Shown: one piece after another, positions 1 through 64,000 of the stretch
How positions within the stretch are numbered: position 1 is the stretch's first letter
Layout: each line of letters opens with the position of its first letter
Origin: Streptomyces sp. NBC_01304
GTDB lineage: Bacteria > Actinomycetota > Actinomycetes > Streptomycetales > Streptomycetaceae
DNA length: 64,000 nt
Assembly: GCF_035975855.1 (NCBI RefSeq)
Contig: NZ_CP109055.1
Span: 1,922,001 to 1,986,000, forward strand
Direction of reading: 5' to 3'
Notes under the pieces: generated by a model
Seen by the model: only the letters and a program-made list of their open reading frames with translations
What the model was told of the DNA's origin: nothing
Databases searched by the model: none
Made by a program: the position numbers and the translations under genes

Positions 1-1
1 G

Positions 2-334
2 AGCGTGATGATGGGCGTGGACGGGGCGGTGCCCGAGCACGAACCCGCCGTGCGGTTCCACACGTTCGGGGACTCGCGGATCAACTTCACGGTGATCCTG
101 GGCGTCGGCGAGTTCAGCGACCAGTACCGGATCAAGCACGAGTTCATCAAGCAGCTGCACACCCGGTTCCGCGCGGAGGGCATCCGTATCCCCGCGCCGA
201 CCCGGTCCGTCGCGATCCAGCAGGGCCCGGGCCCGGACGTGTCGGAGCTGTCGGGACTGGCGCAGGAGGCCGTGATCCAGAGCCCGCACCCGGTGCCGCA
301 CCAGCGCGATGCATCGATTCCGCTGCGGCCCTGA
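2..334 (+). CDS. Mechanosensitive ion channel (MscS family), C-terminal fragment
   Basis: The reading frame enters from the left edge, so the membrane part and most of the beta domain are missing. The visible ~110 residues match the cytoplasmic C-terminal alpha/beta region of MscS-type channels: a strand of the form AVRFHTFGDSRINFTVILGV, then a helix carrying IKHEFIKQLHTRFRAEGI, then the IRIPAPTRSV strand that ends the family core. MscS channels open under membrane tension to release solutes during osmotic downshock. A GTG and two ATG codons at 5-13 are internal codons, not the true start. The gene lies outside the CIS locus and looks unrelated to it. Confidence 0.75.
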   Translation, partial: SVMMGVDGAVPEHEPAVRFHTFGDSRINFTVILGVGEFSDQYRIKHEFIKQLHTRFRAEGIRIPAPTRSVAIQQGPGPDVSELSGLAQEAVIQSPHPVPHQRDASIPLRP

Positions 335-379
335 CGCGGGACGCGACGCCGCACAGCCTGATCGGCCATACTGCGCACC

Positions 380-991
380 GTGGAAAAGCGCATAGACGAG
401 CACGCCAAGAACGCAGCCCCCTTGAACACGGCGGCGACCGATCCGGCCTTCGTTCCGGGTTTCGTTCCCACCGCCAAGCCGGCCCCGGTCGACAGCGACG
501 CCGACGTTGAGACGGCCGCGGACGACGCGTCGGCCGCCGCGGACGGTGCGGCATCCGCGAGCGAGGAGGCCGCCGGTCTCGACGAGGCGGCCGAGGGCGG
601 GACGACCGCGGACACGGACGGCGAGGACACAGAGGCCGAGAGCACGGACGGCGAGGGCACGGACGCCGACGGTGAGGAAGCCGCGGCGGCCGAGGCCAAG
701 GCCAAGGATGCGGAAGGCCCCGAGTTCGAGGCCACCGACCGCCGCGGCGCCATCACCGTCGACGCCACGGGGGTCCACTTCCGGCTCGACGAGGAGGCCT
801 GCGAATTCACCTGGGACGAGATCAGCGCGGTGGAGCAGGCCACGTCCCGGTTCGGGCGCCGCTTCACCGTCACGGTCCACACGCCGAACGGCCGCTGGTA
901 CCCGGCCGAGGTCCAGGCCGCCGACAAGGCGACGCTGGGCACCTGGGCGGACCAGCTGGACAAGGTCCTGGACGCCTACTTCGAGGACTGA
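380..991 (+). CDS. Acidic N-terminus protein with a PH-like C-terminal domain
   Basis: 203 residues from a GTG start at 380. Residues ~20-120 are low-complexity Ala/Glu/Asp/Gly (strongly acidic, probably disordered). Residues ~120-203 form a compact domain: ITVDATGVHFRLDEEACEF, then WDEISAVEQ, then FTVTVHTPNGRWY, ending in a helix (TWADQLDKVLDAYFED). This beta-sandwich-plus-helix pattern resembles the small PH-like domains of many Streptomyces hypotheticals; that match is by eye. No signal peptide or membrane segment. The function is unknown. It ends at a strong bidirectional hairpin facing the CIS operon. Confidence 0.7.
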   Translation: MEKRIDEHAKNAAPLNTAATDPAFVPGFVPTAKPAPVDSDADVETAADDASAAADGAASASEEAAGLDEAAEGGTTADTDGEDTEAESTDGEGTDADGEEAAAAEAKAKDAEGPEFEATDRRGAITVDATGVHFRLDEEACEFTWDEISAVEQATSRFGRRFTVTVHTPNGRWYPAEVQAADKATLGTWADQLDKVLDAYFED

Positions 992-1028
992 GGCGTCCTC
1001 GTACGCCTGGGCATGAGGCACACCCGGC

Positions 1029-1065
1029 GGTCGCGGCAGGGAGCATCGGCTCCCGTGCCGCGACC
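1029..1065. terminator. Bidirectional terminator hairpin
   Basis: The left arm (GGTCGCGGCA then GGGAGC) and the right arm (GCTCCC, one bulged G, TGCCGCGACC) form a ~16-bp stem with an ATCG loop. It lies between two convergent genes (stops at 991 and 1088), so it probably ends both transcripts, including the long CIS operon. Confidence 0.8.
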
Positions 1066-1087
1066 GCTCCGTCTCACCCCCCGGCCT

Positions 1088-2029
1088 TCACCGTCCCGAC
1101 TTCGGCACTTTCAGCAGGTCCCAGCTGACCTTCCCGGGGATGCCGTCCGCGTCCTTCCCCTTGAAGCCCAGCTTGTGCTGCCAGGCCGCGTACGACTTGC
1201 GGTCCGCCTCGGTCCAGTCGGGGCTCGGCCGCACCTCGTAGCGGCCGCAGCCCTCCGCCATCAGGCGGTGCCCCATGACGGTGATCATGGGATGGCTCTG
1301 CCCGACGTGGAAGAAGCCACCGCCCGGGAACGGCTCGTACTCGGCCTTCGGCGGCTTCGGCGGCTTGGGCGGCTGCTCGGGCTGCGGCCTCGGCTTGGTG
1401 GTGCCGCCCCCGTCATTGCCCCCGTCGCCGTTGCCGTTGCCCTTGAGGCGGTCGGCGATGCGCCGCCGCATGCCGTCCATGGTGAAGCCGCGCGGGTCGA
1501 CCTTGCCGGGCTGCCACTCCTTGTGGCCGATCACCGAGCGTTCGGTCCAGCCGTGGGCGCGGCAGATGGCCGCCGCGACCTTCTCGATGGCCTCCTTCTG
1601 CGCCTCGGGCCAGGGGTCCCTGCCGTCGCCGCGGTTGATGCACTCGAAGCCGTAGAAGTGCCGGTTGCCGTCGGAGTCGGCCTCGTTGTCGTGCGGCAGC
1701 CTCGTCTCGTTGACCACCGCGCGCAGTACGTCGCTGTCGCCGAGGCCCGCGTGGTTGGCGCGGCCGTTGCCGACGAGGTGGATCTCGCCCTTCTTGTCGA
1801 TGACGCCGTGGCACAGCGGTCCCGGCAGCGAGGCGTGGCCCTCGTAGCAGAGGTCGACGGAGGCGCGGGTGCCCGAGCTGACGGTGTGGTGGATCATCAC
1901 GCCGTTGAGCGGGCCGAAGGGGCCCTTCGTATTGCGGTTGTGGCGGCGCCAGTTGCGCACCTCGTGGACCGTGAGGCCCTCGGCGCGCAGGATCTCCACC
2001 ATCTTGGACGCGGTCAGGGGCTTCGCCAT
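1088..2029 (-). CDS. CIS-associated N-acetylmuramoyl-L-alanine amidase / PGRP-fold protein
   Basis: 313 residues; ATG at 2029 overlaps the upstream stop as TGATG, so it is translationally coupled. Residues ~40-185 are an Amidase_2/PGRP domain: MIHHTVSSG gives the first zinc ligand (H47 or H48), and GHKEWQPGKVDPRG supplies H169 and D178. This fold cleaves the MurNAc-L-Ala amide bond of peptidoglycan. A Gly/Asn then Pro/Lys linker (~200-230) leads to a C-terminal ~80-residue domain that looks like a peptidoglycan-binding or lysozyme-accessory module. No Sec or Tat signal is visible, so the enzyme reaches the wall only through lysis or the injection device. It is the last gene of the CIS operon and a candidate effector or wall-breaching component. 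Confidence 0.8.
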   Translation of the reverse strand: MAKPLTASKMVEILRAEGLTVHEVRNWRRHNRNTKGPFGPLNGVMIHHTVSSGTRASVDLCYEGHASLPGPLCHGVIDKKGEIHLVGNGRANHAGLGDSDVLRAVVNETRLPHDNEADSDGNRHFYGFECINRGDGRDPWPEAQKEAIEKVAAAICRAHGWTERSVIGHKEWQPGKVDPRGFTMDGMRRRIADRLKGNGNGDGGNDGGGTTKPRPQPEQPPKPPKPPKAEYEPFPGGGFFHVGQSHPMITVMGHRLMAEGCGRYEVRPSPDWTEADRKSYAAWQHKLGFKGKDADGIPGKVSWDLLKVPKSGR

Positions 2030-3627
2030 CAGGCATCCCCCTCCGCTGCCGTGGCCTCGGCCTCGGCCGTGGTCTGCGACCGCCCGGCGCCGGGGGCGGC
2101 GGACGCCGCTTCGGCCGCGTACTCCTCCTCGCGGGCCTGCTCCTCGGCGGCCAGGGCGGCCGCGTCGGCGACCGCGATGGACTGGCGGGCGAGCGTGGGG
2201 AAGCTCAGGCGCAGGTCGACCGGGGAGCCCTCGCCCTTGACCAGGGCGAGCGGCGCGTAGTGGCGGACGATGCCGGCCGGGTGTCGCAGGAGCGGCCGGC
2301 GGGCGGCGTCGGTGGGCCATTCCACGCCGCCGGTCGCGGTGCGGGCGGCGACCGTCCAGTGGTCGCCGGTGCGGTACTTGCCGCCCTTCTCGAAGTAGAC
2401 CTCGACGCCGTCCTCGAGCGGCAGCCAGGTGCCTTCCTCGATGCGGATGGCGCCGCCCCGCAACGCGCTGGTGCGGCCCTTGCGCTTGGGCGCCTCGTGG
2501 TGGTCCCAGCGGCGCAGGTACGGGTTCAGCTCGGGGCGGCGCCCGACGTGCTGGTCGGGCTCGGCGTTCAGGCGGACCCGGCGGCCGGGCAGGTCGAGCT
2601 CCTCGACCCTGAGCAGCGGCAGCGCCTCCAGGCGGGAGGCGTAGGCGGTGTCGACGAGCTCGACGTGGTCGCCGACGTTCAGGTCCAGCTTGTCGTCCTG
2701 GCCGAGGGTCGCCAACTGCACCCAGGTGCCGTCGAGTTCGTCGACGGGGAAGACCACGGAGCCGTTCTCCCGGGACCACTTGAAGGTGGCGTTGCCGGGC
2801 TTGCCGTCCTTGCCCGCCTCGCCCTTCTCGTGGATCTCCACGCGGTACAGCTGGTTCTCCGGACCCCGGTAGCGGGCGTCCGGCCTGACCAGGCAGGGGT
2901 CCTCGTCGGCGTGGTCGGGGCGCTCGCTGCGGGCGGCGAGGCGGGACTTGGGGACGGCTTCCTTGCGGGCCCAGCTCTCGAAGGCCGCGCGGACGTCGGC
3001 GGGCGGCGGTACGTCGCCCTCCAGGCCCAGGGCCGAGTAGGCGAGCGGCAGGACCTGCCAGACGACCTTGGAGCGGGCGGCCGTGTCCGGCATCGCCGAG
3101 CCGAGCGCGACCTCGCGCAGCGCCGGGTCCTCGGCTGCGGTCACCGCCCGCTCCCACACGTTGAGGTACACCACGAAGGGGTAGTCGGTGGGCAGCCGGT
3201 CGCCGGGCCGCTCCTGGTCCCGGTGGCCGTCCGGCTGGTCCCAGTACGTCCAGAACGGCTTCTCGGCCTCGGGCGCGTCCGCGGCGCCCTCGTCCGCGGC
3301 GTCCGCGGCGTCCTCGTCGGGTACCGGCGTACCCGCGACGGGGCGGGTCGCGTCGCACAGGATGCCGTCGACGTAGTAGCGGCCGCCGTAGATGTACAGG
3401 GTGTCGATGTCGGGCGTGCCACCGCGGTAGAAGATGCCGAATCCCGGGTTGTCGACCGGTCCGCCGTGCTGCCCTATCAGGTCGGCGGCGATCGTCCGCG
3501 CCTGGTGGAGCTGGATCGCGGCCTGCTCGTTGGCGTCGGCGTCGAGCTGGACCCGGCCCTGCTGGGCGATGACCGCCGAGTAGTGCGCCTCGGGCCGGAA
3601 GGTGGAGCGGGAGAGATCAGCGTGCAT
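2029..3627 (-). CDS. DUF6519-type CIS accessory protein
   Basis: 532 residues from ATG 3627. The N-terminus (LSRSTFRPEAHYSAVIAQQG followed by RVQLDADANEQ) is the characteristic opening of DUF6519 proteins, which accompany CIS and phage-like baseplate genes. The middle is rich in beta strands (e.g. NQLYRVEIHEKGEAG, FKWSRENGSVVFPV). The C-terminal ~60 residues are Ala/Glu-rich. It follows the tail-protein-I-like gene and overlaps the amidase start. Position suggests a peripheral baseplate or fibre-like part; the biochemical role is not known and I infer none. Confidence 0.75.
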   Translation of the reverse strand: MHADLSRSTFRPEAHYSAVIAQQGRVQLDADANEQAAIQLHQARTIAADLIGQHGGPVDNPGFGIFYRGGTPDIDTLYIYGGRYYVDGILCDATRPVAGTPVPDEDAADAADEGAADAPEAEKPFWTYWDQPDGHRDQERPGDRLPTDYPFVVYLNVWERAVTAAEDPALREVALGSAMPDTAARSKVVWQVLPLAYSALGLEGDVPPPADVRAAFESWARKEAVPKSRLAARSERPDHADEDPCLVRPDARYRGPENQLYRVEIHEKGEAGKDGKPGNATFKWSRENGSVVFPVDELDGTWVQLATLGQDDKLDLNVGDHVELVDTAYASRLEALPLLRVEELDLPGRRVRLNAEPDQHVGRRPELNPYLRRWDHHEAPKRKGRTSALRGGAIRIEEGTWLPLEDGVEVYFEKGGKYRTGDHWTVAARTATGGVEWPTDAARRPLLRHPAGIVRHYAPLALVKGEGSPVDLRLSFPTLARQSIAVADAAALAAEEQAREEEYAAEAASAAPGAGRSQTTAEAEATAAEGDA

Positions 3628-3700
3628 GAAGGGGGTCCCCCTGGTTCAGGAATGTGCGGGTCTGCAAGTCGTCGATGGGCGCGCGGTGCACGGCCCCGGC

Positions 3701-5842
3701 TCAGGTCACGAAGAAGATCCCGGCGTCCGTCCCGGCCGGTACGTACTCCGCGAGGCGGGCCCGCAGGCTGTCCTCGCGCTGCGGCCGGTACAGGTCGTGG
3801 AAGGCGCCCAGCTCGGCCCCGTCCTCCGCGCCGCGCCGGATCTCCTCGGCGCTGCGGTCCGCCAACTGCCCGTACCAGGGCGTGCCGTAGCGCTCGGACG
3901 TGAACAGCGGCCGCACCCGCCCGGCTTCGCCCGGGCCCACCAGATCGGGCTGGCACCGGTAGCGGCGCGGGGTGCGCGATCCGGCGGGAACGTACGAGAA
4001 GCGCATGCAGCCGATGCCCCGCCGGGCCACGTGCAGCCGCCCCGTGAAGAGCGAGTTCTCGGCGATGCGGACCGCGTGGGTGTGGATCTCGCCGATGACG
4101 GTGGAGCGGTGGATGTGCAGCACGGCGTGCGCGTGCCGGCAGTCCGGCGCGGACAGGGCCTCGCGGTCGCTCCCGGTGGCGTCGAGGATCGAGTCGCGCA
4201 GATGGATGTCGAGGGGTTCCTCGGACACCTCCTCGCCGATGACCTCGATGGTGCCGAGGATGCTGTCCTCGATCTGCAGGCAGGCGGTGGTGCGCTCCAG
4301 GACGATGCTGGGCTCCTCCGGCGAGTGCGGGTCGCACTCGGGCTCCAGGGACCAGCCGGGCACGAGCGTCGAGTGGCGTACGACGACGGCGCCCATGGGC
4401 CCGGTGACGTTGATGCCGCGCCCGGCGACGAGCAGCCCGTCGAGGACGATGCGGGGCCGCTCGCCGGGGGCGCAATCCTCGGACACCGCGCGGATGTTGA
4501 GGGCGTCGGGCCGGTTGCTGTACCAGTCCAGGAGCCGGATGACCGGCCGCGCCCCCTCGGCGGCGCGCAGTTCGAAGCGGTCGCCCGGGTCGAGGTCGAA
4601 GTCGAGCTGTTCCTGGTAGGCGCCGGAGTGGGTGATCTCGACGATGCCGTCGGGCCCGCAGTCCCCGGCCCTGCGGTCGTGCTGCCAGGCCCGGTAGGCG
4701 TCCATGATCTGCCGGTACGTCTCACCGGGGCCCACCCGGTAGACGGCGGCGTCGGGCCGCTCGACGCGGTCGCGCGGGTACTCGCCGCCGCCCATGTCGG
4801 CGCCGAACGCGTAGTGGTAGTCGACCCACACGCCCTGCCGGGGGGCCGAGCGCGCACCGAAGGCGATCCGGCCCAACTCCGGGTCCACGGCGACCTGTCC
4901 GCGCTTGGGCCGGTAGCGCCACTCGGACAGGTCGGCGACCACGATGTCGGACAGCGGCACGGGCTTGTCCTCGCCGTCACGGCGGATGACGAAGCTCTTG
5001 CCGGGCCCGTAGTAGTCGGCGAGCCGGTCGTGCAGCTGGCGGCGCCGGATGAACGCCGGGACGTTGTCGACCGTCGCGATGTGCGTCGCGGACGGCTCCG
5101 GCTCCGGCTTGGTCACCAGGGGGCTGTCGTTGCCGAGGATGGAGAAGGTGTACAGGTTGCGGGCCCGGTCGATGCAGTACGCGGGTGACGTGGTCAGCGA
5201 GTACGCCTTGAGCCGCCACACGAACAGCGCCACCCCGGCCGGGCTCCAACCTCCTTGCCGGTGCCGGGAGTCGGCGCGCCGCACGTCCACCGTGCGCGGC
5301 ACCGCCCCGAAGGGCCCGCCCGCCAGATCGAGCGCCGCACCGTCGCGCAGATCGGCCGTGCGCCCACGCCCGGCGCGGTGCCCCGCCCCGTCCGCGTACA
5401 GCTTGACCGGCTGCTGCTGGGAGACGAGCCGCGACAACTCCACGGCCCGCGCGGGCCAGTTGGCGACCTGCTCGGAGATTTCCTCCAGGAGGTGCAGGGT
5501 GCCCTTGCGGCGGCGGCTGCCGACGGTGGCTGCCACGTCGCGGCGCGGGGCGATCGCCTGCTCCAGGCGGGCCGAACTCGCCCCGCGCAGACCGGTGCTG
5601 AGGACGCGCTCGTAGCCGGGCAGGGTGCGGTAGCCCACGAGGTCGCCGAGGTAGGGCAGCACCCAGGGCTCGGCCGTCTCGACGAACAGGTCCTCATATC
5701 CCTGCTCGACGCCGTCCCGCACCCGGTCCAGCTGCTCGGCCATGACGGCGAGCAGCGCCCGCAGCGGCTCGCCCTCCTCGGCGTCGCGCAGGCGGTGCCA
5801 CTGGGGCAGCAGGTCGGCGAGGCCGTCCGGCTCTCGGGACAT
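3701..5842 (-). CDS. CIS baseplate/tail protein, tail-protein-I-like N-terminus with beta-helix C-terminus
   Basis: 713 residues. ATG 5842 overlaps the upstream TGA (TGATG); a GTG one codon earlier is possible. Residues ~1-110 (DGVEQGYEDLFVETAEPWVL, then PYLGDLVGYRTL) resemble phage tail protein I / gpI-like wedge proteins (Afp12-like position). The C-terminal half has repeated short strands such as INVTGPMGAVVVRHSTLVPG and CLQIEDSILGTIEVI, which read as a right-handed beta-helix, a fold common in receptor- or wall-contacting phage proteins. Part of the overlapping baseplate operon. The exact place in the baseplate is inferred from gene order. Confidence 0.75.
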   Translation of the reverse strand: MSREPDGLADLLPQWHRLRDAEEGEPLRALLAVMAEQLDRVRDGVEQGYEDLFVETAEPWVLPYLGDLVGYRTLPGYERVLSTGLRGASSARLEQAIAPRRDVAATVGSRRRKGTLHLLEEISEQVANWPARAVELSRLVSQQQPVKLYADGAGHRAGRGRTADLRDGAALDLAGGPFGAVPRTVDVRRADSRHRQGGWSPAGVALFVWRLKAYSLTTSPAYCIDRARNLYTFSILGNDSPLVTKPEPEPSATHIATVDNVPAFIRRRQLHDRLADYYGPGKSFVIRRDGEDKPVPLSDIVVADLSEWRYRPKRGQVAVDPELGRIAFGARSAPRQGVWVDYHYAFGADMGGGEYPRDRVERPDAAVYRVGPGETYRQIMDAYRAWQHDRRAGDCGPDGIVEITHSGAYQEQLDFDLDPGDRFELRAAEGARPVIRLLDWYSNRPDALNIRAVSEDCAPGERPRIVLDGLLVAGRGINVTGPMGAVVVRHSTLVPGWSLEPECDPHSPEEPSIVLERTTACLQIEDSILGTIEVIGEEVSEEPLDIHLRDSILDATGSDREALSAPDCRHAHAVLHIHRSTVIGEIHTHAVRIAENSLFTGRLHVARRGIGCMRFSYVPAGSRTPRRYRCQPDLVGPGEAGRVRPLFTSERYGTPWYGQLADRSAEEIRRGAEDGAELGAFHDLYRPQREDSLRARLAEYVPAGTDAGIFFVT

Positions 5843-8800
5843 CACTTGACCTCCGTGAGAACGATGGTGTCCGCGGCCTTCGGCGAGAGCAGCACCAGCT
5901 GCGCCGGGCGGATGCCGCGGAAGACGTACACCGAACGGCCCTTGGCCAGGCGCCGGGTGTCGGTGATGTCGGGGTTGAGGCGCAGCAGTTCGGCGAGCGG
6001 CAGTCCGTGCCGGGCGCTGATCGACGAGAGGGTCTCGCCGTCCTTGTCGCGCACGGTGTAGGTGCGTTCGTCGTACGTCGCCGGGCGGGCCGGCACCGAG
6101 GCGCGCGGCGGGCCAGGGTCGGTGACGAGCTCGGCCAGCTCCGCGGGGGTCGCCGAGGCGGGGACGCCGGTGAACACGTCGACGTCCAGGTAGTCGACGC
6201 CCGGCACCCGGTGTGCCGTGGCGAGGACTTCGGAGAGGGCTGCGGGGCGGCCCAACTCCCTTCCCTCGAACCCGAGTCGGCGCAGCAGGGCCTGACGCAG
6301 GCGCGGCTGGACGATCTCCCAGGAGTGGTCGGGCGCCACCTTCACCTTCGCGGCGAGGAGCAGCACCACCAGTTCGCGTACGTCGACCCGCACGGCAAGG
6401 CGTGGATCGCCGTACGCGGTGAGGGAGGCGCGCAGCGACCGCAGCAGGTCGGAGTCCTCGGCGATCGGCACGTCGTCCGTGCCGGCGACCGTCACATGCA
6501 GCAACCGCCGCCTGCCGTCGAAGAGTTCACGGGCGAAGGCCCGGCCGATCCCGGCGCGGGAGCGGGCGAAGTCCTCGTAGTCGGGCGCCGAGACCAGGCG
6601 GTCCAGGGCCGCGACCGACAGCGGGATGGTGGAGCGGGTGAGCGCGGGGCCGTCCGCGTCGGCGCCTCCGGTGGCGGGCCGCGGGTTGCTGACCGCGGTG
6701 ACGCCGAGGGGCCGGGTCACCGCCTGGGTGATGCGGTCCGCGGCGACGTTGGCGGCCTTGCCGGTGCCGAAGCGGTAGCGGGCCCGGACGTTCTCGTGGC
6801 CGCTGGGCAGCCGGGCGCCGTGCACACCGTCGCCGAAGGTCACGGTGGTGCGGCCGTCGGCGGTGGTGCCGGTGATGTAGATCCGGTCGCGGGGACCGCG
6901 TCCGGCGAGGCTGTCCACGGCGTGCCAGAGCAGGCCGTCGACGCGTACCTCCAGGGCGGGTGTCGCGCCCAGCGGCGTGTCGGAGGCCATCCAGGTGAGG
7001 GGTGACTGCCACAGGGCGAACGTCTGGTTCGTGCGGTCGGAGTTGCCGCTGCCGATGGGCTCGTCGCGGCTCTCGCCGTGCGTCGCCTCGACGACGTTGC
7101 CGAGGATCTTCACCGTCTCGCGGCAGTAGCGGTGTGCGAGGTCCGCGGTCAGGGTGAGCCTGGTGTGGAAGGGACCGTCGGGTGCGGTCGGGTCGGTGAC
7201 CCGCTCGGCGGCGGCGATCACCACGACCTCGGTGGCCTCGACACCGGTCGTGCCGGGGATGTCGCTGCGCTGCCCGCCGACGATGAGCGTGCGGCCGCGC
7301 TGCAGATCGGTGTGGAGCTCGGCCAGTTCGATCTCGTTGCCGTGCACGTCCTCGCCGAGCGGCTCGTCCGCCATCCGCAGCGGCTCGCCCACCGCGTACA
7401 CCGTGGTGTCCCTGATGTGCGAGAGCAGCACGTCCGTGCCGTCCAACCACTCGTCGGCGAGGACGAGTTCGGTGCCGCGGCCGGTGATGCCGTAGTTGGT
7501 GTACGCGGCCGTACGCACCGATGTGACCTTGGTGGTGACGAACCCCAGGTCGGGTTCGCCGGGGGCGTGCGTCTTCTTGGGGCGCCGGATCGCGACCCAG
7601 CTGCCGACCGTGATGCCGTCCTGCACGCTCTCCAGCTGCAGGATGCGGCGGTTGACCGGCTCCGGCTTGCTCGCGATGACGAGCTCGACGTTCGGCTGGG
7701 TGCCGGCCGCCGTGTACGCGAGGGTCACCTCGTACCCGTCGCGGGTGACCTGCTGGGGCTCGCCGGGCCGCAGGACCACCGGATCCGAGGCGCCGGTGCC
7801 GACCACGGCATGGATGCGGCCCTCGTCGTCGGGCCGGGACACGAACAGGCCCATCGCGGGCAGCCCCGCGTGCAACTGGGCGGTGACGCCCGGCTCCTGG
7901 GAGTCGGCGGGCCGCCGGGCCAGCCAGCTCAGCTCGCGGTTCTGGCCCGCGCGGGTCGTCACGGTGACGCTGCCGGGGCCGAGCGGGAACGTCGGTATCG
8001 GCGTCTGGCCGAGCAGGTTCTCCGAGCGCTGGTCGGAGCCGGAGCCCTCGATGTACTGGAACTCGGCCTTCTCCGGCACCTTGCCCGAGGTGTCGAAGAC
8101 GATGCGCATGCTGGTCAGCACGGCGCCGGTGAGCGGCCAGTCGGCGGTGCGGATGACGCGGCCGCGGTCGTCCTGGACCGGCTTGAGCGGGGCCGCCGCG
8201 CCGAACGGCGCCGTGCGTACGCGCATGGCGAGAAGTTCACGCAGCAGCTTGGGCGCGCTCGGCGCCTTCGCCCTGCGCAGGGCCGGCGGAAGGGTGTGGG
8301 CGAGGCCGGGGTGCAGGGCCGTGAGGAGGCGGGCCGTGTCGGCGCCCGGGGTCGGGGCGGCGGGGCCCTGGCCGGACCCGGCGGCGCTGCCGGTGGTGAG
8401 GGCGGGGACCAGAGCGGCCAGGGCGTCGAAGGCGCCGGCCCGGGGCTCCTGCCGCTGTGCCGTGTAGGTCAGCGCGGCGGCGCGCGCGTCGTCGTCCACC
8501 GCCCGGGCGGGCGCCAACTCCAGTGCCCGCTCGGCGAGTTCGGCCAGGACGGCCTTCAGCTGCTCGAACCAGCCGGCGACATCTTCGTACGCCTGGGTGA
8601 GAACCTGCGCCTCGCCGAGTCGCTCCACCGGTTCGGCGAGGCGGGCGGCGAGCTTGCCGGGCGTCTTGATGCCCGGCAGATCGGCCCGCAGCGGCTTGAG
8701 TACCTGGAGGTCGAACTCCTCGATGAACAGGCTGACCGGCCGCGGGTTGGGCACCTCGGGCGTGGGCGGCTCCTCGCCCGGTTCGCCCGGCCCCATGGGT

Positions 8801-9618
8801 TCGGCGACCCAGCGCCCGACCTCGTCGACGAGCTCCTTGAGGGTCGGCGGCGCCGAGATGGGCAGACCGATGGCGGTGATGTCGTCGTCCCGGTCGACGC
8901 GGACGCTCGCGACGGGTGCGAGGCGCCGGTCGCCGCCCGCCTTCTCCTCGAAGACGAACAGCAACTGGTCGCCGGTGCGCAGGGAGTTGTCCGTGCCCTC
9001 GACGAACAGCGCGGAGCGGCGCTCCACGTCGTCCGGGGTGATGAGCGAGGCCCGCCGCCTGCGGACCTTGAGCTCGTTCCAGTCCCAGCGGGCCGTCAGG
9101 TCCCGGGCCGTCTCGAAGGTCTGCGACTCCTCGTCGGCCGAGGCGGGCACGGAGTGACTGCGCGCCCCGCGCGGGATGACGACGGGCAGCGCCTCGGCGC
9201 GCGGGTCGCGGTCCAGGCGGTACGCGAGGTGGGTGGAGGCGGCGACTCCGGGGCGCGGCCGGTGGCCGACCAGACGGCCGAGGAGCACCAGGGAGCGATG
9301 CTCGTTGGCGGTACGCACATACGCCTCGTCGGCGATCCGCTCGGAGTGGAAGGTCAGCAGGTCCCCGAGGACGGCGGTGGCATCGAGCAGGCCGAGCGCC
9401 GGGTCGTCGGGGGTGCGGACGGTGAGCCGTTCCAGGGCCGGGTAGGCGGGTGAGGCCAGCCGGTCGTGGAGGGCGGCCAGGAAGGAGCCGTACTCGCCGA
9501 CGCGGTAATCCAGGGCGGTGCGGCCCGGCGGGTTGTGCGGCGCGACCGGAGCTTGCCGCTCGTCGTGACCGCCGCCGCACGGGCCGCAGGTGCCGCCACA
9601 GGTGCAGTCGTCGCTCAT
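5842..9618 (-). CDS. Large baseplate J-like protein with Cys-rich N-terminus and C-terminal LysM
   Basis: 1258 residues from ATG 9618, preceded by GAGGT; a frame extension to 9663 exists but lies in duplicated DNA. The N-terminus holds a cysteine cluster (CTCGGTCGPCGGG), possibly metal- or disulphide-linked. The central region has baseplate-wedge (gp6/J-like) features including an ITFGDG-type strand seen as VTFGDGVHGARLPSGHENV. Near the C-terminus, YTVRDKDGETLSSISARHG followed by LPLAELLRLNPDI is a LysM-like module. Partner of the second J-like protein encoded just upstream; together they would form the wedge ring around the spike (Afp11/12-type roles). Confidence 0.78.
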   Translation of the reverse strand: MSDDCTCGGTCGPCGGGHDERQAPVAPHNPPGRTALDYRVGEYGSFLAALHDRLASPAYPALERLTVRTPDDPALGLLDATAVLGDLLTFHSERIADEAYVRTANEHRSLVLLGRLVGHRPRPGVAASTHLAYRLDRDPRAEALPVVIPRGARSHSVPASADEESQTFETARDLTARWDWNELKVRRRRASLITPDDVERRSALFVEGTDNSLRTGDQLLFVFEEKAGGDRRLAPVASVRVDRDDDITAIGLPISAPPTLKELVDEVGRWVAEPMGPGEPGEEPPTPEVPNPRPVSLFIEEFDLQVLKPLRADLPGIKTPGKLAARLAEPVERLGEAQVLTQAYEDVAGWFEQLKAVLAELAERALELAPARAVDDDARAAALTYTAQRQEPRAGAFDALAALVPALTTGSAAGSGQGPAAPTPGADTARLLTALHPGLAHTLPPALRRAKAPSAPKLLRELLAMRVRTAPFGAAAPLKPVQDDRGRVIRTADWPLTGAVLTSMRIVFDTSGKVPEKAEFQYIEGSGSDQRSENLLGQTPIPTFPLGPGSVTVTTRAGQNRELSWLARRPADSQEPGVTAQLHAGLPAMGLFVSRPDDEGRIHAVVGTGASDPVVLRPGEPQQVTRDGYEVTLAYTAAGTQPNVELVIASKPEPVNRRILQLESVQDGITVGSWVAIRRPKKTHAPGEPDLGFVTTKVTSVRTAAYTNYGITGRGTELVLADEWLDGTDVLLSHIRDTTVYAVGEPLRMADEPLGEDVHGNEIELAELHTDLQRGRTLIVGGQRSDIPGTTGVEATEVVVIAAAERVTDPTAPDGPFHTRLTLTADLAHRYCRETVKILGNVVEATHGESRDEPIGSGNSDRTNQTFALWQSPLTWMASDTPLGATPALEVRVDGLLWHAVDSLAGRGPRDRIYITGTTADGRTTVTFGDGVHGARLPSGHENVRARYRFGTGKAANVAADRITQAVTRPLGVTAVSNPRPATGGADADGPALTRSTIPLSVAALDRLVSAPDYEDFARSRAGIGRAFARELFDGRRRLLHVTVAGTDDVPIAEDSDLLRSLRASLTAYGDPRLAVRVDVRELVVLLLAAKVKVAPDHSWEIVQPRLRQALLRRLGFEGRELGRPAALSEVLATAHRVPGVDYLDVDVFTGVPASATPAELAELVTDPGPPRASVPARPATYDERTYTVRDKDGETLSSISARHGLPLAELLRLNPDITDTRRLAKGRSVYVFRGIRPAQLVLLSPKAADTIVLTEVK

Positions 9619-9675
9619 CGGGCACCTCGCAGGGTGAGGGGGGACGTGCCGCTCATCGGGCACCTCCCAGGGTGA
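9613..9675. repeat. 25-bp direct duplication at the junction of two baseplate genes
   Basis: 9613-9637 and 9651-9675 are identical except for one base (period 38). Each copy includes the 3' end of the upstream gene (stop) and the ribosome-binding/start region of the downstream gene. Before the duplication the two genes would have overlapped as ATGA, like their neighbours. The copy has pulled them 34 bp apart. Confidence 0.8.
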
Positions 9676-12600
9676 TCTCCAGGCGCCCGTTCTCGGGCCG
9701 GTCCGGGTCGTTGTCGCAGGTCGCGATCTCCAGCGGGCCGAGCCGCAGCACGCCGTCCTCCCTCTCCGATCGGTCCTCGTGGAACAGCCTTCGCAGGCGG
9801 GTGACTTGGACGCTTGAGACGCCCTGCACCGCGGCGGCCGCCGCGACCAGGCGGCTGAGCCGTACCGGTTCGCCGAACGTCAGGGCGTCCGGGTGGAAGA
9901 AGCCGAGCCGCCCCCCGGGCAGCCGGCCGCGGCCCAGGACGCGGTAGAGCTCGGCCAGGACCTGGCCCTGCTGGTGGCCGGGCTCGGCGCACACGGTCAG
10001 CGCGATGTCCACCGGCACGTGCCGGGCGGGGCCGACGACCAGGTCGTGGCCGATGCGCCGGTACGCCTCCAGGGAGTGCGCGACCGAGTCGAGCAGGGCA
10101 GGGGGCGGGGAGCCGGTCCCCAGCGCGTCGATGGCGATGTGCGCCTCCTGGACGCTGCCGGTCCAGCGGATCTCGGCGGCGGCCCGCTGGACGCCGGGCA
10201 GGGCCGAGGCGAGGGCCGCGTAGTCGTCGGCGGTGACGGCGCGCAGCCGGGTGCGGCGCAGGTCGAGCGGGGCCAACTGGCGTACCTGCTCCAGGGGTTC
10301 GGGCTCCACTCCGCCGAGTGCGGGCAGCGGGTTGCGCACGCCCGCGACGGGGACGGTGGCCTCGTCGGCGTCGTCGTCCCGGCAGAGCACCAGGTGGTTG
10401 ATGGCCTCCGCGCCCACGTTGCCGGCGGTGGGGCCGCCGAGCCGGTAGCGGAGCTCCAGGCGGGCGCCCGGGGTGGGCCGGGCGCCGTGCAGGCCGTCGC
10501 CGAAGCGCAGGGCGAGGCGCCCGTCGTCGTCGAGCTCGCCCACGAAGTGCCGCTCGCGCGGGCCGCTTTCGAACAGGTCGCGGCGCGGCTCCCAGACGTG
10601 CTCGCCCTCGTGGACGCGTACGGCGGGCAGGGCGCGGCGCGGGTCCTGGACGAGGGCGGTGCTCGCCGGGCCGCGCAGGACGGGCTCGTCGGGGTGGAGT
10701 CCGGCGGCGTAGGGCGGGCCCCAGCTGTGGGCGATCTCCCAGGCGATGCGCCCGTCGAGGACCGTTCCCGCGCGGGCGCGGGCGGTGAGGACCTCGATGC
10801 GGCGCAGCTTGTTCGCGATCAACTTGTCGCTGCGGTGCAGGAGTTCGCGAAGGGCCCGGACCGGGTGGAGGTGCAGTTCGAGGCGTTCCAGGATCTTCAG
10901 GCCGTAGATCACCGTCAGCTCGGCGATCTCCGCCTCGTCGAGCCCGTCTCGGTCGCGGGCGCTGCGCCACAGCTCGACCAGGCGCTGCTTGATCCGCTCC
11001 GGTATCGCGGCGAGCCGGTCGGCCTGGCCCTTGCTGACGTGGGCCGGGTCGGGGAAGGCGACACTCTGGGTGACGGGGGTGCGGGCGAGCTTCGGGTGGA
11101 AGCGGGGCCTGATGCCCGGGTACACGGACTGGGCGAGCAGGGTCCGCAGGGCCCCGGCCTGCGCGTAGGCCGTGCCGGGGACGACACGTTCCTGGCGCTG
11201 CCCGGCCAGTTCGAGGCCTAGCCCGGCGCGGCTCGTCTCGGCCTCTCCCACGACGGCGAACAGCTCACGGACGTCGTCCGCGCTCAGCGACGTACCGCAC
11301 TCCGCCTTATCCGCAAGGAAGTTGATGAGCCGCGCGGGTGCGTTGCCCTCGTCGCGGTCGGCGCAGCCGAACGCGGGTGGCTCGCAGGAGCCGACGACCG
11401 CCGGGTCGTGCGGCACGGTCACCGTCTCGGGCAGTGCGTCGCCGCACCAGTTCAGGGAGCGGCCGTGGTCGACGAGGGCCACGTTGCCGCGCGCCAGGCT
11501 GACGTCCTCGACCGGTGCGCAGTCGCGGCCGCCGAGCGTGGTCAGGCAGAGCGGGAAGCGCAGGGCGTCCTCGGCGGCCCAGGTGACCTCCAGGACGGGC
11601 TGGTCCTCGATGCGGTCGACGCCGGGGGTGACGGAGGTGAGGCGAACCGCCTGGCGGTGGGTGGGGTCGGCGTCGCCGGGGGTGCCGGTGCGCGGGCCCT
11701 TCACCTCTTCCAGGATCAGTACGTCGCCGGGGTGCAGGTCGAGCCGCCGCTCCTGGCACAGCTCGGGATCGGCCCACTCGTCGCGCAGGGTGACGGCGGT
11801 GGCGCCTGTGGGCAGGGCACAGGTGTCGCCGCCCCAGGTCCACAGCCGGATCGCGTTGTGCGCGTCGAGGAGCCGGAGCGGTTCGTCGGCGGCGACCGGT
11901 TCGAAGACCTCCACCGAGCCGCGCTCGTCCAGGTCGGCGAGGTCGGCGTCGTCGATGACGGTGCCGGGCTCGGGCCGGTCGTGCGCGTCGAGGGTGCGTA
12001 CGTCGACGGAGGCGAAGCGGTAGGTGCCCGGCAGCAGGGTGTGCTCGCCGGCCGTCTCCACGGCGACGTACGCCCGCGCGCCCACCCCGTCGTGCATCGC
12101 GTAGTCGATGAGCCGTACGTGGCGGCGTACGGAGATCCGGCGGCGGGCGGTGTCCAGATAGGCCTCGGTGGCGACCGCGTCCTGCTGGTAGCTGATCCGG
12201 TCGCCGGTGTGGGCGAGCAGCTCGACCAGGGTCATGCCGAGGTCGGCGGGGTTGCGCTCGACCCAGTCGGGGGTGGTGAGTGCGAGGCGGTCCAGGAGGA
12301 GCTTGCGGATGGTCTCGTAGTCGCGGGCCGTGTAGTCGATGACCGGCGCCGCGGGGAACTCCGCGCCCTCTTCGGCCTGTTGAGGATCGTCCTTGCAGTC
12401 GAAGGGCGTGGGGCAGTCGGGCCGGAAGACGAAGCCTGCGCTGTGGTAGCGCTGGTCGAAGCCGCGGAAGGGCACGTCGCCGGGCCGCCCGTAGGGGTCG
12501 GCCTCCACGAGGGAGAGCCGGTAGCGGGAGGTGTCGCCGGCCTTGTCGAGGGTGACGTACAGGCGGTCGTCGAGCTCGGGGTCCTCCTCGCGCTCGACGC

Positions 12601-12796
12601 TCACGTCCAGGGCGTGGATGCCGGTGACGCGGCGGCCGCCGTCGATGCGTACGTTCTCCGGGCACAGGCCGTGCGGGGCCTTGCCGAGGAAGGTGACGGT
12701 GAGGGTGAACCCGTCGTCACCGACCTCCACGGCGTCAACTCCGTTGAGCTGTGCGGCTCTTACCTTGGCCCGTCGGCCTACGGTGCTGGTGCTCAC
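9653..12796 (-). CDS. Baseplate wedge protein, J-like (gp6/Afp11 type)
   Basis: 1047 residues; GTG 12796 overlaps the upstream stop as GTGA. The hallmark region at ~150-220 (IDYTARDYETIRKLLLDRL, then PADLGMTLVELLAHTGDRIS) is the typical opening of putative baseplate assembly proteins. FVGELDDDGRLALRFGDGLH, followed by GARPTPGARLELRYRLGG, is the J-like core. In CIS particles this protein assembles the wedges that hold the sheath and trigger contraction. Length is large for the family but usual for actinobacterial CIS. Located between gp25-like and the second J-like gene, an order typical of these clusters. Confidence 0.85.
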   Translation of the reverse strand: MSTSTVGRRAKVRAAQLNGVDAVEVGDDGFTLTVTFLGKAPHGLCPENVRIDGGRRVTGIHALDVSVEREEDPELDDRLYVTLDKAGDTSRYRLSLVEADPYGRPGDVPFRGFDQRYHSAGFVFRPDCPTPFDCKDDPQQAEEGAEFPAAPVIDYTARDYETIRKLLLDRLALTTPDWVERNPADLGMTLVELLAHTGDRISYQQDAVATEAYLDTARRRISVRRHVRLIDYAMHDGVGARAYVAVETAGEHTLLPGTYRFASVDVRTLDAHDRPEPGTVIDDADLADLDERGSVEVFEPVAADEPLRLLDAHNAIRLWTWGGDTCALPTGATAVTLRDEWADPELCQERRLDLHPGDVLILEEVKGPRTGTPGDADPTHRQAVRLTSVTPGVDRIEDQPVLEVTWAAEDALRFPLCLTTLGGRDCAPVEDVSLARGNVALVDHGRSLNWCGDALPETVTVPHDPAVVGSCEPPAFGCADRDEGNAPARLINFLADKAECGTSLSADDVRELFAVVGEAETSRAGLGLELAGQRQERVVPGTAYAQAGALRTLLAQSVYPGIRPRFHPKLARTPVTQSVAFPDPAHVSKGQADRLAAIPERIKQRLVELWRSARDRDGLDEAEIAELTVIYGLKILERLELHLHPVRALRELLHRSDKLIANKLRRIEVLTARARAGTVLDGRIAWEIAHSWGPPYAAGLHPDEPVLRGPASTALVQDPRRALPAVRVHEGEHVWEPRRDLFESGPRERHFVGELDDDGRLALRFGDGLHGARPTPGARLELRYRLGGPTAGNVGAEAINHLVLCRDDDADEATVPVAGVRNPLPALGGVEPEPLEQVRQLAPLDLRRTRLRAVTADDYAALASALPGVQRAAAEIRWTGSVQEAHIAIDALGTGSPPPALLDSVAHSLEAYRRIGHDLVVGPARHVPVDIALTVCAEPGHQQGQVLAELYRVLGRGRLPGGRLGFFHPDALTFGEPVRLSRLVAAAAAVQGVSSVQVTRLRRLFHEDRSEREDGVLRLGPLEIATCDNDPDRPENGRLEITLGGAR

Positions 12797-13179
12797 GCCT
12801 GGGCCCTCCCTTCGAAGACGTCGTCACGGCGGGTCCCGGTGGCGCGCACGGCATAGGCGAGGAAGACGCGTACGACGTTCTCGTCGCTTTCCATGTCCAG
12901 CGCCTCGACCTCGATCAGGTCGCCGAGCCAGCGCTGCAGGGCGGCCTGCACGGACAGTTCGAGGGTGCTGGTCAGCTCGGGGCTGTTCGGGGAGAAGACC
13001 AGGTCGAGCAGTCCGCAGCCGAAGTCGGGGCGCATCACGCGCTCGCCGGGGCTGGTGAACAGCAACTGCTCGATCAGGTCGCGTACATGCTCGTCGTGGT
13101 CCGCGTGCGCGGTACGCCCCCGCCGGTCGACCCGGAACGGGAAGGCGAAGTCGCTGCGGATCCGTGTGCGTCGGCTCAT
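12793..13179 (-). CDS. GPW/gp25 family baseplate protein
   Basis: 128 residues from ATG 13179 (ATGA overlap with the gene before); a longer frame to 13251 lies inside that gene. Motifs of gp25 are clear: DFAFPFRVD, then IEQLLFTSPGERVMRPDFGC, then GLLDLVFSP. gp25 has lysozyme-like ancestry but is structural here: it contacts the first sheath ring (Afp9 role) and starts sheath polymerisation. Translationally coupled on both sides. Confidence 0.9.
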   Translation of the reverse strand: MSRRTRIRSDFAFPFRVDRRGRTAHADHDEHVRDLIEQLLFTSPGERVMRPDFGCGLLDLVFSPNSPELTSTLELSVQAALQRWLGDLIEVEALDMESDENVVRVFLAYAVRATGTRRDDVFEGRAQA

Positions 13180-13535
13180 CCGACCGTCACCTCTCGCTGC
13201 GTGGCCTGGACGAAGGGCGGCCCCTGGGCGACGAAGGCCGCCGAGAAGCACTGGGCCGCGGAGGTGTCGAGCAGCACGGGCACGCCGTCGACGGTGATGC
13301 CGATGTCGTGCGCGGCGAAGCGGACGGCCACACAGGGTGAGGGCACGCCGTCGACGGTGTGCGGGCAGCCTGCGACCACATGGGTGTGCGCGCCGGTGAG
13401 GACCGGCACGCCGTTGAGCAGCACCGCCCCGTTCGATGTCGATGTACTGGCGGCCGTGGCTCGGCCGCCGTGCGGGCAGCTGATCACGGCGTCCTCGCCG
13501 AGCAGGCTCCCGGATACCCCGGATGTCCCGGACAA
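13176..13535 (-). CDS. PAAR-like spike-tip protein
   Basis: 119 residues. The start appears to be TTG 13535, with GGGGGA nine bases upstream. The sequence has the Cys/His and Gly-turn pattern of PAAR-like tips: VISCPHGGRATAA, VLLNGVPVLTGAHTHVVAGC, and DGVPSPCVAVRF. PAAR proteins cap the VgrG/gpV trimer and sharpen the spike. It sits between the spike gene and gp25 gene, as Afp10 does relative to Afp8/9. No effector extension is present. Confidence 0.75.
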   Translation of the reverse strand: MSGTSGVSGSLLGEDAVISCPHGGRATAASTSTSNGAVLLNGVPVLTGAHTHVVAGCPHTVDGVPSPCVAVRFAAHDIGITVDGVPVLLDTSAAQCFSAAFVAQGPPFVQATQREVTVG

Positions 13536-13556
13536 CTTGATTCGTCCCCCGTCTTG

Positions 13557-14090
13557 TTACTGCTTGGCGGCCATGTTCAACAGGCCCTTGATGGTCACTC
13601 GCTCGCCTTCGAGACGGATCTCCGCGCCCCCGCCGGTCGCGATGATGATCGCCCCCGGGGTGATGTGGATGTACGAGCCGCCCTCGGCCTGCAGCCGGAT
13701 GCCGCGGTCCGCGCCCGGCGCGTCCGACATCACGATCTTGTTCGCGTTGGGTGTCTGCACCACGACCGGCTTGTGCTCGGACGCCTGCTCCACCAAGTCC
13801 CGTGCGTCGGGAGGGAGTTCGCCCTCATCCCCGTACCAGCACCCGGTCCATATCGGATAGCTGGGATCACCCTGCTCGAACTCGACCCAGACGCCGGCCC
13901 CCTTGGACGGCACCACGAACTGGCCGGCCTTGAGCCCGGTGAACGGCAGACAGGGCAACGCCCACGTCGAGGCCTCATTGCCCAGGACGTCCGGGACCTC
14001 GACGGTGACCCGGCCGATGCGCAGCGGGTCGTTGTTGTCGATCACCTTGCCGCGGAACTTGCCGAGGTAGCGATTGCTGGGTGCCGCCAT
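13557..14090 (-). CDS. Baseplate assembly protein V / spike (gpV-gp5 OB-fold)
   Basis: 177 residues from ATG 14090. The N-terminal OB-fold is recognisable in YLGKFRGKVIDNNDPLRIGR, VTVEVPDVLG and GAGVWVEFEQGDPSYPIWTG. The C-terminal ~50 residues (GIRLQAEGGSYIHITPGAII followed by ATGGGAEIRLEGERVTI) form short repeats expected of the beta-prism needle. This is the central spike of the CIS (Afp8-like), here split from the hub domain, which is encoded by the preceding gene. Confidence 0.88.
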   Translation of the reverse strand: MAAPSNRYLGKFRGKVIDNNDPLRIGRVTVEVPDVLGNEASTWALPCLPFTGLKAGQFVVPSKGAGVWVEFEQGDPSYPIWTGCWYGDEGELPPDARDLVEQASEHKPVVVQTPNANKIVMSDAPGADRGIRLQAEGGSYIHITPGAIIIATGGGAEIRLEGERVTIKGLLNMAAKQ

Positions 14091-14138
14091 GCTGAACTGC
14101 TCCTGGTGTGTGCGGTGTTGCGGGCATCTCTGCTGCGG

Positions 14139-15278
14139 TCATGGGCGGACGGTGCCGCTCTGCGCCTCCAGCCCCTCCCTGGACAGCGTGAAGTTCTGCT
14201 GGAAGGAGCCCGGCCGCAGGTTGTGCGTGACGGACTTGACGTAGTAGTCGCCGTCGTACGCCCGCCCGGAGCCGCGCACGCCCACCAACTGGCGGGGCTG
14301 CAGCAGATATCCGTGCCGGTTGACGTCGAGCGAGCCCGACCCCGAGATGACGTCGGCCGAAACGGCGGCCTGGGCCAGGAGTTCGGCCTCGGCCTGCGCG
14401 CGCAGCTGCTTGGCGGTGCCCGACAGCGTCTTGCGCTTGAGCGCGGGGGTGGGCCGCTTGCCGAGCGCGGGCCGCAGCGGGCTGATGGAAGGCTGCGGCA
14501 GCAGCGAGGAGAACCGGGTGCCCGGATCCTGCACGCGGGCCTGCGGTTCCGTCCGCGCGGTCCCGTCGTACGCGAACGTCAGCTGGTCGACCGTGGAGTT
14601 GGCGTCCATGTTGACGTTGAGGGCGTGCTGCCGGATGCCGAGGCGGACCTCCGGGCCCCAACGGGCGCTCGACTGGCCGGGGTTGGGCCCCGGCTCCAGG
14701 TAGAAGGTGTACCCATTGGCCCTGGCCAGCTCATTGACGTACTGCAGATCCGTACCGGTCTGGTAATGCACCCGCAGGTTCTCGTGGGGCGGCTGCGTGA
14801 TGTGCTCGCGGTACACGTCCGGCCGGATGCCGTACTCGGAGTAGCGGCGCAGAATGGCCAGGACACGCTGGGACGGCGGCAGGTTCGGGTACCGGTCCGT
14901 GCGCTCCTCCAAGTCCATGAGGAGGGTGAGGTCTTCGCCGGTGACGGTGAGCGTGGAGTGCCCCGGCTGATTGCTGGCCCCCACCTCCTGCCGCACGATC
15001 AGCCCGTCGAGCAGCACTTCGGGCGTGCCCTTGACGGTGACGGTGACGACGACGCGGGTCTTCGGATCGAAGAACCCTTCCGGCAGCAGGTTCCGGCTGA
15101 TCACCCCGTTCTTCGTCAGATCGAAGGCGAGCTGGAATCCGCTCCGCTCCCCCGCGGTGGCGGTGATCTGTGCACTGAGCAGCGCCTCGGTGACCTCTTG
15201 CGGGACCGGCTTGGTGAGCTGCGGCCCCATGTGGAGCGTGATGTGGACGGGGCCCTGCCCGACGGGAGTCTCACCCAC
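14139..15278 (-). CDS. Spike hub protein, gpD / late-control-like
   Basis: 379 residues; GTG 15278 overlaps the upstream gene by 8 bp. Sequence such as TGEDLTLLMDLEERTDRYPN, VHYQTGTDLQYVNELARANG and YTFYLEPGPNPG is typical of the gpD/gp27-like hub that joins the tube to the spike. The C-terminal KSVTHNLRPGSFQQNFTLSR strand is the usual family ending. Lies between the LysM-type protein and the gpV spike, as in other CIS loci. Confidence 0.85.
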   Translation of the reverse strand: MGETPVGQGPVHITLHMGPQLTKPVPQEVTEALLSAQITATAGERSGFQLAFDLTKNGVISRNLLPEGFFDPKTRVVVTVTVKGTPEVLLDGLIVRQEVGASNQPGHSTLTVTGEDLTLLMDLEERTDRYPNLPPSQRVLAILRRYSEYGIRPDVYREHITQPPHENLRVHYQTGTDLQYVNELARANGYTFYLEPGPNPGQSSARWGPEVRLGIRQHALNVNMDANSTVDQLTFAYDGTARTEPQARVQDPGTRFSSLLPQPSISPLRPALGKRPTPALKRKTLSGTAKQLRAQAEAELLAQAAVSADVISGSGSLDVNRHGYLLQPRQLVGVRGSGRAYDGDYYVKSVTHNLRPGSFQQNFTLSREGLEAQSGTVRP

Positions 15279-15639
15279 GCCGGTTCCCCTGCGGGAAGCC
15301 GCCGGCGAGCGGGATGTCTATGGTGCTGCCGGCCTCGTCCGTCAGCTCCTGCGGATCGAGTACGGGATTGGCATCGGCGATCTGCCACCACTGGCCCGGG
15401 TCCCCGAAGTAGCGCTGCCCGAGCAGATCGGGGCGCTCGCCGGTGCTGACGGTGTGCTCCTGCGTGTCGCCCTCGTCGGGCAGCGGGGGCAGCAACCGCC
15501 GCTTGATGTAACGCACTTCGGTGCCATCCGGCTGCCGATGAATCCCGATCTCGGCATCGTGATAGCGACTCGACCTCGGGTACGGGTGCGCCCCCGGTAT
15601 GGCATCCATCGCATTCTCGTACGGCTCTATCTCAGCCAT
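15271..15639 (-). CDS. LysM-containing tail/tube-spike adaptor (Afp7/gp53-like)
   Basis: 122 residues from ATG 15639. The C-terminal half fits a LysM-like fold: HTVSTGERPDLLGQRYFGDP, QWWQIADANPVLDP and STIDIPLAGG. In CIS and phages this short protein clamps the hub or baseplate (gp53, tail protein X). The N-terminus (YPRSSRYHDAEIGIHRQPDG) is a short extension. Overlaps the hub gene. Confidence 0.75.
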   Translation of the reverse strand: MAEIEPYENAMDAIPGAHPYPRSSRYHDAEIGIHRQPDGTEVRYIKRRLLPPLPDEGDTQEHTVSTGERPDLLGQRYFGDPGQWWQIADANPVLDPQELTDEAGSTIDIPLAGGFPQGNRRG

Positions 15640-15695
15640 GCCGCTGCCTCAGCCCCTCCCGCTCGGTGTTCCCGCACTTCGCCCCGCCCTGTTCA

Positions 15696-16367
15696 TCAGC
15701 CCAGCACCCCGTTGAGCCCGAGCGCCCCGAGACTGCCGCGACGCGCGGCGCTCGCGAGGCGCTCCTTCTGCGCGAGGTGGGCCATGTAGAGGTCGGCGCC
15801 CAGGTGCCCGGCCGGGAGGTCGCTGACGCTGAGGACCTTGAGCCCGATGCTGAGCGAGGCCCTGATCGGGTTCAGGTTCACGTCGAACGCCGACTCATTG
15901 ATGGACAGCTCGGTCAGCCGCACGGGCATGACCCGCTTGCTCCCCCAGGTGAACAGGGTCAACGGCATCTCGATCGGGCTGATCTCAATGGTCCCGTTCT
16001 TCGCCAGCCGGCTCGCTTCGCGGAGCTGCGCCGTGGTGGGCTGCACCAGCATTTCCAGGGTGGCCAGTTGGGGGTGGATGCCGTCCGGCGCGGCGATCTC
16101 GAGCTGATCGGTCGCGTCGATCTCGGCGGTGAACTTCCAGGTCTCCTGGGCGGGCCCCTTCAGGCGCAGGGCCTCGTTACGGTCCCCGTTTCCGCTGCCA
16201 CCGCCGCCGGAGTCGCCTCCTGCGCCTGCTGTTTGGGGCGAGAGGCTTCGTTCCAGGGTGTCCGGGTTGAATTGGAGGACGATTATTCGTTGGGGGGTGC
16301 CGCGTTCGGGGTCTATGAGGACTATTCCTGAGCGGATGGGCTTGGGGATGTTGGCGTAGCGGGTCAC
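15696..16367 (-). CDS. CIS tube-type protein (tube initiator/adaptor)
   Basis: 223 residues starting at GTG 16367, which overlaps the preceding stop as GTGA; a longer frame to 16409 runs into the upstream gene. IIVLQFNPDTLERSLSPQ at ~25-45 is the signature of the CIS tube-protein family found next to the LysM adaptor. A Gly/Ser loop (~50-65) follows, and strands ending in FDVNLNPIRASLSIGLKVLS complete the domain. It probably forms the first tube ring on the hub. The gene is separated from the main tube/sheath genes by the toxin block. Confidence 0.8.
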   Translation of the reverse strand: MTRYANIPKPIRSGIVLIDPERGTPQRIIVLQFNPDTLERSLSPQTAGAGGDSGGGGSGNGDRNEALRLKGPAQETWKFTAEIDATDQLEIAAPDGIHPQLATLEMLVQPTTAQLREASRLAKNGTIEISPIEMPLTLFTWGSKRVMPVRLTELSINESAFDVNLNPIRASLSIGLKVLSVSDLPAGHLGADLYMAHLAQKERLASAARRGSLGALGLNGVLG

Positions 16368-17119
16368 AGGCGGGCCTCCAGGCGACGTGAGAGGTCGGCG
16401 TAGTCCCAAGCGGGGAATAGTCGAGGGAATTCTTGCAGCATGGTCGTCAAATGACTTTTGACGTGCTCGAAGTCCGGGTGCCCCAATGCGACGTCATCGG
16501 CGAATAGGTACTGCCACCCAAACGTACCTTTCGTGATGGCTAGTTGTTCCATGTATGCGGGATAGGTCAGGTCGAGTTGCACATACTGCCGATCCCAACC
16601 CGCAACCTTGTTCAATTCCATGTCGTAGTACCAAACCTCCCAGGGATCGACGATCGCCTGAACACGAACCGCTGCGAGTTGCCCCGTCGCGGCCAGCGGC
16701 GTGTCGTCGATTACCCGCAGCTGCGAGAAGAGCTCCCGCTCCTCATCCGTAGAGCCGGGCCAGGCCAGTTCGGGCGCATGCTTGAGCACTGCCGTGAAGA
16801 GATCGGTCACTCTGAACTCGCCGCCGAAGTCAGCCGGGCCAAACGACTCGCTGTACCAGCAATTTGCGATCTCGGAGATTCGCGGACTGTTGACGCACAG
16901 GTCGCGACTGAAATTCACCCCCTCCCAATCGGGAAGGTACGAGAAGAGCTCAGGCGCCGAGTCGAAAACCTCACCGAGATCTCCCGTGTCGGCGCGGTTT
17001 ACCGAAATGGCCCCACAGGTGATGATCTCTTGTTGCGCCTGGAACAACTTTCGTTCAGCGTCGGTCGGCTCGCGCATATCTTCGTGCTCTCCACTCGACT
17101 TGACTTCTTCAGTACTCAA
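16364..17119 (-). CDS. Putative immunity protein for the adjacent CIS toxin
   Basis: 251 residues. TTG 17119 with GGGGGA upstream gives an 11-bp overlap with the 3' end of the giant DUF4157 gene; ATG 17077 is an alternative. The protein is acidic and soluble, with no signal or membrane segment. VQLDLTYPAYMEQLAITKGT followed by FGWQYLFAD near the C-terminus is reminiscent of SUKH/SMI1-KNR4 immunity proteins, but this is a weak match by eye. Base composition is visibly less GC-rich than the structural CIS genes and matches the toxin-like 3' end next door. Position, composition and coupling support an immunity role (inference). Confidence 0.45.
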   Translation of the reverse strand: MSTEEVKSSGEHEDMREPTDAERKLFQAQQEIITCGAISVNRADTGDLGEVFDSAPELFSYLPDWEGVNFSRDLCVNSPRISEIANCWYSESFGPADFGGEFRVTDLFTAVLKHAPELAWPGSTDEERELFSQLRVIDDTPLAATGQLAAVRVQAIVDPWEVWYYDMELNKVAGWDRQYVQLDLTYPAYMEQLAITKGTFGWQYLFADDVALGHPDFEHVKSHLTTMLQEFPRLFPAWDYADLSRRLEARL

Positions 17120-20100
17120 TATTGCCGTCCCCCTCAGCAGCCGCCAGGGAAGTGACTCCGGCCGAGAAGTCCGATATTCGACTCTTGCGCGTATCCGGGA
17201 GTTCAGTCAGGCGTTTCACCAACTCCACCGTACGTTTCGGCTTGGCGGCGGCGGATGAACCATCTCCATTATGATCACGGACATAAACAATAGCCTTCGC
17301 GAAAGCCTCCGAAACGCGCAGCATCCTCATCAGTCGTTTAACTGTGTCCCGATTCGGGCGAACCAAACTCGCCGCACCGTTTGGCGCTGGCGGCTTTTCC
17401 AGAGGTCCCACCGAGAATTTAAGGGGGCCATGACCGACAGGAGTCTTCTCTTTCCACTCTTTGGCAACGTTATCGTATCGATATGCCCCCCATTTTGCGG
17501 AAATCGTCCGCGGGAAACCCTTCGCAGTGCTCTGCCAGTAGGTCAGGTCTATCTGATACCACACCATACGCAGCTTGTCGGCGCGACTCGCGTCGTCGCG
17601 ATTCATTTCATTTTCCGGATACTGCTCGATCCCGCGATAAAAAATGGGATTGTTGACGGTATTCCGGGCCGGCACCAGGTTGGATCCGAGGAAGGGGCCT
17701 CCAAGCTTCTCAGGGAGCATGTGCATCCGGACCCATCGCGTGCTGGCTTCCCTGTTGAGGTCATACTTGTTGAGATGCCGGAATCCCAGGGGCTCGTGCA
17801 CGAGACGCGAATGCGCCTTTTGACCATGCGCTTTGGCGAATTTGGCATTGAGATATTCGGCCTTGAAATTCTTCGCCAGCTCACCATTGGCGAACTTTGG
17901 GATGCGAGGCGGCGGGAGCTTCGGGTCCGGCTGGTTCTCAAGGTAGTCAGTGTGCTCCTCGTAGTCGTTCGTGTCGAAGTCCTCGGCGTCGGTGTATCCC
18001 GAAGTGACCGGAGCGGTCGGATTGAGTGTCGCCGCAACGCCAAAACCCGGGTTTCCTGCCTTCGCCAGACGAGTGAGCCGATACCAGCGCCGGAGATTGG
18101 CCAGCAGTTCTCTGTGCACCGACGGATCCATGCCCTTGGCCAGTTTCTTGCGAATGATCGGCCGGATACGGGCAACGATCCTCGCCAACCGCTGCGCCTT
18201 GTCGTCCTCTTCTTGCTTCCGCTTGTCCTTGTCGTCCCTACTCTTGGGTCTGCCGGGCCCAGGCCTGCGCCCGGGCCCATCCTTGCCGGGCTTGCGTCCC
18301 GGTCCGTTCGTGCCGGGCTTGCGCCCTGGGCCGTCCTTGTCGGGTTTCGGCTTCCCAGGTGCGTCCTTGTCTCCCCTCGGCTTCCCCGGCCCGTCCTTGC
18401 CATCGCCCTTCGGCTTGTCCGGACCCTGATCCTTGGGCTTACCCGGCGCACCCTTGTCGTCCTTGGGCTTGCCCGTCCCGTCCTTGTCGTCCTTCGGCTT
18501 GCCGGGCGCATCCTTGCCGTCGTCCTTGGGCTTGTCCGGCGTAGCGTCCTTCGGCTTGTCCGGCGACGTGTCCTTCGGCTTCGTGCCGGGGTCGGTCTTC
18601 GGCTTCGCGTCCGTGTCGGTTTTCGGCTTGGCCGGAGTCTCCGGCTTCGGCTTGGGCTTCGGCGCAGGCGTCGGGCGCGTATCCGGCTTGGCCGGGGCCC
18701 CCTTGTCGCCCTTCGTCCCATCACCCGCGGGCTTCTTCCCGTCAGCCCCGGCCCCGGGCTTCTTCGGGTCGGTCTTCGTCCCCGGCTTGCCATCAGCCTT
18801 CGGCGCCGGCGTCGTCTTCGGCCCCGACTTGGGCGTCGCAGGCGATGACGCGGGCGTCGTCTTCGGGGCGCCCTTGTCGCCACCCTTGTCGCCGCCCTTG
18901 TCATCCGAGCCCCCGTCGGGCTTCTTCCCGTCGCCCTTCCCGCCCTTGTCCTTGCCGAGCTTGACGGCAACGCCCTTCAGCCGCTTGCCCACCTTCGCGA
19001 CGTACTTGCCGATCCCGCTCAGCAACGCCTCGTACGCCAGCTCGAGAAGCGCCACGATCCCCGCCGCCACCGCCTTCGCGAAGAGGATCCCGGCGCCACC
19101 CTGGCGGACCGCCTTCAGCCACGAGATCACCGCGCCGATCGCCCGCAGGATTTCGCCCAGCGCCCCGATCGCCGTACGGATCGCGTCGATGACCGCCATG
19201 GCCCAGCCCGCGCCCGGGATCAGCTTGGCGATGACCTTCGTGATGACGATCTCGCCGATGATGAGAGGGAGCATCGGGACGATCGCGTCCCAGGTCTCCT
19301 TGACGATCTTTTCGAGGGTGAAGCCGCCCTTCATCAGCTTCTCCAGGATCGCCTTCGGGACCCCGATGATTTCCTCGATCTTCGAGGAGAACCACGACTT
19401 GACCGCCGAGATCACCTCGCGGAAGAGGTGGTTCTTCGCGCCGTCCACCGCGGAGTTCTTCGCCCCGCTCAGCCAACCGCCCGGATCGGAGAGGAAGTCG
19501 ACCGCGATGAGCATGAAGTCGCCCAGCGCGGAGAGGAGTTTCGAGGCGTAGTCGAGGACCGTCTTGACCGCGTCGACGACCGCCTTGATGACGTCCTTGA
19601 GCATCTTCTTCAGGATGTTCAGGATGTCGCTGAGCATCTTGGCGATGGCGTTCAGGAGATCAGTGATGATCTTCTTCAGCATCGCCGCGAGACGGTTCAC
19701 GAAGGCGATCGCCGCCGCGATGAGGGAAGTGATGAACTTCCGTATGCGGTTGGCGAGTTCGATGATGGCCCGCACCATCGCCTTGGCGAACTCGATCAGA
19801 TCATTGATGAGCGTCTTGATCGTCTCGACGATGAACTTGCGCGCCTCGTTGATCCAGCGCTCGACGTTCTCCTTGAAGTTCTTGATGAACCCGATGACCG
19901 CGTCGCGTGCCGCCTTGATGACGCGGACGATCGCGTTCTTGATCTCGATGACCTTCTCTTTGATCCAGTTGAAGGCCTTGCTGACCCAGTTGCCCGAGTC
20001 CTTGACGCTGTTGTCGCGCTGTTTGTCGGCGTCCTTCTCCGCCTTGGTGTTCTCGTCCTTGATCTTCTTGTCGCCGTCGTCCTTTTCCTTGGTGACGTCC

Positions 20101-23100
20101 TTGTCTGTCTTTTCTTCCTTGTCCTTGACGTCCTTGCGGACCTTGTCGTGCCGGTCCGTCTTCTTCGTGCCGAGCTTCTTGAGCTCGCCGTCCTGCTCCG
20201 TACGCCAGTCCGCGCGCTGCGAAGTGACCTCGGTCATCGCCTTGCCGCGCTGGTCCGCCTGGCTCTTGGTGTTGGTCGCGATCTCGGCGTCGACCTTCGC
20301 CTTGTGCTTCGCCTGGGACTCGCGGAAGTCCTTGTCCTTGGTCTGACGCCCCTCGGACATGCCCTTCTGGCCCTGGCTGAAGGCCTGTTGGAACTGCGGA
20401 CCGCGGTCGTGCTCGGCGACCTCCGACGCGGCCTCGGGAGGTACGGCCCCGGTGGACGCGCCACCCTCGGGGCCGCCGCCCTTGCTGCCGTCGGCGCCGG
20501 GCACCTTCCCCTTCATCTGCTCCTTGGGAGCGTTGGGGTAGACCTGGTTCTCGCCCATCGGACGGCCTGCGTCGTCGCGGCCCGTGGCGACGGTCTCCTG
20601 GCCCTTGGTATCGACGCTGGTGCCCTGCTCGCCGGCCGTCGTCTCGGCGGCGCCCTGCATCTCCACGCCCGGCGCATTGCCCGCCTGGGCCTTCTTCAGC
20701 GCCTCGTCCTTGGTGGGCAGGCCGGCGAACTTGGCGGCCAGGGCCTGCGGGTCGACCGTGGGTTCGTCGGCGCCGAAGAAGCTCGTGACCGCGTTGACGA
20801 TCTTGCCGCCGATAAAGCCCAGGGCCATCGCGAAGGTGTCCCAGCCGCCGGGCTCCTCCGCCTTCTCGGCCTCGATCTGCCCCTCGGGCTCCTTGGCGCC
20901 CTTGACCTCGGCCTTCTCGTCCTTGGGGGCCTCGGACTTCTGCGCGGGGTCCTGGGAGTACGTCGCCGCGGCGTCGGACTTGGGCTTGCCTTCCAAGGTC
21001 TGCGGCGCGCCTGCCGGGCGCTGCATCTGGGGCGGCGCGGCGGCGAGGGCCTTGTGCTCGTCGCCGACCGTGCGGTCAGCGGCGCCGCTCACGCCCGACA
21101 TGGCCTGGAGTGCCTTGTGCGGCTTGAGCTTCGCGGCCGTGGACAGGCCCGCCTCGGGGGACACCGTGGAGAGGTTCGGGGCGGCGGCGGAGTCCTTCTT
21201 CCCCTTGCCCGGGGCGGCCGCCTTGCTCCCGCCACCGCCTCCCCCGCCCCCGCGTGCCTTCGGCGCGGAACCCTGCTTGCGGCCGGCGGCCTTGGGCGCC
21301 GGGGCGGTCTCCGGGCCGGGCGCGGCCTCGGGAGCCGGGGCCGGTGCCTCGGGAGCCTTCGCGGGCTCCGGAGCCGGCTCGGGCGCCTTCGGGGCGGGGG
21401 CCTCCTCCTTCGGGGCGCTGCCACCCCCAGGCGCGTCACCGGACGGAGCCTTCGGTTCGGGCGCCGGCTCGCTCTTGCCGGAAGTCCCCGCTCCGGCCCC
21501 CGAGCCCGCCGAAGCCCCGGAGGACCCCGAAGAACCCGATGGGGCCGACGACTTGGCAGCCGGCTCCGAAGCCGCCGACTTGCTCCCGCCCGCCTGCTGA
21601 GATCCCTTCTCCGGCGCACTCCCCGCCTTGTCCCCGGCCGCCGGGGCGCCCTTCTCCTCCTTGGCGGCGGCCTCCTTGGCCGGGGCCTCCTTGGCCTCAC
21701 CGCCGCCGGCCTTGCCCGGCGCTTCCTGCACCGTCGTCTGCGCGGCGACCGGCCCGGCCTTCGGGTCGTCGCCGCTCTTCGGGTCCTTCGTGGGCGCGCC
21801 CGCCCCCGCCGGAGCGGCGGCGGCCCGCTCCACGTCGACGCCACTCAACTGCCCGCCGTCCAGGCCCTCTTGGCTCGCGTCGGCCGAAGGTTCCACCGGG
21901 GCGGCGGACTCCTCCTCGGCCTCCGGCAGCTCCGCGTCCTCGGCGTCCTCGGCGGCTCGCTCGGCCTGCACCTTGTCGGCCTTGGTCGGCGGCGGTGCCG
22001 GGAAGGACGGCGTCGCGCCGGACCCGGCCGCCCCCGGCTCCAGCTTGTCGGCGGTCGGTACGGCGGACACGTCGAGGTCCTGCTCGGGCAGGAAGTCCTC
22101 GGGCGCGAGCTTGGTGTCCCAGGCGCTCGGCTCCCCGCCGCCGACCTCGACCTCCGAGTCGCTTCCCGAGCCGAACGGATCGTCCTCGGCCTTCTCGTCC
22201 GCGCCTTCCAGATCCTGATTGCGTACGCCGTCGAGCTTGCTGACCGCACCGGACTGCTGCGCGTCCTTGCCGCTCGCCTTGGGCGAGCCGGTGGGCTTGT
22301 CGCCGCCGCGCTTGTCCTCCGGCTTCAGCTGCTTGCCCGCCGCCATCGCGTCGGCCGCGCCCGGCCGGTTCTTGGCCGCGGACTCCTCCTTGCTCGCGGC
22401 CGCGGCGCCCTGCTGGTCCTGCCCCTCCTTGCCCTCGGCGCCGCCCGCTTCCTTCTTCTCGCCCTTCTCGCCGCCGCCCTGCCCGCCGCTCCCTGACTTC
22501 GTGCCCGACTCGCCGCTCCGGCCCGAGGACGACTCCTGCCGCGGAGCGGCAGGGGGCGCGGCCGCACCCCCTGAACCCTCGCTGCCGGACTGGGCGTTGT
22601 CTTGCTTCCGGCCCTCACCGGGCTTCGACTGAGGCTTCGGCTTGTGCCGCCCGCCCTGCGGACTGGTCCCGTCCTCCCTGCTGCCCCCGTTCTCCGGGGT
22701 GCTGCCGGGCGCCCACTCCAGGTCGACCTGTTCCTTCTCCGGACCGGGCGCGATCCCGGGCAGCGCCTCCTCGGCCCGCTCCTCCTCGGCCCGGCGCCAC
22801 TCGGTCTCCCGCTCCAGGAGCAGGTCTGCCGCCGAGTCGCTCTCCAGGCCCGGCACATCGAGGGAGTTCTGCTCCAGCTCGTCGACGTCACCGATGTCGT
22901 CGACGAGATCGAGCACCCGCTCGTGCTCCGAGCTGAGCAGCCGGTCCTCCAGTTTGACCAGCACCCCGTCCAGCAACTCGTCGGGCAGCCGCGCCAGTTG
23001 CATCCGGGTGCGCTTGGACAGGTCCTCCGGGTCGCCGCGCAGCGAGCGCACCACCGAGTTGGTGAGGCGGTCCACGAGCGTCGCCGGGTCGATCTGCTCG

Positions 23101-23663
23101 ATGCGGTTGCGGTCGGCGTCGACGGTGGCGTACCGCATCCACCCGGGGGTGGCCTGCCCCTCCTCGACGTCCGGCGCAGAGGCCGGGTCCGACTCCTCGG
23201 ACCGTACGACCGCCTGCGCGCCCTCCTCCGCCTCCCGCTCCGCCGCCTGCTGCGGCAGGCTGACCGCGCCCAGGTCACGGCCGGCGCGCAGCGCGCCCAG
23301 CCCGTCGGGGTTCTGCACCGTGTGCAACAGCTCGTGGGCGAGCAGGCGTTGGCCGTCGACCGTGCCCGGCCGGTAGGCGCCCTCGCGGAAGAAGATGTCC
23401 TGGCCGACCGCGACCGCGTCCGCGCCGAGCAGGTCGGTGAGGACGCCCGCGTCACGGTCGGTGTGCAGGCGTACGCGGCTGAAGTCGTGCCCCAGTTGCT
23501 CCTCCAACTCCCGCCGTACGCCCACGTCGAGAGGCTGTCCGGCGCCGCTGACGATGTCCTTCGGCTCGGGCGCGCGGTTCTTGGCGGCGCGTTCCTTGCG
23601 CTTCTTGCGGCGCTGTTCGGCGGACTGCTCGGCGCGGGAGTCCTGGGTGGGAGAGCTGCTCAT
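17109..23663 (-). CDS. Giant eCIS cargo: DUF4157 core domain, low-complexity linkers, helical block, toxin-like C-terminus
   Basis: 2184 residues; ATG 23663 overlaps the upstream stop (ATGA). Layout: ~40-118 DUF4157/eCIS core domain with HELLH at 110-114; ~120-330 charged helices; ~330-980 Gly/Ser/Ala/Pro/Glu/Lys-rich linker; ~1000-1220 charged coiled-coil-like segment; ~1220-1565 strongly amphipathic helices (e.g. VIEIKNAIVRVIKAARDAVI); ~1570-1810 PGKPKDDKG-type repeats; ~1811-2184 a different, less GC-rich C-terminus. That tail contains MHMLPEKLGGPFLGSNLVPA, similar to the His/Asn region of His-Me-finger nucleases. DUF4157 marks proteins loaded into eCIS particles. It may also act as tape measure, since no separate one is visible. 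The toxin activity is inferred. Confidence 0.8.
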   Translation of the reverse strand: MSSSPTQDSRAEQSAEQRRKKRKERAAKNRAPEPKDIVSGAGQPLDVGVRRELEEQLGHDFSRVRLHTDRDAGVLTDLLGADAVAVGQDIFFREGAYRPGTVDGQRLLAHELLHTVQNPDGLGALRAGRDLGAVSLPQQAAEREAEEGAQAVVRSEESDPASAPDVEEGQATPGWMRYATVDADRNRIEQIDPATLVDRLTNSVVRSLRGDPEDLSKRTRMQLARLPDELLDGVLVKLEDRLLSSEHERVLDLVDDIGDVDELEQNSLDVPGLESDSAADLLLERETEWRRAEEERAEEALPGIAPGPEKEQVDLEWAPGSTPENGGSREDGTSPQGGRHKPKPQSKPGEGRKQDNAQSGSEGSGGAAAPPAAPRQESSSGRSGESGTKSGSGGQGGGEKGEKKEAGGAEGKEGQDQQGAAAASKEESAAKNRPGAADAMAAGKQLKPEDKRGGDKPTGSPKASGKDAQQSGAVSKLDGVRNQDLEGADEKAEDDPFGSGSDSEVEVGGGEPSAWDTKLAPEDFLPEQDLDVSAVPTADKLEPGAAGSGATPSFPAPPPTKADKVQAERAAEDAEDAELPEAEEESAAPVEPSADASQEGLDGGQLSGVDVERAAAAPAGAGAPTKDPKSGDDPKAGPVAAQTTVQEAPGKAGGGEAKEAPAKEAAAKEEKGAPAAGDKAGSAPEKGSQQAGGSKSAASEPAAKSSAPSGSSGSSGASAGSGAGAGTSGKSEPAPEPKAPSGDAPGGGSAPKEEAPAPKAPEPAPEPAKAPEAPAPAPEAAPGPETAPAPKAAGRKQGSAPKARGGGGGGGGSKAAAPGKGKKDSAAAPNLSTVSPEAGLSTAAKLKPHKALQAMSGVSGAADRTVGDEHKALAAAPPQMQRPAGAPQTLEGKPKSDAAATYSQDPAQKSEAPKDEKAEVKGAKEPEGQIEAEKAEEPGGWDTFAMALGFIGGKIVNAVTSFFGADEPTVDPQALAAKFAGLPTKDEALKKAQAGNAPGVEMQGAAETTAGEQGTSVDTKGQETVATGRDDAGRPMGENQVYPNAPKEQMKGKVPGADGSKGGGPEGGASTGAVPPEAASEVAEHDRGPQFQQAFSQGQKGMSEGRQTKDKDFRESQAKHKAKVDAEIATNTKSQADQRGKAMTEVTSQRADWRTEQDGELKKLGTKKTDRHDKVRKDVKDKEEKTDKDVTKEKDDGDKKIKDENTKAEKDADKQRDNSVKDSGNWVSKAFNWIKEKVIEIKNAIVRVIKAARDAVIGFIKNFKENVERWINEARKFIVETIKTLINDLIEFAKAMVRAIIELANRIRKFITSLIAAAIAFVNRLAAMLKKIITDLLNAIAKMLSDILNILKKMLKDVIKAVVDAVKTVLDYASKLLSALGDFMLIAVDFLSDPGGWLSGAKNSAVDGAKNHLFREVISAVKSWFSSKIEEIIGVPKAILEKLMKGGFTLEKIVKETWDAIVPMLPLIIGEIVITKVIAKLIPGAGWAMAVIDAIRTAIGALGEILRAIGAVISWLKAVRQGGAGILFAKAVAAGIVALLELAYEALLSGIGKYVAKVGKRLKGVAVKLGKDKGGKGDGKKPDGGSDDKGGDKGGDKGAPKTTPASSPATPKSGPKTTPAPKADGKPGTKTDPKKPGAGADGKKPAGDGTKGDKGAPAKPDTRPTPAPKPKPKPETPAKPKTDTDAKPKTDPGTKPKDTSPDKPKDATPDKPKDDGKDAPGKPKDDKDGTGKPKDDKGAPGKPKDQGPDKPKGDGKDGPGKPRGDKDAPGKPKPDKDGPGRKPGTNGPGRKPGKDGPGRRPGPGRPKSRDDKDKRKQEEDDKAQRLARIVARIRPIIRKKLAKGMDPSVHRELLANLRRWYRLTRLAKAGNPGFGVAATLNPTAPVTSGYTDAEDFDTNDYEEHTDYLENQPDPKLPPPRIPKFANGELAKNFKAEYLNAKFAKAHGQKAHSRLVHEPLGFRHLNKYDLNREASTRWVRMHMLPEKLGGPFLGSNLVPARNTVNNPIFYRGIEQYPENEMNRDDASRADKLRMVWYQIDLTYWQSTAKGFPRTISAKWGAYRYDNVAKEWKEKTPVGHGPLKFSVGPLEKPPAPNGAASLVRPNRDTVKRLMRMLRVSEAFAKAIVYVRDHNGDGSSAAAKPKRTVELVKRLTELPDTRKSRISDFSAGVTSLAAAEGDGNIEY

Positions 23664-23953
23664 CGGGTCACCTCCCCGCGGCCGGAAAGCCCGGCGTGCA
23701 CGGCCCGGGCCAGCTCCTGGCCCAGGCGGCGCGCCGACAGGCTGGCGGGCAGCGGCGGCAGGCCGGACAGCCCGTCCACGGCCAGGGCGCCGTCCGCCGC
23801 CAGCGGCACGCCGTGTTCGCGTACGAGACGGGACAGCTCGCGCTCGAAGGACGCCGAAACCCGGTCGGGGTCGACGCGGAAGCCGTCGAGGACCAGCTCG
23901 CCGACGTCGATGCGTATCTCATGGGGCTCTTGACCGTCGCGTTTCACACCCAT
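23660..23953 (-). CDS. Small conserved CIS protein of unknown function
   Basis: 97 residues from ATG 23953, overlapping the ATPase gene by 10 bp and the giant cargo gene by 4 bp. Sequence begins with a strand-rich stretch (EPHEIRIDVGELVLDGFRVD) then a helical, Leu/Arg-rich segment ending in SARRLGQELARAVHAGLSG. The strict coupling between ATPase and cargo genes suggests an adaptor or loading factor for the cargo (inference). No known domain recognised. Confidence 0.65.
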   Translation of the reverse strand: MGVKRDGQEPHEIRIDVGELVLDGFRVDPDRVSASFERELSRLVREHGVPLAADGALAVDGLSGLPPLPASLSARRLGQELARAVHAGLSGRGEVTR

Positions 23954-26103
23954 CCGCGGACCTCCGTCGGCGTCAAGGAGCGTTCCAGCTTGAGGTATTC
24001 GGTACGGGCCGCCGCGAGCATGTGCCGCATCTGCAGCCGGTCGCCCTCCTCGGCGGCGAGGAAGGCCCCGGAGAGGGCGATGTTGCGGATCGAGCCGCCG
24101 GCGACGGTGAGTTGGGCGAGGAGGTCCGGCTCGATGCCCTTGACCGGGGTCTGGGGTGGCAGGACGCGGCGCCAGATCTCGGCGCGTTCCTGCTCGGCCG
24201 GGAAGGGGAAGTCGACGACGAAGCGGATGCGGCGCATGAAGGCCGTGTCGAGGGCCTTCTTCATGTTGGTGGTGAGGATGGCGAGGCCCCGGTAGGCCTC
24301 CATGCGCATCAGGAGGTAGCTGACCTCCAGGTTGGCGTACCGGTCGTGGCTGTCCTTGACCTCGCTGCGCTTGCCGAACAGGGCGTCGGCCTCGTCGAAC
24401 AGGAGCAGCGCGCCGCCGCGTTCGGCGGCGTCGAAGACCTTGCGGAGGTTCTTCTCGGTCTCGCCGATGTACTTACTGACCACCTGGGAGAGGTCGATGA
24501 TGAAGAGGTCGAGGCCGAGTTCCTTGGCCATCACCTCGGCGGCCAGGGTCTTGCCGGTGCCGGAACCGCCCGCGAAGAGCGCGGTGACGCCGAGGCCGCG
24601 GCGCAGGGTCGCCGCGAATCCCCACTCCTGGTGGACCTTCGCGCGCTGCCGTACGTGCGCGACGATCTCGCGCAGCACGCTGGTCTGCCGGTCGTGCAGC
24701 ACCAGGTCGTCCCAGCCCGCGTCGGGCTCGATGCGCCGCCCCAGCTCGTCCATGCCGACGCGGGCCTCGCCCAGACCGGCCCGCCAGGCGAGCTGCGCCC
24801 CGTCGAGCACGTCCTCGTCGGGCAGATCGCGACGGACGGCGGCAGCGGCGGAGCGTACGACATGGGGCGGCAGCTGGAACTGCGCCACCAGGGAGCGGAG
24901 CTCTCCCTCTTCGATGTCGACGACGCCTTCGAACTCCCCCGCCCACAGGCCGAGTTGCTCCTCGTCGTCCAGCTGCGGCACGCTCACCCGTTCACCGCGT
25001 GCCCGCTCCGACGCGCGTGGGTCCTCGCTGGAGACGACGACGGGTACGGCGGCCCCGGCCAGGAACGCCTCGGTCGCCGCCCGCTGGTCCCGGTCCAGTT
25101 CGCCTACCTCTACGAGCAGCGCGGCCGGGAGCAGGATCGCCTCGCGCTGCCAGAGCCGGGCGAGCGCGTCGCGGGCGGCCGGGTCGGTGGGGATGTCCTC
25201 GGCGTTCATCGCGTAGATCCCGAGCCCGGCGCGGGCGGCCGCGGCGGCGGCGATGTCGGCGCGGCTGCGCAGGTCGCCGCCGACCAGCTCGACGAGGAGC
25301 GGCGCACCGGGGCGCGCGGCCGTCGTCCAGCCCGCGGTGACCCGGTTCGCGGCCAGGTCGTACGAGGGCGGCAGCCCGTCCGCGACCGGCGTGCGGCGCA
25401 GCTGGCCGTGCAGCCGGGCGTCCAGATAGGGCGAGCCGAGCAGGAAGTGCAGGATGCGCTCGTCGAGCCGGAGCCGGGACATGGTCAGCCGCGACTCGTC
25501 GTCGAGCTCCACCAGGCGCCAGCGGCGCAGCGGGGCGACCGGGGTGAGCGCACTCCAGTGCGGCTCGGCGAGCGCGGCGAGGGCGAGCGAGAAGGTGGGG
25601 TACGCCCGCTCGGGATCACCGCTCGCGGCGGCGCAGCGTGCGGCGGTCGTGGGGTCGAGCTCGTGGGCGGCGGTGAGCAGGACGAGGTCCCGCTCGAAGG
25701 GTGTGAGGCCGAAGCAGGAGGCAAGGGCCGTGAGGGGCGCGGCAGTTGCGGGTGTCTCGGCGGGTACGTTGCCGGGGTCGGCCGCCGCTTTGCCGGGGTC
25801 GGCCGCCGCCTTCCCGGGATCGGCTGCCGCCTTAGGCGCATCGCCCGCAGGCCCGGCGGAAGCTCCGGAAGGGTCGGAGCCTTCGGACACTCCAGAACCT
25901 CCAGAACCTCCAGAACCTTCGGAAACCCTGGAACCTCCGGAAGCCCCAGAGCCTTCGGAAGCCCCGGACCTTTCGGAACCCCGGGAAGCCCGGCCCGCCC
26001 GTGCCGCATGCGCGTCCACGAGGGCCAGCACCCGCTGGATCTCCGCCGTCAACGGCAGGGCCCCGCCCCGCCCGGCCGCCGTGCCCGGTGCGTCCGCCGC
26101 CAT
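23944..26103 (-). CDS. AAA+ ATPase of the CIS (Afp15-like)
   Basis: 719 residues from ATG 26103, with AGGTGAGG just upstream; GTG 26130 is an alternative. Residues ~35-110 are an unusual Gly/Ser/Glu and AAADPGK repeat linker. The C-terminal half is a classical AAA+ module: Walker A GGSGTGKT (~510), Walker B LLLFDEADALFG (~565), and an arginine-finger region TAFMRRIRFVVDFPFP. Such ATPases are found in nearly all eCIS loci and are needed for assembly or cargo loading. Encoded between the DUF4255 cap gene and the cargo gene. Confidence 0.88.
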   Translation of the reverse strand: MAADAPGTAAGRGGALPLTAEIQRVLALVDAHAARAGRASRGSERSGASEGSGASGGSRVSEGSGGSGGSGVSEGSDPSGASAGPAGDAPKAAADPGKAAADPGKAAADPGNVPAETPATAAPLTALASCFGLTPFERDLVLLTAAHELDPTTAARCAAASGDPERAYPTFSLALAALAEPHWSALTPVAPLRRWRLVELDDESRLTMSRLRLDERILHFLLGSPYLDARLHGQLRRTPVADGLPPSYDLAANRVTAGWTTAARPGAPLLVELVGGDLRSRADIAAAAAARAGLGIYAMNAEDIPTDPAARDALARLWQREAILLPAALLVEVGELDRDQRAATEAFLAGAAVPVVVSSEDPRASERARGERVSVPQLDDEEQLGLWAGEFEGVVDIEEGELRSLVAQFQLPPHVVRSAAAAVRRDLPDEDVLDGAQLAWRAGLGEARVGMDELGRRIEPDAGWDDLVLHDRQTSVLREIVAHVRQRAKVHQEWGFAATLRRGLGVTALFAGGSGTGKTLAAEVMAKELGLDLFIIDLSQVVSKYIGETEKNLRKVFDAAERGGALLLFDEADALFGKRSEVKDSHDRYANLEVSYLLMRMEAYRGLAILTTNMKKALDTAFMRRIRFVVDFPFPAEQERAEIWRRVLPPQTPVKGIEPDLLAQLTVAGGSIRNIALSGAFLAAEEGDRLQMRHMLAAARTEYLKLERSLTPTEVRGWV

Positions 26104-26136
26104 GTCCTCACCTGCCCCCGGTATCCGCACGCCGCC

Positions 26137-27108
26137 TCAGCTCTCCGCGCCCTCGGCGCCCGCACCCTCGGCCTTCGGGGCGTCGGGCTCCGCGTTGTTC
26201 TTCGCGGCGGCGCCACGCGCGGCAGCGGTCTTGCGCGCGCGGGCCGGCGCCTTGGCGGTCGTCTTCGCCGGCGCCTTCGCGGGTGCCTTGGCCACCGCCT
26301 TGGTCGTGGCGTTGGCGGACGTCCCGGCCTGCGCGGGCAGGGCGACCTCGGCCGAAGCGGGGCCGGCACCCGAGGCGCGGCCCGAACCCGTCGACGTACC
26401 GCCGTCGAAAGCCGATCCGGAGCCCGACCCCACACCCGCACCCGCACCGGCACCGGCGTCCGCATCGGCCCCGACCACCGGCCGCTCGGGCGCCCCCGGC
26501 GCCCCGAACGGCAGCACCTTCACCGTGTGCCGTTCCACCGGCTTGGCCGGGACGGGCACCTCGCGGCCCTCGATGAAGACGAGCGCCGCCTGGTACACCA
26601 CCGACAGCGAGTACGGCGTCTGGTGCAGCATCCCCCACAGCTTCGACGTCTCGTCGATGTCCATCACGGTCGGTGTGAATCGCACCTTCTGGACCGCATC
26701 GGCCAGGTCGCTGCCCGCCAAGTAGGGCTTCTCACCGGCCAGTTCGATCATGTCCTTGGGCAGGATGGGTATCTCGTGCAGCGTGCGCACCACGGAGCCG
26801 ATGAGCCGCTGCCCCACCAGCGTCGTCTCGTCGCCGTACGCGCTGATCACGAAGTGCAGATCGAGCGCGGCGGCCGGGCGCTTGAGGAGCGTGCCGTCGG
26901 AGGCCCGGGTCGGCAGGTCGTTGTTGCGCTGCGAGGTGTTGGGCGTGACCTGGTAGAGGAACACGGTGATGGTGGGGTCGGTCGGCGGGTCGGCCGGCGG
27001 CTTGCGCGGCTCGACGTTGACCGCGATGTCGATCTCGGGCTGCAGGTTGTCCTCGATCAGCAGGGCGAGGGCCTGGGTGACGTGGGCGAGTGCGAGTGCG
27101 TTGCTCAT
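26137..27108 (-). CDS. DUF4255 tube/sheath terminator (Afp16-like cap)
   Basis: 323 residues from ATG 27108. Residues ~1-205 are DUF4255: ALALLIEDNLQPEIDIAVNV, ITVFLYQVTPNTSQRNND, then LDLHFVISAYGDETTLVGQR. This family caps the distal end of the tube and sheath, setting particle length. The last ~120 residues are an Ala/Pro/Lys-rich tail (AKAPAKTTAKAPARARK), histone-like and basic, not part of the cap fold; it may tether the particle to other cell components (speculation). Confidence 0.85.
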   Translation of the reverse strand: MSNALALAHVTQALALLIEDNLQPEIDIAVNVEPRKPPADPPTDPTITVFLYQVTPNTSQRNNDLPTRASDGTLLKRPAAALDLHFVISAYGDETTLVGQRLIGSVVRTLHEIPILPKDMIELAGEKPYLAGSDLADAVQKVRFTPTVMDIDETSKLWGMLHQTPYSLSVVYQAALVFIEGREVPVPAKPVERHTVKVLPFGAPGAPERPVVGADADAGAGAGAGVGSGSGSAFDGGTSTGSGRASGAGPASAEVALPAQAGTSANATTKAVAKAPAKAPAKTTAKAPARARKTAAARGAAAKNNAEPDAPKAEGAGAEGAES

Positions 27109-27153
27109 GGCGTCAGTTCCTCAGTCCCTCGTTCAGTACGTCAGGTCGTACGT

Positions 27154-27924
27154 TCATGCGTCACGCCCCCGTGCCAGGTAGTCCTGCAGGCTCACCGTCG
27201 CGCCCTGCCTCCCCGGGGCCTGCCCCGGTCCCCGGCCGCCGGCTGCCGGCGCGGCGCCGGCCGCGGTGACCTCGAGCCGTCCGATCTGCACGTGCACCAC
27301 CTGTTCGCCGCCGCGCGCGCCGCGCCGACCCGAGGACTGACGGGCCGCGTCCCGTGCCGCCGCCGTGTCCACGGCACTGGGCCGAAGGGGGGCGGGCACG
27401 GCGGCGGCTGCGGCGTCCGCACCCGGGGGGACGGGCGCGGAGGCCGCGCTCTGGGACGGCCGGACGGCGGTACGTTCCCGGGCCGCGGCGCGGCGCGAGG
27501 TGTCGGGCAGGGCGCGCGGCACCGGCGCGGCGGCGGGCCGCAGCAGGGGCACCGCGGGCGTCACGGCGGTCGACGGACGCGGGGTGAGCGGCGCGGGAGC
27601 GGGGGCCGGTTCGGCGCGTACGACGGTGCGCTCGCGCTCCGAGTGGAACCGGACCTCGCGTTCCATCCGGCCCAACTCGCCCTGCTGGACCGGTGATTGA
27701 GCGGTCGACGGCCACAGCGGCTCGGCCCCGTCCGCCTCCACGAGCCCCGCGCCGCGCACCGCCTCGACCCGCTCGAAGGGCCCGGCGAGGCGCGGTCGCA
27801 CCCGGGCCACCCCGGCGCGCGGCGTGGCACCCCGGGTGTGCCGGGCGAGCAGCCGGTCGAAGTAGTCCGAAGGGGAGGCGGCGTCCGGGGACTCGCCCCC
27901 CGGTGCGCCCTCGGTCTCAGGCAT
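27154..27924 (-). CDS. Proline/alanine-rich CIS protein of unknown function
   Basis: About 256 residues from ATG 27924 (GTG 27930 possible), overlapping the upstream gene by 8 bp. A short conserved-looking N-terminus (SDYFDRLLARHTRGA, then VRPRLAGPFERVEAV) is followed by a long disordered Ala/Pro/Arg region. A C-terminal strand-helix (VVHVQIGRLEVTAAG then TVSLQDYLARGRDA) follows. This bipartite pattern recurs in actinobacterial CIS loci. No enzymatic motif seen. Confidence 0.65.
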   Translation of the reverse strand: MPETEGAPGGESPDAASPSDYFDRLLARHTRGATPRAGVARVRPRLAGPFERVEAVRGAGLVEADGAEPLWPSTAQSPVQQGELGRMEREVRFHSERERTVVRAEPAPAPAPLTPRPSTAVTPAVPLLRPAAAPVPRALPDTSRRAAARERTAVRPSQSAASAPVPPGADAAAAAVPAPLRPSAVDTAAARDAARQSSGRRGARGGEQVVHVQIGRLEVTAAGAAPAAGGRGPGQAPGRQGATVSLQDYLARGRDA

Positions 27925-28699
27925 CCGCACACAGCTCCAGGTAGTAGCGGCGCCGCAGCGGGCTGAGCGCCAGGATCTCCGGCTCGCTCCAGCCGTAGGC
28001 GGTGGCGAGCAGATGGACGTCGAGCAGGACGTCGCGCGCCCAGGCGTCCAGCTCCGTCCACAGGTAGGAGGCGATGTCGAGTTCGGCCCGGGTGGCGGCG
28101 TCGCACTCCGGGCAGTTGATGTTGAGCGTCACGTCGGCGGCCGGATCGACGGCCTCGGCTGCCTCTGAGATCTTGCGCTGTACGGATTCCGGCAGGACTT
28201 CCAGCACATCCGGTACGTCCACGGCGACGGCGACTCCGTCGCGCACGGCCGAGACGACACACCGGGCAAGCAGCGCCCGCCGCGCCCCGTCGGCGAAGAG
28301 TGCCGCGTCCGGGTGCCGGGCCGCCGCTGTCAGGTCGGCGACGGTCGGCACCCGGAACGCGACGTCCCAGCCACCCTCGGTGAGTTGCACCACCGGCTGG
28401 TCCGGCGGGCGCAGGGAACGGGCGAACTCCCCCGCGTCCAGGTCGAATTCCATGTCCGCGCCGCAGGCCGAGCAGTCGAGCCTGACCTGCATGCGCTCGC
28501 CGAACAGGGCCCGGCGCAGCGCGAACAGGTCGGCCTCGCGGGCGCCGACCGGCAGCGCGAGCAGGGCAGCGCCATCGGGGCCGGCGCCGTCGAGCTCGGG
28601 GCGGGCGGCGCGGTGCAGGAGCAGGGCGCGGCCGGGGCCGTCGTGCCCGAGCCCCGCCTCCCATGTCGCCAGGAGGTCGCCGGCCTGAGTGACCGTCAT
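27917..28699 (-). CDS. CIS baseplate-type protein with two CxxC zinc knuckles
   Basis: 260 residues from ATG 28699. Two CxxC pairs (CSACGADMEF at ~75 and CPECDAATRA at ~200) suggest a zinc-ribbon-like site. The C-terminal region (DVHLLATAYGWSEPEILALS followed by PLRRRYYLEL) closely resembles the T4-type baseplate/gp51-like proteins of CIS loci that end in a W-S/T-E-x-E-I-L helix. Such proteins act in assembly of the baseplate hub. First gene after the tube gene's hairpin. Confidence 0.72.
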   Translation of the reverse strand: MTVTQAGDLLATWEAGLGHDGPGRALLLHRAARPELDGAGPDGAALLALPVGAREADLFALRRALFGERMQVRLDCSACGADMEFDLDAGEFARSLRPPDQPVVQLTEGGWDVAFRVPTVADLTAAARHPDAALFADGARRALLARCVVSAVRDGVAVAVDVPDVLEVLPESVQRKISEAAEAVDPAADVTLNINCPECDAATRAELDIASYLWTELDAWARDVLLDVHLLATAYGWSEPEILALSPLRRRYYLELCADA

Positions 28700-28761
28700 A
28701 CCCGCCCCCGTTCCGTGCCCGTGCCGCCGCCCGTGCGGTGGAGTTCAACCGATGTGGTGCA

Positions 28762-28781
28762 GTCGCGGCGAGCGCCGCGAC
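28762..28781 (-). terminator. Intercistronic hairpin after the sheath-tube pair
   Basis: Perfect 8-bp stem (GTCGCGGC / GCCGCGAC) with a GAGC loop in the 113-bp gap between the tube gene and the next gene. No T-run follows. It could partially terminate or stabilise the sheath-tube transcript, giving those two highly used proteins more message than the baseplate genes. Confidence 0.6.
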
Positions 28782-28812
28782 CGGTGGTGCAAGTCGCTCA
28801 ACTCGACCTAGG

Positions 28813-29337
28813 TCAGGCCGGGTTGAGGAAGGAGGGCTCCTCGGGCTCGGGCACCTCGTAGTCGCGCTCCCAGCCCTCGCACTCGAGCTTCAGCGACTGG
28901 ATGGCCACCGCGTTGGCGTTGGCGTCCAGCTCGCCGAGGACCTGGTACTCGCTGGGCCAGGTCCGGTAGAGCTTGTGCGAGACGGCGACCTGTCCGGCCT
29001 CGTTGAGGACCTGGATGACGATGTCCTTGCGGAAGTCGGCAAGGGACACCTCGGAGCCGAGACCGGCCCCGACCTGCCAGACCTTGTTGGCCCAGCGGTC
29101 GAACTCGGGGTCGTGGGTGACCCCGCGCTCCAGCGTGATGCCCTCGAACTCGGAGCGGCCCGGCGACTTGCGCGGGGAGCTCGGGTCGCCGCCGTGCCGG
29201 TGCTTGACGACCTCGGTGGTCCGCTTCAGCGGACTGATCTTGCTGATGCCCGCGACCGTACGACCGTCCCACAGGACCAGGAACTTGAAGTTCTTGTAGG
29301 GGTCGAAGCGATGGGCGTTGACGTTGAACTCAGCCAT
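28813..29337 (-). CDS. CIS inner tube protein
   Basis: 174 residues from ATG 29337. The N-terminal FDPYKNFKFLVLWDGRTVAG, the middle EGITLERGVTHDPEFDRWAN, and the C-terminal SEYQVLGELDANANAVAIQS followed by LKLECEGWERD are the standard T4gp19/Hcp-like phage tube features. It polymerises into hexameric rings inside the sheath. Follows the sheath gene and is probably co-transcribed with it at high level. Confidence 0.92.
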   Translation of the reverse strand: MAEFNVNAHRFDPYKNFKFLVLWDGRTVAGISKISPLKRTTEVVKHRHGGDPSSPRKSPGRSEFEGITLERGVTHDPEFDRWANKVWQVGAGLGSEVSLADFRKDIVIQVLNEAGQVAVSHKLYRTWPSEYQVLGELDANANAVAIQSLKLECEGWERDYEVPEPEEPSFLNPA

Positions 29338-29397
29338 CGGATTCCTTCACGCTCTCCATGCTGTCGAGGTTCTGAGGCCTTCAGAGCTCGAGGCCCC

Positions 29398-31263
29398 TCA
29401 GAGCTCGAACTGCCCGGACGTCTGCTGGATCTTGACGATCACGAACTCGGCGGGCTTGACCGGCGCGATGCCGACCAGGACGTTCACCACGCCGTTCGCG
29501 ATGTCCTCGTCCGTCGTGGTGTCGTGGTCGCACTTGACGAAGTACGCCTCGCGCGGAGTGCCGCCCTTGAAGGCGCCCTGGCGGAAGAGGTTGTGCAGGT
29601 ACGAGGAGGCGCTGAGGCGGATCTGCTGCCACAGGTTCTCGTCGTTGGGCTCGAACACGACCCACTGCAGGCCGCGTTGGAGGCTCTCCTCGACATGCAG
29701 CGCGAGGCGCCGCACGGGTACGTACTTCCACTCGCTGTCTAGGGCGTCGGAGCCCTCAAGGGTGCGGGCGCCCCAGACGGTCGGGCCGACCATCGGGAAG
29801 GTCCGCAGGCAGTTCACGCCCAGCGGGTTGAGCAGGCCGCTCTCGCGGTCGGTGAGCTTGACCGCGAGGGAGTGCACCCCGGCGAGCCGTGCCTCGGTGC
29901 CGGCCGGCGCCTTCCACACGCCGCGCTCGGCGTCCGTACGGGCGAACACACCCGCGACGGCGCCCGACGGCGGGAAGGAGCGGAGCCGTCCGGTGAGCGG
30001 GTCGGTGAGCTGCAGCTGCGGGAAGTACAGGCCCGCGTGGTTGCCGCGCACCTGCTCGAAGGCCGCGAGGCCCGCGCGCGCCGCGTCGACGCTGCCCCAG
30101 GAGTTCGGGGCGTCGACGAGGAGGAAGATCCGCCGCTCCTGGCAGAGCCGCTGCGCCGCCGAGACGACTGTGATCGCGTCCTCGGTGTTCTCGTACGCCG
30201 CCAGCTCGGGCAGCACGAGGAGGTTGACGTCGTCCTCGCCGCGCAGCGCCTGGATGCCGGTCTTGCCGGCCTCGGAGCCGATGAGGTCGCGGGGACCCGG
30301 CGCCTCGCCGTCCTCGCCGCCCTCGAGCGGGAACACCGGCGGGTTGACCGAGCCTTCGAGGCCCAGGTCGTTGGCGCACTCGCCGAGGAACCGTACGACG
30401 TCCTCGGGGTCGGTGGAGCCCGCGACCACCTGGATGCGGCGGCCGAAGGCGGTGACCTCGGCGCCCGCGAAGGCGTGCTTGCCGGGGGCGTCGGGCAGGG
30501 CCCGCAGCTTGCGCTCCAGGAGCAGCGCGAGCTCGGCGACGTTGCACGGGGCCTCGCCGTCGCACTCGGGGTCGTACAGCGTGAACTCGCGCTCGACCTC
30601 GCCGATCTTGACCGTCAAGTCGACGGCCAGGTTGGGCAGTTCGTGCCCGAACGGCTTGGAGACGGTGCCCGAGGGGTCGGGCCGGCCCTCGCCGACGACG
30701 TCGACGCGGATCAGGCGGGAGCCCGCGTTGATGACGGTCGGGGCGTAACGGCCGTGCGAGGCGTCCATGGACAGGCCGGTGAAGGCCTCGCGGGCGCCGC
30801 CGCGGGCGTCGTAGACCCGCAGGTTGAACTCGTCGTCCGGGCACGGGGTGTCGTAGTCGACGGCGACGCGCAGCCCGTTGCCCCAGTGGCCGGGCTCCTT
30901 GGCGTGCACTTCGAGGACCGGGCACTCGCTGTGGCCCTCGGTGGACTCCAGGGTGACGCAGGCGGCCTTGCCGCTGCCCGCCTTGGTGACGCGGACGATC
31001 ACGGCGACCGTGCCGCCGTTGCCGAAGAACTGGTGCACCGCGTAGCCGACGGCACTTTGCGAGCTCAGGCCGCCGAAGCGGCGCTCGAACTCGGTGAAGC
31101 TGGTGACCCGCACCGGTTCGTTCAGCGGGCCGCGCCGGGTGTGACCCACGAACGCGGTCACCGAGGTGGTGACGGTCGAGATGGTACGGACACTGCTGGG
31201 AAGCTCTTCGACGTATACGCCGGGATATGTCGGCTTGGCGGCGCTCACTGCATTCGTCGGCAT
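29398..31263 (-). CDS. CIS contractile sheath protein
   Basis: 621 residues; ATG 31263 is preceded by GGAGGGGG. The N-terminal YPGVYVEELPSSVRTISTVT and the C-terminal EESLQRGLQWVVFEPNDENL ... EFVIVKIQQTSGQFEL are diagnostic of tail-sheath proteins. Only one sheath gene is present (Afp-type clusters have three). It is the first gene of the ~30-kb CIS operon, so its promoter lies in the gap to the right. Confidence 0.95.
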   Translation of the reverse strand: MPTNAVSAAKPTYPGVYVEELPSSVRTISTVTTSVTAFVGHTRRGPLNEPVRVTSFTEFERRFGGLSSQSAVGYAVHQFFGNGGTVAVIVRVTKAGSGKAACVTLESTEGHSECPVLEVHAKEPGHWGNGLRVAVDYDTPCPDDEFNLRVYDARGGAREAFTGLSMDASHGRYAPTVINAGSRLIRVDVVGEGRPDPSGTVSKPFGHELPNLAVDLTVKIGEVEREFTLYDPECDGEAPCNVAELALLLERKLRALPDAPGKHAFAGAEVTAFGRRIQVVAGSTDPEDVVRFLGECANDLGLEGSVNPPVFPLEGGEDGEAPGPRDLIGSEAGKTGIQALRGEDDVNLLVLPELAAYENTEDAITVVSAAQRLCQERRIFLLVDAPNSWGSVDAARAGLAAFEQVRGNHAGLYFPQLQLTDPLTGRLRSFPPSGAVAGVFARTDAERGVWKAPAGTEARLAGVHSLAVKLTDRESGLLNPLGVNCLRTFPMVGPTVWGARTLEGSDALDSEWKYVPVRRLALHVEESLQRGLQWVVFEPNDENLWQQIRLSASSYLHNLFRQGAFKGGTPREAYFVKCDHDTTTDEDIANGVVNVLVGIAPVKPAEFVIVKIQQTSGQFEL

Positions 31264-31642
31264 TCCCCCTCCTATCCCTTCTCAGGCACCTGGTGAAGGC
31301 ACCAAGAGACGGCAGAGGGAGGCGCTCAAGAAAGGCGCGCATGGCGGACCGCGCGCAGGGCGCGTCAGGTCATGCACGCCTCATCAGTTTCCCCCGTCAG
31401 TGCCCGGGCGGTTGGCCGCCCGGACCAAGCAATGCGCTTGTGACTCCTGATGCGTAAGTGCTCAACGAAGTATTAGTTGCGGGTGAGTTGAGGAACAAGG
31501 CATCTTCCGGTCACGTCAGGAGGAGGTCGTGTGAAGAGGAAAATCAGCATCTTCACCTGACCTGGAGCAACCCCCGCCGTCTCAAGGCGTGGACGCTTTT
31601 CGGCCACGCGTTCGGTCACCGGTCCGGCCACGATCAATTCGG
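31264..31642. other. Divergent intergenic region between CIS operon and alanine attenuator
   Basis: No supported gene on either strand. Must hold the CIS promoter (leftward). It is clearly less GC-rich around 31430-31560 than the coding DNA. A perfect AGGAGG at 31519-31524 precedes a 9-codon frame (GTG 31531 to TGA 31560) that may be chance. An inverted repeat is listed separately. Confidence 0.5.
31524..31563. repeat. Interrupted inverted repeat upstream of the CIS operon
   Basis: AGGTC-GT-GTGAAGA pairs with TCTTCAC-CT-GACCT (5 + 7 bp with a 2x2 internal mismatch, 12-nt centre). Position 260-300 bp upstream of the sheath start and ~80 bp upstream of the attenuator promoter makes it a candidate operator or terminator-like element. 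Confidence 0.5.
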
Positions 31643-31671
31643 GTGACCGGCCTGACGCGCCCTGTTACCGT
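31643..31671 (+). promoter_or_regulatory. Predicted promoter of the alanine leader
   Basis: -35 GTGACC (31643-31648), 17-bp spacer, -10 TACCGT (31666-31671). The predicted start of transcription (~31678-31679) falls on the leader ATG, so the leader mRNA would be leaderless or nearly so, as is common for actinobacterial leader peptides. Confidence 0.5.
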
Positions 31672-31678
31672 GGAGGGC

Positions 31679-31747
31679 ATGAAGGTCATCCATCGCAGCC
31701 ACGCAGCAGCCGCACGAGCTACCAGCTCGCCGGCCGCCGCTGCCTGA
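31679..31747 (+). CDS. Alanine-rich leader peptide (22 aa)
   Basis: ATG 31679 to TGA 31747 encodes 22 residues containing nine alanines in two runs: HAAAARA near the middle and PAAAA at the end. The first run uses GCA-GCA-GCC-GCA at 31703-31714, with GCA rare in this GC-rich genome. The frame sits directly upstream of an alanyl-tRNA synthetase-like gene and directly before overlapping hairpins, so its likely role is to sense alanyl-tRNA supply by ribosome stalling. GGAGGG lies 2 bases before the ATG, too close for a normal site, fitting a leaderless start. Confidence 0.72.
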   Translation: MKVIHRSHAAAARATSSPAAAA

Positions 31748-31785
31748 CCTTCTCCACTCCCCCGGCGACCGGAAACGGCCGCCGG
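31715..31785 (+). promoter_or_regulatory. Transcription attenuator with alternative hairpins
   Basis: Hairpin 1:2 is CGAGCT-ACC-AGCTCG (31715-31729), starting right after the GCA/GCC codon run. Antiterminator: CGCCGG (31728-31733) can pair with CCGGCG (31762-31767). Terminator: the same CCGGCG-A-CCG pairs with CGG-C-CGCCGG (31762-31785) closed by a GAAA loop, followed by TTCGTCGTTCG. Stalling on the first alanine run would break hairpin 1:2 and free 31728-31733 to form the antiterminator. Free translation would allow the terminator. The logic is the same as trp-type attenuation; function is inferred from sequence. Confidence 0.68.
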
Positions 31786-31889
31786 TTCGTCGTTCGACGA
31801 CTCTTCGCAGTTCAGCGCCCCTCCGCAGGGGCCTGTGCGCGGTGGCTCTTTCCGGTTCCCCCGAACCGAACCCGAAGGATCCCACCGCC

Positions 31890-33089
31890 ATGAACCCCAT
31901 GAGCACCCTGACCACCGAGCAGACCCTGAGCACGTTCCTCGACTTCTACCGCGACCAGGGGCACCACCGCATCACGGGCAGCTCCCTCATCCCGCCGCCC
32001 GGCGACCCGGTGCTCTTCACCACGGCGGGCATGCACCCGCTGACGCCGTACCTGGAGGGCCGCCCGCATCCGCTGGGCCGCCGGCTCGTCAACGTACAGC
32101 GCTGTCTGCGCACCAGCGATCTCGACGAGGTCGGCGACCCCACCCATCTGACCGTCTTCCAGATGCTCGGCTCCTGGTCGCTCGGCGACTACGACGGCCC
32201 GCAGAGCCTGCGCTGGGGCCACCGGCTGCTGCGCGAGGGCTTCGGGATCGAGCAGGACCGGCTGTACGTCACCGTCTTCGGCGGCGACGACCAGGTCGGC
32301 CCCGACGAACGGTCCCTGGAGACCTGGACCGACCTCGGCGTCCCGGTGGAGCTCACCCGGGAGGACAACTGGTGGTCCAACGGCCCCACCGGCCCCTGCG
32401 GACCCGACTCGGAGATCTTCCTGTGGACCGGCGAGGGCCCGCCGCAGTCCACGCCGACCACCGATCCGCGCTGGGTCGAGGTGTGGAACCACGTGATGAT
32501 GCGCTACCGGCGCCACGAGGACGGCAGCCTCGAAACGCTGCGCCAGTCGGGCATCGACACGGGCATGGGCCTGGAACGCCTGGTCAGCGTCCTGCAGGGC
32601 AAGAGCTCGGTCTTCGAGAGCGATCTCTTCGAACCGTGGATGCGGACCCTGCCCGGGCTCTGGTCCCTGGACGAGACCTCGCTGCGCGTGGTCTGCGACC
32701 ATCTGCGTTCCGGCATCACGGTCGTCGGCGACGGCGTCCGGCCGTCCAACACGGGACGCGGCTATGTGCTGCGCCGCCTGGTCCGGCGCCTGTTGACGCT
32801 GCTCTGGCGAGGCGATCCGTCGCGCACGCTGACCGACCTGCCCCGGGAGCTCGTCGAGCACACCCTGGACCACTTCCGTCAGTCGTGCGAGGTCGGTGAC
32901 GTACGCGACGTACTGGACGTGCTCGGCGGCGAGGAGCAGCGCTTCCGGAAGCTCCTGGAGCGCGGCCGCCTCGTCCTGTCGCGGCACGGGTACGACGGCT
33001 CCCTGGGCCAGGACGACTACGACTATCTGCACCAGACGCACGGCCTGCCGCGCGAGCTCGTCGACGGGCTGCTCACCGAGACGGGGTGA
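31890..33089 (+). CDS. Stand-alone alanyl-tRNA synthetase aminoacylation module
   Basis: 399 residues; ATG 31890 has GAAGGA ten bases upstream (an upstream frame to 31842 crosses the attenuator region). Class II AlaRS features in order: PVLFTTAGMHPL (~40), VQRCLRTSDLDEVG (~69), VFQMLGSWSLGDYDG (~89), NGPTGPCGPDSEIF (~164), SGIDTGMGLERLVSVLQG (~220), NTGRGYVLRRLVRR (~287), then helices ending in a YLHQTHGLPRELV segment equivalent to the end of the tRNA-recognition domain. The editing domain (HxxxH, CxxxH) and the C-Ala domain are absent. The canonical GGKHNDLENVG loop is shortened. It may charge tRNA or a small-molecule acceptor with alanine without proofreading. Convergent with the carboxylase operon. 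Confidence 0.85.
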   Translation: MNPMSTLTTEQTLSTFLDFYRDQGHHRITGSSLIPPPGDPVLFTTAGMHPLTPYLEGRPHPLGRRLVNVQRCLRTSDLDEVGDPTHLTVFQMLGSWSLGDYDGPQSLRWGHRLLREGFGIEQDRLYVTVFGGDDQVGPDERSLETWTDLGVPVELTREDNWWSNGPTGPCGPDSEIFLWTGEGPPQSTPTTDPRWVEVWNHVMMRYRRHEDGSLETLRQSGIDTGMGLERLVSVLQGKSSVFESDLFEPWMRTLPGLWSLDETSLRVVCDHLRSGITVVGDGVRPSNTGRGYVLRRLVRRLLTLLWRGDPSRTLTDLPRELVEHTLDHFRQSCEVGDVRDVLDVLGGEEQRFRKLLERGRLVLSRHGYDGSLGQDDYDYLHQTHGLPRELVDGLLTETG

Positions 33090-33117
33090 GCGGCCCGCAC
33101 GCGTCGGCCGTCCGTGG

Positions 33118-33312
33118 TCAGCCCTGCCAGCTGCACGGGGACCGGAACCCCGCGGTGCGCTCCAGGCGGCGCCAGCCGGCCTTGGCCCGCGCCCGGCGGC
33201 CCCGGGCAGGTGCGTGGTGCGCGGCAGCCCGGGCGAGGAGAGCCGCAGTGAGGGCGGCGACCTCCTCGGGCTCCGCGTGTCCCTTCTCCACACGTACGAA
33301 GGTCGGGCTCAT
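33118..33312 (-). CDS. Acyl-CoA carboxylase epsilon subunit
   Basis: 64 residues from ATG 33312 with AGGAGG eight bases upstream (GTG 33321 would leave no spacing). The pattern FVRVEKGHAEPEEVAALTAA, an Ala/Arg linker with a W, and a C-terminal FRSPCSW tail is that of the small epsilon subunits that stabilise actinobacterial acyl-CoA carboxylases. Lies 12 bp after the beta subunit gene, last in the operon. Confidence 0.8.
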   Translation of the reverse strand: MSPTFVRVEKGHAEPEEVAALTAALLARAAAHHAPARGRRARAKAGWRRLERTAGFRSPCSWQG

Positions 33313-33324
33313 CCCGGCCACCTC

Positions 33325-34893
33325 CTATTGGGGCGGGTTGCCGTGCTTGCGCACGGGCAGGTCAGCGTGTTTGTTGCGGAGCATGGCCAGGGACGAGATC
33401 AGCACGTCCCGGGTCTCGGCGGGGTCGATGACGTCGTCGACGAGGCCGCGTTCGGCCGCGTAGTACGGGTGCATCAGTTCGGCCTTGTACTCCTTGACCA
33501 TGCGGGCCCGCATGGCGTCGGGGTCGGTGGCCTCGGCGATCTGGCGGCGGAAGATGACGTTGGCAGCGCCCTCGGCGCCCATGACGGCGATCTCGTTGGT
33601 GGGCCAGGCGTAGGTGAGGTCCGCGCCGATGGACTGGGAGTCCATGACGATGTACGCACCCCCATACGCCTTGCGGAGAATCAGGGAGATCCTCGGGACG
33701 GTGGCGTTGCAGTAGGCGTAGAGGAGCTTGGCGCCGTGGCGGATGATCCCGCCGTGTTCCTGGTCGACGCCGGGCAGGAAGCCGGGGACGTCCAGGAGAG
33801 TGACGAGGGGGATGTTGAACGCGTCGCACATCTGCACAAAGCGGGCCGCCTTCTCGGAGGCTTCGATGTCCAGCACGCCTGCCAGGGCCTGGGGTTGGTT
33901 GGCGACGATCCCGACGACCTCACCGTCGAGCCGGGCCAGGGCGCACACGATGTTGCGCGCCCAGCGCTCATGGATCTCCAAGTACTCGCCGTCATCGACG
34001 AGTTCGGCCATGACCTTGTGCATGTCGTACGCGGCGCTCGGGTCGGACGGGACCAGGTCGCGCAGCAAGGGGGTGGGGCGGTCCGGCCGGTCGTCGCCCG
34101 GGAAGCCAGGAGGCATCTCGCGACTGTTGGAGGGGAGCATCGTCAGGAGGTAGCGGACCTCGGCGATGCAGGTCTCTTCGTCGTCGTACGCGAAGTGCGC
34201 GACGCCCGAGGTCTCGGCGTGCACGTCCGCGCCACCGAGCCCGTTCTGCGTGATCTCCTCACCCGTCACGGCCTTCACCACATCGGGACCCGTGATGAAC
34301 ATCTGCGAGGTCTCACGCACCATGAACACGAAATCCGTCAAGGCGGGCGAGTACGCCGCGCCGCCCGCACACGGACCGAGCATGACGCTGATCTGCGGGA
34401 TCACCCCGGACGCCCGGGTGTTGCGCTGGAAGATCCCGCCATAACCGGCCAGCGCGGAAACACCCTCCTGGATACGGGCGCCGGCACCGTCGTTCAGCGA
34501 CACCAACGGCGCACCCGCCGCGATCGCCATGTCCATAATCTTGTGGATCTTCGTGGCATGGGCCTCGCCCAACGCACCACCAAAGATCCGGAAGTCATGC
34601 GCGTACACGAAGACCGTGTGGCCCTCGACCGTCCCCCAACCCGTGATCACACCATCGGTGTACGGCTTCTTGCTCTCCAGGCCAAAACCCGTCGCCCGAT
34701 GCCGACGTAACTGCTCGACCTCCCTGAACGAGCCCTGATCCAGCAGCAGTTCAATCCGCTCACGCGCCGTCAGCTTGCCTTTGGCGTGCTGCGTCTCCGT
34801 CGCCTTCTCGCCGGGCCCGGCCAAGGCGAGCTCACGGATCTCGTGCAGTTCGGCGACCGGGCCGGGGCGGGTGCTTGGTTCAGTGCGGGTCAT
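33325..34893 (-). CDS. Acyl-CoA carboxylase beta (carboxyltransferase) subunit
   Basis: 522 residues, the usual length. ATG 34893 overlaps the upstream gene by 14 bp. The two crotonase-like halves are clear: SLNDGAGARIQEGVSALAGY and GPCAGGAAYSPALTDFVFM in the N half, ITLLDVPGFLPG-type (VTLLDVPGFLPGVDQEHGGI) and RKAYGGAYIVMDSQSIGADL in the C half. It moves CO2 from carboxybiotin to acetyl- or propionyl-CoA. No alpha/biotin subunit lies here, so it would use a housekeeping one. In this operon it plausibly supplies malonyl-CoA for RppA. Confidence 0.92.
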   Translation of the reverse strand: MTRTEPSTRPGPVAELHEIRELALAGPGEKATETQHAKGKLTARERIELLLDQGSFREVEQLRRHRATGFGLESKKPYTDGVITGWGTVEGHTVFVYAHDFRIFGGALGEAHATKIHKIMDMAIAAGAPLVSLNDGAGARIQEGVSALAGYGGIFQRNTRASGVIPQISVMLGPCAGGAAYSPALTDFVFMVRETSQMFITGPDVVKAVTGEEITQNGLGGADVHAETSGVAHFAYDDEETCIAEVRYLLTMLPSNSREMPPGFPGDDRPDRPTPLLRDLVPSDPSAAYDMHKVMAELVDDGEYLEIHERWARNIVCALARLDGEVVGIVANQPQALAGVLDIEASEKAARFVQMCDAFNIPLVTLLDVPGFLPGVDQEHGGIIRHGAKLLYAYCNATVPRISLILRKAYGGAYIVMDSQSIGADLTYAWPTNEIAVMGAEGAANVIFRRQIAEATDPDAMRARMVKEYKAELMHPYYAAERGLVDDVIDPAETRDVLISSLAMLRNKHADLPVRKHGNPPQ

Positions 34894-35941
34894 GGAGGTC
34901 CTTGAGTGCGGGGTAGCAGGCGGCCGCGGCGAGTTCGGGCCGGAGGCGGACGTGGCTGGCGCCCGTGCGGAGGTCGCGCCAGACCTGCTGCACGGGATGG
35001 CCGTCGGCGTAGGCGCGCGTGCCCATCGCCTCGATGAGGCGGTCGACGGCGGACTTGGCGAGTTCGGCGGCGCGGGCGCAGTCCCACAGGGACCAGGTCT
35101 GCCAGTCGGGCCGCTCGCCCGCGGGATGGGCGTCGGCGTTGGCCGCGACGCGGGTGAGCAGGCTCAGGGCGAGCCTGGTGTCGCCCGCCGCGCGGACCAG
35201 TTCGACGCTCGGCGGGAGTTCCTGGGCGGCGACCGCCAGCGCGGCCTGGGCCGCGCCGACGAGCGGGGGTGCGAAGGTCAGCCCCGCCACCGCGGGCAGC
35301 GGGACGGGGGGTCGTTCGAGGTCCTCGGCGCGGAAGGTGCGGTGCGCGGGGACGAAGACGTCGTCCACGGCCACGGTGTTGCTGCCGGTGCCGCGCATGC
35401 CGAGGGTGTGCCAGGTGTCCTCGACCGTGAACTGCGCGCGGGGCAGGGCGAAGAAGCGGCGGCCGGGATCGAGCGCGCCGTCCTCGTCCACCGGGGCCGA
35501 GACGAGCGCCCAGTCGCAGTGAGCCACCGCACTGACGTAGGACCAGCGGCCGCTGATCCGCCGGCCGCCCGGCGCGGGCTCGGTGCGGCCCGTCGGCTGC
35601 AGTCCGGCGACGACCACCGTGTCGGGGCCGGCCGACCAGAGGTCGCTTCGGCCTTGCTCGGGGAGGGCCAGGGCCATGCGGGAGCCGTACGCGATGACCG
35701 ACGCGCACCAGGCCGCCGAGGCGCAGGAGCGGCCCACTGCCGCGGTGGCGAGCGTGGCTTCCAGGTGGCCGCCGGCGCTGCCGCCCCAGCGTGCGGGGAC
35801 GAAGTGCCGGGCGAATCCGGCGGATACGAGGGCCTGGGCCACTTCGGGGTGCAGGACCCGCTCCGTCTCGGCGGACCGGGTGTGCGCGGCGGCCGTGCGG
35901 GCCGCCTCGCGGGCGCGGGCCGAGAGCGTCGCTGCGGTCAC
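34880..35941 (-). CDS. Acyl-CoA dehydrogenase-fold flavin-dependent monooxygenase (group D-like)
   Basis: 353 residues; GTG 35941 overlaps metF as GTGA. The ACAD fold is recognisable: [40 protein letters not shown], and [20 protein letters not shown]. The last motif is typical of two-component oxygenases such as ActVA-ORF5, HsaA or DszC relatives, not of fatty-acid enzymes, and the length is short. It would use FMNH2 or FADH2, possibly from the flavin reductase at 40.3-41.1 kb, to hydroxylate the aromatic core. Substrate is inferred. Confidence 0.75.
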
Positions 35942-36861
35942 GGTGCCACCTCCAGGAGGTCGTCGGTCGTGGGCAGGCGCAGCCCCCGGTGGATGTCGAG
36001 GGCGGCACCGCAGTGGTTGAGGGTGATGTAGTGCAGGCCGGGTGCCTCGCCGTCCAGGAGGCGTTGGGCCAGGTCGGTGGCGTGGTCGACGCCGATGCGG
36101 TGGGCGAGGGCCGGGTCGTGGCGGGCCGCGTCGAGGCGGGATGCGAGGTCTTCGGGGAAGGTGGCGTCGCTGAGTTCGGCGAAGCGGCGGATCTGGCGTA
36201 CGTCGGTGGCCGGCATGATCTCCGGGATGACCGGGGTGTCGCAGCCGGCGGCGGTGAGCCGGTCGCGCAGCCGGAAGTAGTCCTCGGCCCGGAAGAACAT
36301 CTGGGTGATGGCGTAGTCCGCGCCCGCCCGGCACTTGGCCACGAAGTGGCGGATGTCCTCGTCCCAGGTGGCGGAGCGGGGATGGCGCTCGGGGAAGGCG
36401 GCGACGCCGACGGAGAAGTCGCCGCACGAGCGGACCAGGCGCACCAAGTCGGCGGCGTGGGCGAGGCCTTGGGGGTGGCGGGTCCACGCTGCCCGGGGAT
36501 CGCCGGGCGGGTCGCCGCGTACGGCGAGGACGTCGCGGATGCCGGCGTCGGCGTACGCGCCGATGATCTGCCGGAGCTCGGCGACGGAGTGGCCGACGGC
36601 GGTGAGGTGGGCGACGGGGCGCAGCGTGGTTTCCAGGGCGATGCGCCGGGTGAGGTGCACGGTGCGTGCGCGTGAGGAGCCGCCGGCTCCGTAGGTGACC
36701 GAGACGAAGGTGGGGTGCACGGCTTCGACGCGGCGCACCGTGTCCCACAGGAGGCGTTCGCCCTTGGGTGTCTTGGGCGGGAAGAACTCGAAGGAGTACG
36801 AGCGCCGGCCGGCGCGCAACGCCGCGGTGAGGGTCGGCCGTTCGACCGTGGCGGTCGTCAT
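35938..36861 (-). CDS. metF: Methylenetetrahydrofolate reductase
   Basis: 307 residues from ATG 36861, coupled to both neighbours. [20 protein letters not shown] and [20 protein letters not shown] are the MTHFR opening; [12 protein letters not shown] and [20 protein letters not shown] the flavin/folate site. Makes 5-methyl-THF from 5,10-methylene-THF using FADH2, feeding homocysteine methylation. A cluster copy between metK/PfkB and tailoring genes implies extra methyl-group demand from the two methyltransferases in this locus. Confidence 0.92.
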
Positions 36862-37898
36862 CGTGGCGCCCGGGTCGTCGCGGACCGGGTCGCCGTGGTC
36901 TGAGCCGCTGTCGTCTGATCCGCCGCGGCGTGCGGCGCGGGAGGCCCGGCCGCCGCCTCCGGTCCGTAGGTCGCGGCGAGCGCCTCGTGCAGCTGGGTCT
37001 CGGTGGGGTCGTACGTCTGGGTGCCGAGGTGGCGCAGGGCGAACGAGGCGAGTGCGGAGCCCCGTTGGGCCGCGGTGACCGGGTCGTGTCCGTGTGCGGT
37101 CGCCGACAGGAATCCCGCCCGGTACGCGTCGCCGACGCCCGTCGGGTCCACGGCGTCCGCGACGGCCACGGCCGGGACTTCCACCGCGGGCTCCCCGCAG
37201 CGCTCGACGACGCTGCCCTTGGCGCCCCGGGTGGTGATCCACGTCCCGACCCGGGTCAGCACGTCCCGTTCGTGCCAGCCGGTCTTGTCGAGCAGCAGCG
37301 CCCGTTCGTACTCGTTGGTGAACAACAGCCGGGCCTCGTGGACGAGATGGCGGATCGCCGGGCCGTCGAGACGGGCCAGTTGCTGCGAGGGGTCGGCGGC
37401 GAACGGGATGCCGAGGGCCCGGCAGGCCCGGGTGTGCAGGGACATGGCGTCGGGGTCGTCCGCCCCGATGTGCACGAGGTCGACGCCGCCGTGACCGCCT
37501 ACCGCCTCGGCCAGGTCGATCGACGAGGCTTCCGCCATGGCGCCGGTGTAGAACGAGGCGAGCTGGTTGCCCGCCTCGTCGGTGGTGCACATGAAGCGTG
37601 CGGTGTGCCGTGCGGAGGACACGTGGAGGGCCGTCATGTCAACGCCGAGGTGGGCCAGTTCGGCGCCGTGGGCCTCGAAGTCGGCGCCCACGGAACCGAC
37701 GAGCAGCGGGCGATGGCCCAGCCGGGCGAGACCGTAGGCGATGTTGGCGGCGACACCGCCGGGACGGACGTCGAGGCTGTCGACGAGGAACGACAGTGAG
37801 ACATGGGCGAGTTGATCGGGCAGGAGCTGGTCGCTGAAGTGGCCGGGGAAGCTCATCAGGTGGTCGGTGGCGACGGAGCCGGTGACGGCGATGCGCAT
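36858..37898 (-). CDS. PfkB-family carbohydrate/nucleoside kinase (adenosine kinase-like)
   Basis: 346 residues. ATG 37898 is one base after the metK stop; the stop overlaps metF. PfkB features: [20 protein letters not shown] near the N-terminus, and [17 protein letters not shown] (anion hole and catalytic Asp) near the C-terminus. The last ~35 residues are an Ala/Thr-rich tail beyond the usual end. Next to metK and metF it is best read as adenosine kinase, which removes adenosine released from S-adenosylhomocysteine and so drives methylation. A ribokinase-type substrate cannot be excluded. Confidence 0.85.
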
Positions 37899-37899
37899 C

Positions 37900-39108
37900 T
37901 CACACCCCCGCGGCCGTGCGCAGCGCGTCGACGCGGTCGGTCTTCTCCCAGGTGAACTCGGGGAGTTCGCGGCCGAAGTGGCCGTACGCGGCTGTCTGTG
38001 CGTAGATCGGGCGCAGTAGGTCGAGGTCGCGGATGATCGCGGCCGGGCGGAGGTCGAAGACCTCGTGGACGGCCTTCTCGATGACGTGCTGGGCGACGGC
38101 GGCGGTGCCGAAGGTCTCGATGAACAGGCCGACGGGCTCGGCCTTGCCGATCGCGTACGCGACCTGGACCTCGCAGCGCTCGGCCAGCCCGGCCGCGACG
38201 ACGTTCTTGGCGACCCAGCGCATCGCGTAGGCCGCCGAGCGGTCGACCTTGGAGGGGTCCTTGCCGGAGAAGGCACCGCCGCCGTGCCGGGCCATGCCGC
38301 CGTAGGTATCGATGATGATCTTGCGGCCGGTCAGGCCCGCGTCGCCCATCGGGCCGCCGATCTCGAAGCGGCCGGTGGGGTTGACCAGCAGCCGGTACCC
38401 CTCGGTCTCCAACTTGAGGCCCTCGTCGGTGAGTTCGGCCAGGACGTGCTCGACGACGTGGTGTCGCACGTCGGGAGTCAGGAGCCCCGCCAGATCGATG
38501 CCGGCGGCGTGCTGCGAGGACACGACGACCGTGTCCAGGCGGACCGGGCGGCTGCCCAGGTACTCGATGGTGACCTGCGTCTTGCCGTCCGGGCGCAGGT
38601 AGGCGACGGTGCCGTCCTTGCGCACGGCGGTCAGCCGCCGGGAGAGCCGGTGGGCGAGGTGGATCGGCAACGGCATGAGGCCGGGGGTCTCGTCGCACGC
38701 GTACCCGAACATCAACCCCTGGTCGCCGGCGCCCTGTTCGTCGAGCAGGTCACTCGCGCCGGAGACACGCTGCTCGTACGCGGTGTCGACGCCCTGCGCG
38801 ATGTCGGGCGACTGGGTGCCGATCGACACCGACACCCCGCAGGAGGCGCCGTCGAAGCCCTTGGCGGAGGAGTCGTAGCCGATGTCGAGGATCTTGTCCC
38901 GGACCAGCTGGGCGATCGGCGCGTAGGCCGTGGTGGTGACCTCGCCGGCCACATGGACCTGGCCGGTGGTGATCAGGGTCTCCACGGCGACGCGGGACGT
39001 CGGATCGTCCCGCAGCAGCGCGTCGAGAATCGTGTCGCTGATCTGGTCGGCGATCTTGTCGGGGTGGCCCTCGGTGACGGATTCGGAGGTGAACAGACGG
39101 CGGGACAC
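37900..39108 (-). CDS. metK: S-adenosylmethionine synthetase
   Basis: 402 residues, full length, GTG 39108 with AGGAG upstream. Signature motifs: [35 protein letters not shown], and [20 protein letters not shown]. Makes SAM from methionine and ATP. It heads a six-gene run (metK, PfkB kinase, metF, ACAD-type oxygenase, carboxylase beta and epsilon) whose members overlap or nearly touch. Probably a dedicated paralogue of the housekeeping metK, supplying methyl donor to the cluster. Starts just left of the repeat pair at 39.15-39.53 kb. Confidence 0.95.
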
Positions 39109-39147
39109 GGCGCTCCTGGGGTTGCAGCGGCTGCTGGCTGGGGGGGG

Positions 39148-39350
39148 CTAGGGCCTGTCTTCAAACTCCCGTCGTCGCCCGAAGGGCGGCCCCGCGGCGT
39201 CCGGTGCGTGCTCTCGGCGTGCCGGGCGGAAGCCCTCGTACTGGACGTACTCGGGCTTTCGCCCGGTGCGGCGAGAGTGCGCCCGCTGCGGCAGCAGCTG
39301 ATGTCACTGCGGCGTCGCGGGGCAGGCGGGAGTTTGAAGACAGGCCCTAG
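39148..39350. repeat. MITE-like palindromic element, copy 1
   Basis: 203 bp bounded by CTAG, with ~23-bp terminal arms (CTAGGGCCTGTCTTCAAACT... / ...AGTTTGAAGACAGGCCCTAG) that pair perfectly. The core carries a conserved stretch around GTACTGGACGTACT shared with copies 2 and 3, and this copy alone has a ~24-bp internal insertion near 39280-39310. No ORF of its own. Shares its last CTAG with copy 2. Confidence 0.8.
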
Positions 39351-39525
39351 GGCGTGTCTTCAAACTCCCGTCGTCGCCCGAAGGGCGGCCTTGCGGCGTC
39401 TGGTGCGTGCTCTCGGCGTGCCGGGTGGAAGTCCTCGTACTGGACGTACTTGGGCTTTCGCCCGGTGCGGCGAGAGTGCGTGCCGGGCGTCGCGGGGCAG
39501 GCGGGAGTTTGAAGACAGGACCTAG
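39347..39525. repeat. MITE-like palindromic element, copy 2 (tandem to copy 1)
   Basis: 179 bp, ~90% like copy 1 without the internal insertion. The terminal arms have small mismatches (GGCGTGTC against GACAGGACC). Lies between metK and the O-methyltransferase gene, so the pair separates two same-strand gene groups and could act as a transcript-processing or termination structure. Confidence 0.8.
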
Positions 39526-39578
39526 GGGCGGAGGGCGCCGTTGAAGGGGAGTGACGACGCCCTCCGGTCCTGGGGGGC

Positions 39579-40271
39579 CTACGCGGTGCGGACCGAGAGT
39601 TCGAGTCCGTCGCCGAGGGGCAGCGGCGTAGAGGTGTAGCCGCTGTCGGCGCCGCGCACGTGGGCGAAGTAGTCGGTGAGCTTCTCGGGGAACAGGTTGG
39701 TGTCGTCGGCGACGACGACGGACCCGGTGGTCAGCTTGGGTTCGAGCAGCTTGAGGACGCCATGGAAGAGCGGGGTCCAGCCGTCCAGGAGCAACAGGCC
39801 GATGGGGCCCGGTACTTGGGGCAGGGTCTCGCGGGCGTCGCCGACGCGGACCTCGGCGTACGCGTCGAGACCTGCCTCGGCGATGTTGGCAGCGGCGATC
39901 TTCGCCTTGGTCTCGTTGAGTTCGGAGCCGATGACCAGGCCGCCGCCGTTGTCGCGGACCGCGGCCGCCAGGTGGATGGTCGAGATGCCGTACGACGTGC
40001 CGTACTCGACGACCGTGGTCGCGCCGGTGGCGCGTACCAGCTGGTAGAGGAGCGTGCCGACCTCGGGTGGGACGGGCAGCAGGGCGTCGTGCGCGACGTC
40101 CACGGAGATCCGGCGGAGCTCCTCCGCGCTGGGCTCGCCCTTCCAGGCGGTCAGGGTGCCGGCGACGCTCGGCGTCTTGGCCTCGTCCGCGACGGCCTCG
40201 GCGAAGAGCCGGTCGAGGACCTTGCGGACGGCGGGGTCGTGCAGACCGCGGGTGTGCACGGTGCTGGGCAT
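39579..40271 (-). CDS. Class I SAM-dependent O-methyltransferase
   Basis: 230 residues from ATG 40271. The SAM site is VVEYGTSYGISTIHLAAAVR, then GLVIGSELNETKAKIAAANI and VRVGDARETLPQ; LLLLDGWTPLF and VVVADDTNLFPEKLTDYFAH follow. The layout is that of the catechol/caffeoyl-CoA OMT-like family (two-domain helical N-terminus). In this context it probably methylates a phenol of the naphthalene/naphthoquinone core. Downstream of the flavin reductase gene by 66 bp. Confidence 0.82.
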   Translation of the reverse strand: MPSTVHTRGLHDPAVRKVLDRLFAEAVADEAKTPSVAGTLTAWKGEPSAEELRRISVDVAHDALLPVPPEVGTLLYQLVRATGATTVVEYGTSYGISTIHLAAAVRDNGGGLVIGSELNETKAKIAAANIAEAGLDAYAEVRVGDARETLPQVPGPIGLLLLDGWTPLFHGVLKLLEPKLTTGSVVVADDTNLFPEKLTDYFAHVRGADSGYTSTPLPLGDGLELSVRTA

Positions 40272-40337
40272 GGGTGGTGTCCTTCGCTGTCGGTGGATCG
40301 GTCGGTGAACGGACGGGATCGTGCGGCGGCCGGGCCG

Positions 40338-41096
40338 TCAGGCCGAACGGCCGGCGCCGCGGGCCTCGGCGAGCCATTCCGTGACGGTGTGCGGCGCGAG
40401 TCCCGCCGCGGTGAGGCGTTCCATGACCGCCGGGTCGGTGGCGCCGTCGGCCAGGGCACGGACGACGTAGGGGTAGAACTGCAGCCGGTCCAGGAGGAGT
40501 TGGTTGCGGGCGACGGCCTCGCGGGCGCTGGTCGCGGCCTGGGTCTTGACGACGTCGGCGAGCGCTTCCAGCTGGATGGTGATGAGGGTGGCGGCGGTCT
40601 CGTCGGTGAGGCGTACGGCGCCGTCGGGGCCGGTGATCAGGGCGCTGGGCGCCGAGGAGACCACGACCTCAGGTTCGGCGATGACGAGGTTGCCGAGTTC
40701 CGCGAGGATCCTGCTGGTGTCGCTGAGGCCCCTGAAGCCCTTGAGGCGGCCGAGTGTGGCGACGAGGACGCAGATGCCCTTGCCGGTGAGGGTGCCACGG
40801 CCGTGCGGGCGTGAGGCCCAGTCGATGGCGTTCTTGAGGACGCCGGGCACCGAGTGGTTGTACTCGGGCGTGGCGATGACCAGGCCGTCCGCGCGACGGA
40901 TCGCCTCGCGCCAGCGCGCCACCGCGGGCAGCGCCGGATCGGTGTCCAGGTCCTCGTTGAAGAGGGGGACTTCGGCGAGTCCGTCGTACGTCTCGAACTC
41001 CATCCCCTCCGGGGCGAGGGGCTCGATGGCCTGGAGCAGACGGGTGTTGAAGGAGTCCCTGCGCAGGGACCCGGAGATCGCGAGGATGCGGGACAT
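40338..41096 (-). CDS. NADPH-dependent FMN reductase
   Basis: 252 residues from ATG 41096 with GAAGGG upstream. Flavodoxin-like: ILAISGSLRRDSFNTRLLQA binds the FMN phosphate; VIATPEYNHSVPGVLKNAID and WASRP are the SsuE/chromate reductase signature. A ~75-residue C-terminal extension exceeds the usual ~180 residues. Possible roles: supplying FMNH2 to the ACAD-type oxygenase, or reducing the quinone product. Its place between the cupin and OMT genes supports a tailoring role. Confidence 0.85.
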   Translation of the reverse strand: MSRILAISGSLRRDSFNTRLLQAIEPLAPEGMEFETYDGLAEVPLFNEDLDTDPALPAVARWREAIRRADGLVIATPEYNHSVPGVLKNAIDWASRPHGRGTLTGKGICVLVATLGRLKGFRGLSDTSRILAELGNLVIAEPEVVVSSAPSALITGPDGAVRLTDETAATLITIQLEALADVVKTQAATSAREAVARNQLLLDRLQFYPYVVRALADGATDPAVMERLTAAGLAPHTVTEWLAEARGAGRSA

Positions 41097-41109
41097 GACA
41101 TGGCCCTTC

Positions 41110-41178
41110 GGGATCAGCCGTCGGTCGGGGGCGGATGCGGCCGTCACTCGGGACGGGATCAGCCGTAGGTCAGGGGCG
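41110..41178. repeat. 24-bp direct repeat at the 3' end of the cupin gene
   Basis: 41110-41133 and 41155-41178 match at 22 of 24 bases (period 45). The right copy contains the cupin stop codon and last codons, so the left copy is a duplicated gene end now in the gap before the flavin reductase. Confidence 0.7.
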
Positions 41179-41674
41179 TGATCTGCTGGATGTCGTACTT
41201 CTCGCGCAGCCGTTCCACGGCGGTGGCGTCGATCTCGCCGCCGGCCGCGAAGATCTCCAGGAGCTGGTCGAAGTACGCCTCGTGATCGGGCGGCGGCGCG
41301 GCCTGGAAGAACATCTTCACCGGGGTGTCCGTGCGGTTGGCGAAGGCGTGCGGGCACCCGGGCGGCACGAAGAGCACGCTGCCCGCCCCCGCCCGTACCG
41401 GCTTGGCCCCGGACGGCGACTGCCAGCTGCCCCAGTCGCCGGTGCGGTCCCGCGGCTCGAAGGCGAGGACGTCCAACTCGCCCTCCACGATGTAGAACAG
41501 CTCCTCGCTGCGGGTGTGCGTGTGCGCGCCGACATCGAATCCGGGTGGCACGATGACCTCGAAACTGGATCCGGTACGCGAATGCTCTCCGGTGACCTTG
41601 AAGGTGACCTCGTGCGCCTTGGTCACCAGTTTCTTTCCCTGGCCCGGCGGAATGATGAGCCCGTCGACGCTCAT
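41159..41674 (-). CDS. Cupin-fold quinone-forming oxygenase (MomA-like)
   Basis: 171 residues; ATG 41674 overlaps the rppA stop as ATGA, so the two are made together. One cupin domain: GAHTHTRSEELFYIVEGELD (H51, H53, E57 metal ligands) and LFVPPGCPHAFANR (H109). Cupins encoded next to RppA, such as MomA of S. antibioticus, oxidise 1,3,6,8-tetrahydroxynaphthalene to flaviolin, and this is the best assignment here. Established for the family; inferred for this gene. Confidence 0.75.
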   Translation of the reverse strand: MSVDGLIIPPGQGKKLVTKAHEVTFKVTGEHSRTGSSFEVIVPPGFDVGAHTHTRSEELFYIVEGELDVLAFEPRDRTGDWGSWQSPSGAKPVRAGAGSVLFVPPGCPHAFANRTDTPVKMFFQAAPPPDHEAYFDQLLEIFAAGGEIDATAVERLREKYDIQQITPLTYG

Positions 41675-42768
41675 ATCGCGGCCGCCTCGGCCAGCTTTTC
41701 CTCGAAGTGGAACTCGCTCTCGTGCACCGTCCAGGACCCGACGGCCACTTCGGCGGTGATTCCGGGACCGAATCCCGCGATGATTCCACGGGCCCCGTCC
41801 GTCACGGCATTCTCGGCGAACATGCGGGCCAGCGAATCGAGGACCACGGCACTGGCGATATTTCCGTACTGAGTGAGCGTGGTGCGACTGAAACGGAATT
41901 CTTCGGGAGCCACCCCGAGGAACTTGCACAGGTCGTCGAGAATGCGCGGGCCGCCCGCGTGGATGATGTAGAAGTCGAGGTTCTGGACGTCCCAGTTCTG
42001 CCGGCGCACGACGTCCTTGAGGACGGGCGCGAGGGGTTCCATGGTGCCGGGCACCCGCTTGTCCAGGCGGAAGTGGAAGCCGGTGTCCTTCACGTCGTAC
42101 GAGATCCACTCCTCGGTGTCGGGGATCAGGTACGCCTCGTTGCGCTCCAGGTGCACTCCGGTGCCGCCCTCGCCGCGTACGACGGTGGCCGCGACGGCGT
42201 CGCCGAACAGGCCGTCGGAGAGCAGGGAGCCCACGTCGCCGTCGGTCGGCTGGTAGCAGAGGGAACAGAACTCGCAGGCCACGATGAGGACGTTGGCCCG
42301 TGGGTGGGCGACGCAGAAGTCGTGTGCGCGGTTGATGGCCGCGGCTCCGGCGGCGCAGCCGAGCTGGGCGATGGGGATCTGCCGGGTGTCGGTGCGAAAG
42401 CCCATCGTGTTGATGAGCCAGGCCGTCATGGACGGCATCATGAACCCGGTGCACGAGACGTAGATGATCGCGTCGATGTCGCGGGCGGTGAGTTCGGCGT
42501 TGGCGAGGGCCTGCTGGACGACGGGCGGCACCCGGCGTTTGGCCTCGCGTTCGTAGATCTTGTTGCGGGTCTCGAACCCGGGGTGGCGCAGGGTGCGTTC
42601 GAGCGGCTGGATGATGTGCCGCTTCTGGACTCCGGTATTGGTGATGAGGCGGAGGGCGAGCGGCAACTGCGGGCTTCCGGAATGGACCTGCTTCGCCATC
42701 TCGAGGGTTTCTTCCATCGTGATGACGTTTTCCGGAACTGCAATGGCCGGCCTGCATATGGTCGCCAA
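41671..42768 (-). CDS. rppA: 1,3,6,8-tetrahydroxynaphthalene synthase (type III polyketide synthase)
   Basis: 365 residues from TTG 42768, which has GAGGAG six bases upstream. The frame is open to 42888, but this start gives the same numbering as the S. griseus enzyme: catalytic C138 (IAQLGCAAGAAA), H270 (YIIHAGGPRILDDL), N303 (YGNIASAVVLD), and Y224, which guides malonyl starter use. Condenses five malonyl-CoA to tetrahydroxynaphthalene, which turns into flaviolin and melanin-like pigments. First gene of a left-running operon with cupin, flavin reductase and O-methyltransferase. Confidence 0.95.
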   Translation of the reverse strand: MATICRPAIAVPENVITMEETLEMAKQVHSGSPQLPLALRLITNTGVQKRHIIQPLERTLRHPGFETRNKIYEREAKRRVPPVVQQALANAELTARDIDAIIYVSCTGFMMPSMTAWLINTMGFRTDTRQIPIAQLGCAAGAAAINRAHDFCVAHPRANVLIVACEFCSLCYQPTDGDVGSLLSDGLFGDAVAATVVRGEGGTGVHLERNEAYLIPDTEEWISYDVKDTGFHFRLDKRVPGTMEPLAPVLKDVVRRQNWDVQNLDFYIIHAGGPRILDDLCKFLGVAPEEFRFSRTTLTQYGNIASAVVLDSLARMFAENAVTDGARGIIAGFGPGITAEVAVGSWTVHESEFHFEEKLAEAAAI

Positions 42769-43033
42769 GTCGGTCTCCTCGGGTGAGCCGTCCGGCCCAC
42801 TCGGGGAGTCAAGTGATTCCCTGGCCGGCGGCGTGGCTTCAGGGAAACAAAGATGAAAGACGAACCGCAAGGGGGAACTTGATGCCACCTAGGGGCTTTC
42901 GCTGTCACCAACCACCGCACGGAGCAGGGATGTTAAGGATGCGAAAACATATGGGTCGACAATGTTTGCCGGGCCGGGGGGAATTGGGCATGGCGCAGCC
43001 CATTCTCCTTGCTGGTTAATTTCCGGTGACGGG
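42769..43033 (-). promoter_or_regulatory. Upstream region of the rppA operon
   Basis: No gene seen. 42,900-43,020 is less GC-rich. On the minus strand TAACAT (42930-42935) with TTGTCG (42957-42962) is a weak promoter candidate with an over-long spacer of 21 bp. The 17-bp operator found at three other promoters of the cluster is absent, so rppA is probably controlled differently from the sugar genes. Confidence 0.35.
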
Positions 43034-43104
43034 CCCCTGCCGCGGCAACGGGGGACGGAACGCGCGGCAGGGGCGGCTCTGGGGCGGTCGGCGCCGGCCG
43101 ACCG
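43034..43104 (-). terminator. Two hairpins after the first SDR gene
   Basis: CGGTCGGC-GCCG-GCCGACCG (43085-43104) lies 6 bp past the SDR stop. A second hairpin has perfect 11-bp arms CCCCTGCCGCG / CGCGGCAGGGG (43034-43044 and 43063-43073). Together they should end the leftward transcript and insulate rppA. Confidence 0.7.
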
Positions 43105-43110
43105 GCGGCC

Positions 43111-43884
43111 TCAGTGCATGATCTGCCCTCCGTCCACGGGCAGATAGGCACCGGTGATGTGCCGGGTCAGATCGCTGGCGAGGGCCACGATGGCATCGGC
43201 GACGTCCTCCGCCTGGGCGATCCTTCGCAGCGGGGTGACCGCCGCCAGGGCGCTGAGCAGGCTCGGGCGCCCGGAGGGGGCGCTGCCGTCGGTGGGCACG
43301 AAGCCCGGCGCGACCGTGTTGACCCGCACTCCGTCCGGCCCCAACTCGGCGGCCAGCACCCGCATCAGGGCGTCCTGGGCGGCCTTGGCCACGGCGATGT
43401 CGGCGACCACGGGCCCGCTGCTGCGCGATTCGCTGGAGCCGACGAAGACGATGCTGCCGCTCCTGCGGCCGCGCATCGCGGGGGCGACCATCCGGCAGGC
43501 ATTGAGGGTCGCCCTGATCTGTGCGTCGACCCGGGCCTGGACCTCGTACCCGGAGTCGAGCGCGGTGCCGTGGAAGACGGGCGGGCCGCCCACCGCGTTG
43601 CACACCAGGATGTCGATGTCGCCGAGCAACTCACCGGCCTGCCAGACGAGTTCGGCGGCCTGGTCGGGGGCGCAGACATCGCCCTGCACGGCCACCGCCT
43701 TGGACCCGTCGAGCTCGATGCTGTGCACCACGTCGTCGGCGGCCTGTTTGTTGGAGAGGTAGTTGACGGCCACCGAGGCCCCGTTGCGGCCCAGGGCGCG
43801 GGCGGTCGCGGCCCCGATGCCACGGCTGCCGCCGGTCACCAGGGCGATACGGCCTTCGAGGAGGCGGCCGACAGGGGAGTTCAC
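43111..43884 (-). CDS. FabG-like short-chain dehydrogenase lacking the catalytic Tyr (copy 1)
   Basis: 257 residues from GTG 43884 (GGAG eight bases upstream), the same length as its paralogue at 55.2-56.0 kb. NAD(P) site VTGGSRGIGAATARALG; C-terminal TGAYLPVDGG as in FabG. The S-Y-K active site is altered: S150 and K167 are kept, but the position 13 after S150 is I163 instead of Tyr (ADIAVAKAAQ). It may be catalytically dead, act on an unusual substrate, or be structural/regulatory. Lies behind the DUF4097 gene, and both are probably read from the dual-operator promoter at 45.3 kb. Confidence 0.8.
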   Translation of the reverse strand: MNSPVGRLLEGRIALVTGGSRGIGAATARALGRNGASVAVNYLSNKQAADDVVHSIELDGSKAVAVQGDVCAPDQAAELVWQAGELLGDIDILVCNAVGGPPVFHGTALDSGYEVQARVDAQIRATLNACRMVAPAMRGRRSGSIVFVGSSESRSSGPVVADIAVAKAAQDALMRVLAAELGPDGVRVNTVAPGFVPTDGSAPSGRPSLLSALAAVTPLRRIAQAEDVADAIVALASDLTRHITGAYLPVDGGQIMH

Positions 43885-43990
43885 CGAAGGGCTCCGATTC
43901 TTGAGCGGTGCGGGATGAGCGGTAAGAGACGCACGCCTGGCCACGGCAACTGAGCGGTGAGCGGCGGGCGGCGGCGCGCCGGACGGGATC

Positions 43991-44158
43991 CGTGCCCTCG
44001 CACGCGGCGACGTGCCGGGCCGGATGCATGCGCCCTCACGCGGCGACGTGCCGGGCCGGATCCATGGGCCCTCTCACGGCGACGTGCCGAGCAGGATCCA
44101 AGGGCCCTCACGCGGAGACGTGCCGAGCAGGAGGGTCCGTGCCCCCTCACGCGGCGCG
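43991..44158. repeat. ~36-bp tandem repeat (about 4.5 units)
   Basis: Units share CTCACGCGGCGACGTGCCGR followed by GCMGGATCCATGGGC with some changes. The rightmost partial unit overlaps the end and stop codon of the DUF4097 gene, so the array looks like a repeated copy of that gene's 3' end. The 12-codon period keeps a frame open, but nothing supports translation. Confidence 0.75.
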
Positions 44159-45223
44159 GGCGATCCATACCCGCCCCGAGCCGGTGCGCGCGGTCAGCCG
44201 CACGGTGGGTGCCCCGGCGCCCGGGGCGGGGCCGGCGGCCAGGTCGTTGCGTACGCCTCCGGAGCCCGAGTGCGCGTCCACCTCGGCGGCGACGCCGTCG
44301 CGTACCCCGATCCGGATCTCCCCCGAGTTGGTGACGGCGTCCAGGGCGCCGGACACCACACAGTTGACGGCGATCTGGCCGGTGCCGGCGTGCGCGGAGA
44401 CCTCACCTTCGACCGTTCCCACGTCCACGGAGCCGCTGCCGGTCCGCAGGCGTCCGCGCCCGAGCAGATGCCCGGCGGCGATGCTGCCCGAGCCGGTTTC
44501 GAAGGTGGCCTCGCCCTCGGCGCGCTCCAGGTCGAGCGAGCCGGACCCGGTCGTCAGCGCCACGGCGGAGGCGGTGCCGGAGACCGCGATGGAGCCGCTG
44601 CCCGTACGTAAGTTCAGGCTGGAGCGGGCGGGGGCGGTGATGTCGACTGCCAGCGTCGTGGTCCACAGCGGATGCCCCTGCGGTACGCCGATGCGGAGCC
44701 GGCCGCTCTTCTCCTCCAGGGAGATGTCGAGGGCCCCGAGCCCGACCGCGGCACTGCCCGCGGCGACGGCCGCACCGCCCGCGGGCACCGCGCCGTAGCC
44801 CGGCACATAGCCGTGACCGGGCGGCACCGTGCCATACCCGGGAACGTACCCGTGCCCGGGCGGAATCGGCCCGTGCCCCGGCCCCCACGCCCAGCCCGCG
44901 CCCACCCCGGGCACGCCCGCAACGCCGGGGACAGGGGGGACCTGCGGCACACCCGGCACCGGAGGAACCGGCGGCACGGGCACGGGGTGGTGCCCGGGAT
45001 GCCAGCCCCATTGGTAGCCGCCCCGCGGCCACACCCCTCCGTTCGGACAGGCGGGCTGGGCGGACGCGTACCAGCCGGCCCCCGCCCAGACCTCGACCAC
45101 CATCTCTGGCACCTCCGCAAGACGGACGCGGATCTCGCCCACCCCCAGCTCGGCGTCCACATGAACCGGCTCGACGCGGGAGAACGACTCCCGTCGCGGT
45201 GTGCCGGAGCCGAAAGCCACCAT
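44147..45223 (-). CDS. DUF4097-type beta-repeat protein with Gly/Pro-rich insert
   Basis: About 358 residues from ATG 45223 (ATG 45238 possible). N-terminal ~50 residues are a short strand-rich part (FSRVEPVHVDAELGVGEIRV, RLAEVP). Residues ~60-165 are a Pro/Gly/Val/Tyr repeat (PPGHGYVPGYG). The C-terminal ~200 residues are DUF4097 beta-solenoid repeats with recurring TGSGSI/TGSGSL turns (LRTGSGSIAVSG, ALTTGSGSLDLERA, FETGSGSIAAGH, LRTGSGSVDVG). No signal peptide. First gene after a promoter carrying two operator palindromes. Function unknown; the family is often near regulators. Confidence 0.75.
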   Translation of the reverse strand: MVAFGSGTPRRESFSRVEPVHVDAELGVGEIRVRLAEVPEMVVEVWAGAGWYASAQPACPNGGVWPRGGYQWGWHPGHHPVPVPPVPPVPGVPQVPPVPGVAGVPGVGAGWAWGPGHGPIPPGHGYVPGYGTVPPGHGYVPGYGAVPAGGAAVAAGSAAVGLGALDISLEEKSGRLRIGVPQGHPLWTTTLAVDITAPARSSLNLRTGSGSIAVSGTASAVALTTGSGSLDLERAEGEATFETGSGSIAAGHLLGRGRLRTGSGSVDVGTVEGEVSAHAGTGQIAVNCVVSGALDAVTNSGEIRIGVRDGVAAEVDAHSGSGGVRNDLAAGPAPGAGAPTVRLTARTGSGRVWIARAA

Positions 45224-45302
45224 GACCACAGCCCTCATTCCGGGAAGGTCCGCTCCCCCGCGATCTCCTCTTCGGGGCGCGGACACGGTAGAGTCAAACG
45301 AT

Positions 45303-45360
45303 CGGAGGGTTCTCCTCCGAACTCTGCCGTCAGACTATCGGAGGGATTCCCTCCGAACAA
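45303..45360 (-). promoter_or_regulatory. Dual-operator promoter A (DUF4097-SDR1; divergent tetR1)
   Basis: On the minus strand: -35 TTGTTC (45355-45360), 17-bp spacer filled by the perfect palindrome CGGAGGGATTCCCTCCG (45339-45355), -10 TAGTCT (45332-45337). A second palindrome, CGGAGGGTTCTCCTCCG (45303-45319), lies about +6 to +22. Centre-to-centre distance is 36 bp. TAGAGT (45289-45294) on the plus strand is a possible -10 facing tetR1, whose start is at 45372. A bound TetR dimer would block the polymerase at both sites. Confidence 0.75.
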
Positions 45361-45371
45361 GGGGTCTCAGC

Positions 45372-46148
45372 ATGCCGACCGATACACACACGTCAGCGGC
45401 GAAGGCACGCACGCCGGGCACGCCGCCCGACGCGAGCGAAGGGGCGGGGCCGCGGTTCCGTGCCGAGGCGCGGCAGGGCATCCTCGACGCCGCCCGCCTG
45501 GTCTTCCAGGAGGACGGGCACGACGCCCGCCTGGAAGTCATCGCCCGCCGGGCCGGCGTGGGCATCGCGACGCTGTACCGCCGCTTCCCGACGCGCGAGG
45601 ACCTGCTGCGCGAGGTCTGCCTGGACGTCATGCACGACGTCACCGAGGAGACCGCGCGCGCCGAGCAGGAGGAGCCCGACGCCTGGAGCGCCCTGGTGCG
45701 GGTGCTGCACTACTGCGTGTCGACGCACGCGGCGGGCATGCTGCCGGTCGCGGCGGGCCGCTTCCTCAAGACCGAGGAGGTGCTGGGAGCGAGGACGGCG
45801 TACGTCGACGCGCTGTCCGGCCTGCTCGACCGGGCGCGCGCCGAGGGCGCGTTGAAGGCCCAGGTCAACCACGTGGACATCCTGCTGATGCTGGCCCTGA
45901 TCTCCCGGCCGCTGCCCGGCGCGGACGCCGATTTCGCCCAGCAGCTCGCCCATCGCTACCTCGGGCTGCTCATCCCGGCCCTGAGCGCACCGGAGTCGGC
46001 CGAACTGGCCGAACCGCGCCTGGACCAGGACGCGCTGGACGCCCTGTGGAACGGCACGGACGTGGCGGCCGCCCCCGCCGAGCAGACCGGAAAGACCGGC
46101 GCGAAGAGCAAGAAGACACCGGCCCGCCGCGGCAAGCCCAAGGAGTAG
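45372..46148 (+). CDS. TetR-family regulator (copy 1)
   Basis: 258 residues from ATG 45372. N-terminal HTH at ~25-75: ILDAARLVFQEDGHDARLEV then IARRAGVGIATLYRRFPTRE. The ligand domain includes AAGMLPVAAGRFLKTEE and LMLALISRPLPG. It ends in a Lys-rich tail (AKSKKTPARRGKPKE). Closely similar to the regulator at 56.3-57.0 kb along the whole length. Two 17-bp palindromes lie 17-69 bp upstream, so autoregulation and control of the divergent DUF4097-SDR genes are likely. The ligand may be the cluster product or an intermediate (inference). Confidence 0.9.
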   Translation: MPTDTHTSAAKARTPGTPPDASEGAGPRFRAEARQGILDAARLVFQEDGHDARLEVIARRAGVGIATLYRRFPTREDLLREVCLDVMHDVTEETARAEQEEPDAWSALVRVLHYCVSTHAAGMLPVAAGRFLKTEEVLGARTAYVDALSGLLDRARAEGALKAQVNHVDILLMLALISRPLPGADADFAQQLAHRYLGLLIPALSAPESAELAEPRLDQDALDALWNGTDVAAAPAEQTGKTGAKSKKTPARRGKPKE

Positions 46149-46470
46149 GTCCGGCGAGCCAGGCGCGTCGGGGTTCACGACGAACCGGGAAACACGCGCG
46201 CCCCGCCAGGGGCGCGGGGGCCCGGACTTGCCCCGCCAGGGGTGCCGGAGGCTGGACTTGCCCCGCCAGGGGCGCGGGGAACTGCGCGCCCAGCCACGAC
46301 GCACCCGCAGATCCCAACGCCCCTGCGACAGGAAGGCCCGACGGCCCTCCGGCAGGAAGATCAGCCCCTCCGGCGCTTGAGGAGCGGGGGCCCGGGGGCA
46401 GAGCCCCCGCGACCCGAGCCGGGAAAGGCCCAACCGAACGCAGCGCACCAACCCACCGGCAAGCGCACCG
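46149..46470. repeat. Intergenic region with 30-bp tandem repeats and a hairpin element
   Basis: No gene seen. Three units of exactly 30 bp start at 46201, 46231 and 46261, each beginning CCCCGCCAGGGG. Around 46355-46413 a second GC-rich palindromic element (CTCCGGCGCTTGAGGAGCGG then GGGCCCGGGGGCAGAGCCCC) is of a kind common between Streptomyces genes. It lies between convergent tetR1 and hxlR and probably terminates both. Confidence 0.65.
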
Positions 46471-46947
46471 CTACCCGCAAAGCCGCGCCGCGGACCCACT
46501 GTCACCGGTGGCCCACCAACGGGCCAACTCATCGATGCTGCGCAGCAATTCCCGTCCCCGGGCGGTCAGCCCGTACCGCACCCGCACGGGCGACTGCGCC
46601 GTCTCGACCGTGCGGTCCACCAGACCGGAACCCTCCAGGCGGCGCAGCACGCGGGTGAGTTGCTTGCGCTCCACGCCGGTCGCCCGCCCGAGTTCCGCGT
46701 GCCGCCGGCTCTCCGGCCACAGCTCGATCATGATGGCCAGGTCCCACTTGCCCGAGATGACGTCGACCAGCGCACGGGCGGTCGCCAGGTGAGGCGGTGG
46801 CCCGCTCCCGGGGGCCGCACGCTGACCCGTTGCCGTCTGAACCGCTGTCGTCGGAACCGCTGCCGCCTGAACCGCCGCCGCCTGGACAGTTGCCGTGGCC
46901 CCCTGGGCCGTTGCCGTCTGGATCACGCCGCCCGAACTCGCCGTCAC
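46471..46947 (-). CDS. HxlR-family winged-helix regulator
   Basis: 158 residues from GTG 46947 (GGGGAG eight bases upstream); GTG 46953 is possible. The N-terminal ~45 residues are an Ala/Thr/Gln/Val repeat, likely disordered. The rest is a typical HxlR domain: VDVISGKWDLAIMIELWPES, AELGRATGVERKQLTRVLRR, LEGSGLVDRTV, RVRYGLTARGRELL. The usual N-terminal Cys is missing. Divergent from the sugar operon, with two operator palindromes between; it may sense a different signal from the TetR pair. Confidence 0.85.
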   Translation of the reverse strand: MTASSGGVIQTATAQGATATVQAAAVQAAAVPTTAVQTATGQRAAPGSGPPPHLATARALVDVISGKWDLAIMIELWPESRRHAELGRATGVERKQLTRVLRRLEGSGLVDRTVETAQSPVRVRYGLTARGRELLRSIDELARWWATGDSGSAARLCG

Positions 46948-47155
46948 TGTCACGTCTCCCCGTTGCGGACGCCCTGTCGGGCGCGACTGAAAGTGGCCGA
47001 ACTTGACACATTATGTACGTTCAGCATGCATTTATGTCGGGATCCCGGTGCAGTTTTGCCAGCCCTTAACGTCAGGACACTCCTGTACCGCTCGACCCTC
47101 GCACCCTGCCGTCGAGCCCTCAACTGCCCCGCAGTCGGTGGCATTCACTGCCCCC

Positions 47156-47212
47156 TTGTACGGAGGGTAGACCTCCGATAGTGTCGTGACAAGTTCGGAG
47201 GGTTGCCCTCCG
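47156..47212 (+). promoter_or_regulatory. Dual-operator promoter C (sugar methyltransferase-glycosyltransferase-rmlAB)
   Basis: -35 TTGTAC (47156-47161), 17-bp spacer filled by CGGAGGGTAGACCTCCG (47161-47177), -10 TAGTGT (47179-47184). The second palindrome CGGAGGGTTGCCCTCCG (47196-47212) lies about +5 to +21. Centres are 35 bp apart. Same architecture as promoters A and B, so the sugar operon should answer to the same TetR proteins. The first gene starts at 47310, leaving a ~120-base leader. Less GC-rich DNA (46,998-47,040) on the hxlR side may hold its promoter. Confidence 0.78.
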
Positions 47213-47309
47213 ATGCTGCCGTGCCCGCCGTACACCGCTGTACGGCCGCGCACCTCCGGCAGCTTTCCGTCGGGCCGGATCCGGCCGACGTCACTCTCTG
47301 GGGGATTCC

Positions 47310-48674
47310 ATGAGCCACACTCCCGGCTCCTCATTGCCCACAGCCAACTCCCCATCTCCCGCCGCCGATTCCTCAAGGTCCACGGCCGGCCCCGCATCGC
47401 GCGCGGCCGACCACGACGCACTGGAGCGCCTCCTGCTCGCCGCCGGCGCCCGCCCCGAGGACACCCTCCGCGCGGTGCACGAGACCGGAGCCGCCCAAGT
47501 CGTCCGCATCGCCGTGGACGAGTTGATCTCCCGCTGCCTTCCGCACCCCGAACTGCCCGACACTCCGGTGCAGTTCGACCTGCGCCACGAGGACCGCACC
47601 CACAGCCACGTCCTCACCGTCTCCGGCAAAGGCGTGAGCGCGGCACCGGGCCCGGATCCGACGGCACCGATGTGGATCTCGTACGAACTCAGCGACCTGG
47701 TACGCGCCCTGTACGGCCCCGCAGGAGCCCGCGCGGGCCGCACCCGCCGCACCGAACTGCGCCTCGGCCGCGACACCACGGACACGAGCGACCCCGAATC
47801 CTGGATTCGCCGCATGCACCCGGTGTCCGACGCCGTCCAGGTGGTCCTGGCCGCCCTCGAACCCGCACCGCCCGCCCTCGCGGAACTCGCCCTGCGCCAC
47901 CGCACCGACAAGTGGGGCCCCCTGCACTGGTTCACCCCGCACTACGAACGGCACTTCGCCCAGCTGCGCGACGAACCGGTGCGCGTCCTGGAGATCGGCA
48001 TCGGCGGCTACGACCGGGCCGACCTCGGCGGCGGCTCGCTGCGCACCTGGAAGCGGTACTTCCGGCGCGGCCTCATCCACGGCCTCGACATCTTCGACAA
48101 GACCGGCATCGACGAGCCCCGCATCACCACCCTCAAGGGCGACCAGAGCGACCCCGACCTGCTGCGCGACATCGCCGACACCTACGGCCCCTTCGACATC
48201 GTCATCGACGACGGAAGCCACGTCAGCCGCCACGTCATCACCGCACTGACCACGCTCTTCCCCTGCCTGCGGCCCGGCGGCCTGTACGTCGTCGAGGACC
48301 TGCAATGGGCGTACGCCCCCGGCTTCGGCGGCACCCCCGACGACCTTGCCTCGCCACGCGGTTCCACCGGCTTCCTCAAGACCCTGGTGGACGGCCTGCA
48401 CCACGAGGACATCCCGCACCGGGCCGGCCGCCGCCCCGGCTACCTGGCCGAACACGTCGGAGCCGTGCACTTCTACCGCGGCATCGCCTTCCTGGAGAAG
48501 GCGGCCAACTCCGAGGGCGCGATACCCCCGTGGATCCCCCGCTCCGCGGTCCCGCCCGTCGAGGACGCCGCGCATACCGAGGACGACGCACACACCGGGG
48601 ACGACACGCATACCGGGGACGACGCGCAGGCAGCGGCCGACAGCCCCTGGCCCCCACCCGGCAACGGCCACTGA
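47310..48674 (+). CDS. Deoxysugar O-methyltransferase (MycE/SpnI/ElmM-type)
   Basis: 454 residues from ATG 47310 with GGGGGA upstream. The N-terminal ~190 residues form the helper domain of this family. The catalytic domain is unmistakable: TDKWGPLHWFTPHYERHFAQ, VRVLEIGIGGYDRADLGGGS, GDQSDPDLLRDIADTYGPFD, IVIDDGSHVSRHVITALTTL and LYVVEDLQWAYAPGFGG (DDGSH and ED are the Mg ligands). Relatives methylate rhamnose or 6-deoxyallose hydroxyls after transfer to the aglycone. The C-terminus has a His/Thr/Asp repeat (EDDAHTGDDTHTGDD). First gene of the operator-controlled operon. Confidence 0.88.
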   Translation: MSHTPGSSLPTANSPSPAADSSRSTAGPASRAADHDALERLLLAAGARPEDTLRAVHETGAAQVVRIAVDELISRCLPHPELPDTPVQFDLRHEDRTHSHVLTVSGKGVSAAPGPDPTAPMWISYELSDLVRALYGPAGARAGRTRRTELRLGRDTTDTSDPESWIRRMHPVSDAVQVVLAALEPAPPALAELALRHRTDKWGPLHWFTPHYERHFAQLRDEPVRVLEIGIGGYDRADLGGGSLRTWKRYFRRGLIHGLDIFDKTGIDEPRITTLKGDQSDPDLLRDIADTYGPFDIVIDDGSHVSRHVITALTTLFPCLRPGGLYVVEDLQWAYAPGFGGTPDDLASPRGSTGFLKTLVDGLHHEDIPHRAGRRPGYLAEHVGAVHFYRGIAFLEKAANSEGAIPPWIPRSAVPPVEDAAHTEDDAHTGDDTHTGDDAQAAADSPWPPPGNGH

Positions 48675-48691
48675 GGCGGCGGGAGTTCACC

Positions 48692-49816
48692 GTGCGCGTG
48701 CTGTTCACCATGCCCAAGGGGCTCGGTCACGTCTTCCCGCTGGTCTCCACCGCCCACGCCCTCATGGGCGCGGGCCACGACGTCCTGTTCGCCACCGCCG
48801 ACGCCGAACGCGCCGCCCGCGCCGGGCTGACCTGCGTCGACGTGGCACCACCCGGAATCGACTCCGTCTACTACGACTTCATGCGCGAACGCGGCGTGGG
48901 CTTCGACCTCGGCATGACCGGACCCGACAGCGACATCGGCCTGTACGCCGAGATGTTCGCCGCCGTCTCCGACGCCCTCACCGACCGGGCCGTCACCGCC
49001 GCTCTCGCCTGGCGGCCCGACCTCGTCGTGCACACCCCGTCCCAGGGTGCGGGGCCGCTGCTCGCGGCCCGGCTCGGCGTACCGGCCGTCGAACACGGCA
49101 TCGGGCCCGGCGAGTTGCCCGGCCTGGACGCCGCCCTCTTCACCCACCTCTCCCCCGCCTACCGCCGGCACGGCCTGACCGGGCCGCCGCCCCCGCCCGC
49201 CGCCCGACTGACCGTCGCACCGCCGAGCCTGTCCGGCCCGGGACCGTCAGACCTCGTGATGCGCTACGTCCCCTACAACGGCGGCGGCCACCTCCCCGCC
49301 TGGCTCCTCACTCCCCCGCCCCGGCCCCGGATCGCCGTGACCCTCGGCACCGTACTGCCGCTGTTCGGCGGCCTGAAGCCACTGCGGCGCCTGGCCGAGT
49401 CGGCGGCCCGCCACGACCTCGAACTCGTCCTCGCCACCGGCGACGCGAGCCCCGACGGCCTCGGCCCGGTTCCGCAGAACGTGCGCGTCGCGGGCTGGGT
49501 GCCGCTCGGCCCGCTCCTGCGCACCTGCGCCGCGCTCGTCCACCACGGCGGCTCCGGCACCACCATGACGGGCCTGGTCGCCGGGGTGCCGCAGCTCATC
49601 ATGCCGTCGGGCGCCGACCAGTTCACCGGCGCCGAGGCGGTACGCGCCCGGGGAGCGGGCCACGTCGCCGCCCTCGACGACCTGGACATCGGGCGCGTAC
49701 GCGACCTCCTCGACGACGAAGCCACCCGCAAGGCGGCCCTCGACGTCCGCGACGAGATCACCCGCCTGCCCAGCCCCGCCGACCTCGTCAACAACCTTCT
49801 TGATCTGCTGACTTGA
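48692..49816 (+). CDS. GT1-family glycosyltransferase
   Basis: 374 residues from GTG 48692 (GGGAG upstream), 17 bp after the methyltransferase gene. GT-B fold: N-terminal VLFTMPKGLGHVFPLVSTAH, and the nucleotide-sugar motif VRVAGWVPLGPLLRTCAALV followed by HHGGSGTTMTG, typical of antibiotic glycosyltransferases. It should transfer the dTDP-deoxysugar made by the adjacent rml genes to the polyketide. No activator (P450-like DesVIII) gene is present. Confidence 0.9.
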   Translation: MRVLFTMPKGLGHVFPLVSTAHALMGAGHDVLFATADAERAARAGLTCVDVAPPGIDSVYYDFMRERGVGFDLGMTGPDSDIGLYAEMFAAVSDALTDRAVTAALAWRPDLVVHTPSQGAGPLLAARLGVPAVEHGIGPGELPGLDAALFTHLSPAYRRHGLTGPPPPPAARLTVAPPSLSGPGPSDLVMRYVPYNGGGHLPAWLLTPPPRPRIAVTLGTVLPLFGGLKPLRRLAESAARHDLELVLATGDASPDGLGPVPQNVRVAGWVPLGPLLRTCAALVHHGGSGTTMTGLVAGVPQLIMPSGADQFTGAEAVRARGAGHVAALDDLDIGRVRDLLDDEATRKAALDVRDEITRLPSPADLVNNLLDLLT

Positions 49817-49844
49817 CCTTCTGACTTGCGACCAAGGACTGCTG

Positions 49845-50903
49845 ATGAAAGCGCTACTGCTCGCAGGAGGGGCAGGCACCCGCCTGCGCCCGCTGACCCA
49901 CACCATGTCCAAGCAGCTCGTGCCCATCGCCAACAAACCCGTCCTGCTGCACGCCCTCGACAACCTGCGCGACGCCGGCATCACCGAGGTCGGCGTCATC
50001 GTCGGACCGCACGGCGACGACGTACGCACCCTCGTGGGCGACGGCACACGGCTCGGCCTGCAGATCACCTGCATTCCGCAGGAAGAACCGCTCGGCCTCG
50101 CCCACTGCGTACTGATCTCCCAAGACTTCCTCGGCCGGGACGACTTCGTCATGTACCTGGGCGACAACGTGGTCCTCGGCGGCGTCGCCCACCTGCTCAA
50201 ACAGTTCCGCGAACGACGCCCGGACGCCATGGTCATGGTGAGCGAGGTCGACGATCCCAGCCGCTACGGCGTCGCCGTCCTCGGCGCCGACGGACGCGTC
50301 TGCGCCGTCGCGGAAAAGCCCCGGCTCGCACCGTCCCGGCTCGCACTCGTCGGCACGTACGTCTTCGGCCCCTCGATCCACCGCGCGGTGCGGGCCATCG
50401 GACCCAGTGCGCGCGGCGAGTGGGAGATCACCGACGCGATCGGCTGGCTGATCGCCCGCGGGCGCGAGGTGCGCGCCGACGTGTTCACCGGCTTCTGGCG
50501 CGACACCGGCGTCATCGAAGGGCTCCTCGACTGCAACCGGGAACTCCTCAGGACGCTGCCGCACAGCATCGAGGGGTACGTCGACACCGCCAGCGAACTC
50601 GTCGGCGACGTCGTGGTGGAACCCGGCGCCGTCATCAGCCGATCCCGGGTCGTCGGCCCGACGGTGATCGGCGCGGGCAGCACCGTCGTCGACAGCGAGA
50701 TAGGTCCGTACACCGCGGTCGGGACGGGCTGTGAAGTGCGTGCCACGCACGTCGAGGACTCCATCGTGATGGACGGCGCCACCCTGCACGAGGTGCGTTC
50801 CGTCGCCCGCTCCGTCATCGGCCGGCACAGCAGGGTGCATTCGGCGCCGGCCGCCCGCCTGATCGTCGGCGACCACAGCCGGGTGGCGGTGGTGTGCCCA
50901 TGA
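49845..50903 (+). CDS. rmlA: Glucose-1-phosphate thymidylyltransferase (long form)
   Basis: 352 residues from ATG 49845. Nucleotidyltransferase domain: LLAGGAGTRLRPLTHTMSKQ, VMYLGDNVVLGG, VAEKPRLAPSRLALVGTYVF, TGFWRDTGVIEGLLD. The extra ~100 C-terminal residues are left-handed beta-helix repeats (VVGPTVIGAGSTVVDSEIGP), as in StrD-type secondary-metabolism enzymes. Makes dTDP-glucose, first step of deoxysugar synthesis. Its stop overlaps the rmlB start (ATGA). Confidence 0.92.
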   Translation: MKALLLAGGAGTRLRPLTHTMSKQLVPIANKPVLLHALDNLRDAGITEVGVIVGPHGDDVRTLVGDGTRLGLQITCIPQEEPLGLAHCVLISQDFLGRDDFVMYLGDNVVLGGVAHLLKQFRERRPDAMVMVSEVDDPSRYGVAVLGADGRVCAVAEKPRLAPSRLALVGTYVFGPSIHRAVRAIGPSARGEWEITDAIGWLIARGREVRADVFTGFWRDTGVIEGLLDCNRELLRTLPHSIEGYVDTASELVGDVVVEPGAVISRSRVVGPTVIGAGSTVVDSEIGPYTAVGTGCEVRATHVEDSIVMDGATLHEVRSVARSVIGRHSRVHSAPAARLIVGDHSRVAVVCP

Positions 50904-51874
50904 ACCTCCTGGTCACCGGGGGCGCGGGCTTCATCGGTTCGGCCTTCGTACGCGGCCTGCTCGACGGCCGGCACCCCGGCCACGAGCGCGCCGAGGTCAC
51001 CGTCCTCGACAAACTGACGTACGCGGGCAACCCGGCGAACCTGCCCCTCGACCACCCCCGGCTGCGCTTCGTACAAGGCGATCTGTGCGACGCACGCCTG
51101 GTCGACGAGCTGCTGCCCGGACACGAGGCCGTGGTCCACTTCGCCGCGGAATCGCACGTCGACCGCTCCCTGCTCGGCGCCGAACAGTTCGTGCTCTCCA
51201 ACGTCCTCGGCACCCATCACCTCCTGGAGGCGAGCGCCCGCCACGCCGTCGCCCGCGTCGTGCACGTCTCCACCGACGAGGTGTACGGCTCGACCGCCAC
51301 CGGCGCCTGGGACGAGCAGTGCCCGCTCGCCCCCACCTCGCCGTACGCGGTCACCAAAGCCGCGAGCGATCTCTTCGCCCAGAGCCACTGGCGCACCTCG
51401 GGCCTGGAGGTCGTCACCACCCGGTGCAGCAACAACTACGGACCCCGCCAACACCCGGAAAAACTCATCCCACGCTTCGTCACGACCCTGCTCGACGGCG
51501 GTCAAGTCCCCTTGTACGGCGACGGATTGCACGTACGCGAATGGCTGCACGTCGAGGACCACTGCCACGCCCTGCGCCTCGTCCTGGACAAGGGCAGGCC
51601 CGGCGAGGTCTACCACGTCGGCGGCGGCACCGAACTGACCAACCGCGACCTCACGACCCGGCTCCTCGACCTGTGCGGCGCCGACCGGGCCAGCGTGCGG
51701 CACGTCCCCGACCGCAAGGGACACGACCGGCGCTACGCCCTGGACGACACCAAACTCCGCGAAGAACTCGGCTACCGACCCGAGGTCGACTTCGACGAAG
51801 GACTCGCCGCCGTCGTGGACTGGTACCGCGACAACCGCGACTGGTGGCAGCCCCGGCACCCGCCTGAGAGCTGA
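50900..51874 (+). CDS. rmlB: dTDP-glucose 4,6-dehydratase
   Basis: 324 residues from ATG 50900 (overlap with rmlA). SDR-extended: LLVTGGAGFIGSAFVRGLLD, VHFAAESHVDRSLLGAEQFV, STDEVYGS, SPYAVTKAASDLF (catalytic Tyr and Lys), NNYGPRQHPEKLIPRFVTTL. Converts dTDP-glucose to dTDP-4-keto-6-deoxyglucose. Last gene of the rightward operon; converges with rmlC 31 bp away. Confidence 0.94.
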   Translation: MNLLVTGGAGFIGSAFVRGLLDGRHPGHERAEVTVLDKLTYAGNPANLPLDHPRLRFVQGDLCDARLVDELLPGHEAVVHFAAESHVDRSLLGAEQFVLSNVLGTHHLLEASARHAVARVVHVSTDEVYGSTATGAWDEQCPLAPTSPYAVTKAASDLFAQSHWRTSGLEVVTTRCSNNYGPRQHPEKLIPRFVTTLLDGGQVPLYGDGLHVREWLHVEDHCHALRLVLDKGRPGEVYHVGGGTELTNRDLTTRLLDLCGADRASVRHVPDRKGHDRRYALDDTKLREELGYRPEVDFDEGLAAVVDWYRDNRDWWQPRHPPES

Positions 51875-51905
51875 ACTGCCCCCGCCCACCCCCTTGTTCA
51901 GGCCC

Positions 51906-52496
51906 TCAGGGAACGAGGGGGCGGGCCCGCGCGCACTCGGCGTACGACGGAAGCAGCCCCTCGCGCTCCGCCTGCGCGAGGGAAACCGCGAGCGTGTCCC
52001 GCGCCGAGAGCACGGGAGCGAGACCCTGCCGCCAGCCGATGCCCAGGTCCGCATCGAGCGGATCGATGCCGCGCTCGCGCTCCGGGTCGTAGGACGCCGA
52101 GCACAGATAGAGCACGGTCGCCTCGTCGGTGAGCGCCTGGAAGGCGTGCCCGAGCCCCTCCGACAGAAACACCGCACGCCGATTGACCTCGCTGAGCTCC
52201 ACGGTCTCCCAGGCCCCGAAGGTGGGCGAGCCGACCCGGACGTCGACCACGGCGTCCAGAACCGCACCGCGCAGGCACATGACGTACTTCCCCTGCCCTG
52301 GCGGCACATCGGCGTAGTGCACCCCACGGATGACGCCCTGCCGGGACACCGAGCAGTTCACCTGCTCCACCGGAAGATCCCGGCCGGTCACCGTGCGCAC
52401 CTGCGGACTCCGGAACGTCTCGTGGAAGCTGCCGCGCTCGTCGTGAAAGACCCGGGCGTCGTACGACCACGCGCCTTCGATGGAAAGGGGCTTCAT
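51906..52496 (-). CDS. rmlC: dTDP-4-dehydrorhamnose 3,5-epimerase
   Basis: 196 residues from ATG 52496, two bases after the rmlD stop, with GGAG upstream. Cupin-like RmlC features: VFHDERGSFHETFRSPQV, QGVIRGVHYADVPPGQGKYV (catalytic His), VFLSEGLGHAFQALTDEATV, YDPERERGIDPLDADLGIGW. Epimerises C3 and C5 toward L-rhamnose. A 3- or 5-mono-epimerase cannot be excluded, but the neighbouring RmlD supports L-rhamnose. Confidence 0.88.
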   Translation of the reverse strand: MKPLSIEGAWSYDARVFHDERGSFHETFRSPQVRTVTGRDLPVEQVNCSVSRQGVIRGVHYADVPPGQGKYVMCLRGAVLDAVVDVRVGSPTFGAWETVELSEVNRRAVFLSEGLGHAFQALTDEATVLYLCSASYDPERERGIDPLDADLGIGWRQGLAPVLSARDTLAVSLAQAEREGLLPSYAECARARPLVP

Positions 52497-52498
52497 GC

Positions 52499-53449
52499 TC
52501 AGCACTCCGTTCGGTGGGGTGTGCGGGCGCCTACCGGCTCGCCCGCCGCCGCGAGCAGCTCCCTGCGCAGCGGACCGGACGGATCACCCGGCCTGCCCAG
52601 CGCCTCGGCCAGGGCCGCGTGCCAGTGCCGGGGCGGGCCAAGGCGGGCCCGCGCCCAGGCATCGTGGGAAAGCACGCTCCAAATCGGCCGCGGCGCGCGC
52701 CTGTTGAGGCATTCGGACGAGACGGCGGCGACCAGTCCGGGGTCGGCGCCCAGCAGCCGGTAGATCTCGCGCGCGAAGGTGTGCCAGGTGGCGAAGCCGC
52801 AGCTGGTGGCGTGGAAGATGCCGCGGGCACGGTGGGCCGGCGCGGCGGCCAGCGCGGCAATCCGATCGGCGACGTCGACGGTCCAGGTGGGCTGGCCGTA
52901 CTGGTCCGCCACGACCTCCACCGGCCGCCCCGCCAGCGCCGAACCAGCCATCGTGCGCACGAAGTTGGGCCCTCCCGCGCCGTACAGCCAGCCGGTGCGC
53001 ACGATCGCCGAGGACAACGGGAGCAAGGTGCGCACGGCCCGCTCGCCCGCGAGTTTGGTACGGCCGTAGGCGGTACGCGGGTCCGGCTCGGCATGCTCGG
53101 GCATGGGGGTGCCCACGTCGGCGGGGGTGCCGTGGAAGACGTAGTCGGTCGAGACGTGAATGAGCCGGGCCCGTACCTGCCCACAGGCCGCGGCGAGATG
53201 AGCGGGACCCCGCCCGTTCACGGCGAGCGCCGCCCGCTCCTCACGCTCCGCGCGATCGACGGCCGTCCAGGCGGCGCAGTTGACGACCACGTCGGGCCGC
53301 CGGTCGAGCAGCGCCGTACGAACGGCCCGCCGGTCCGTGATGTCGAGGCTGCCCCGACCGGTCGGCAACACCAGGGCACCGCCCTCGGTGAGCCGGGCAC
53401 ACACCTGCCGGCCGAGCATGCCGTCGGCCCCGGTGACCAACACGCGCAT
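52499..53449 (-). CDS. rmlD: dTDP-4-dehydrorhamnose reductase
   Basis: 316 residues from ATG 53449 with GGGAG upstream (an N-terminal extension in frame is not supported). RmlD motifs: VLVTGADGMLGRQVCARLTE, VVNCAAWTAVDRAE, STDYVFHGT, TAYGRTKLAGERAVR (Tyr-Lys pair), VRTGWLYG, DQYGQPTWTVDVADRIAAL. Reduces the C4 ketone to dTDP-L-rhamnose with NAD(P)H. With rmlA, rmlB and rmlC the complete pathway is present. Confidence 0.92.
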   Translation of the reverse strand: MRVLVTGADGMLGRQVCARLTEGGALVLPTGRGSLDITDRRAVRTALLDRRPDVVVNCAAWTAVDRAEREERAALAVNGRGPAHLAAACGQVRARLIHVSTDYVFHGTPADVGTPMPEHAEPDPRTAYGRTKLAGERAVRTLLPLSSAIVRTGWLYGAGGPNFVRTMAGSALAGRPVEVVADQYGQPTWTVDVADRIAALAAAPAHRARGIFHATSCGFATWHTFAREIYRLLGADPGLVAAVSSECLNRRAPRPIWSVLSHDAWARARLGPPRHWHAALAEALGRPGDPSGPLRRELLAAAGEPVGARTPHRTEC

Positions 53450-53475
53450 GATGCCGCTCCCTTCGGATCCTCGTC

Positions 53476-54996
53476 TCACCTGGCCGGATGGGCCGGCGCG
53501 GCCTCCGCCGGCGCACCCGCGCCCGCCTCCTCGCCGTGCCGCGCCAAAGGGTCCCCGCGACCGGCCATCAGCACGAACGCGGCGACGATGCCCAGCAGCA
53601 CGCAGGCCGCCGCGACACCGAACGCCGCCCTGAATCCCTCGGTGAGCGCCTCCGCCCTACTGCTCGCGCCGGCACGGCTCGTGGTGGTCGCCGCGACCGA
53701 GGCGAGGATGCCGAGGCCGAGCGCGCCACCGATCTGCTGGGTCGTGTTGAACAGCCCGGAGGCCAGCCCCGAGTCCTTCGCCGGGGCCCCGTGCACGGCG
53801 GCGATCGTCAACGGCACCACGGCCCCGCCGAACCCGATCCCGGCGAGCAGACACGGCCCGAGCAGATCGGCGGCGTACGAACCACCGGGCGCGGAGATCC
53901 GCGTGAACCAGGCCAGCCCGAGAAAGAGGCAGGCCAAGCCACCGACGAGAGTGGTCCGCAGCCCGAGCGAACCGGCCAGCCGCCCGGCCGCGTTGGCGGC
54001 CACCAGAATGCTCACGGTCAGCGGCAGATACGCCACGCCGATCGCCATGGCGTCGTAGTGCAGCACCTCACCCATGTAGAGGGAGAGGAAGAAGAACATC
54101 GCGAGCAGCCCCAGATTGAGCAGCAGGGCCACCACGTTGGCACCCCGCAGGGTGGGCAGCCGGAAGATGGACAGCGGCATGAGCGGCGACCGCGACCGCG
54201 CCTGCAGCACGAGGAACGCCGCAATCAGCACCGCACCCCCCGCGAAGCCGCCGAGGGTGGCAGCCGAGCCCCAGCCCGCACTCTCCGCATCCACGGCGGC
54301 GTACACGACCAGACAGAGACCGGCCGTGACAGTGACCGCGCTGGTGACGCCGAAACCCTGCGCGGTGCCGCGCTCGGCGGACTCCGCGAGCAGCCGCAGG
54401 GCCAGCAGGGCGACGACGAGACTGACGGGGACATTGACGAACAACACCCAACGCCACCCGATCCCCGAAGTGATGACCCCACCGAGCAGCACGCCCGCCG
54501 CGCCACCCGCGCCGGTGGCCGCTCCCCAAATACCCAGCGCCCGGTTGCGCTCCTTGCCCTCCGTGAAGGTCACGGTGAGCAGCGAGAGGGCGGCGGGCGA
54601 CACGAGCGCGGCACCGACCCCCTGCAGGGCCCGCCCGGCGATCAGCCACCCGGCGGTGGGCGCGAGTCCCCCGAGCAGCGAGGCGACACCGAACAGCGCG
54701 AGCCCCGCCATGAACATCCTGCGCCGACCGAGCCGATCGGCCAGCCGCCCGCCGAGGAGCAGCAGCCCGCCGAGCGCGAGCGTGTAGGCATTGACCACCC
54801 AGGACAGCGAACTCTCCGTGAAATGAAGGGACTTGGCTATGGGCGGCAGCGCGACATTGATGACCGAGGCATCGATCACGACGAGGAACTGGGCCATCGT
54901 CAGCAGGGCGAGTGCGGCGTTCCTGGCGCGGGGCGCGGCGGGTTGACCCGCGACGGGACGACTCGTGGAGGGTTGACTCCCGGCGTGTGGCGTCAT
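53476..54996 (-). CDS. DHA2-family MFS exporter (14 TM)
   Basis: 506 residues from ATG 54996. First helix ALLTMAQFLVVIDASVINVA, motif A GRLADRLGRRRMFMAG, motif C GIWGAATGAGGAAGVLLGG, and about 14 hydrophobic segments: the EmrB/QacA type. Follows SDR2 in the same direction (234-bp gap) and precedes rmlD by 26 bp, so it may be read from the dual-operator promoter at 56.2 kb. Likely exports the cluster product and gives self-resistance. Confidence 0.88.
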   Translation of the reverse strand: MTPHAGSQPSTSRPVAGQPAAPRARNAALALLTMAQFLVVIDASVINVALPPIAKSLHFTESSLSWVVNAYTLALGGLLLLGGRLADRLGRRRMFMAGLALFGVASLLGGLAPTAGWLIAGRALQGVGAALVSPAALSLLTVTFTEGKERNRALGIWGAATGAGGAAGVLLGGVITSGIGWRWVLFVNVPVSLVVALLALRLLAESAERGTAQGFGVTSAVTVTAGLCLVVYAAVDAESAGWGSAATLGGFAGGAVLIAAFLVLQARSRSPLMPLSIFRLPTLRGANVVALLLNLGLLAMFFFLSLYMGEVLHYDAMAIGVAYLPLTVSILVAANAAGRLAGSLGLRTTLVGGLACLFLGLAWFTRISAPGGSYAADLLGPCLLAGIGFGGAVVPLTIAAVHGAPAKDSGLASGLFNTTQQIGGALGLGILASVAATTTSRAGASSRAEALTEGFRAAFGVAAACVLLGIVAAFVLMAGRGDPLARHGEEAGAGAPAEAAPAHPAR

Positions 54997-55230
54997 GACG
55001 ACATGGCCTCTCGGGGCGTACGACGGTGAAGGACGGGCGGGGCCGAAGGCACCCCGGGGCCCCGCGCCCTGGCGGCGGCGCGGGGCGGTGGTTCCGCGCA
55101 TCGGGGGCGACGCGGGGCGGTGGTTCCGCGCCTCGGGGCGCGATGACGGCGGGCTCGCACGACTGCAGGGGCGCGGCACCGCACCGCCAGCAGCAGGGTC
55201 ACGTTATTTACAGCCCAAATCGCGGCGCGT

Positions 55231-56004
55231 TCAGTGCATGGCGAGGCCTCCGTCGACAGGGACGTACGCCCCGGTGATGTGGCGGCTGAGATCGCTGGCG
55301 AGGGCCACGACCGCGTCGGCCACGTCCGCGGCCTGGCCGAGCCTGCGCAGTGCGGTGCTGCCGGTGACGGCCTCGATGAGCTGCGGGGTGAGGGCGGCGG
55401 CGCTGCCGTCGGTGGCCACGAGTCCCGGTGCGACGGTGTTGACCCGGATGCCCTCGGGGCCGAGTTCCGCGGCGAGCACCCGCATCAGCGCGTCCTGGGT
55501 GGCCTTCGCCACCGCCACATGGGGCACCGCCGGCGCGCTGCTGCGGGACTCGGTGGAGCCGATGAAGACGATGCTGCCGCTGCGGCGCGCCCGCATGGCG
55601 GGGACGAGGAGCCGGCACAGGTGTGTCGTGGCCCGAAGTTGGGTGACCACCTGCTGCTCGATGGTGTCGCCCGCGTCGACCACGGGGCCGTGCACGAAAC
55701 TGCCCGGCCCTGCGGCGTTGCAGACCAGGACATCGATGTCGCCGAGCATGCCGACGGCCTGGTCGACGAGGGCGGTCGCGGCCGCGAAGTCGCTGACGTC
55801 GCCCTGTACGGCGACGGCCTTGGATCCCAAGTCCTCGATGTCGCGCACCACTTGGGCGGCGGGTCCCGCGCTGGTCAGGTAGTTGACGGCGACCGCGGCT
55901 CCGGCACGGCCGAGGGCCCGGGCGCAGGCGGCGCCGATGCCCCGGCTCGCGCCGGTGACGAGGGCCGTACGGCCGTCGAGGAGACGGCTGGCGGAAGTGC
56001 TCAT
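55231..56004 (-). CDS. FabG-like short-chain dehydrogenase lacking the catalytic Tyr (copy 2)
   Basis: 257 residues from ATG 56004 (AGGAG upstream). Aligns without gaps to the SDR at 43.1-43.9 kb over at least the first 170 residues. VTGASRGIGAACARALG cofactor site; S150 and K167 kept, but position 163 is Val instead of Tyr (PHVAVAKATQ). The identical loss in both copies shows the feature predates the duplication and is probably functional. Transcribed from promoter B with two operators; the divergent tetR2 completes a second copy of the SDR-TetR module. Confidence 0.8.
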   Translation of the reverse strand: MSTSASRLLDGRTALVTGASRGIGAACARALGRAGAAVAVNYLTSAGPAAQVVRDIEDLGSKAVAVQGDVSDFAAATALVDQAVGMLGDIDVLVCNAAGPGSFVHGPVVDAGDTIEQQVVTQLRATTHLCRLLVPAMRARRSGSIVFIGSTESRSSAPAVPHVAVAKATQDALMRVLAAELGPEGIRVNTVAPGLVATDGSAAALTPQLIEAVTGSTALRRLGQAADVADAVVALASDLSRHITGAYVPVDGGLAMH

Positions 56005-56201
56005 TCTCTGGTGCTCCTTGGTGCTCGGACGGGTGCGCGCGGAGTCGCGCGAGGCTCTCCTGCGGCGGGAGCCGGGCCGTCCCCGATGACGGCGCCTGCT
56101 CGTCGGACTGCTCCGAACCGCCTTGCTCCGACGCCCCGTTCCTCTGGTCCGCTCCAGGACCGCGACCGCGGTCCAGCCGTGGAAAGCGAACCCAATATGA
56201 T

Positions 56202-56261
56202 CGGAGGTCTTCCCTCCGATCCCACACCGGGAGAGTATCGGAGGGTTGCCCTTCGATACAA
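56202..56261 (-). promoter_or_regulatory. Dual-operator promoter B (SDR2; divergent tetR2)
   Basis: On the minus strand: -35 TTGTAT (56256-56261), 18-bp spacer holding CGGAGGGTTGCCCTTCG (56239-56255), -10 TACTCT (56232-56237). A second palindrome CGGAGGTCTTCCCTCCG (56202-56218) lies about +7 to +23. Centres are 37 bp apart. A plus-strand TATGAT (56196-56201) touches the left operator and may be the tetR2 -10. Confidence 0.75.
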
Positions 56262-56305
56262 GGGCCCCCTGCCGGGCCTGCCGTCGACCCCGAGGAGCCA
56301 GTCGA

Positions 56306-56995
56306 ATGCCTGCTTCGCGCCCCGAGATCAGCGATGTCAGCAAGGCCCGCGGCCCGCGCTACCGCCAGGAGGCGAGGCAGCGGCTGCTCAGCGCGGCCAG
56401 GATCGTCTTCCAGGAGGTCGGCCCCGAGGCGCCGCTCGATTCGATCGCCAGGCAGGCGGGCGTGGGCATCGCCACGCTGTACCGCCGCTTCCCGTCCCGC
56501 GAGGACCTGATCCGTGAGGTCTGCCTGGATGTGATGCGCGAGGTCACCCGGACCGTCGAGACGGCCCTGCGCGACGAGCCGGACGCCTATACGGCGCTGG
56601 TGCGCGTCCTGCACCACTGCGTCGCGACCCACTCCGCGGGCCTGCTGCCCGTCGCCGCCGGCCGCTTCCGCTCGACGGCGGAGATCCGCACGACGGTCGA
56701 CGCCTACCTGGCCGCGCTCACCGTGCTGCTCGAACACGCCCGCCGCGAAGGCACGTTGAAGGCCGACGTGAACCACGTCGACGTCCTGCTCCTGCTCACC
56801 CTGATCTCCCGCCCCCTGCCCGGCCTCGACGCTCCCTTGACCCGCCGCCTGGCCCACCGCTTCGCATCCCTCCTCGGCCCGAGCCTCGCCCAGCCGAGCG
56901 GCGAGCTGCCGGGGCCGGTGCTGGAGCAGGGCGCGTTGGACGCACTGTGGAACGGGGCGGGGGTGATGAGCGGCAGAGCCGACGACGACGCGTGA
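56306..56995 (+). CDS. TetR-family regulator (copy 2)
   Basis: 229 residues from ATG 56306 (GAGGAG nine bases upstream). HTH: LLSAARIVFQEVGPEAPLDS then IARQAGVGIATLYRRFPSRE; ligand domain AGLLPVAAGRF, VDVLLLLTLISRPLPG. Strongly similar to TetR1, differing mainly in lacking the Lys-rich tail. The near-identical recognition helix (VGIATLYRRFP) predicts that both bind the same CGGAGG-N5-CCTCCG sites. They could be co-repressors, or one a ligand-tuned variant. Confidence 0.9.
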   Translation: MPASRPEISDVSKARGPRYRQEARQRLLSAARIVFQEVGPEAPLDSIARQAGVGIATLYRRFPSREDLIREVCLDVMREVTRTVETALRDEPDAYTALVRVLHHCVATHSAGLLPVAAGRFRSTAEIRTTVDAYLAALTVLLEHARREGTLKADVNHVDVLLLLTLISRPLPGLDAPLTRRLAHRFASLLGPSLAQPSGELPGPVLEQGALDALWNGAGVMSGRADDDA

Positions 56996-57096
56996 GGGGC
57001 GCTGCGGGCGGCACGGCGGGGTCCGGTCGCGGGCCCAAGTCGGGGCATGCGCGGCGGGGTACCCCGGGCATACATGAAAGGCGCCCCGGACATGCG

Positions 57097-57125
57097 TGAG
57101 GGGCCATTCATCGAATGGCCCCTCA
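57097..57125. terminator. Bidirectional terminator between tetR2 and tRNA-Pro
   Basis: Perfect 12-bp stem TGAGGGGCCATT / AATGGCCCCTCA with a CATCG loop. It lies 102 bp after the tetR2 stop and 16 bp beyond the tRNA 3' end, and would end both convergent transcripts. Confidence 0.82.
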
Positions 57126-57140
57126 GCTGCGAAAACACCG

Positions 57141-57214
<74 letters not shown>

Positions 57215-57700
57215 GTGTTCGATCCGCGGGTTTCCCCGCCGCTCGGACAGACAGAACCTTACCTCACCTCGGACCTGCGGTGATCCACCGTTTCGGGGTA
57301 CCCGTCCGGCCCCGCTCGGGGCGGCGCCTCTCGCCCGAGGGGTGAGCACAGCGCTCTCGCTCCGCGACCGAGATGTGTTGATCCATGCGTACAGCGCGCG
57401 GCGATGTCGCTGTCGATCTCGTGCTGGTCGGATGCGGTACGGCTGCGCTCGGTCTTGATGGTCCGTCCATCAGAGGTGGTGCTTGAGCGCTTGAACGCTT
57501 GAACGCTTCAAATCCCAGCATGTGACAGACAGTTGGTCACCTCGACCCGCACCGGTGCACTGCGGCACCCGCGGACCACGGCGCTCGCCGCACTGATTCG
57601 GGATCCCGCGCGCCCAGCCCTGCATCCGTCCAATCGTGCCAATCGTGATCAGAAAACCGTTGACGCGGCACAGTCGCTCGCGGAGAGTTCCGATGCACGA
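57215..57700. other. Intergenic region with iterated octamers
   Basis: No supported gene. Contains the tRNA promoter (reading left) and the upstream region of the TPR-like gene. At 57481-57512 four consecutive 8-mers read GCTTGAGC, GCTTGAAC, GCTTGAAC, GCTTCAAA; their complement is also GTTCAAGC-like, so the array is partly palindromic and could bind a protein. Confidence 0.5.
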
Positions 57701-58522
57701 ATGGGGTGGGAAGTGGAACGACAGCAGTACATCGAACGGTGCTCCGAACTCTTTGCGGTCGGTGCGCACGCGGCGGTCCGGGGCGTCGCGGAGGAGGGGC
57801 TCGCCGACCTCGGCGGTGATCCGGTGCTCTACCGGTGGCTCGGGCAGGCGCACGCCGCGGAGGACGAGGACGACCATGACACCGAGGCCGAGTCGGCCTA
57901 CCGGCAGGGCCTCGCGCTCGCGCCGGACGACCTCGGGCTCCTGGTGTCCTACCTCGAACTCTGTCTGCGCGCCGACGGGTTTGAATACCCCGGCCGCGCC
58001 AAGCGCGCGGTGACCCTGCAAGCACAGATCGAGGATCTCGCCCCGCCCGGCTCCCCGGAGCGTGCACGGGTCGACGATGCCGTGGGCTGGGCCGGCCGCG
58101 GGTACTGGGACGATCTCAAGGTCGGCGTTCTGCAGGGACAGGTACGACAGGCGGAGCAGGCGGAACAAGGCGAGCAGGTGGCCGCCGCCCTGCGGAGCAA
58201 GGAGCCGGTCGCGGACGCGGGCGAGGACCTGCGCACGGCCGAACTGGCCGCCGCGGTCGAGCTGCTGCAGGGGCCGGCCAACGCCCCGCTGCGTTTGCTG
58301 ATCAGGCATCGGGTCGCGGCCTACGCGGTGACGTTGCTGCTGTCCTTCGGCCTCAACAAGTGGCTGGTGATGAGCGGCATACTGGAGTTCAGCCTGTGGG
58401 GCTGGCTGTGCTGGATCCCGGTGCTCGCCGCGGAGGCCAAGCTGCGGCAGGCGCGGAGACTGGGCCGCGAACGGGTCATCGCCCGGATCCAGGAGCGCCA
58501 CGCGTCGGCAGACGCCGCCTGA
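57701..58522 (+). CDS. TPR-like protein with C-terminal membrane segments
   Basis: About 273 residues from ATG 57701 (GTG 57713 also possible; the frame is open further upstream without a good start). Residues ~1-130 have TPR-like helices: VLYRWLGQAHAAEDEDDHDT, AYRQGLALAPDDLGLLVSYL. A charged helix follows. The C-terminus has two hydrophobic segments (VAAYAVTLLLSFGLNKWLVM and FSLWGWLCWIPVLAAEA), so the TPR part would be cytoplasmic. Function unknown. Confidence 0.75.
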   Translation: MGWEVERQQYIERCSELFAVGAHAAVRGVAEEGLADLGGDPVLYRWLGQAHAAEDEDDHDTEAESAYRQGLALAPDDLGLLVSYLELCLRADGFEYPGRAKRAVTLQAQIEDLAPPGSPERARVDDAVGWAGRGYWDDLKVGVLQGQVRQAEQAEQGEQVAAALRSKEPVADAGEDLRTAELAAAVELLQGPANAPLRLLIRHRVAAYAVTLLLSFGLNKWLVMSGILEFSLWGWLCWIPVLAAEAKLRQARRLGRERVIARIQERHASADAA

Positions 58523-58587
58523 GCCCGGCTGCGCCGGTGGTGGTGGCCGGCAGGTGCAGCGGGTGGCCGAAGGGTGACAATCGACGA

Positions 58588-59151
58588 GTGACCACCCCAC
58601 CCGCCCCGGACCCCGCCGACCCCACCGCCGCCCGCGACCGCGACAGCGACGGCCGGGCCCGCAACGCCCGCCCCCGCGACGGACTCGGCCGCCCGCTCCC
58701 CTACGGCGCCGAGGGCGTCGCCCGTCAGCCCGAGGGGATCGTGCGCTCCCCCGCCGCCACGCTCACCGAGGCCCAGACCCTCCTCGACGCGGGCAAGCCC
58801 TTCCATGCGCACGAGGTGTTCGAGGATGCCTGGAAGTCGGGGCCCGCGGACGAAGAGACGCTGTGGCGGGGCCTCGCGCAGCTCGCGGTCGGCCTCACCC
58901 ATGCGGCGCGGGGCAATGCGACGGGCGGGGCCCGGCTGTTGCGCCGGGGTGCCGCGGCGCTCGGACGCGTACCGGAAGTCGCGGGCACCGGACTGCCGTA
59001 CGGAATCGACGGGCCCGGACTGACCGTCTGGGCCGAGGAGTTGGCGACGCGGGCCGAGCGGGAGACGAAGCCCATCGACGCGGCGGCCTGCGCGCCCACG
59101 CTCCGCACGGAGCCGCGCCCGCAGCCTCCCGAAGGGCGTACGGCAGACTGA
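58588..59151 (+). CDS. DUF309 family protein
   Basis: 187 residues from GTG 58588. After a disordered Asp/Arg-rich N-terminus, residues ~55-125 match DUF309: ALLDAGKPFHAHEVFEDAWK-like (LLDAGKPFHAHEVFEDAWKS), EETLWRGLAQLAVGLTHAAR, GNATGGARLLRRGAAAL. The His/Glu pattern is a conserved helical site of unknown role. Ends 4 bp before cobF. Confidence 0.85.
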   Translation: MTTPPAPDPADPTAARDRDSDGRARNARPRDGLGRPLPYGAEGVARQPEGIVRSPAATLTEAQTLLDAGKPFHAHEVFEDAWKSGPADEETLWRGLAQLAVGLTHAARGNATGGARLLRRGAAALGRVPEVAGTGLPYGIDGPGLTVWAEELATRAERETKPIDAAACAPTLRTEPRPQPPEGRTAD

Positions 59152-59155
59152 CCCG

Positions 59156-59974
59156 GTGCGAACCATTCATGTCATCGGCATCGGCGCGGGCGACCCCGAC
59201 CACCTGACCCTGCAGGCCGTCAAGGCGATCCAGGACACCGACGTCTTCTTCATCCTGGACAAGGGCGAGGAGAAGTCGGACCTGACGCAGCTGCGCCGGG
59301 ACATTCTGGACGCCCACATACCGGGCGGCGCGTACCGCCTGGTGGAGGCCCGCGACCCGGACCGCGACCGCCGCACGAGCAACTACGCGCCGGCCGTGGA
59401 CGACTGGCGCAGCCGCCGGGCCGACATCTACGAGCGGCTGATCCTGGACGAGCTGGCCGAGGACGAGACCGGGGCGTTCCTGGTGTGGGGCGATCCGGCG
59501 CTGTACGACAGCACGCTCGGCATCCTCGAGGAGATCCTCGACCGCGGGAACGTCTCCTTCGACCACGACGTCGTGCCCGGCATCAGCAGCGTCTCGGCGC
59601 TCGTGGCCAAGCACCGCACGGGCCTCAACCGGGTGGCGCGACCCGTGCAGATCACGACGGGCCGGCGGCTCGCCCAGGGGTTCCCCGAGGGCGTGGACGA
59701 CGTGGTCGTGATGCTGGACGCCCATCAGGCGTTCCGCCAGTACGTGACGGACGGCACGGCGGATGGCACGGCGGATGACGCTGCGGCGGATTCCGGACCG
59801 GCGATGGACATGGACATCTACTGGGGCGCATACATCGGCACCCCCGACGAGATCCTGGTCTCCGGCCCGCTCGCCGAGGCCGCGCCGAAGATCGAGCGGC
59901 TGCGGGCCGAGGCCCGGGAGCGCAAGGGCTGGATCATGGACACCTATCTGCTGCGGCGCAACCCGGAGCGCTAG
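59156..59974 (+). CDS. cobF: Precorrin-6A synthase (deacetylating)
   Basis: 272 residues from GTG 59156. Tetrapyrrole methylase fold: IHVIGIGAGDPDHLTLQAVK, AFLVWGDPALYDSTLGILEE, VVPGISSVSALVAKHRTGLN. CobF methylates C1 of precorrin-5 with SAM and releases acetate in aerobic cobalamin synthesis. A short Asp/Thr/Ala repeat (~200-215) is an insertion. No other cob gene is in the window. Its TAG stop is supplied by the CTAG end of the repeat element that follows. Confidence 0.9.
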   Translation: MRTIHVIGIGAGDPDHLTLQAVKAIQDTDVFFILDKGEEKSDLTQLRRDILDAHIPGGAYRLVEARDPDRDRRTSNYAPAVDDWRSRRADIYERLILDELAEDETGAFLVWGDPALYDSTLGILEEILDRGNVSFDHDVVPGISSVSALVAKHRTGLNRVARPVQITTGRRLAQGFPEGVDDVVVMLDAHQAFRQYVTDGTADGTADDAAADSGPAMDMDIYWGAYIGTPDEILVSGPLAEAAPKIERLRAEARERKGWIMDTYLLRRNPER

Positions 59975-60151
59975 GGCGTGTGTCGGAAGTCCCTCCGTCC
60001 GCCCGGAGGGCGGGCCCTGCGGCGTCTCGTGCGTGCTCTCGGCGTGCCGGGCGGAAGTCCTCGTACTGGACGTACTTGGGTTTTCGCCCGGCACGCCGAG
60101 AGTGCGTGCCGGGCGTCGCGGGGCAGGAGGGACTTCCGACACACGCCCTAG
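59971..60151. repeat. MITE-like palindromic element, copy 3
   Basis: 181 bp bounded by CTAG. Terminal arms CTAGGGCGTGTGTCGGAAGT... / ...ACTTCCGACACACGCCCTAG pair perfectly but differ in sequence from the arms of copies 1 and 2. The core (GTGCGTGCTCTCGGCGTGCC; TCGTACTGGACGTACTTGGG) is nearly the same. The left end provides the cobF stop codon. Confidence 0.82.
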
Positions 60152-60235
60152 GTCCGCCCCGCTCGGCGGTCGGGGCGTCACCGGTACGGCGTACACCGCA
60201 TGCACATGGTGGTGGCCCACACAAGAGTGGCTGGT

Positions 60236-62308
60236 GTGACCACCACTGCCGAGGCCCCCGCGGCCGCCACCGCCCCGCCCGTGCTGGATGTGCGGACACG
60301 GAACGTCGTGTTCGTCACGATCATGCTCGGCGTGCTGCTCGCCGCCCTCGACCAGACGATCGTGGGCACCGCGCTGCCCACGATCGTGGCCGACCTGGGC
60401 GGCGGCGCCCACATGTCGTGGGTGGTGACCGCCTATCTGCTCGCCGAGACGGTGTCGACGGTCCTGGTCGGCAAGTTCGGTGACCTCTTCGGCCGGAAGG
60501 TGATCTTCCAGGTCTCGGCGATCGTCTTCATCGTCGGCTCGCTCCTGTGCGGTCTGGCCGGGAACATGCTGATGCTGATCGCCTTCCGCGGCATCCAGGG
60601 CATCGGCGCGGGCGGTCTGATGGTGACCGCGATGGCGCTGATCGCGGATGTGATCCCGCTGCGCGAGCGCGGCAAGTACCAGGGGGCGATCGGCGCGGTC
60701 TTCGGCGTCTCGACGGTCATCGGCCCGCTGCTCGGCGGCCTCTTCACGGACCACCTGTCCTGGCGCTGGGCCTTCTACGTCAACGTACCGATCGCGATCG
60801 CCGTGGTGATCGCGGCCGCGCGCACCATCCCGAGCGTCCGGTCCGCGGTCCGCCCGGCCATCGACTACCTCGGCATCGCGCTGGTCGCGATCGGCTCCAG
60901 CGCGCTGATCCTGGCGACGAGTTGGGGCGGCAACGAGTACGCCTGGGGCTCACCCACGATCATCGGCCTGTTCGTGGGCGGCATCGTGGCGCTCGCCCTG
61001 TTCTGCGTGGTGGAGACGCGGGCGGCCGAACCGATGCTGCCGATGCGGCTGTTCGCGAATCCGGTGTTCACGGTCTGCTCGATCCTGTCCTTCATCGTGG
61101 GCTTCGCGATGCTGGGTGCGATGACGTTCCTGCCGACCTTCTTGCAGTACGTCGACGGGGATTCGGCCACGATCTCCGGCGTCCGCACGCTGCCGATGGT
61201 CGCGGGCCTCCTCATCGCGTCCATCTTCAGCGGCAACGTCGTCAGCAAGACCGGCACCTACCGGATCTTCCCGATCATCGGCTCCCTGGTGATGGGCGTA
61301 GGCCTCTATCTCCTCTCCCTGATGGGCACGGACAGCAACATCTGGCTCGAGTCCTTCTACATGTTCGTGCTCGGTGTCGGAATCGGTCTGTGCATGCAGG
61401 TCCTGACGATCGCCGTGCAGAACACCGTGGACTACTCCGACCTCGGCACCGCGACCTCCGGCGTGACGTTCTTCCGCACACTGGGCAGTGCGTTCGGCAC
61501 GGCGGTGTTCGGCACGATCTACGCCAACACCCTGAAGCCGAACATGAAGGAAGGCGTGGCCGCCGCGGCCGCGACCGGCGCCGACCCGGCGATGGTCGCC
61601 AAGGCGGCGGGGAGCCCACAGGGCCTGCACGGACTGCCGACGGCGACGGCCGCGCCGATCATCAAGGCGTACGCCGACTCCCTGCACACGGTCTTCCTCT
61701 GGACGGTCCCCGTCGCGGTCGTCGGCTTCGTCATCGCCCTCTTCCTCAAGCAGGTGAAGCTGCGCGACAGCGCTCAGGCGGGCGCGTCCGACATGGGCGA
61801 GGGCTTCTCCTCGCCGGTCGCCACGGGTGACTCGGACCGGATCCTGGAGCTGGGCATCGGAAAGATCATCCGGGCGAAGGGGATGGCCGACGCACGCAAG
61901 GTCGTCGCCGGGTCCGACACTCGCCTCGACATGGCCGGGGCCTGGGCGGTCATGCAGGTCGACTTCTTCACGCGGATGGTCGGCCACGCGAGCCTCGGCC
62001 TGATCGCGGCCCGCCGGCAGCTGCCGCCCGAGGTCCTTGTCCCGGTGTTCGACCGGATGGCCGACGAGGGCTTCCTGTCCCGCGAGGGCACCTACTTCTC
62101 CCTGACACCGGCGGGCGAGCGCGAGGCCGAGACGATCGGCAAGGCCTGGGCGGCCTGGCTGGGCGACCAGCTGGAGTCGGACCTCGGACACCCGGCAGGG
62201 CCCGAACTGCGCGCGGCGGTCGACCGGATCGCGAAGCGGCTGCTGGCGGAGGATCTGGCGCACGGGATGCCGGGCGGGCAGGGGAAGGTGCCGGCGGGGT
62301 CGCGCTAG
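60236..62308 (+). CDS. DHA2-family MFS transporter with C-terminal winged-helix-like extension
   Basis: 690 residues from GTG 60236; starts at 60200 or 60206 are possible but lack ribosome sites. Residues ~20-515 are a 14-TM EmrB/QacA drug-proton antiporter: [53 protein letters not shown]. Residues ~545-690 are soluble: [54 protein letters not shown], which resembles a MarR/PadR-like winged helix. Such fusions could couple efflux to a sensed ligand; the DNA-binding claim is inference. Confidence 0.85.
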
Positions 62309-62402
62309 GGCCTGTGTGACGTTGATCTGCTGCCGCCGGGCGGTGTCAGTCCGCTGAAGTAGCCTTCCCGCCACCGCACGTCGACTGGAAGGTTCAAGAG
62401 AA

Positions 62403-63911
62403 GTGACTGGCCTGTCTGCTTTCCCGCTGCCGTTTCATGCTTCACGCTCCATAGCGTTCGCGACGCCTCGGACGCTGCGGGAACTTCAGATGATGCAGTG
62501 CAGCGCCCACATCCGGGCGAAGCCGGGGTGGTTCGACAAGGTGAACGATGCCGGCATCGTCGCCAGGTGGACGCAGGAAGCGGCCGCCCAGGGTCTCACC
62601 GAAGCGCAGGTTCGTTACGTGCTGGCCGAACTCGTGCACTACGCCGCGTTGCGGGACGGGCGGACCGGCGTCGAGGTGTCCGCCGTCGACGGGGTGTGGC
62701 AGTCGGACACGCTGGTCGGTGACGCGCTCGGATCCCGGCTGCGCGAGGCGGTTCGGGTTCTGGAGGAGGTCCCCGGGGCGGAACAGGACTGGCATCCCGG
62801 ATCCGACGGCCAGGTACTGGATCTGGTGCATCCGTCGCTGTTCTGTCTGGTGAGAGACGTGAGCGGCGCGCCCGAGCGGGCCTGGCAGAACCCGGCGAAC
62901 CGCCATGCGCAGTACGAATTCTCGGAGAAGTTCCAGTGGCTGCCCACGGATGTCGACGTCAGTGACGACGGCGATGTCGCCTTCCGCTCGTACGTCAACA
63001 ACGTCCATCCCGAGACTCATCGCGAACTCGGCTCCGTCCTGCCGGACTTGTTCGCGCGCCTGCGCCCGCTCTTCGAGAACGTGCTCACCGATCTGCGCCA
63101 TCCGCGGCCCCCGCGGATCGAGGCCGATCCCTACGGGTGGTACGACTCGGAGCCCGAGTACCCGGACAAGTCGTCCTTCAGTGACGAGGAGGCCTACAAG
63201 GAGGCCGTCCGCGCCTATGGCGAGGCCCAGGACGCCTGGTGGGAGAACCGCCGCCCCTCCGTCCCGGACGCCCCGGCCTTCACCCCGCCCGGGGTGCCCG
63301 ACGACTTCGCCCGAGTCGACCTGCGCGGCCGCCGTCTCCAGGTCATCGTCAAGCTCGCCACCCTTCACCTCACCCCGGACAAGCCCGAGTACACCGGCGG
63401 TTCCTGGCATGTCGAGGGGATGCTGAACGAGCGGATCGTCTCGACCGGCATCTACTACTGGGACAGCGAGAACATCACCGAAAGCCGGCTGAGCTTCCGG
63501 GCGGCACTCGACGACCCGGACTACGAACAGAACGACGACGACGGTCTGCGTGAGGTCTACGGCCTGGAGGACGAAGACGCACTGAACCAGGTGCTGGGAT
63601 CGGCAGCGACCCCGGCGGGCCGCTGCCTGGCGTTCCCGAACATCCTGCAACACCGCGTCGGTTCGTTCCGCCTCGCGGACCCCGGCCGCCCGGGGCATCG
63701 CAAGATTCTCGCGTTCTTCCTGGTCGACCCGTCGGAAAAGATCGTCTCGACCTCCGATGTGCCCCCGCAGCAGCCATGGTCCGACACCTCGACCATGACG
63801 CTCGAACAGGCCAGGAACTACCGCGAACAACTCATGCGGGAACGCAAGTTCTTCGTCGACGAACACAACGAGCAGCTCTACGAACGAGAATTCTCCCTCT
63901 GCGAGCACTGA
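62403..63911 (+). CDS. DUF4246 family protein (2OG-Fe(II) oxygenase-like)
   Basis: 502 residues from GTG 62403. DUF4246 pattern: RTLRELQMMQCSAHIRAKPG and WFDK at the start, KFQWLPTDVDV and YVNNVHPETHRELGS in the middle. SWHVEGMLNERIVSTGIYYW (~335) and FPNILQHRVGSFRL (~415) then GHRKILAFFLVDP follow. H-x-E, a distal H and a following R are the usual iron and 2-oxoglutarate ligands, so an oxygenase function is plausible though unproven. The family is well known in fungi; bacterial members are patchy. Confidence 0.8.
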   Translation: MTGLSAFPLPFHASRSIAFATPRTLRELQMMQCSAHIRAKPGWFDKVNDAGIVARWTQEAAAQGLTEAQVRYVLAELVHYAALRDGRTGVEVSAVDGVWQSDTLVGDALGSRLREAVRVLEEVPGAEQDWHPGSDGQVLDLVHPSLFCLVRDVSGAPERAWQNPANRHAQYEFSEKFQWLPTDVDVSDDGDVAFRSYVNNVHPETHRELGSVLPDLFARLRPLFENVLTDLRHPRPPRIEADPYGWYDSEPEYPDKSSFSDEEAYKEAVRAYGEAQDAWWENRRPSVPDAPAFTPPGVPDDFARVDLRGRRLQVIVKLATLHLTPDKPEYTGGSWHVEGMLNERIVSTGIYYWDSENITESRLSFRAALDDPDYEQNDDDGLREVYGLEDEDALNQVLGSAATPAGRCLAFPNILQHRVGSFRLADPGRPGHRKILAFFLVDPSEKIVSTSDVPPQQPWSDTSTMTLEQARNYREQLMRERKFFVDEHNEQLYEREFSLCEH

Positions 63912-63918
63912 ACCTCAC

Positions 63919-63999
63919 TCACGCCCCCACCCCGGCACGCCCTTCTCCGGCTGTCGACAACCGAGCGGCGACCGCCCTGCGGTCGATCTTGCGGTTCGC
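63919..63999 (-). CDS. C-terminal fragment of an AMP-binding ligase / NRPS adenylation domain
   Basis: The last 26 codons before TGA (63919-63921) read ANRKIDRRAVAARLSTAGEG..., entering from the right edge. N-x-K-I-D-R is the A10 motif containing the catalytic Lys of adenylate-forming enzymes. The short tail after it means there is no downstream carrier domain in this polypeptide unless the motif is coincidental. Only 81 bp are visible, so the call rests on one motif. Confidence 0.5.
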   Translation of the reverse strand, partial: ANRKIDRRAVAARLSTAGEGRAGVGA

Positions 64000-64000
64000 G

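Follow-up and report, generated by a model that had tools for sequence, protein, structure and literature searches.

A putative alanine-specific transcription attenuator of the AlaL type upstream of an alanine-poor auxiliary alanyl-tRNA synthetase gene in Streptomyces

Introduction

Ribosome-mediated attenuators of Actinobacteria have been described for trp, leu, trpS, and leuS (PMC1262725). They share with the element studied here a leader carrying cognate codons, competing stems and, in two cases, a synthetase gene downstream; they differ in that alanine, alanyl, and alaS have no occurrences in the accessible text of that source. In S. coelicolor, attenuators based on upstream open reading frames (uORFs) have been reported for wblC (PMC7157823) and for the antibiotic-resistance ABCF (ARE5) genes (PMC12421871).

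AlaL (SLIV_01313, MNVIGRNIFATARATSSPVAAA), located before alaS (SLIV_01315) in S. lividans TK24, was listed in 2021 among the attenuators identified through RNA-seq (PMC8079986). It belongs to the same sequence family as the leader examined here, and both have 22 codons and precede a gene of the alanyl-tRNA synthetase type. The accessible part of PMC8079986 lists AlaL without alternative stems, distribution, a WblC link, or any remark on a short alanine-poor paralogue, and it was the sole source found in the open-licence literature for AlaL as a Streptomyces leader peptide. In S. coelicolor, alaS2 (SCO7600) depends on WblC and tetracycline, whereas alaS does not (PMC7157823, the sole paper in the open-licence literature on Streptomyces alaS2 by title). 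SCO7600 resembles the gene analyzed here as an AlaRS paralogue that is induced in translation stress and belongs to the WblC/WhiB7 regulon, whose box, GAAAWY, sits 3 nt upstream of the −35; it is presumably of the short type. The differences are that the phrase "leader peptide" is absent from the accessible text of PMC7157823 and that our locus has a degenerate box of its own (4/6). For several amino acids, the biosynthetic enzymes on which a cell starved of that amino acid depends tend to have a reduced content of it (PMC4209129); AlaS2 differs in being a synthetase, a class of enzyme absent as "tRNA synthetase" from the accessible text of that source, and in that its avoidance is nearly complete.

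The window analyzed here is a stretch of 64,000 nt from Streptomyces sp. NBC_01304 (positions 1922001-1986000 of contig 1 in a 10.99-Mb genome). Its leader is of the AlaL type (approximately 22 codons, ATARATSSPVAAA sequence family, synthetase gene downstream). Streptomyces trpS1, reportedly an indolmycin-resistant auxiliary TrpRS under attenuation, is similar in being an auxiliary synthetase behind a cognate leader, but for another amino acid, and we are not aware of an AlaRS inhibitor against which AlaS2 confers resistance. A preliminary description of the locus, made from the letters alone, knew of no described alanine-specific example of such an arrangement; AlaL of S. lividans TK24 is one in print (PMC8079986). 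One of our loci (L027) has a leader letter-for-letter identical to MNVIGRNIFATARATSSPVAAA upstream of alaS2, and the S. lividans gene is therefore presumably alaS2. In the open-licence literature, we found neither the four-segment anatomy nor the distribution or the joint WblC box and, most notably, nothing on the near absence of alanine from the controlled enzyme.

Materials and Methods

Relatives of the locus came from two sources: 392 genomes of the genus, 75 of which had alaS2 (including the window's own; the others showed 67-75% identity), with the best 30 loci kept, and GTDB contigs, from which the best 80 of 167 loci were kept. Alignment A1 comprised 96 of 109 loci, kept at 93% identity. 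An RNA model was made from these 96 sequences. In the folding analysis, an assumed ribosome footprint was masked and the RNA of the 96 sequences was folded as far as segment 3 or segment 4.

Results and Discussion

The alaS2 gene and its upstream region

The following features, all on the + strand, were recognized.

31634-31639 (+): degenerate WblC/WhiB7-like box TCAATT, 4/6 to GAAAWY, 3 nt upstream of the −35
31643-31648 (+): −35-like hexamer GTGACC, 17 nt ahead of the −10
31666-31671 (+): −10 hexamer TACCGT, 7 nt ahead of the leader ATG
31679-31747 (+): leader peptide gene, AlaL type, MKVIHRSHAAAARATSSPAAAA, 22 codons and TGA
31706-31712 (+): segment 1, codons 10, 11, and the first base of 12, pairing with 31731-31737 (6/7 pairs in the window)
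31715-31729 (+): inner leader hairpin CGAGCT-ACC-AGCTCG, codons 13-17 (from reading, fold, and alignment)
31730-31739 (+): segment 2, codons 18-20 and the first base of 21, common to the 1:2 and 2:3 stems
31762-31785 (+): terminator-like hairpin 3:4, CCGGCG-A-CCG-GAAA-CGG-C-CGCCGG
31763-31772 (+): segment 3, antiterminator partner of segment 2 (9/10 pairs in the window) and part of the 5′ side of the terminator-like hairpin
31780-31785 (+): segment 4, 3′ side of 3:4
31890-33089 (+): alaS2, 399-aa auxiliary alanyl-tRNA synthetase-like protein, PF01411 only, 1 Ala (from translation, Pfam, PDB relatives, and Ala count)

The name alaS2 was taken from S. coelicolor SCO7600. The only Pfam match of the window protein was PF01411 (290.5 bits against a cut-off of 30.3), and the nearest PDB chains were cores of cytoplasmic and other alanine--tRNA ligases (15 sequences, E ≤ 0.001). 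The editing and C-terminal domains are absent from this protein, which stops at 399 aa. A full-length alaS is present elsewhere in the genome as an 892-codon open frame with 41% identity to alaS2. Thus, the gene that had been described as alanyl-tRNA synthetase-like does encode the synthetase core, but it is a short auxiliary paralogue without the editing domain and not the housekeeping alaS.

The class II motifs were well conserved: every residue of QxCLRT and DTGxGLERL was kept in at least 103 of 109 AlaS2 sequences. Two positions of the housekeeping protein that we take to be important for recognizing tRNA-Ala were more variable. The Asn of PGNEGR was Asn in 82/109 sequences, and at the Asp of LHDTWGFP, 83 sequences had Asp, 21 had Glu, and 3, including that of the window, had Gln. 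AlaS2 would be expected to charge tRNA-Ala, but because these putative recognition positions vary, this is not assured.

Conservation of the leader

Each of the 109 related loci whose upstream sequence was long enough, from Streptomyces, Kribbella, Nocardia, and other genera, was preceded by a leader of one sequence family ending in TGA. These loci are not independent, since the same organism can recur across the two genome collections (for example, L132 and L077); the upstream region of L072 repeats that of L009. The count of 109 leaves out L002, which is a housekeeping alaS, and L091, whose 166 nt of upstream sequence show the leader end; it includes L104, the leader of which was found only with a pattern of its own, and L079, the lowest-scoring leader. 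Absence of the leader frame from homologous synthetase genes had been named as an observation that would speak against the preliminary reading; the frame was present throughout. Examples, each followed by the stop, are MNVTGRSTTATARATSSPVAAA, MEVTSRTHTAAARATSSPAADA, MHQMSRLAAAVRAFRSPAAAA (Kribbella), and MKVNSRIAAAAARALSSPVAAA (Nocardia). Most leaders had 22 codons and the others mainly 20-24; at L041, the nearest in-frame start was 28 codons ahead of the stop.

Direct reading of 31679-31747 confirmed the frame of 22 codons with nine Ala codons reported previously, as well as its first run, GCA-GCA-GCC-GCA at 31703-31714, which corresponds to codons 9-12. Among the 109 loci (with L104 out of register), Ala was found at codon 14 in all 109, at codon 10 in 104, at codon 12 in 91, and at codon 20 in 108, and every locus had at least two Ala among codons 9-14. 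Codon 12 was Val in 15 loci, Val being the residue in Kribbella. Pairing constraints account for some of the conservation of Ala at codons 10 and 14, and Arg 13 and Ser 17 were no less conserved than the Ala codons. GCC was rare at the control codons 10, 12, and 14 (4 of 304 Ala codons) and frequent at codons 19-22 (250 of 324); where alaS2 genes of Streptomycetaceae and others do use Ala, which is seldom, 91% of the codons were GCC. Pairing explains the avoidance of GCC at codon 10, but not obviously at codons 12 and 14. Arrest by the nascent peptide was considered, and the variation of leader residues 15, 16, 19, and 21 speaks against it.

The element was also looked for outside this set. 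In a sample of the class (394 genomes), 12 genomes had alaS2 (E ≤ 1e-72), 3 of them outside the genus, and the element was present in 12/12 (8 loci newly tested and 4 already in the set). When 121 genomes of the genus were scanned with the RNA model (strict filters, 25 candidates scored per genome), 23 strong matches (≥99 bits) were obtained, 22 of which were directly upstream of an intact alaS2 by coordinates; agreement between A1 and the model matches is partly by construction (L112, L113, L126, and L128-L135 are outside A1). The remaining strong match (G012) was upstream of an alaS2 judged broken by eye. Under the same strict filters, an occurrence of the element ahead of other genes found no example among the strong matches; nine weak matches, including that of G075, scored 23-31 bits. 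At L126 (2350-3300), a complete AlaL element and promoter box precede an alaS2 that looks broken. A T-box or other known RNA family was considered as well, and at gathering scores Rfam recognized nothing in the window except a tRNA (57141-57214).

Three mutually exclusive stems

The cognate Ala codons 9-12 sit over the first pairing segment. The hairpin CGAGCT-ACC-AGCTCG, which directly follows the Ala run, was read as in the preliminary description, and so was the GAAA-capped hairpin that is closed by CCGGCG and ends at 31785. The two remaining pairings were more extensive than had been proposed. The 1:2 stem had been equated with the hairpin at 31715-31729, but the competing stem also takes in the Ala codons (31706-31712 with 31731-31737). 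The 2:3 pairing of CGCCGG with CCGGCG exists, but it represents only 6 bp of a 10-position pairing (31730-31739 with 31763-31772). In the window, each of these two stems has one C.A mismatch.

The 1:2, 2:3, and 3:4 stems, which are mutually exclusive, were conserved among relatives. Over the 96 sequences, 95.8% of cells were paired in 1:2 with the inner hairpin, 97.2% in 2:3, and 98.7% in 3:4, compared with 12-58% when the partner was slid by 1-3 columns. The covariation score was reached by 0/500 shuffles for each of the three stems. The number of pairs changed on both sides was reached by 12/500 shuffles for 1:2, 0/500 for 2:3, and 22/500 for 3:4, and the number of pair types in 1:2 was reached by 500/500.

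The clearest covarying trio consisted of the first base of codon 11, the second base of codon 19, and one base of segment 3. Its states were A/T/A in 44/96 sequences, G/C/G in 19/96, and G/C/A in 17/96; the last state keeps 1:2 and breaks that single pair of 2:3. On the tree, the three positions changed at least 11, 5, and 2 times, respectively. Because the segment 3 base changed at least twice only, the covariation of 2:3 rests on few independent events.

The predicted RNA fold of the window was better than 200/200 dinucleotide shuffles, both for 31679-31790 (z −3.9) and for 31679-31895 (z −5.2). In the window genome, 31681-31688 (GAAGGTCA, leader start) can also pair with 31745-31752 (TGACCTTC, stop region) in a long outer stem. 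Further hairpins are predicted between the attenuator and alaS2 (31787-31895), one of which (31839-31888) pairs the stretch around the alaS2 ribosome site.

Predicted folding under ribosome masks

When the RNA ended at segment 3 and no ribosome was placed, 1:2 was predicted in 89/96 sequences and 2:3 in 2/96. With the assumed footprint placed so that the A site was at codon 10, 12, or 14, 2:3 was predicted in 89, 83, and 38 of the 96 sequences, respectively; with the ribosome at the stop codon, it was predicted in 0/96. Of these three A-site positions, only codon 12 led to predicted 2:3 pairing in the window's own sequence. When the RNA extended to segment 4, stalling the ribosome at codon 10, 12, or 14 still left 3:4 in the minimum-energy prediction of 70, 84, and 87 of the 96 sequences, respectively, and the range over all states was the same (70-87 of 96). 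Since 3:4 is in the minimum in every state, antitermination would have to rest on the order in which the helices form. Such kinetic antitermination is usual for attenuators of this kind.

The terminator-like hairpin

A regular expression for the 3:4 hairpin caught 96/109 loci; the other 13 had variant hairpins recognized by eye, with that of L065 shortened. In the window, the hairpin is followed by TTCGTCGTTCG, with 5 T in 15 nt and no U-run. The average number of T in the 15 nt after the hairpin was 8.8 in Kribbella (15/15 loci scored), 5.9 in Nocardia (7/9), and 4.4 in the genus of the window (64/71), against 2.2 expected from upstream regions. These T-rich tails make termination after 3:4 likely in Kribbella and plausible elsewhere. 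A scan of 31264-31900 for consensus terminators returned none on the + strand and one terminator-like site on the minus strand (31356-31335).

The hairpin lies approximately 105 nt from the alaS2 start in the window. Between loci, the leader stop was approximately 66-163 nt ahead of the position matching query residue 1, and the leader and hairpin stayed close together.

Predicted promoter and WblC-like box

The −10 proposed at 31666-31671 had a counterpart in most relatives: a TANNNT hexamer was found 6-8 nt before the leader start in 93/96 representatives, and at exactly 7 nt in 74 (the rule searched 5-9 nt before the start, and L025, L041, and L051 had no −10 by this rule). At a spacing of 7 nt, transcription would start at the ATG, so that the transcript is probably leaderless and starts at or near the leader ATG. 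A consensus sigma-70 scan of 31264-31900 returned no promoter. GAAAWY at 5/6 positions or better, within 2 nt of the expected place, was found in 74/93 representatives, compared with 0-5/93 at nine other offsets. Kribbella mostly had no GAAAWY at the expected place.

Alanine content of AlaS2

The window AlaS2 contains 1 Ala in 399 residues. Among the 109 AlaS2 sequences, 20 had no Ala, 21 had one, and 12 had two, so that 53/109 had 0-2; the maximum was 14. These counts start at the match start and therefore miss a few N-terminal residues, and L014, which has an internal TGA, was counted only up to there. Among the 118 closest predicted full-length relatives (the best 120 of 7958 minus the window's own two, a sample that leans to close relatives), 44 had no Ala and 102 had at most two. 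Pooled Ala was 1.0% in AlaS2 versus 13.7% in 408 mechanically called neighboring ORFs; for the organisms' own housekeeping AlaS, compared over its first 400 residues, it was 6.75%. Ala was the most depleted residue of AlaS2 relative to neighboring ORFs (ratio 0.07), followed by Lys (0.24); the neighbors share the high GC content, which therefore does not explain the depletion of Lys. The short relative on a Peribacillus plasmid has 11 Ala in 386 residues. Because this relative is already Ala-poor, part of the alanine poverty of AlaS2 may be old; the finding of 0-2 Ala in so many AlaS2 sequences suggests continued avoidance.

No paper on an alanine-poor alanyl-tRNA synthetase was found in the open-licence literature. 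In our judgment, AlaS2, with 0-2 Ala in approximately 390 residues among the closest relatives and neighbors at 13-14%, is among the clearest cases of cognate-residue avoidance known to us. Other synthetases of the window genome were considered too. The second trpS (L143) has 0 Trp of 327, but the first trpS has 1 of 333, so that the comparison does not discriminate. An upstream WW frame ending in CLCWWRSP and a stop precedes this second trpS. For thrS, one full-length copy only was found in the window genome.

Proposed mechanism and alternatives

We consider it probable, and favor it clearly, that alaS2, a spare synthetase without an editing domain, is controlled by an AlaL-type attenuator of transcription that works through the ribosome and is specific to alanine. 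A WblC-type promoter (with a weak box in the window) would give a leaderless transcript from the leader ATG or nearby. When Ala-tRNA is plentiful, the ribosome would reach the TGA and cover segment 2, the 3:4 terminator would form, and transcription would stop. When Ala-tRNA is short, the ribosome would wait at Ala codons 9-12 (perhaps 14) and cover segment 1, 2:3 would pair, and RNA polymerase would continue into alaS2. If the leader were untranslated, 1:2 would form, with the terminator as the default. The earlier proposal that stalling at Ala codons favors the antiterminator and turns on the synthetase gene is thus supported by comparison, in that the leader is conserved at every locus compared, the three stems are kept, masked folding switches in most sequences, and the downstream protein avoids Ala; it needs amendment in that the gene is a paralogue and the Ala codons are themselves segment 1.

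An Ala-avoiding enzyme behind an Ala-full leader favors a response to alanyl-tRNA shortage. AlaS2 could be completed in such a shortage because its own frame is nearly free of Ala codons. A broader reading, to which we give even chances, regards AlaL-alaS2 as an emergency module able to start itself: evolution would have purged the synthetase of its own amino acid, making it translatable when alanyl-tRNA is exhausted, and it would be released by a cognate-loaded attenuator and primed by WblC, the regulator of antibiotic stress. The charged product of AlaS2 may be chiefly for ribosome rescue, as well as tRNA-Ala; tmRNA is alanylated. If the emergency-module reading is true, the avoidance of GCC would tune the sensor to the isoacceptors reading GCA and GCG, and cognate-free stress paralogues of other synthetases may exist. 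Acute alanyl-tRNA shortage would then be predicted to be frequent enough in Actinobacteria for selection. The two separate reports (AlaL; alaS2 in the WblC regulon) would be joined into one dual-input module, and a brief annotation in S. lividans becomes a conserved, testable candidate switch in several actinobacterial families.

The alanine poverty might have been inherited from an Ala-poor ancestor, or be an accident of composition, and not be selected. The Peribacillus relative, the depletion of Lys, and the loci with up to 14 Ala agree with this explanation, and binomial odds treat sites as independent, which proteins violate. We nevertheless regard it as unlikely, since high-GC genomes favor Ala codons (as the neighboring ORFs show), the most avoided residue is the cognate one, and the low counts in 53/109 loci and 102/118 full-length relatives suggest that avoidance has continued. 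Alternatively, the leader could be a general sensor of translation stress, with ribosome-targeting antibiotics slowing the ribosome on the leader and releasing the terminator, and alanine being incidental. For S. coelicolor alaS2, induction has been recorded with tetracycline via WblC, not with alanine starvation, and uORF attenuators occur at wblC and ARE5 genes (PMC7157823, PMC12421871); moreover, the WblC box is conserved upstream in relatives and the Arg and Ser codons of the leader are at least as conserved as its Ala codons. This alternative predicts neither a near-alanine-free synthetase downstream, nor the prevalence of Ala at codons 10, 12, and 14 across loci, nor the restriction of strong matches to alaS2 (strict filters). 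The WblC response can be exerted solely at the promoter. The two inputs may also operate side by side. We hold an alanine-independent sensor to be improbable.

Control could also be translational or Rho-dependent, if 3:4 or the hairpins near the start hid the alaS2 ribosome site or if Rho cut off untranslated RNA. The window is compatible with this in that its hairpin has no U-run and its minimum-energy fold pairs the stretch around the ribosome site (31839-31888). The distance of 3:4 from the alaS2 start, the wide variation in the distance from leader to gene while leader and hairpin stay together, and the T-rich tails in Kribbella all argue the other way, and we judge such control quite improbable. 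Ala codons, like GC-rich hairpins, occur often in DNA of this GC-rich kind, and the frame and hairpins might have arisen by chance; with a leader family and its TGA kept in 109/109 loci, and the stems and −10 kept in the representatives, this can hardly be the case.

Genomic context of alaS2

In 20 of 26 hand-picked genomes (many lengths rounded), alaS2 fell within the outermost 20% of the main contig, toward one end or the other, a placement as for an accessory gene on chromosome arms. Large plasmids also carry alaS2. Eight plasmid matches at 60-80% identity were obtained; the two contexts compared (H7 and H3) differed from each other, and both plasmid loci compared also carry the element. 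The relatives in Peribacillus and Exiguobacterium have yet other gene contexts. On the Peribacillus plasmid (L115, 1748-4788), AlaRS-like genes of 386 and 595 aa adjoin one another beside an MFS transporter and an ATP-grasp protein, perhaps as a biosynthetic or self-protection cluster.

A role of alaS2 in a biosynthetic cluster was considered as well. In L032-L111, no ORF family besides alaS2 occurred in more than 14 loci by mechanical ORF calls, which are insensitive (alaS2 itself was caught in 70/80 loci); several families among the commonest ones begin with a Kribbella locus. In the window, the divergent neighbor of the leader (29398-31263, minus strand) reads like a contractile-tail sheath protein, as judged from its translation by eye.
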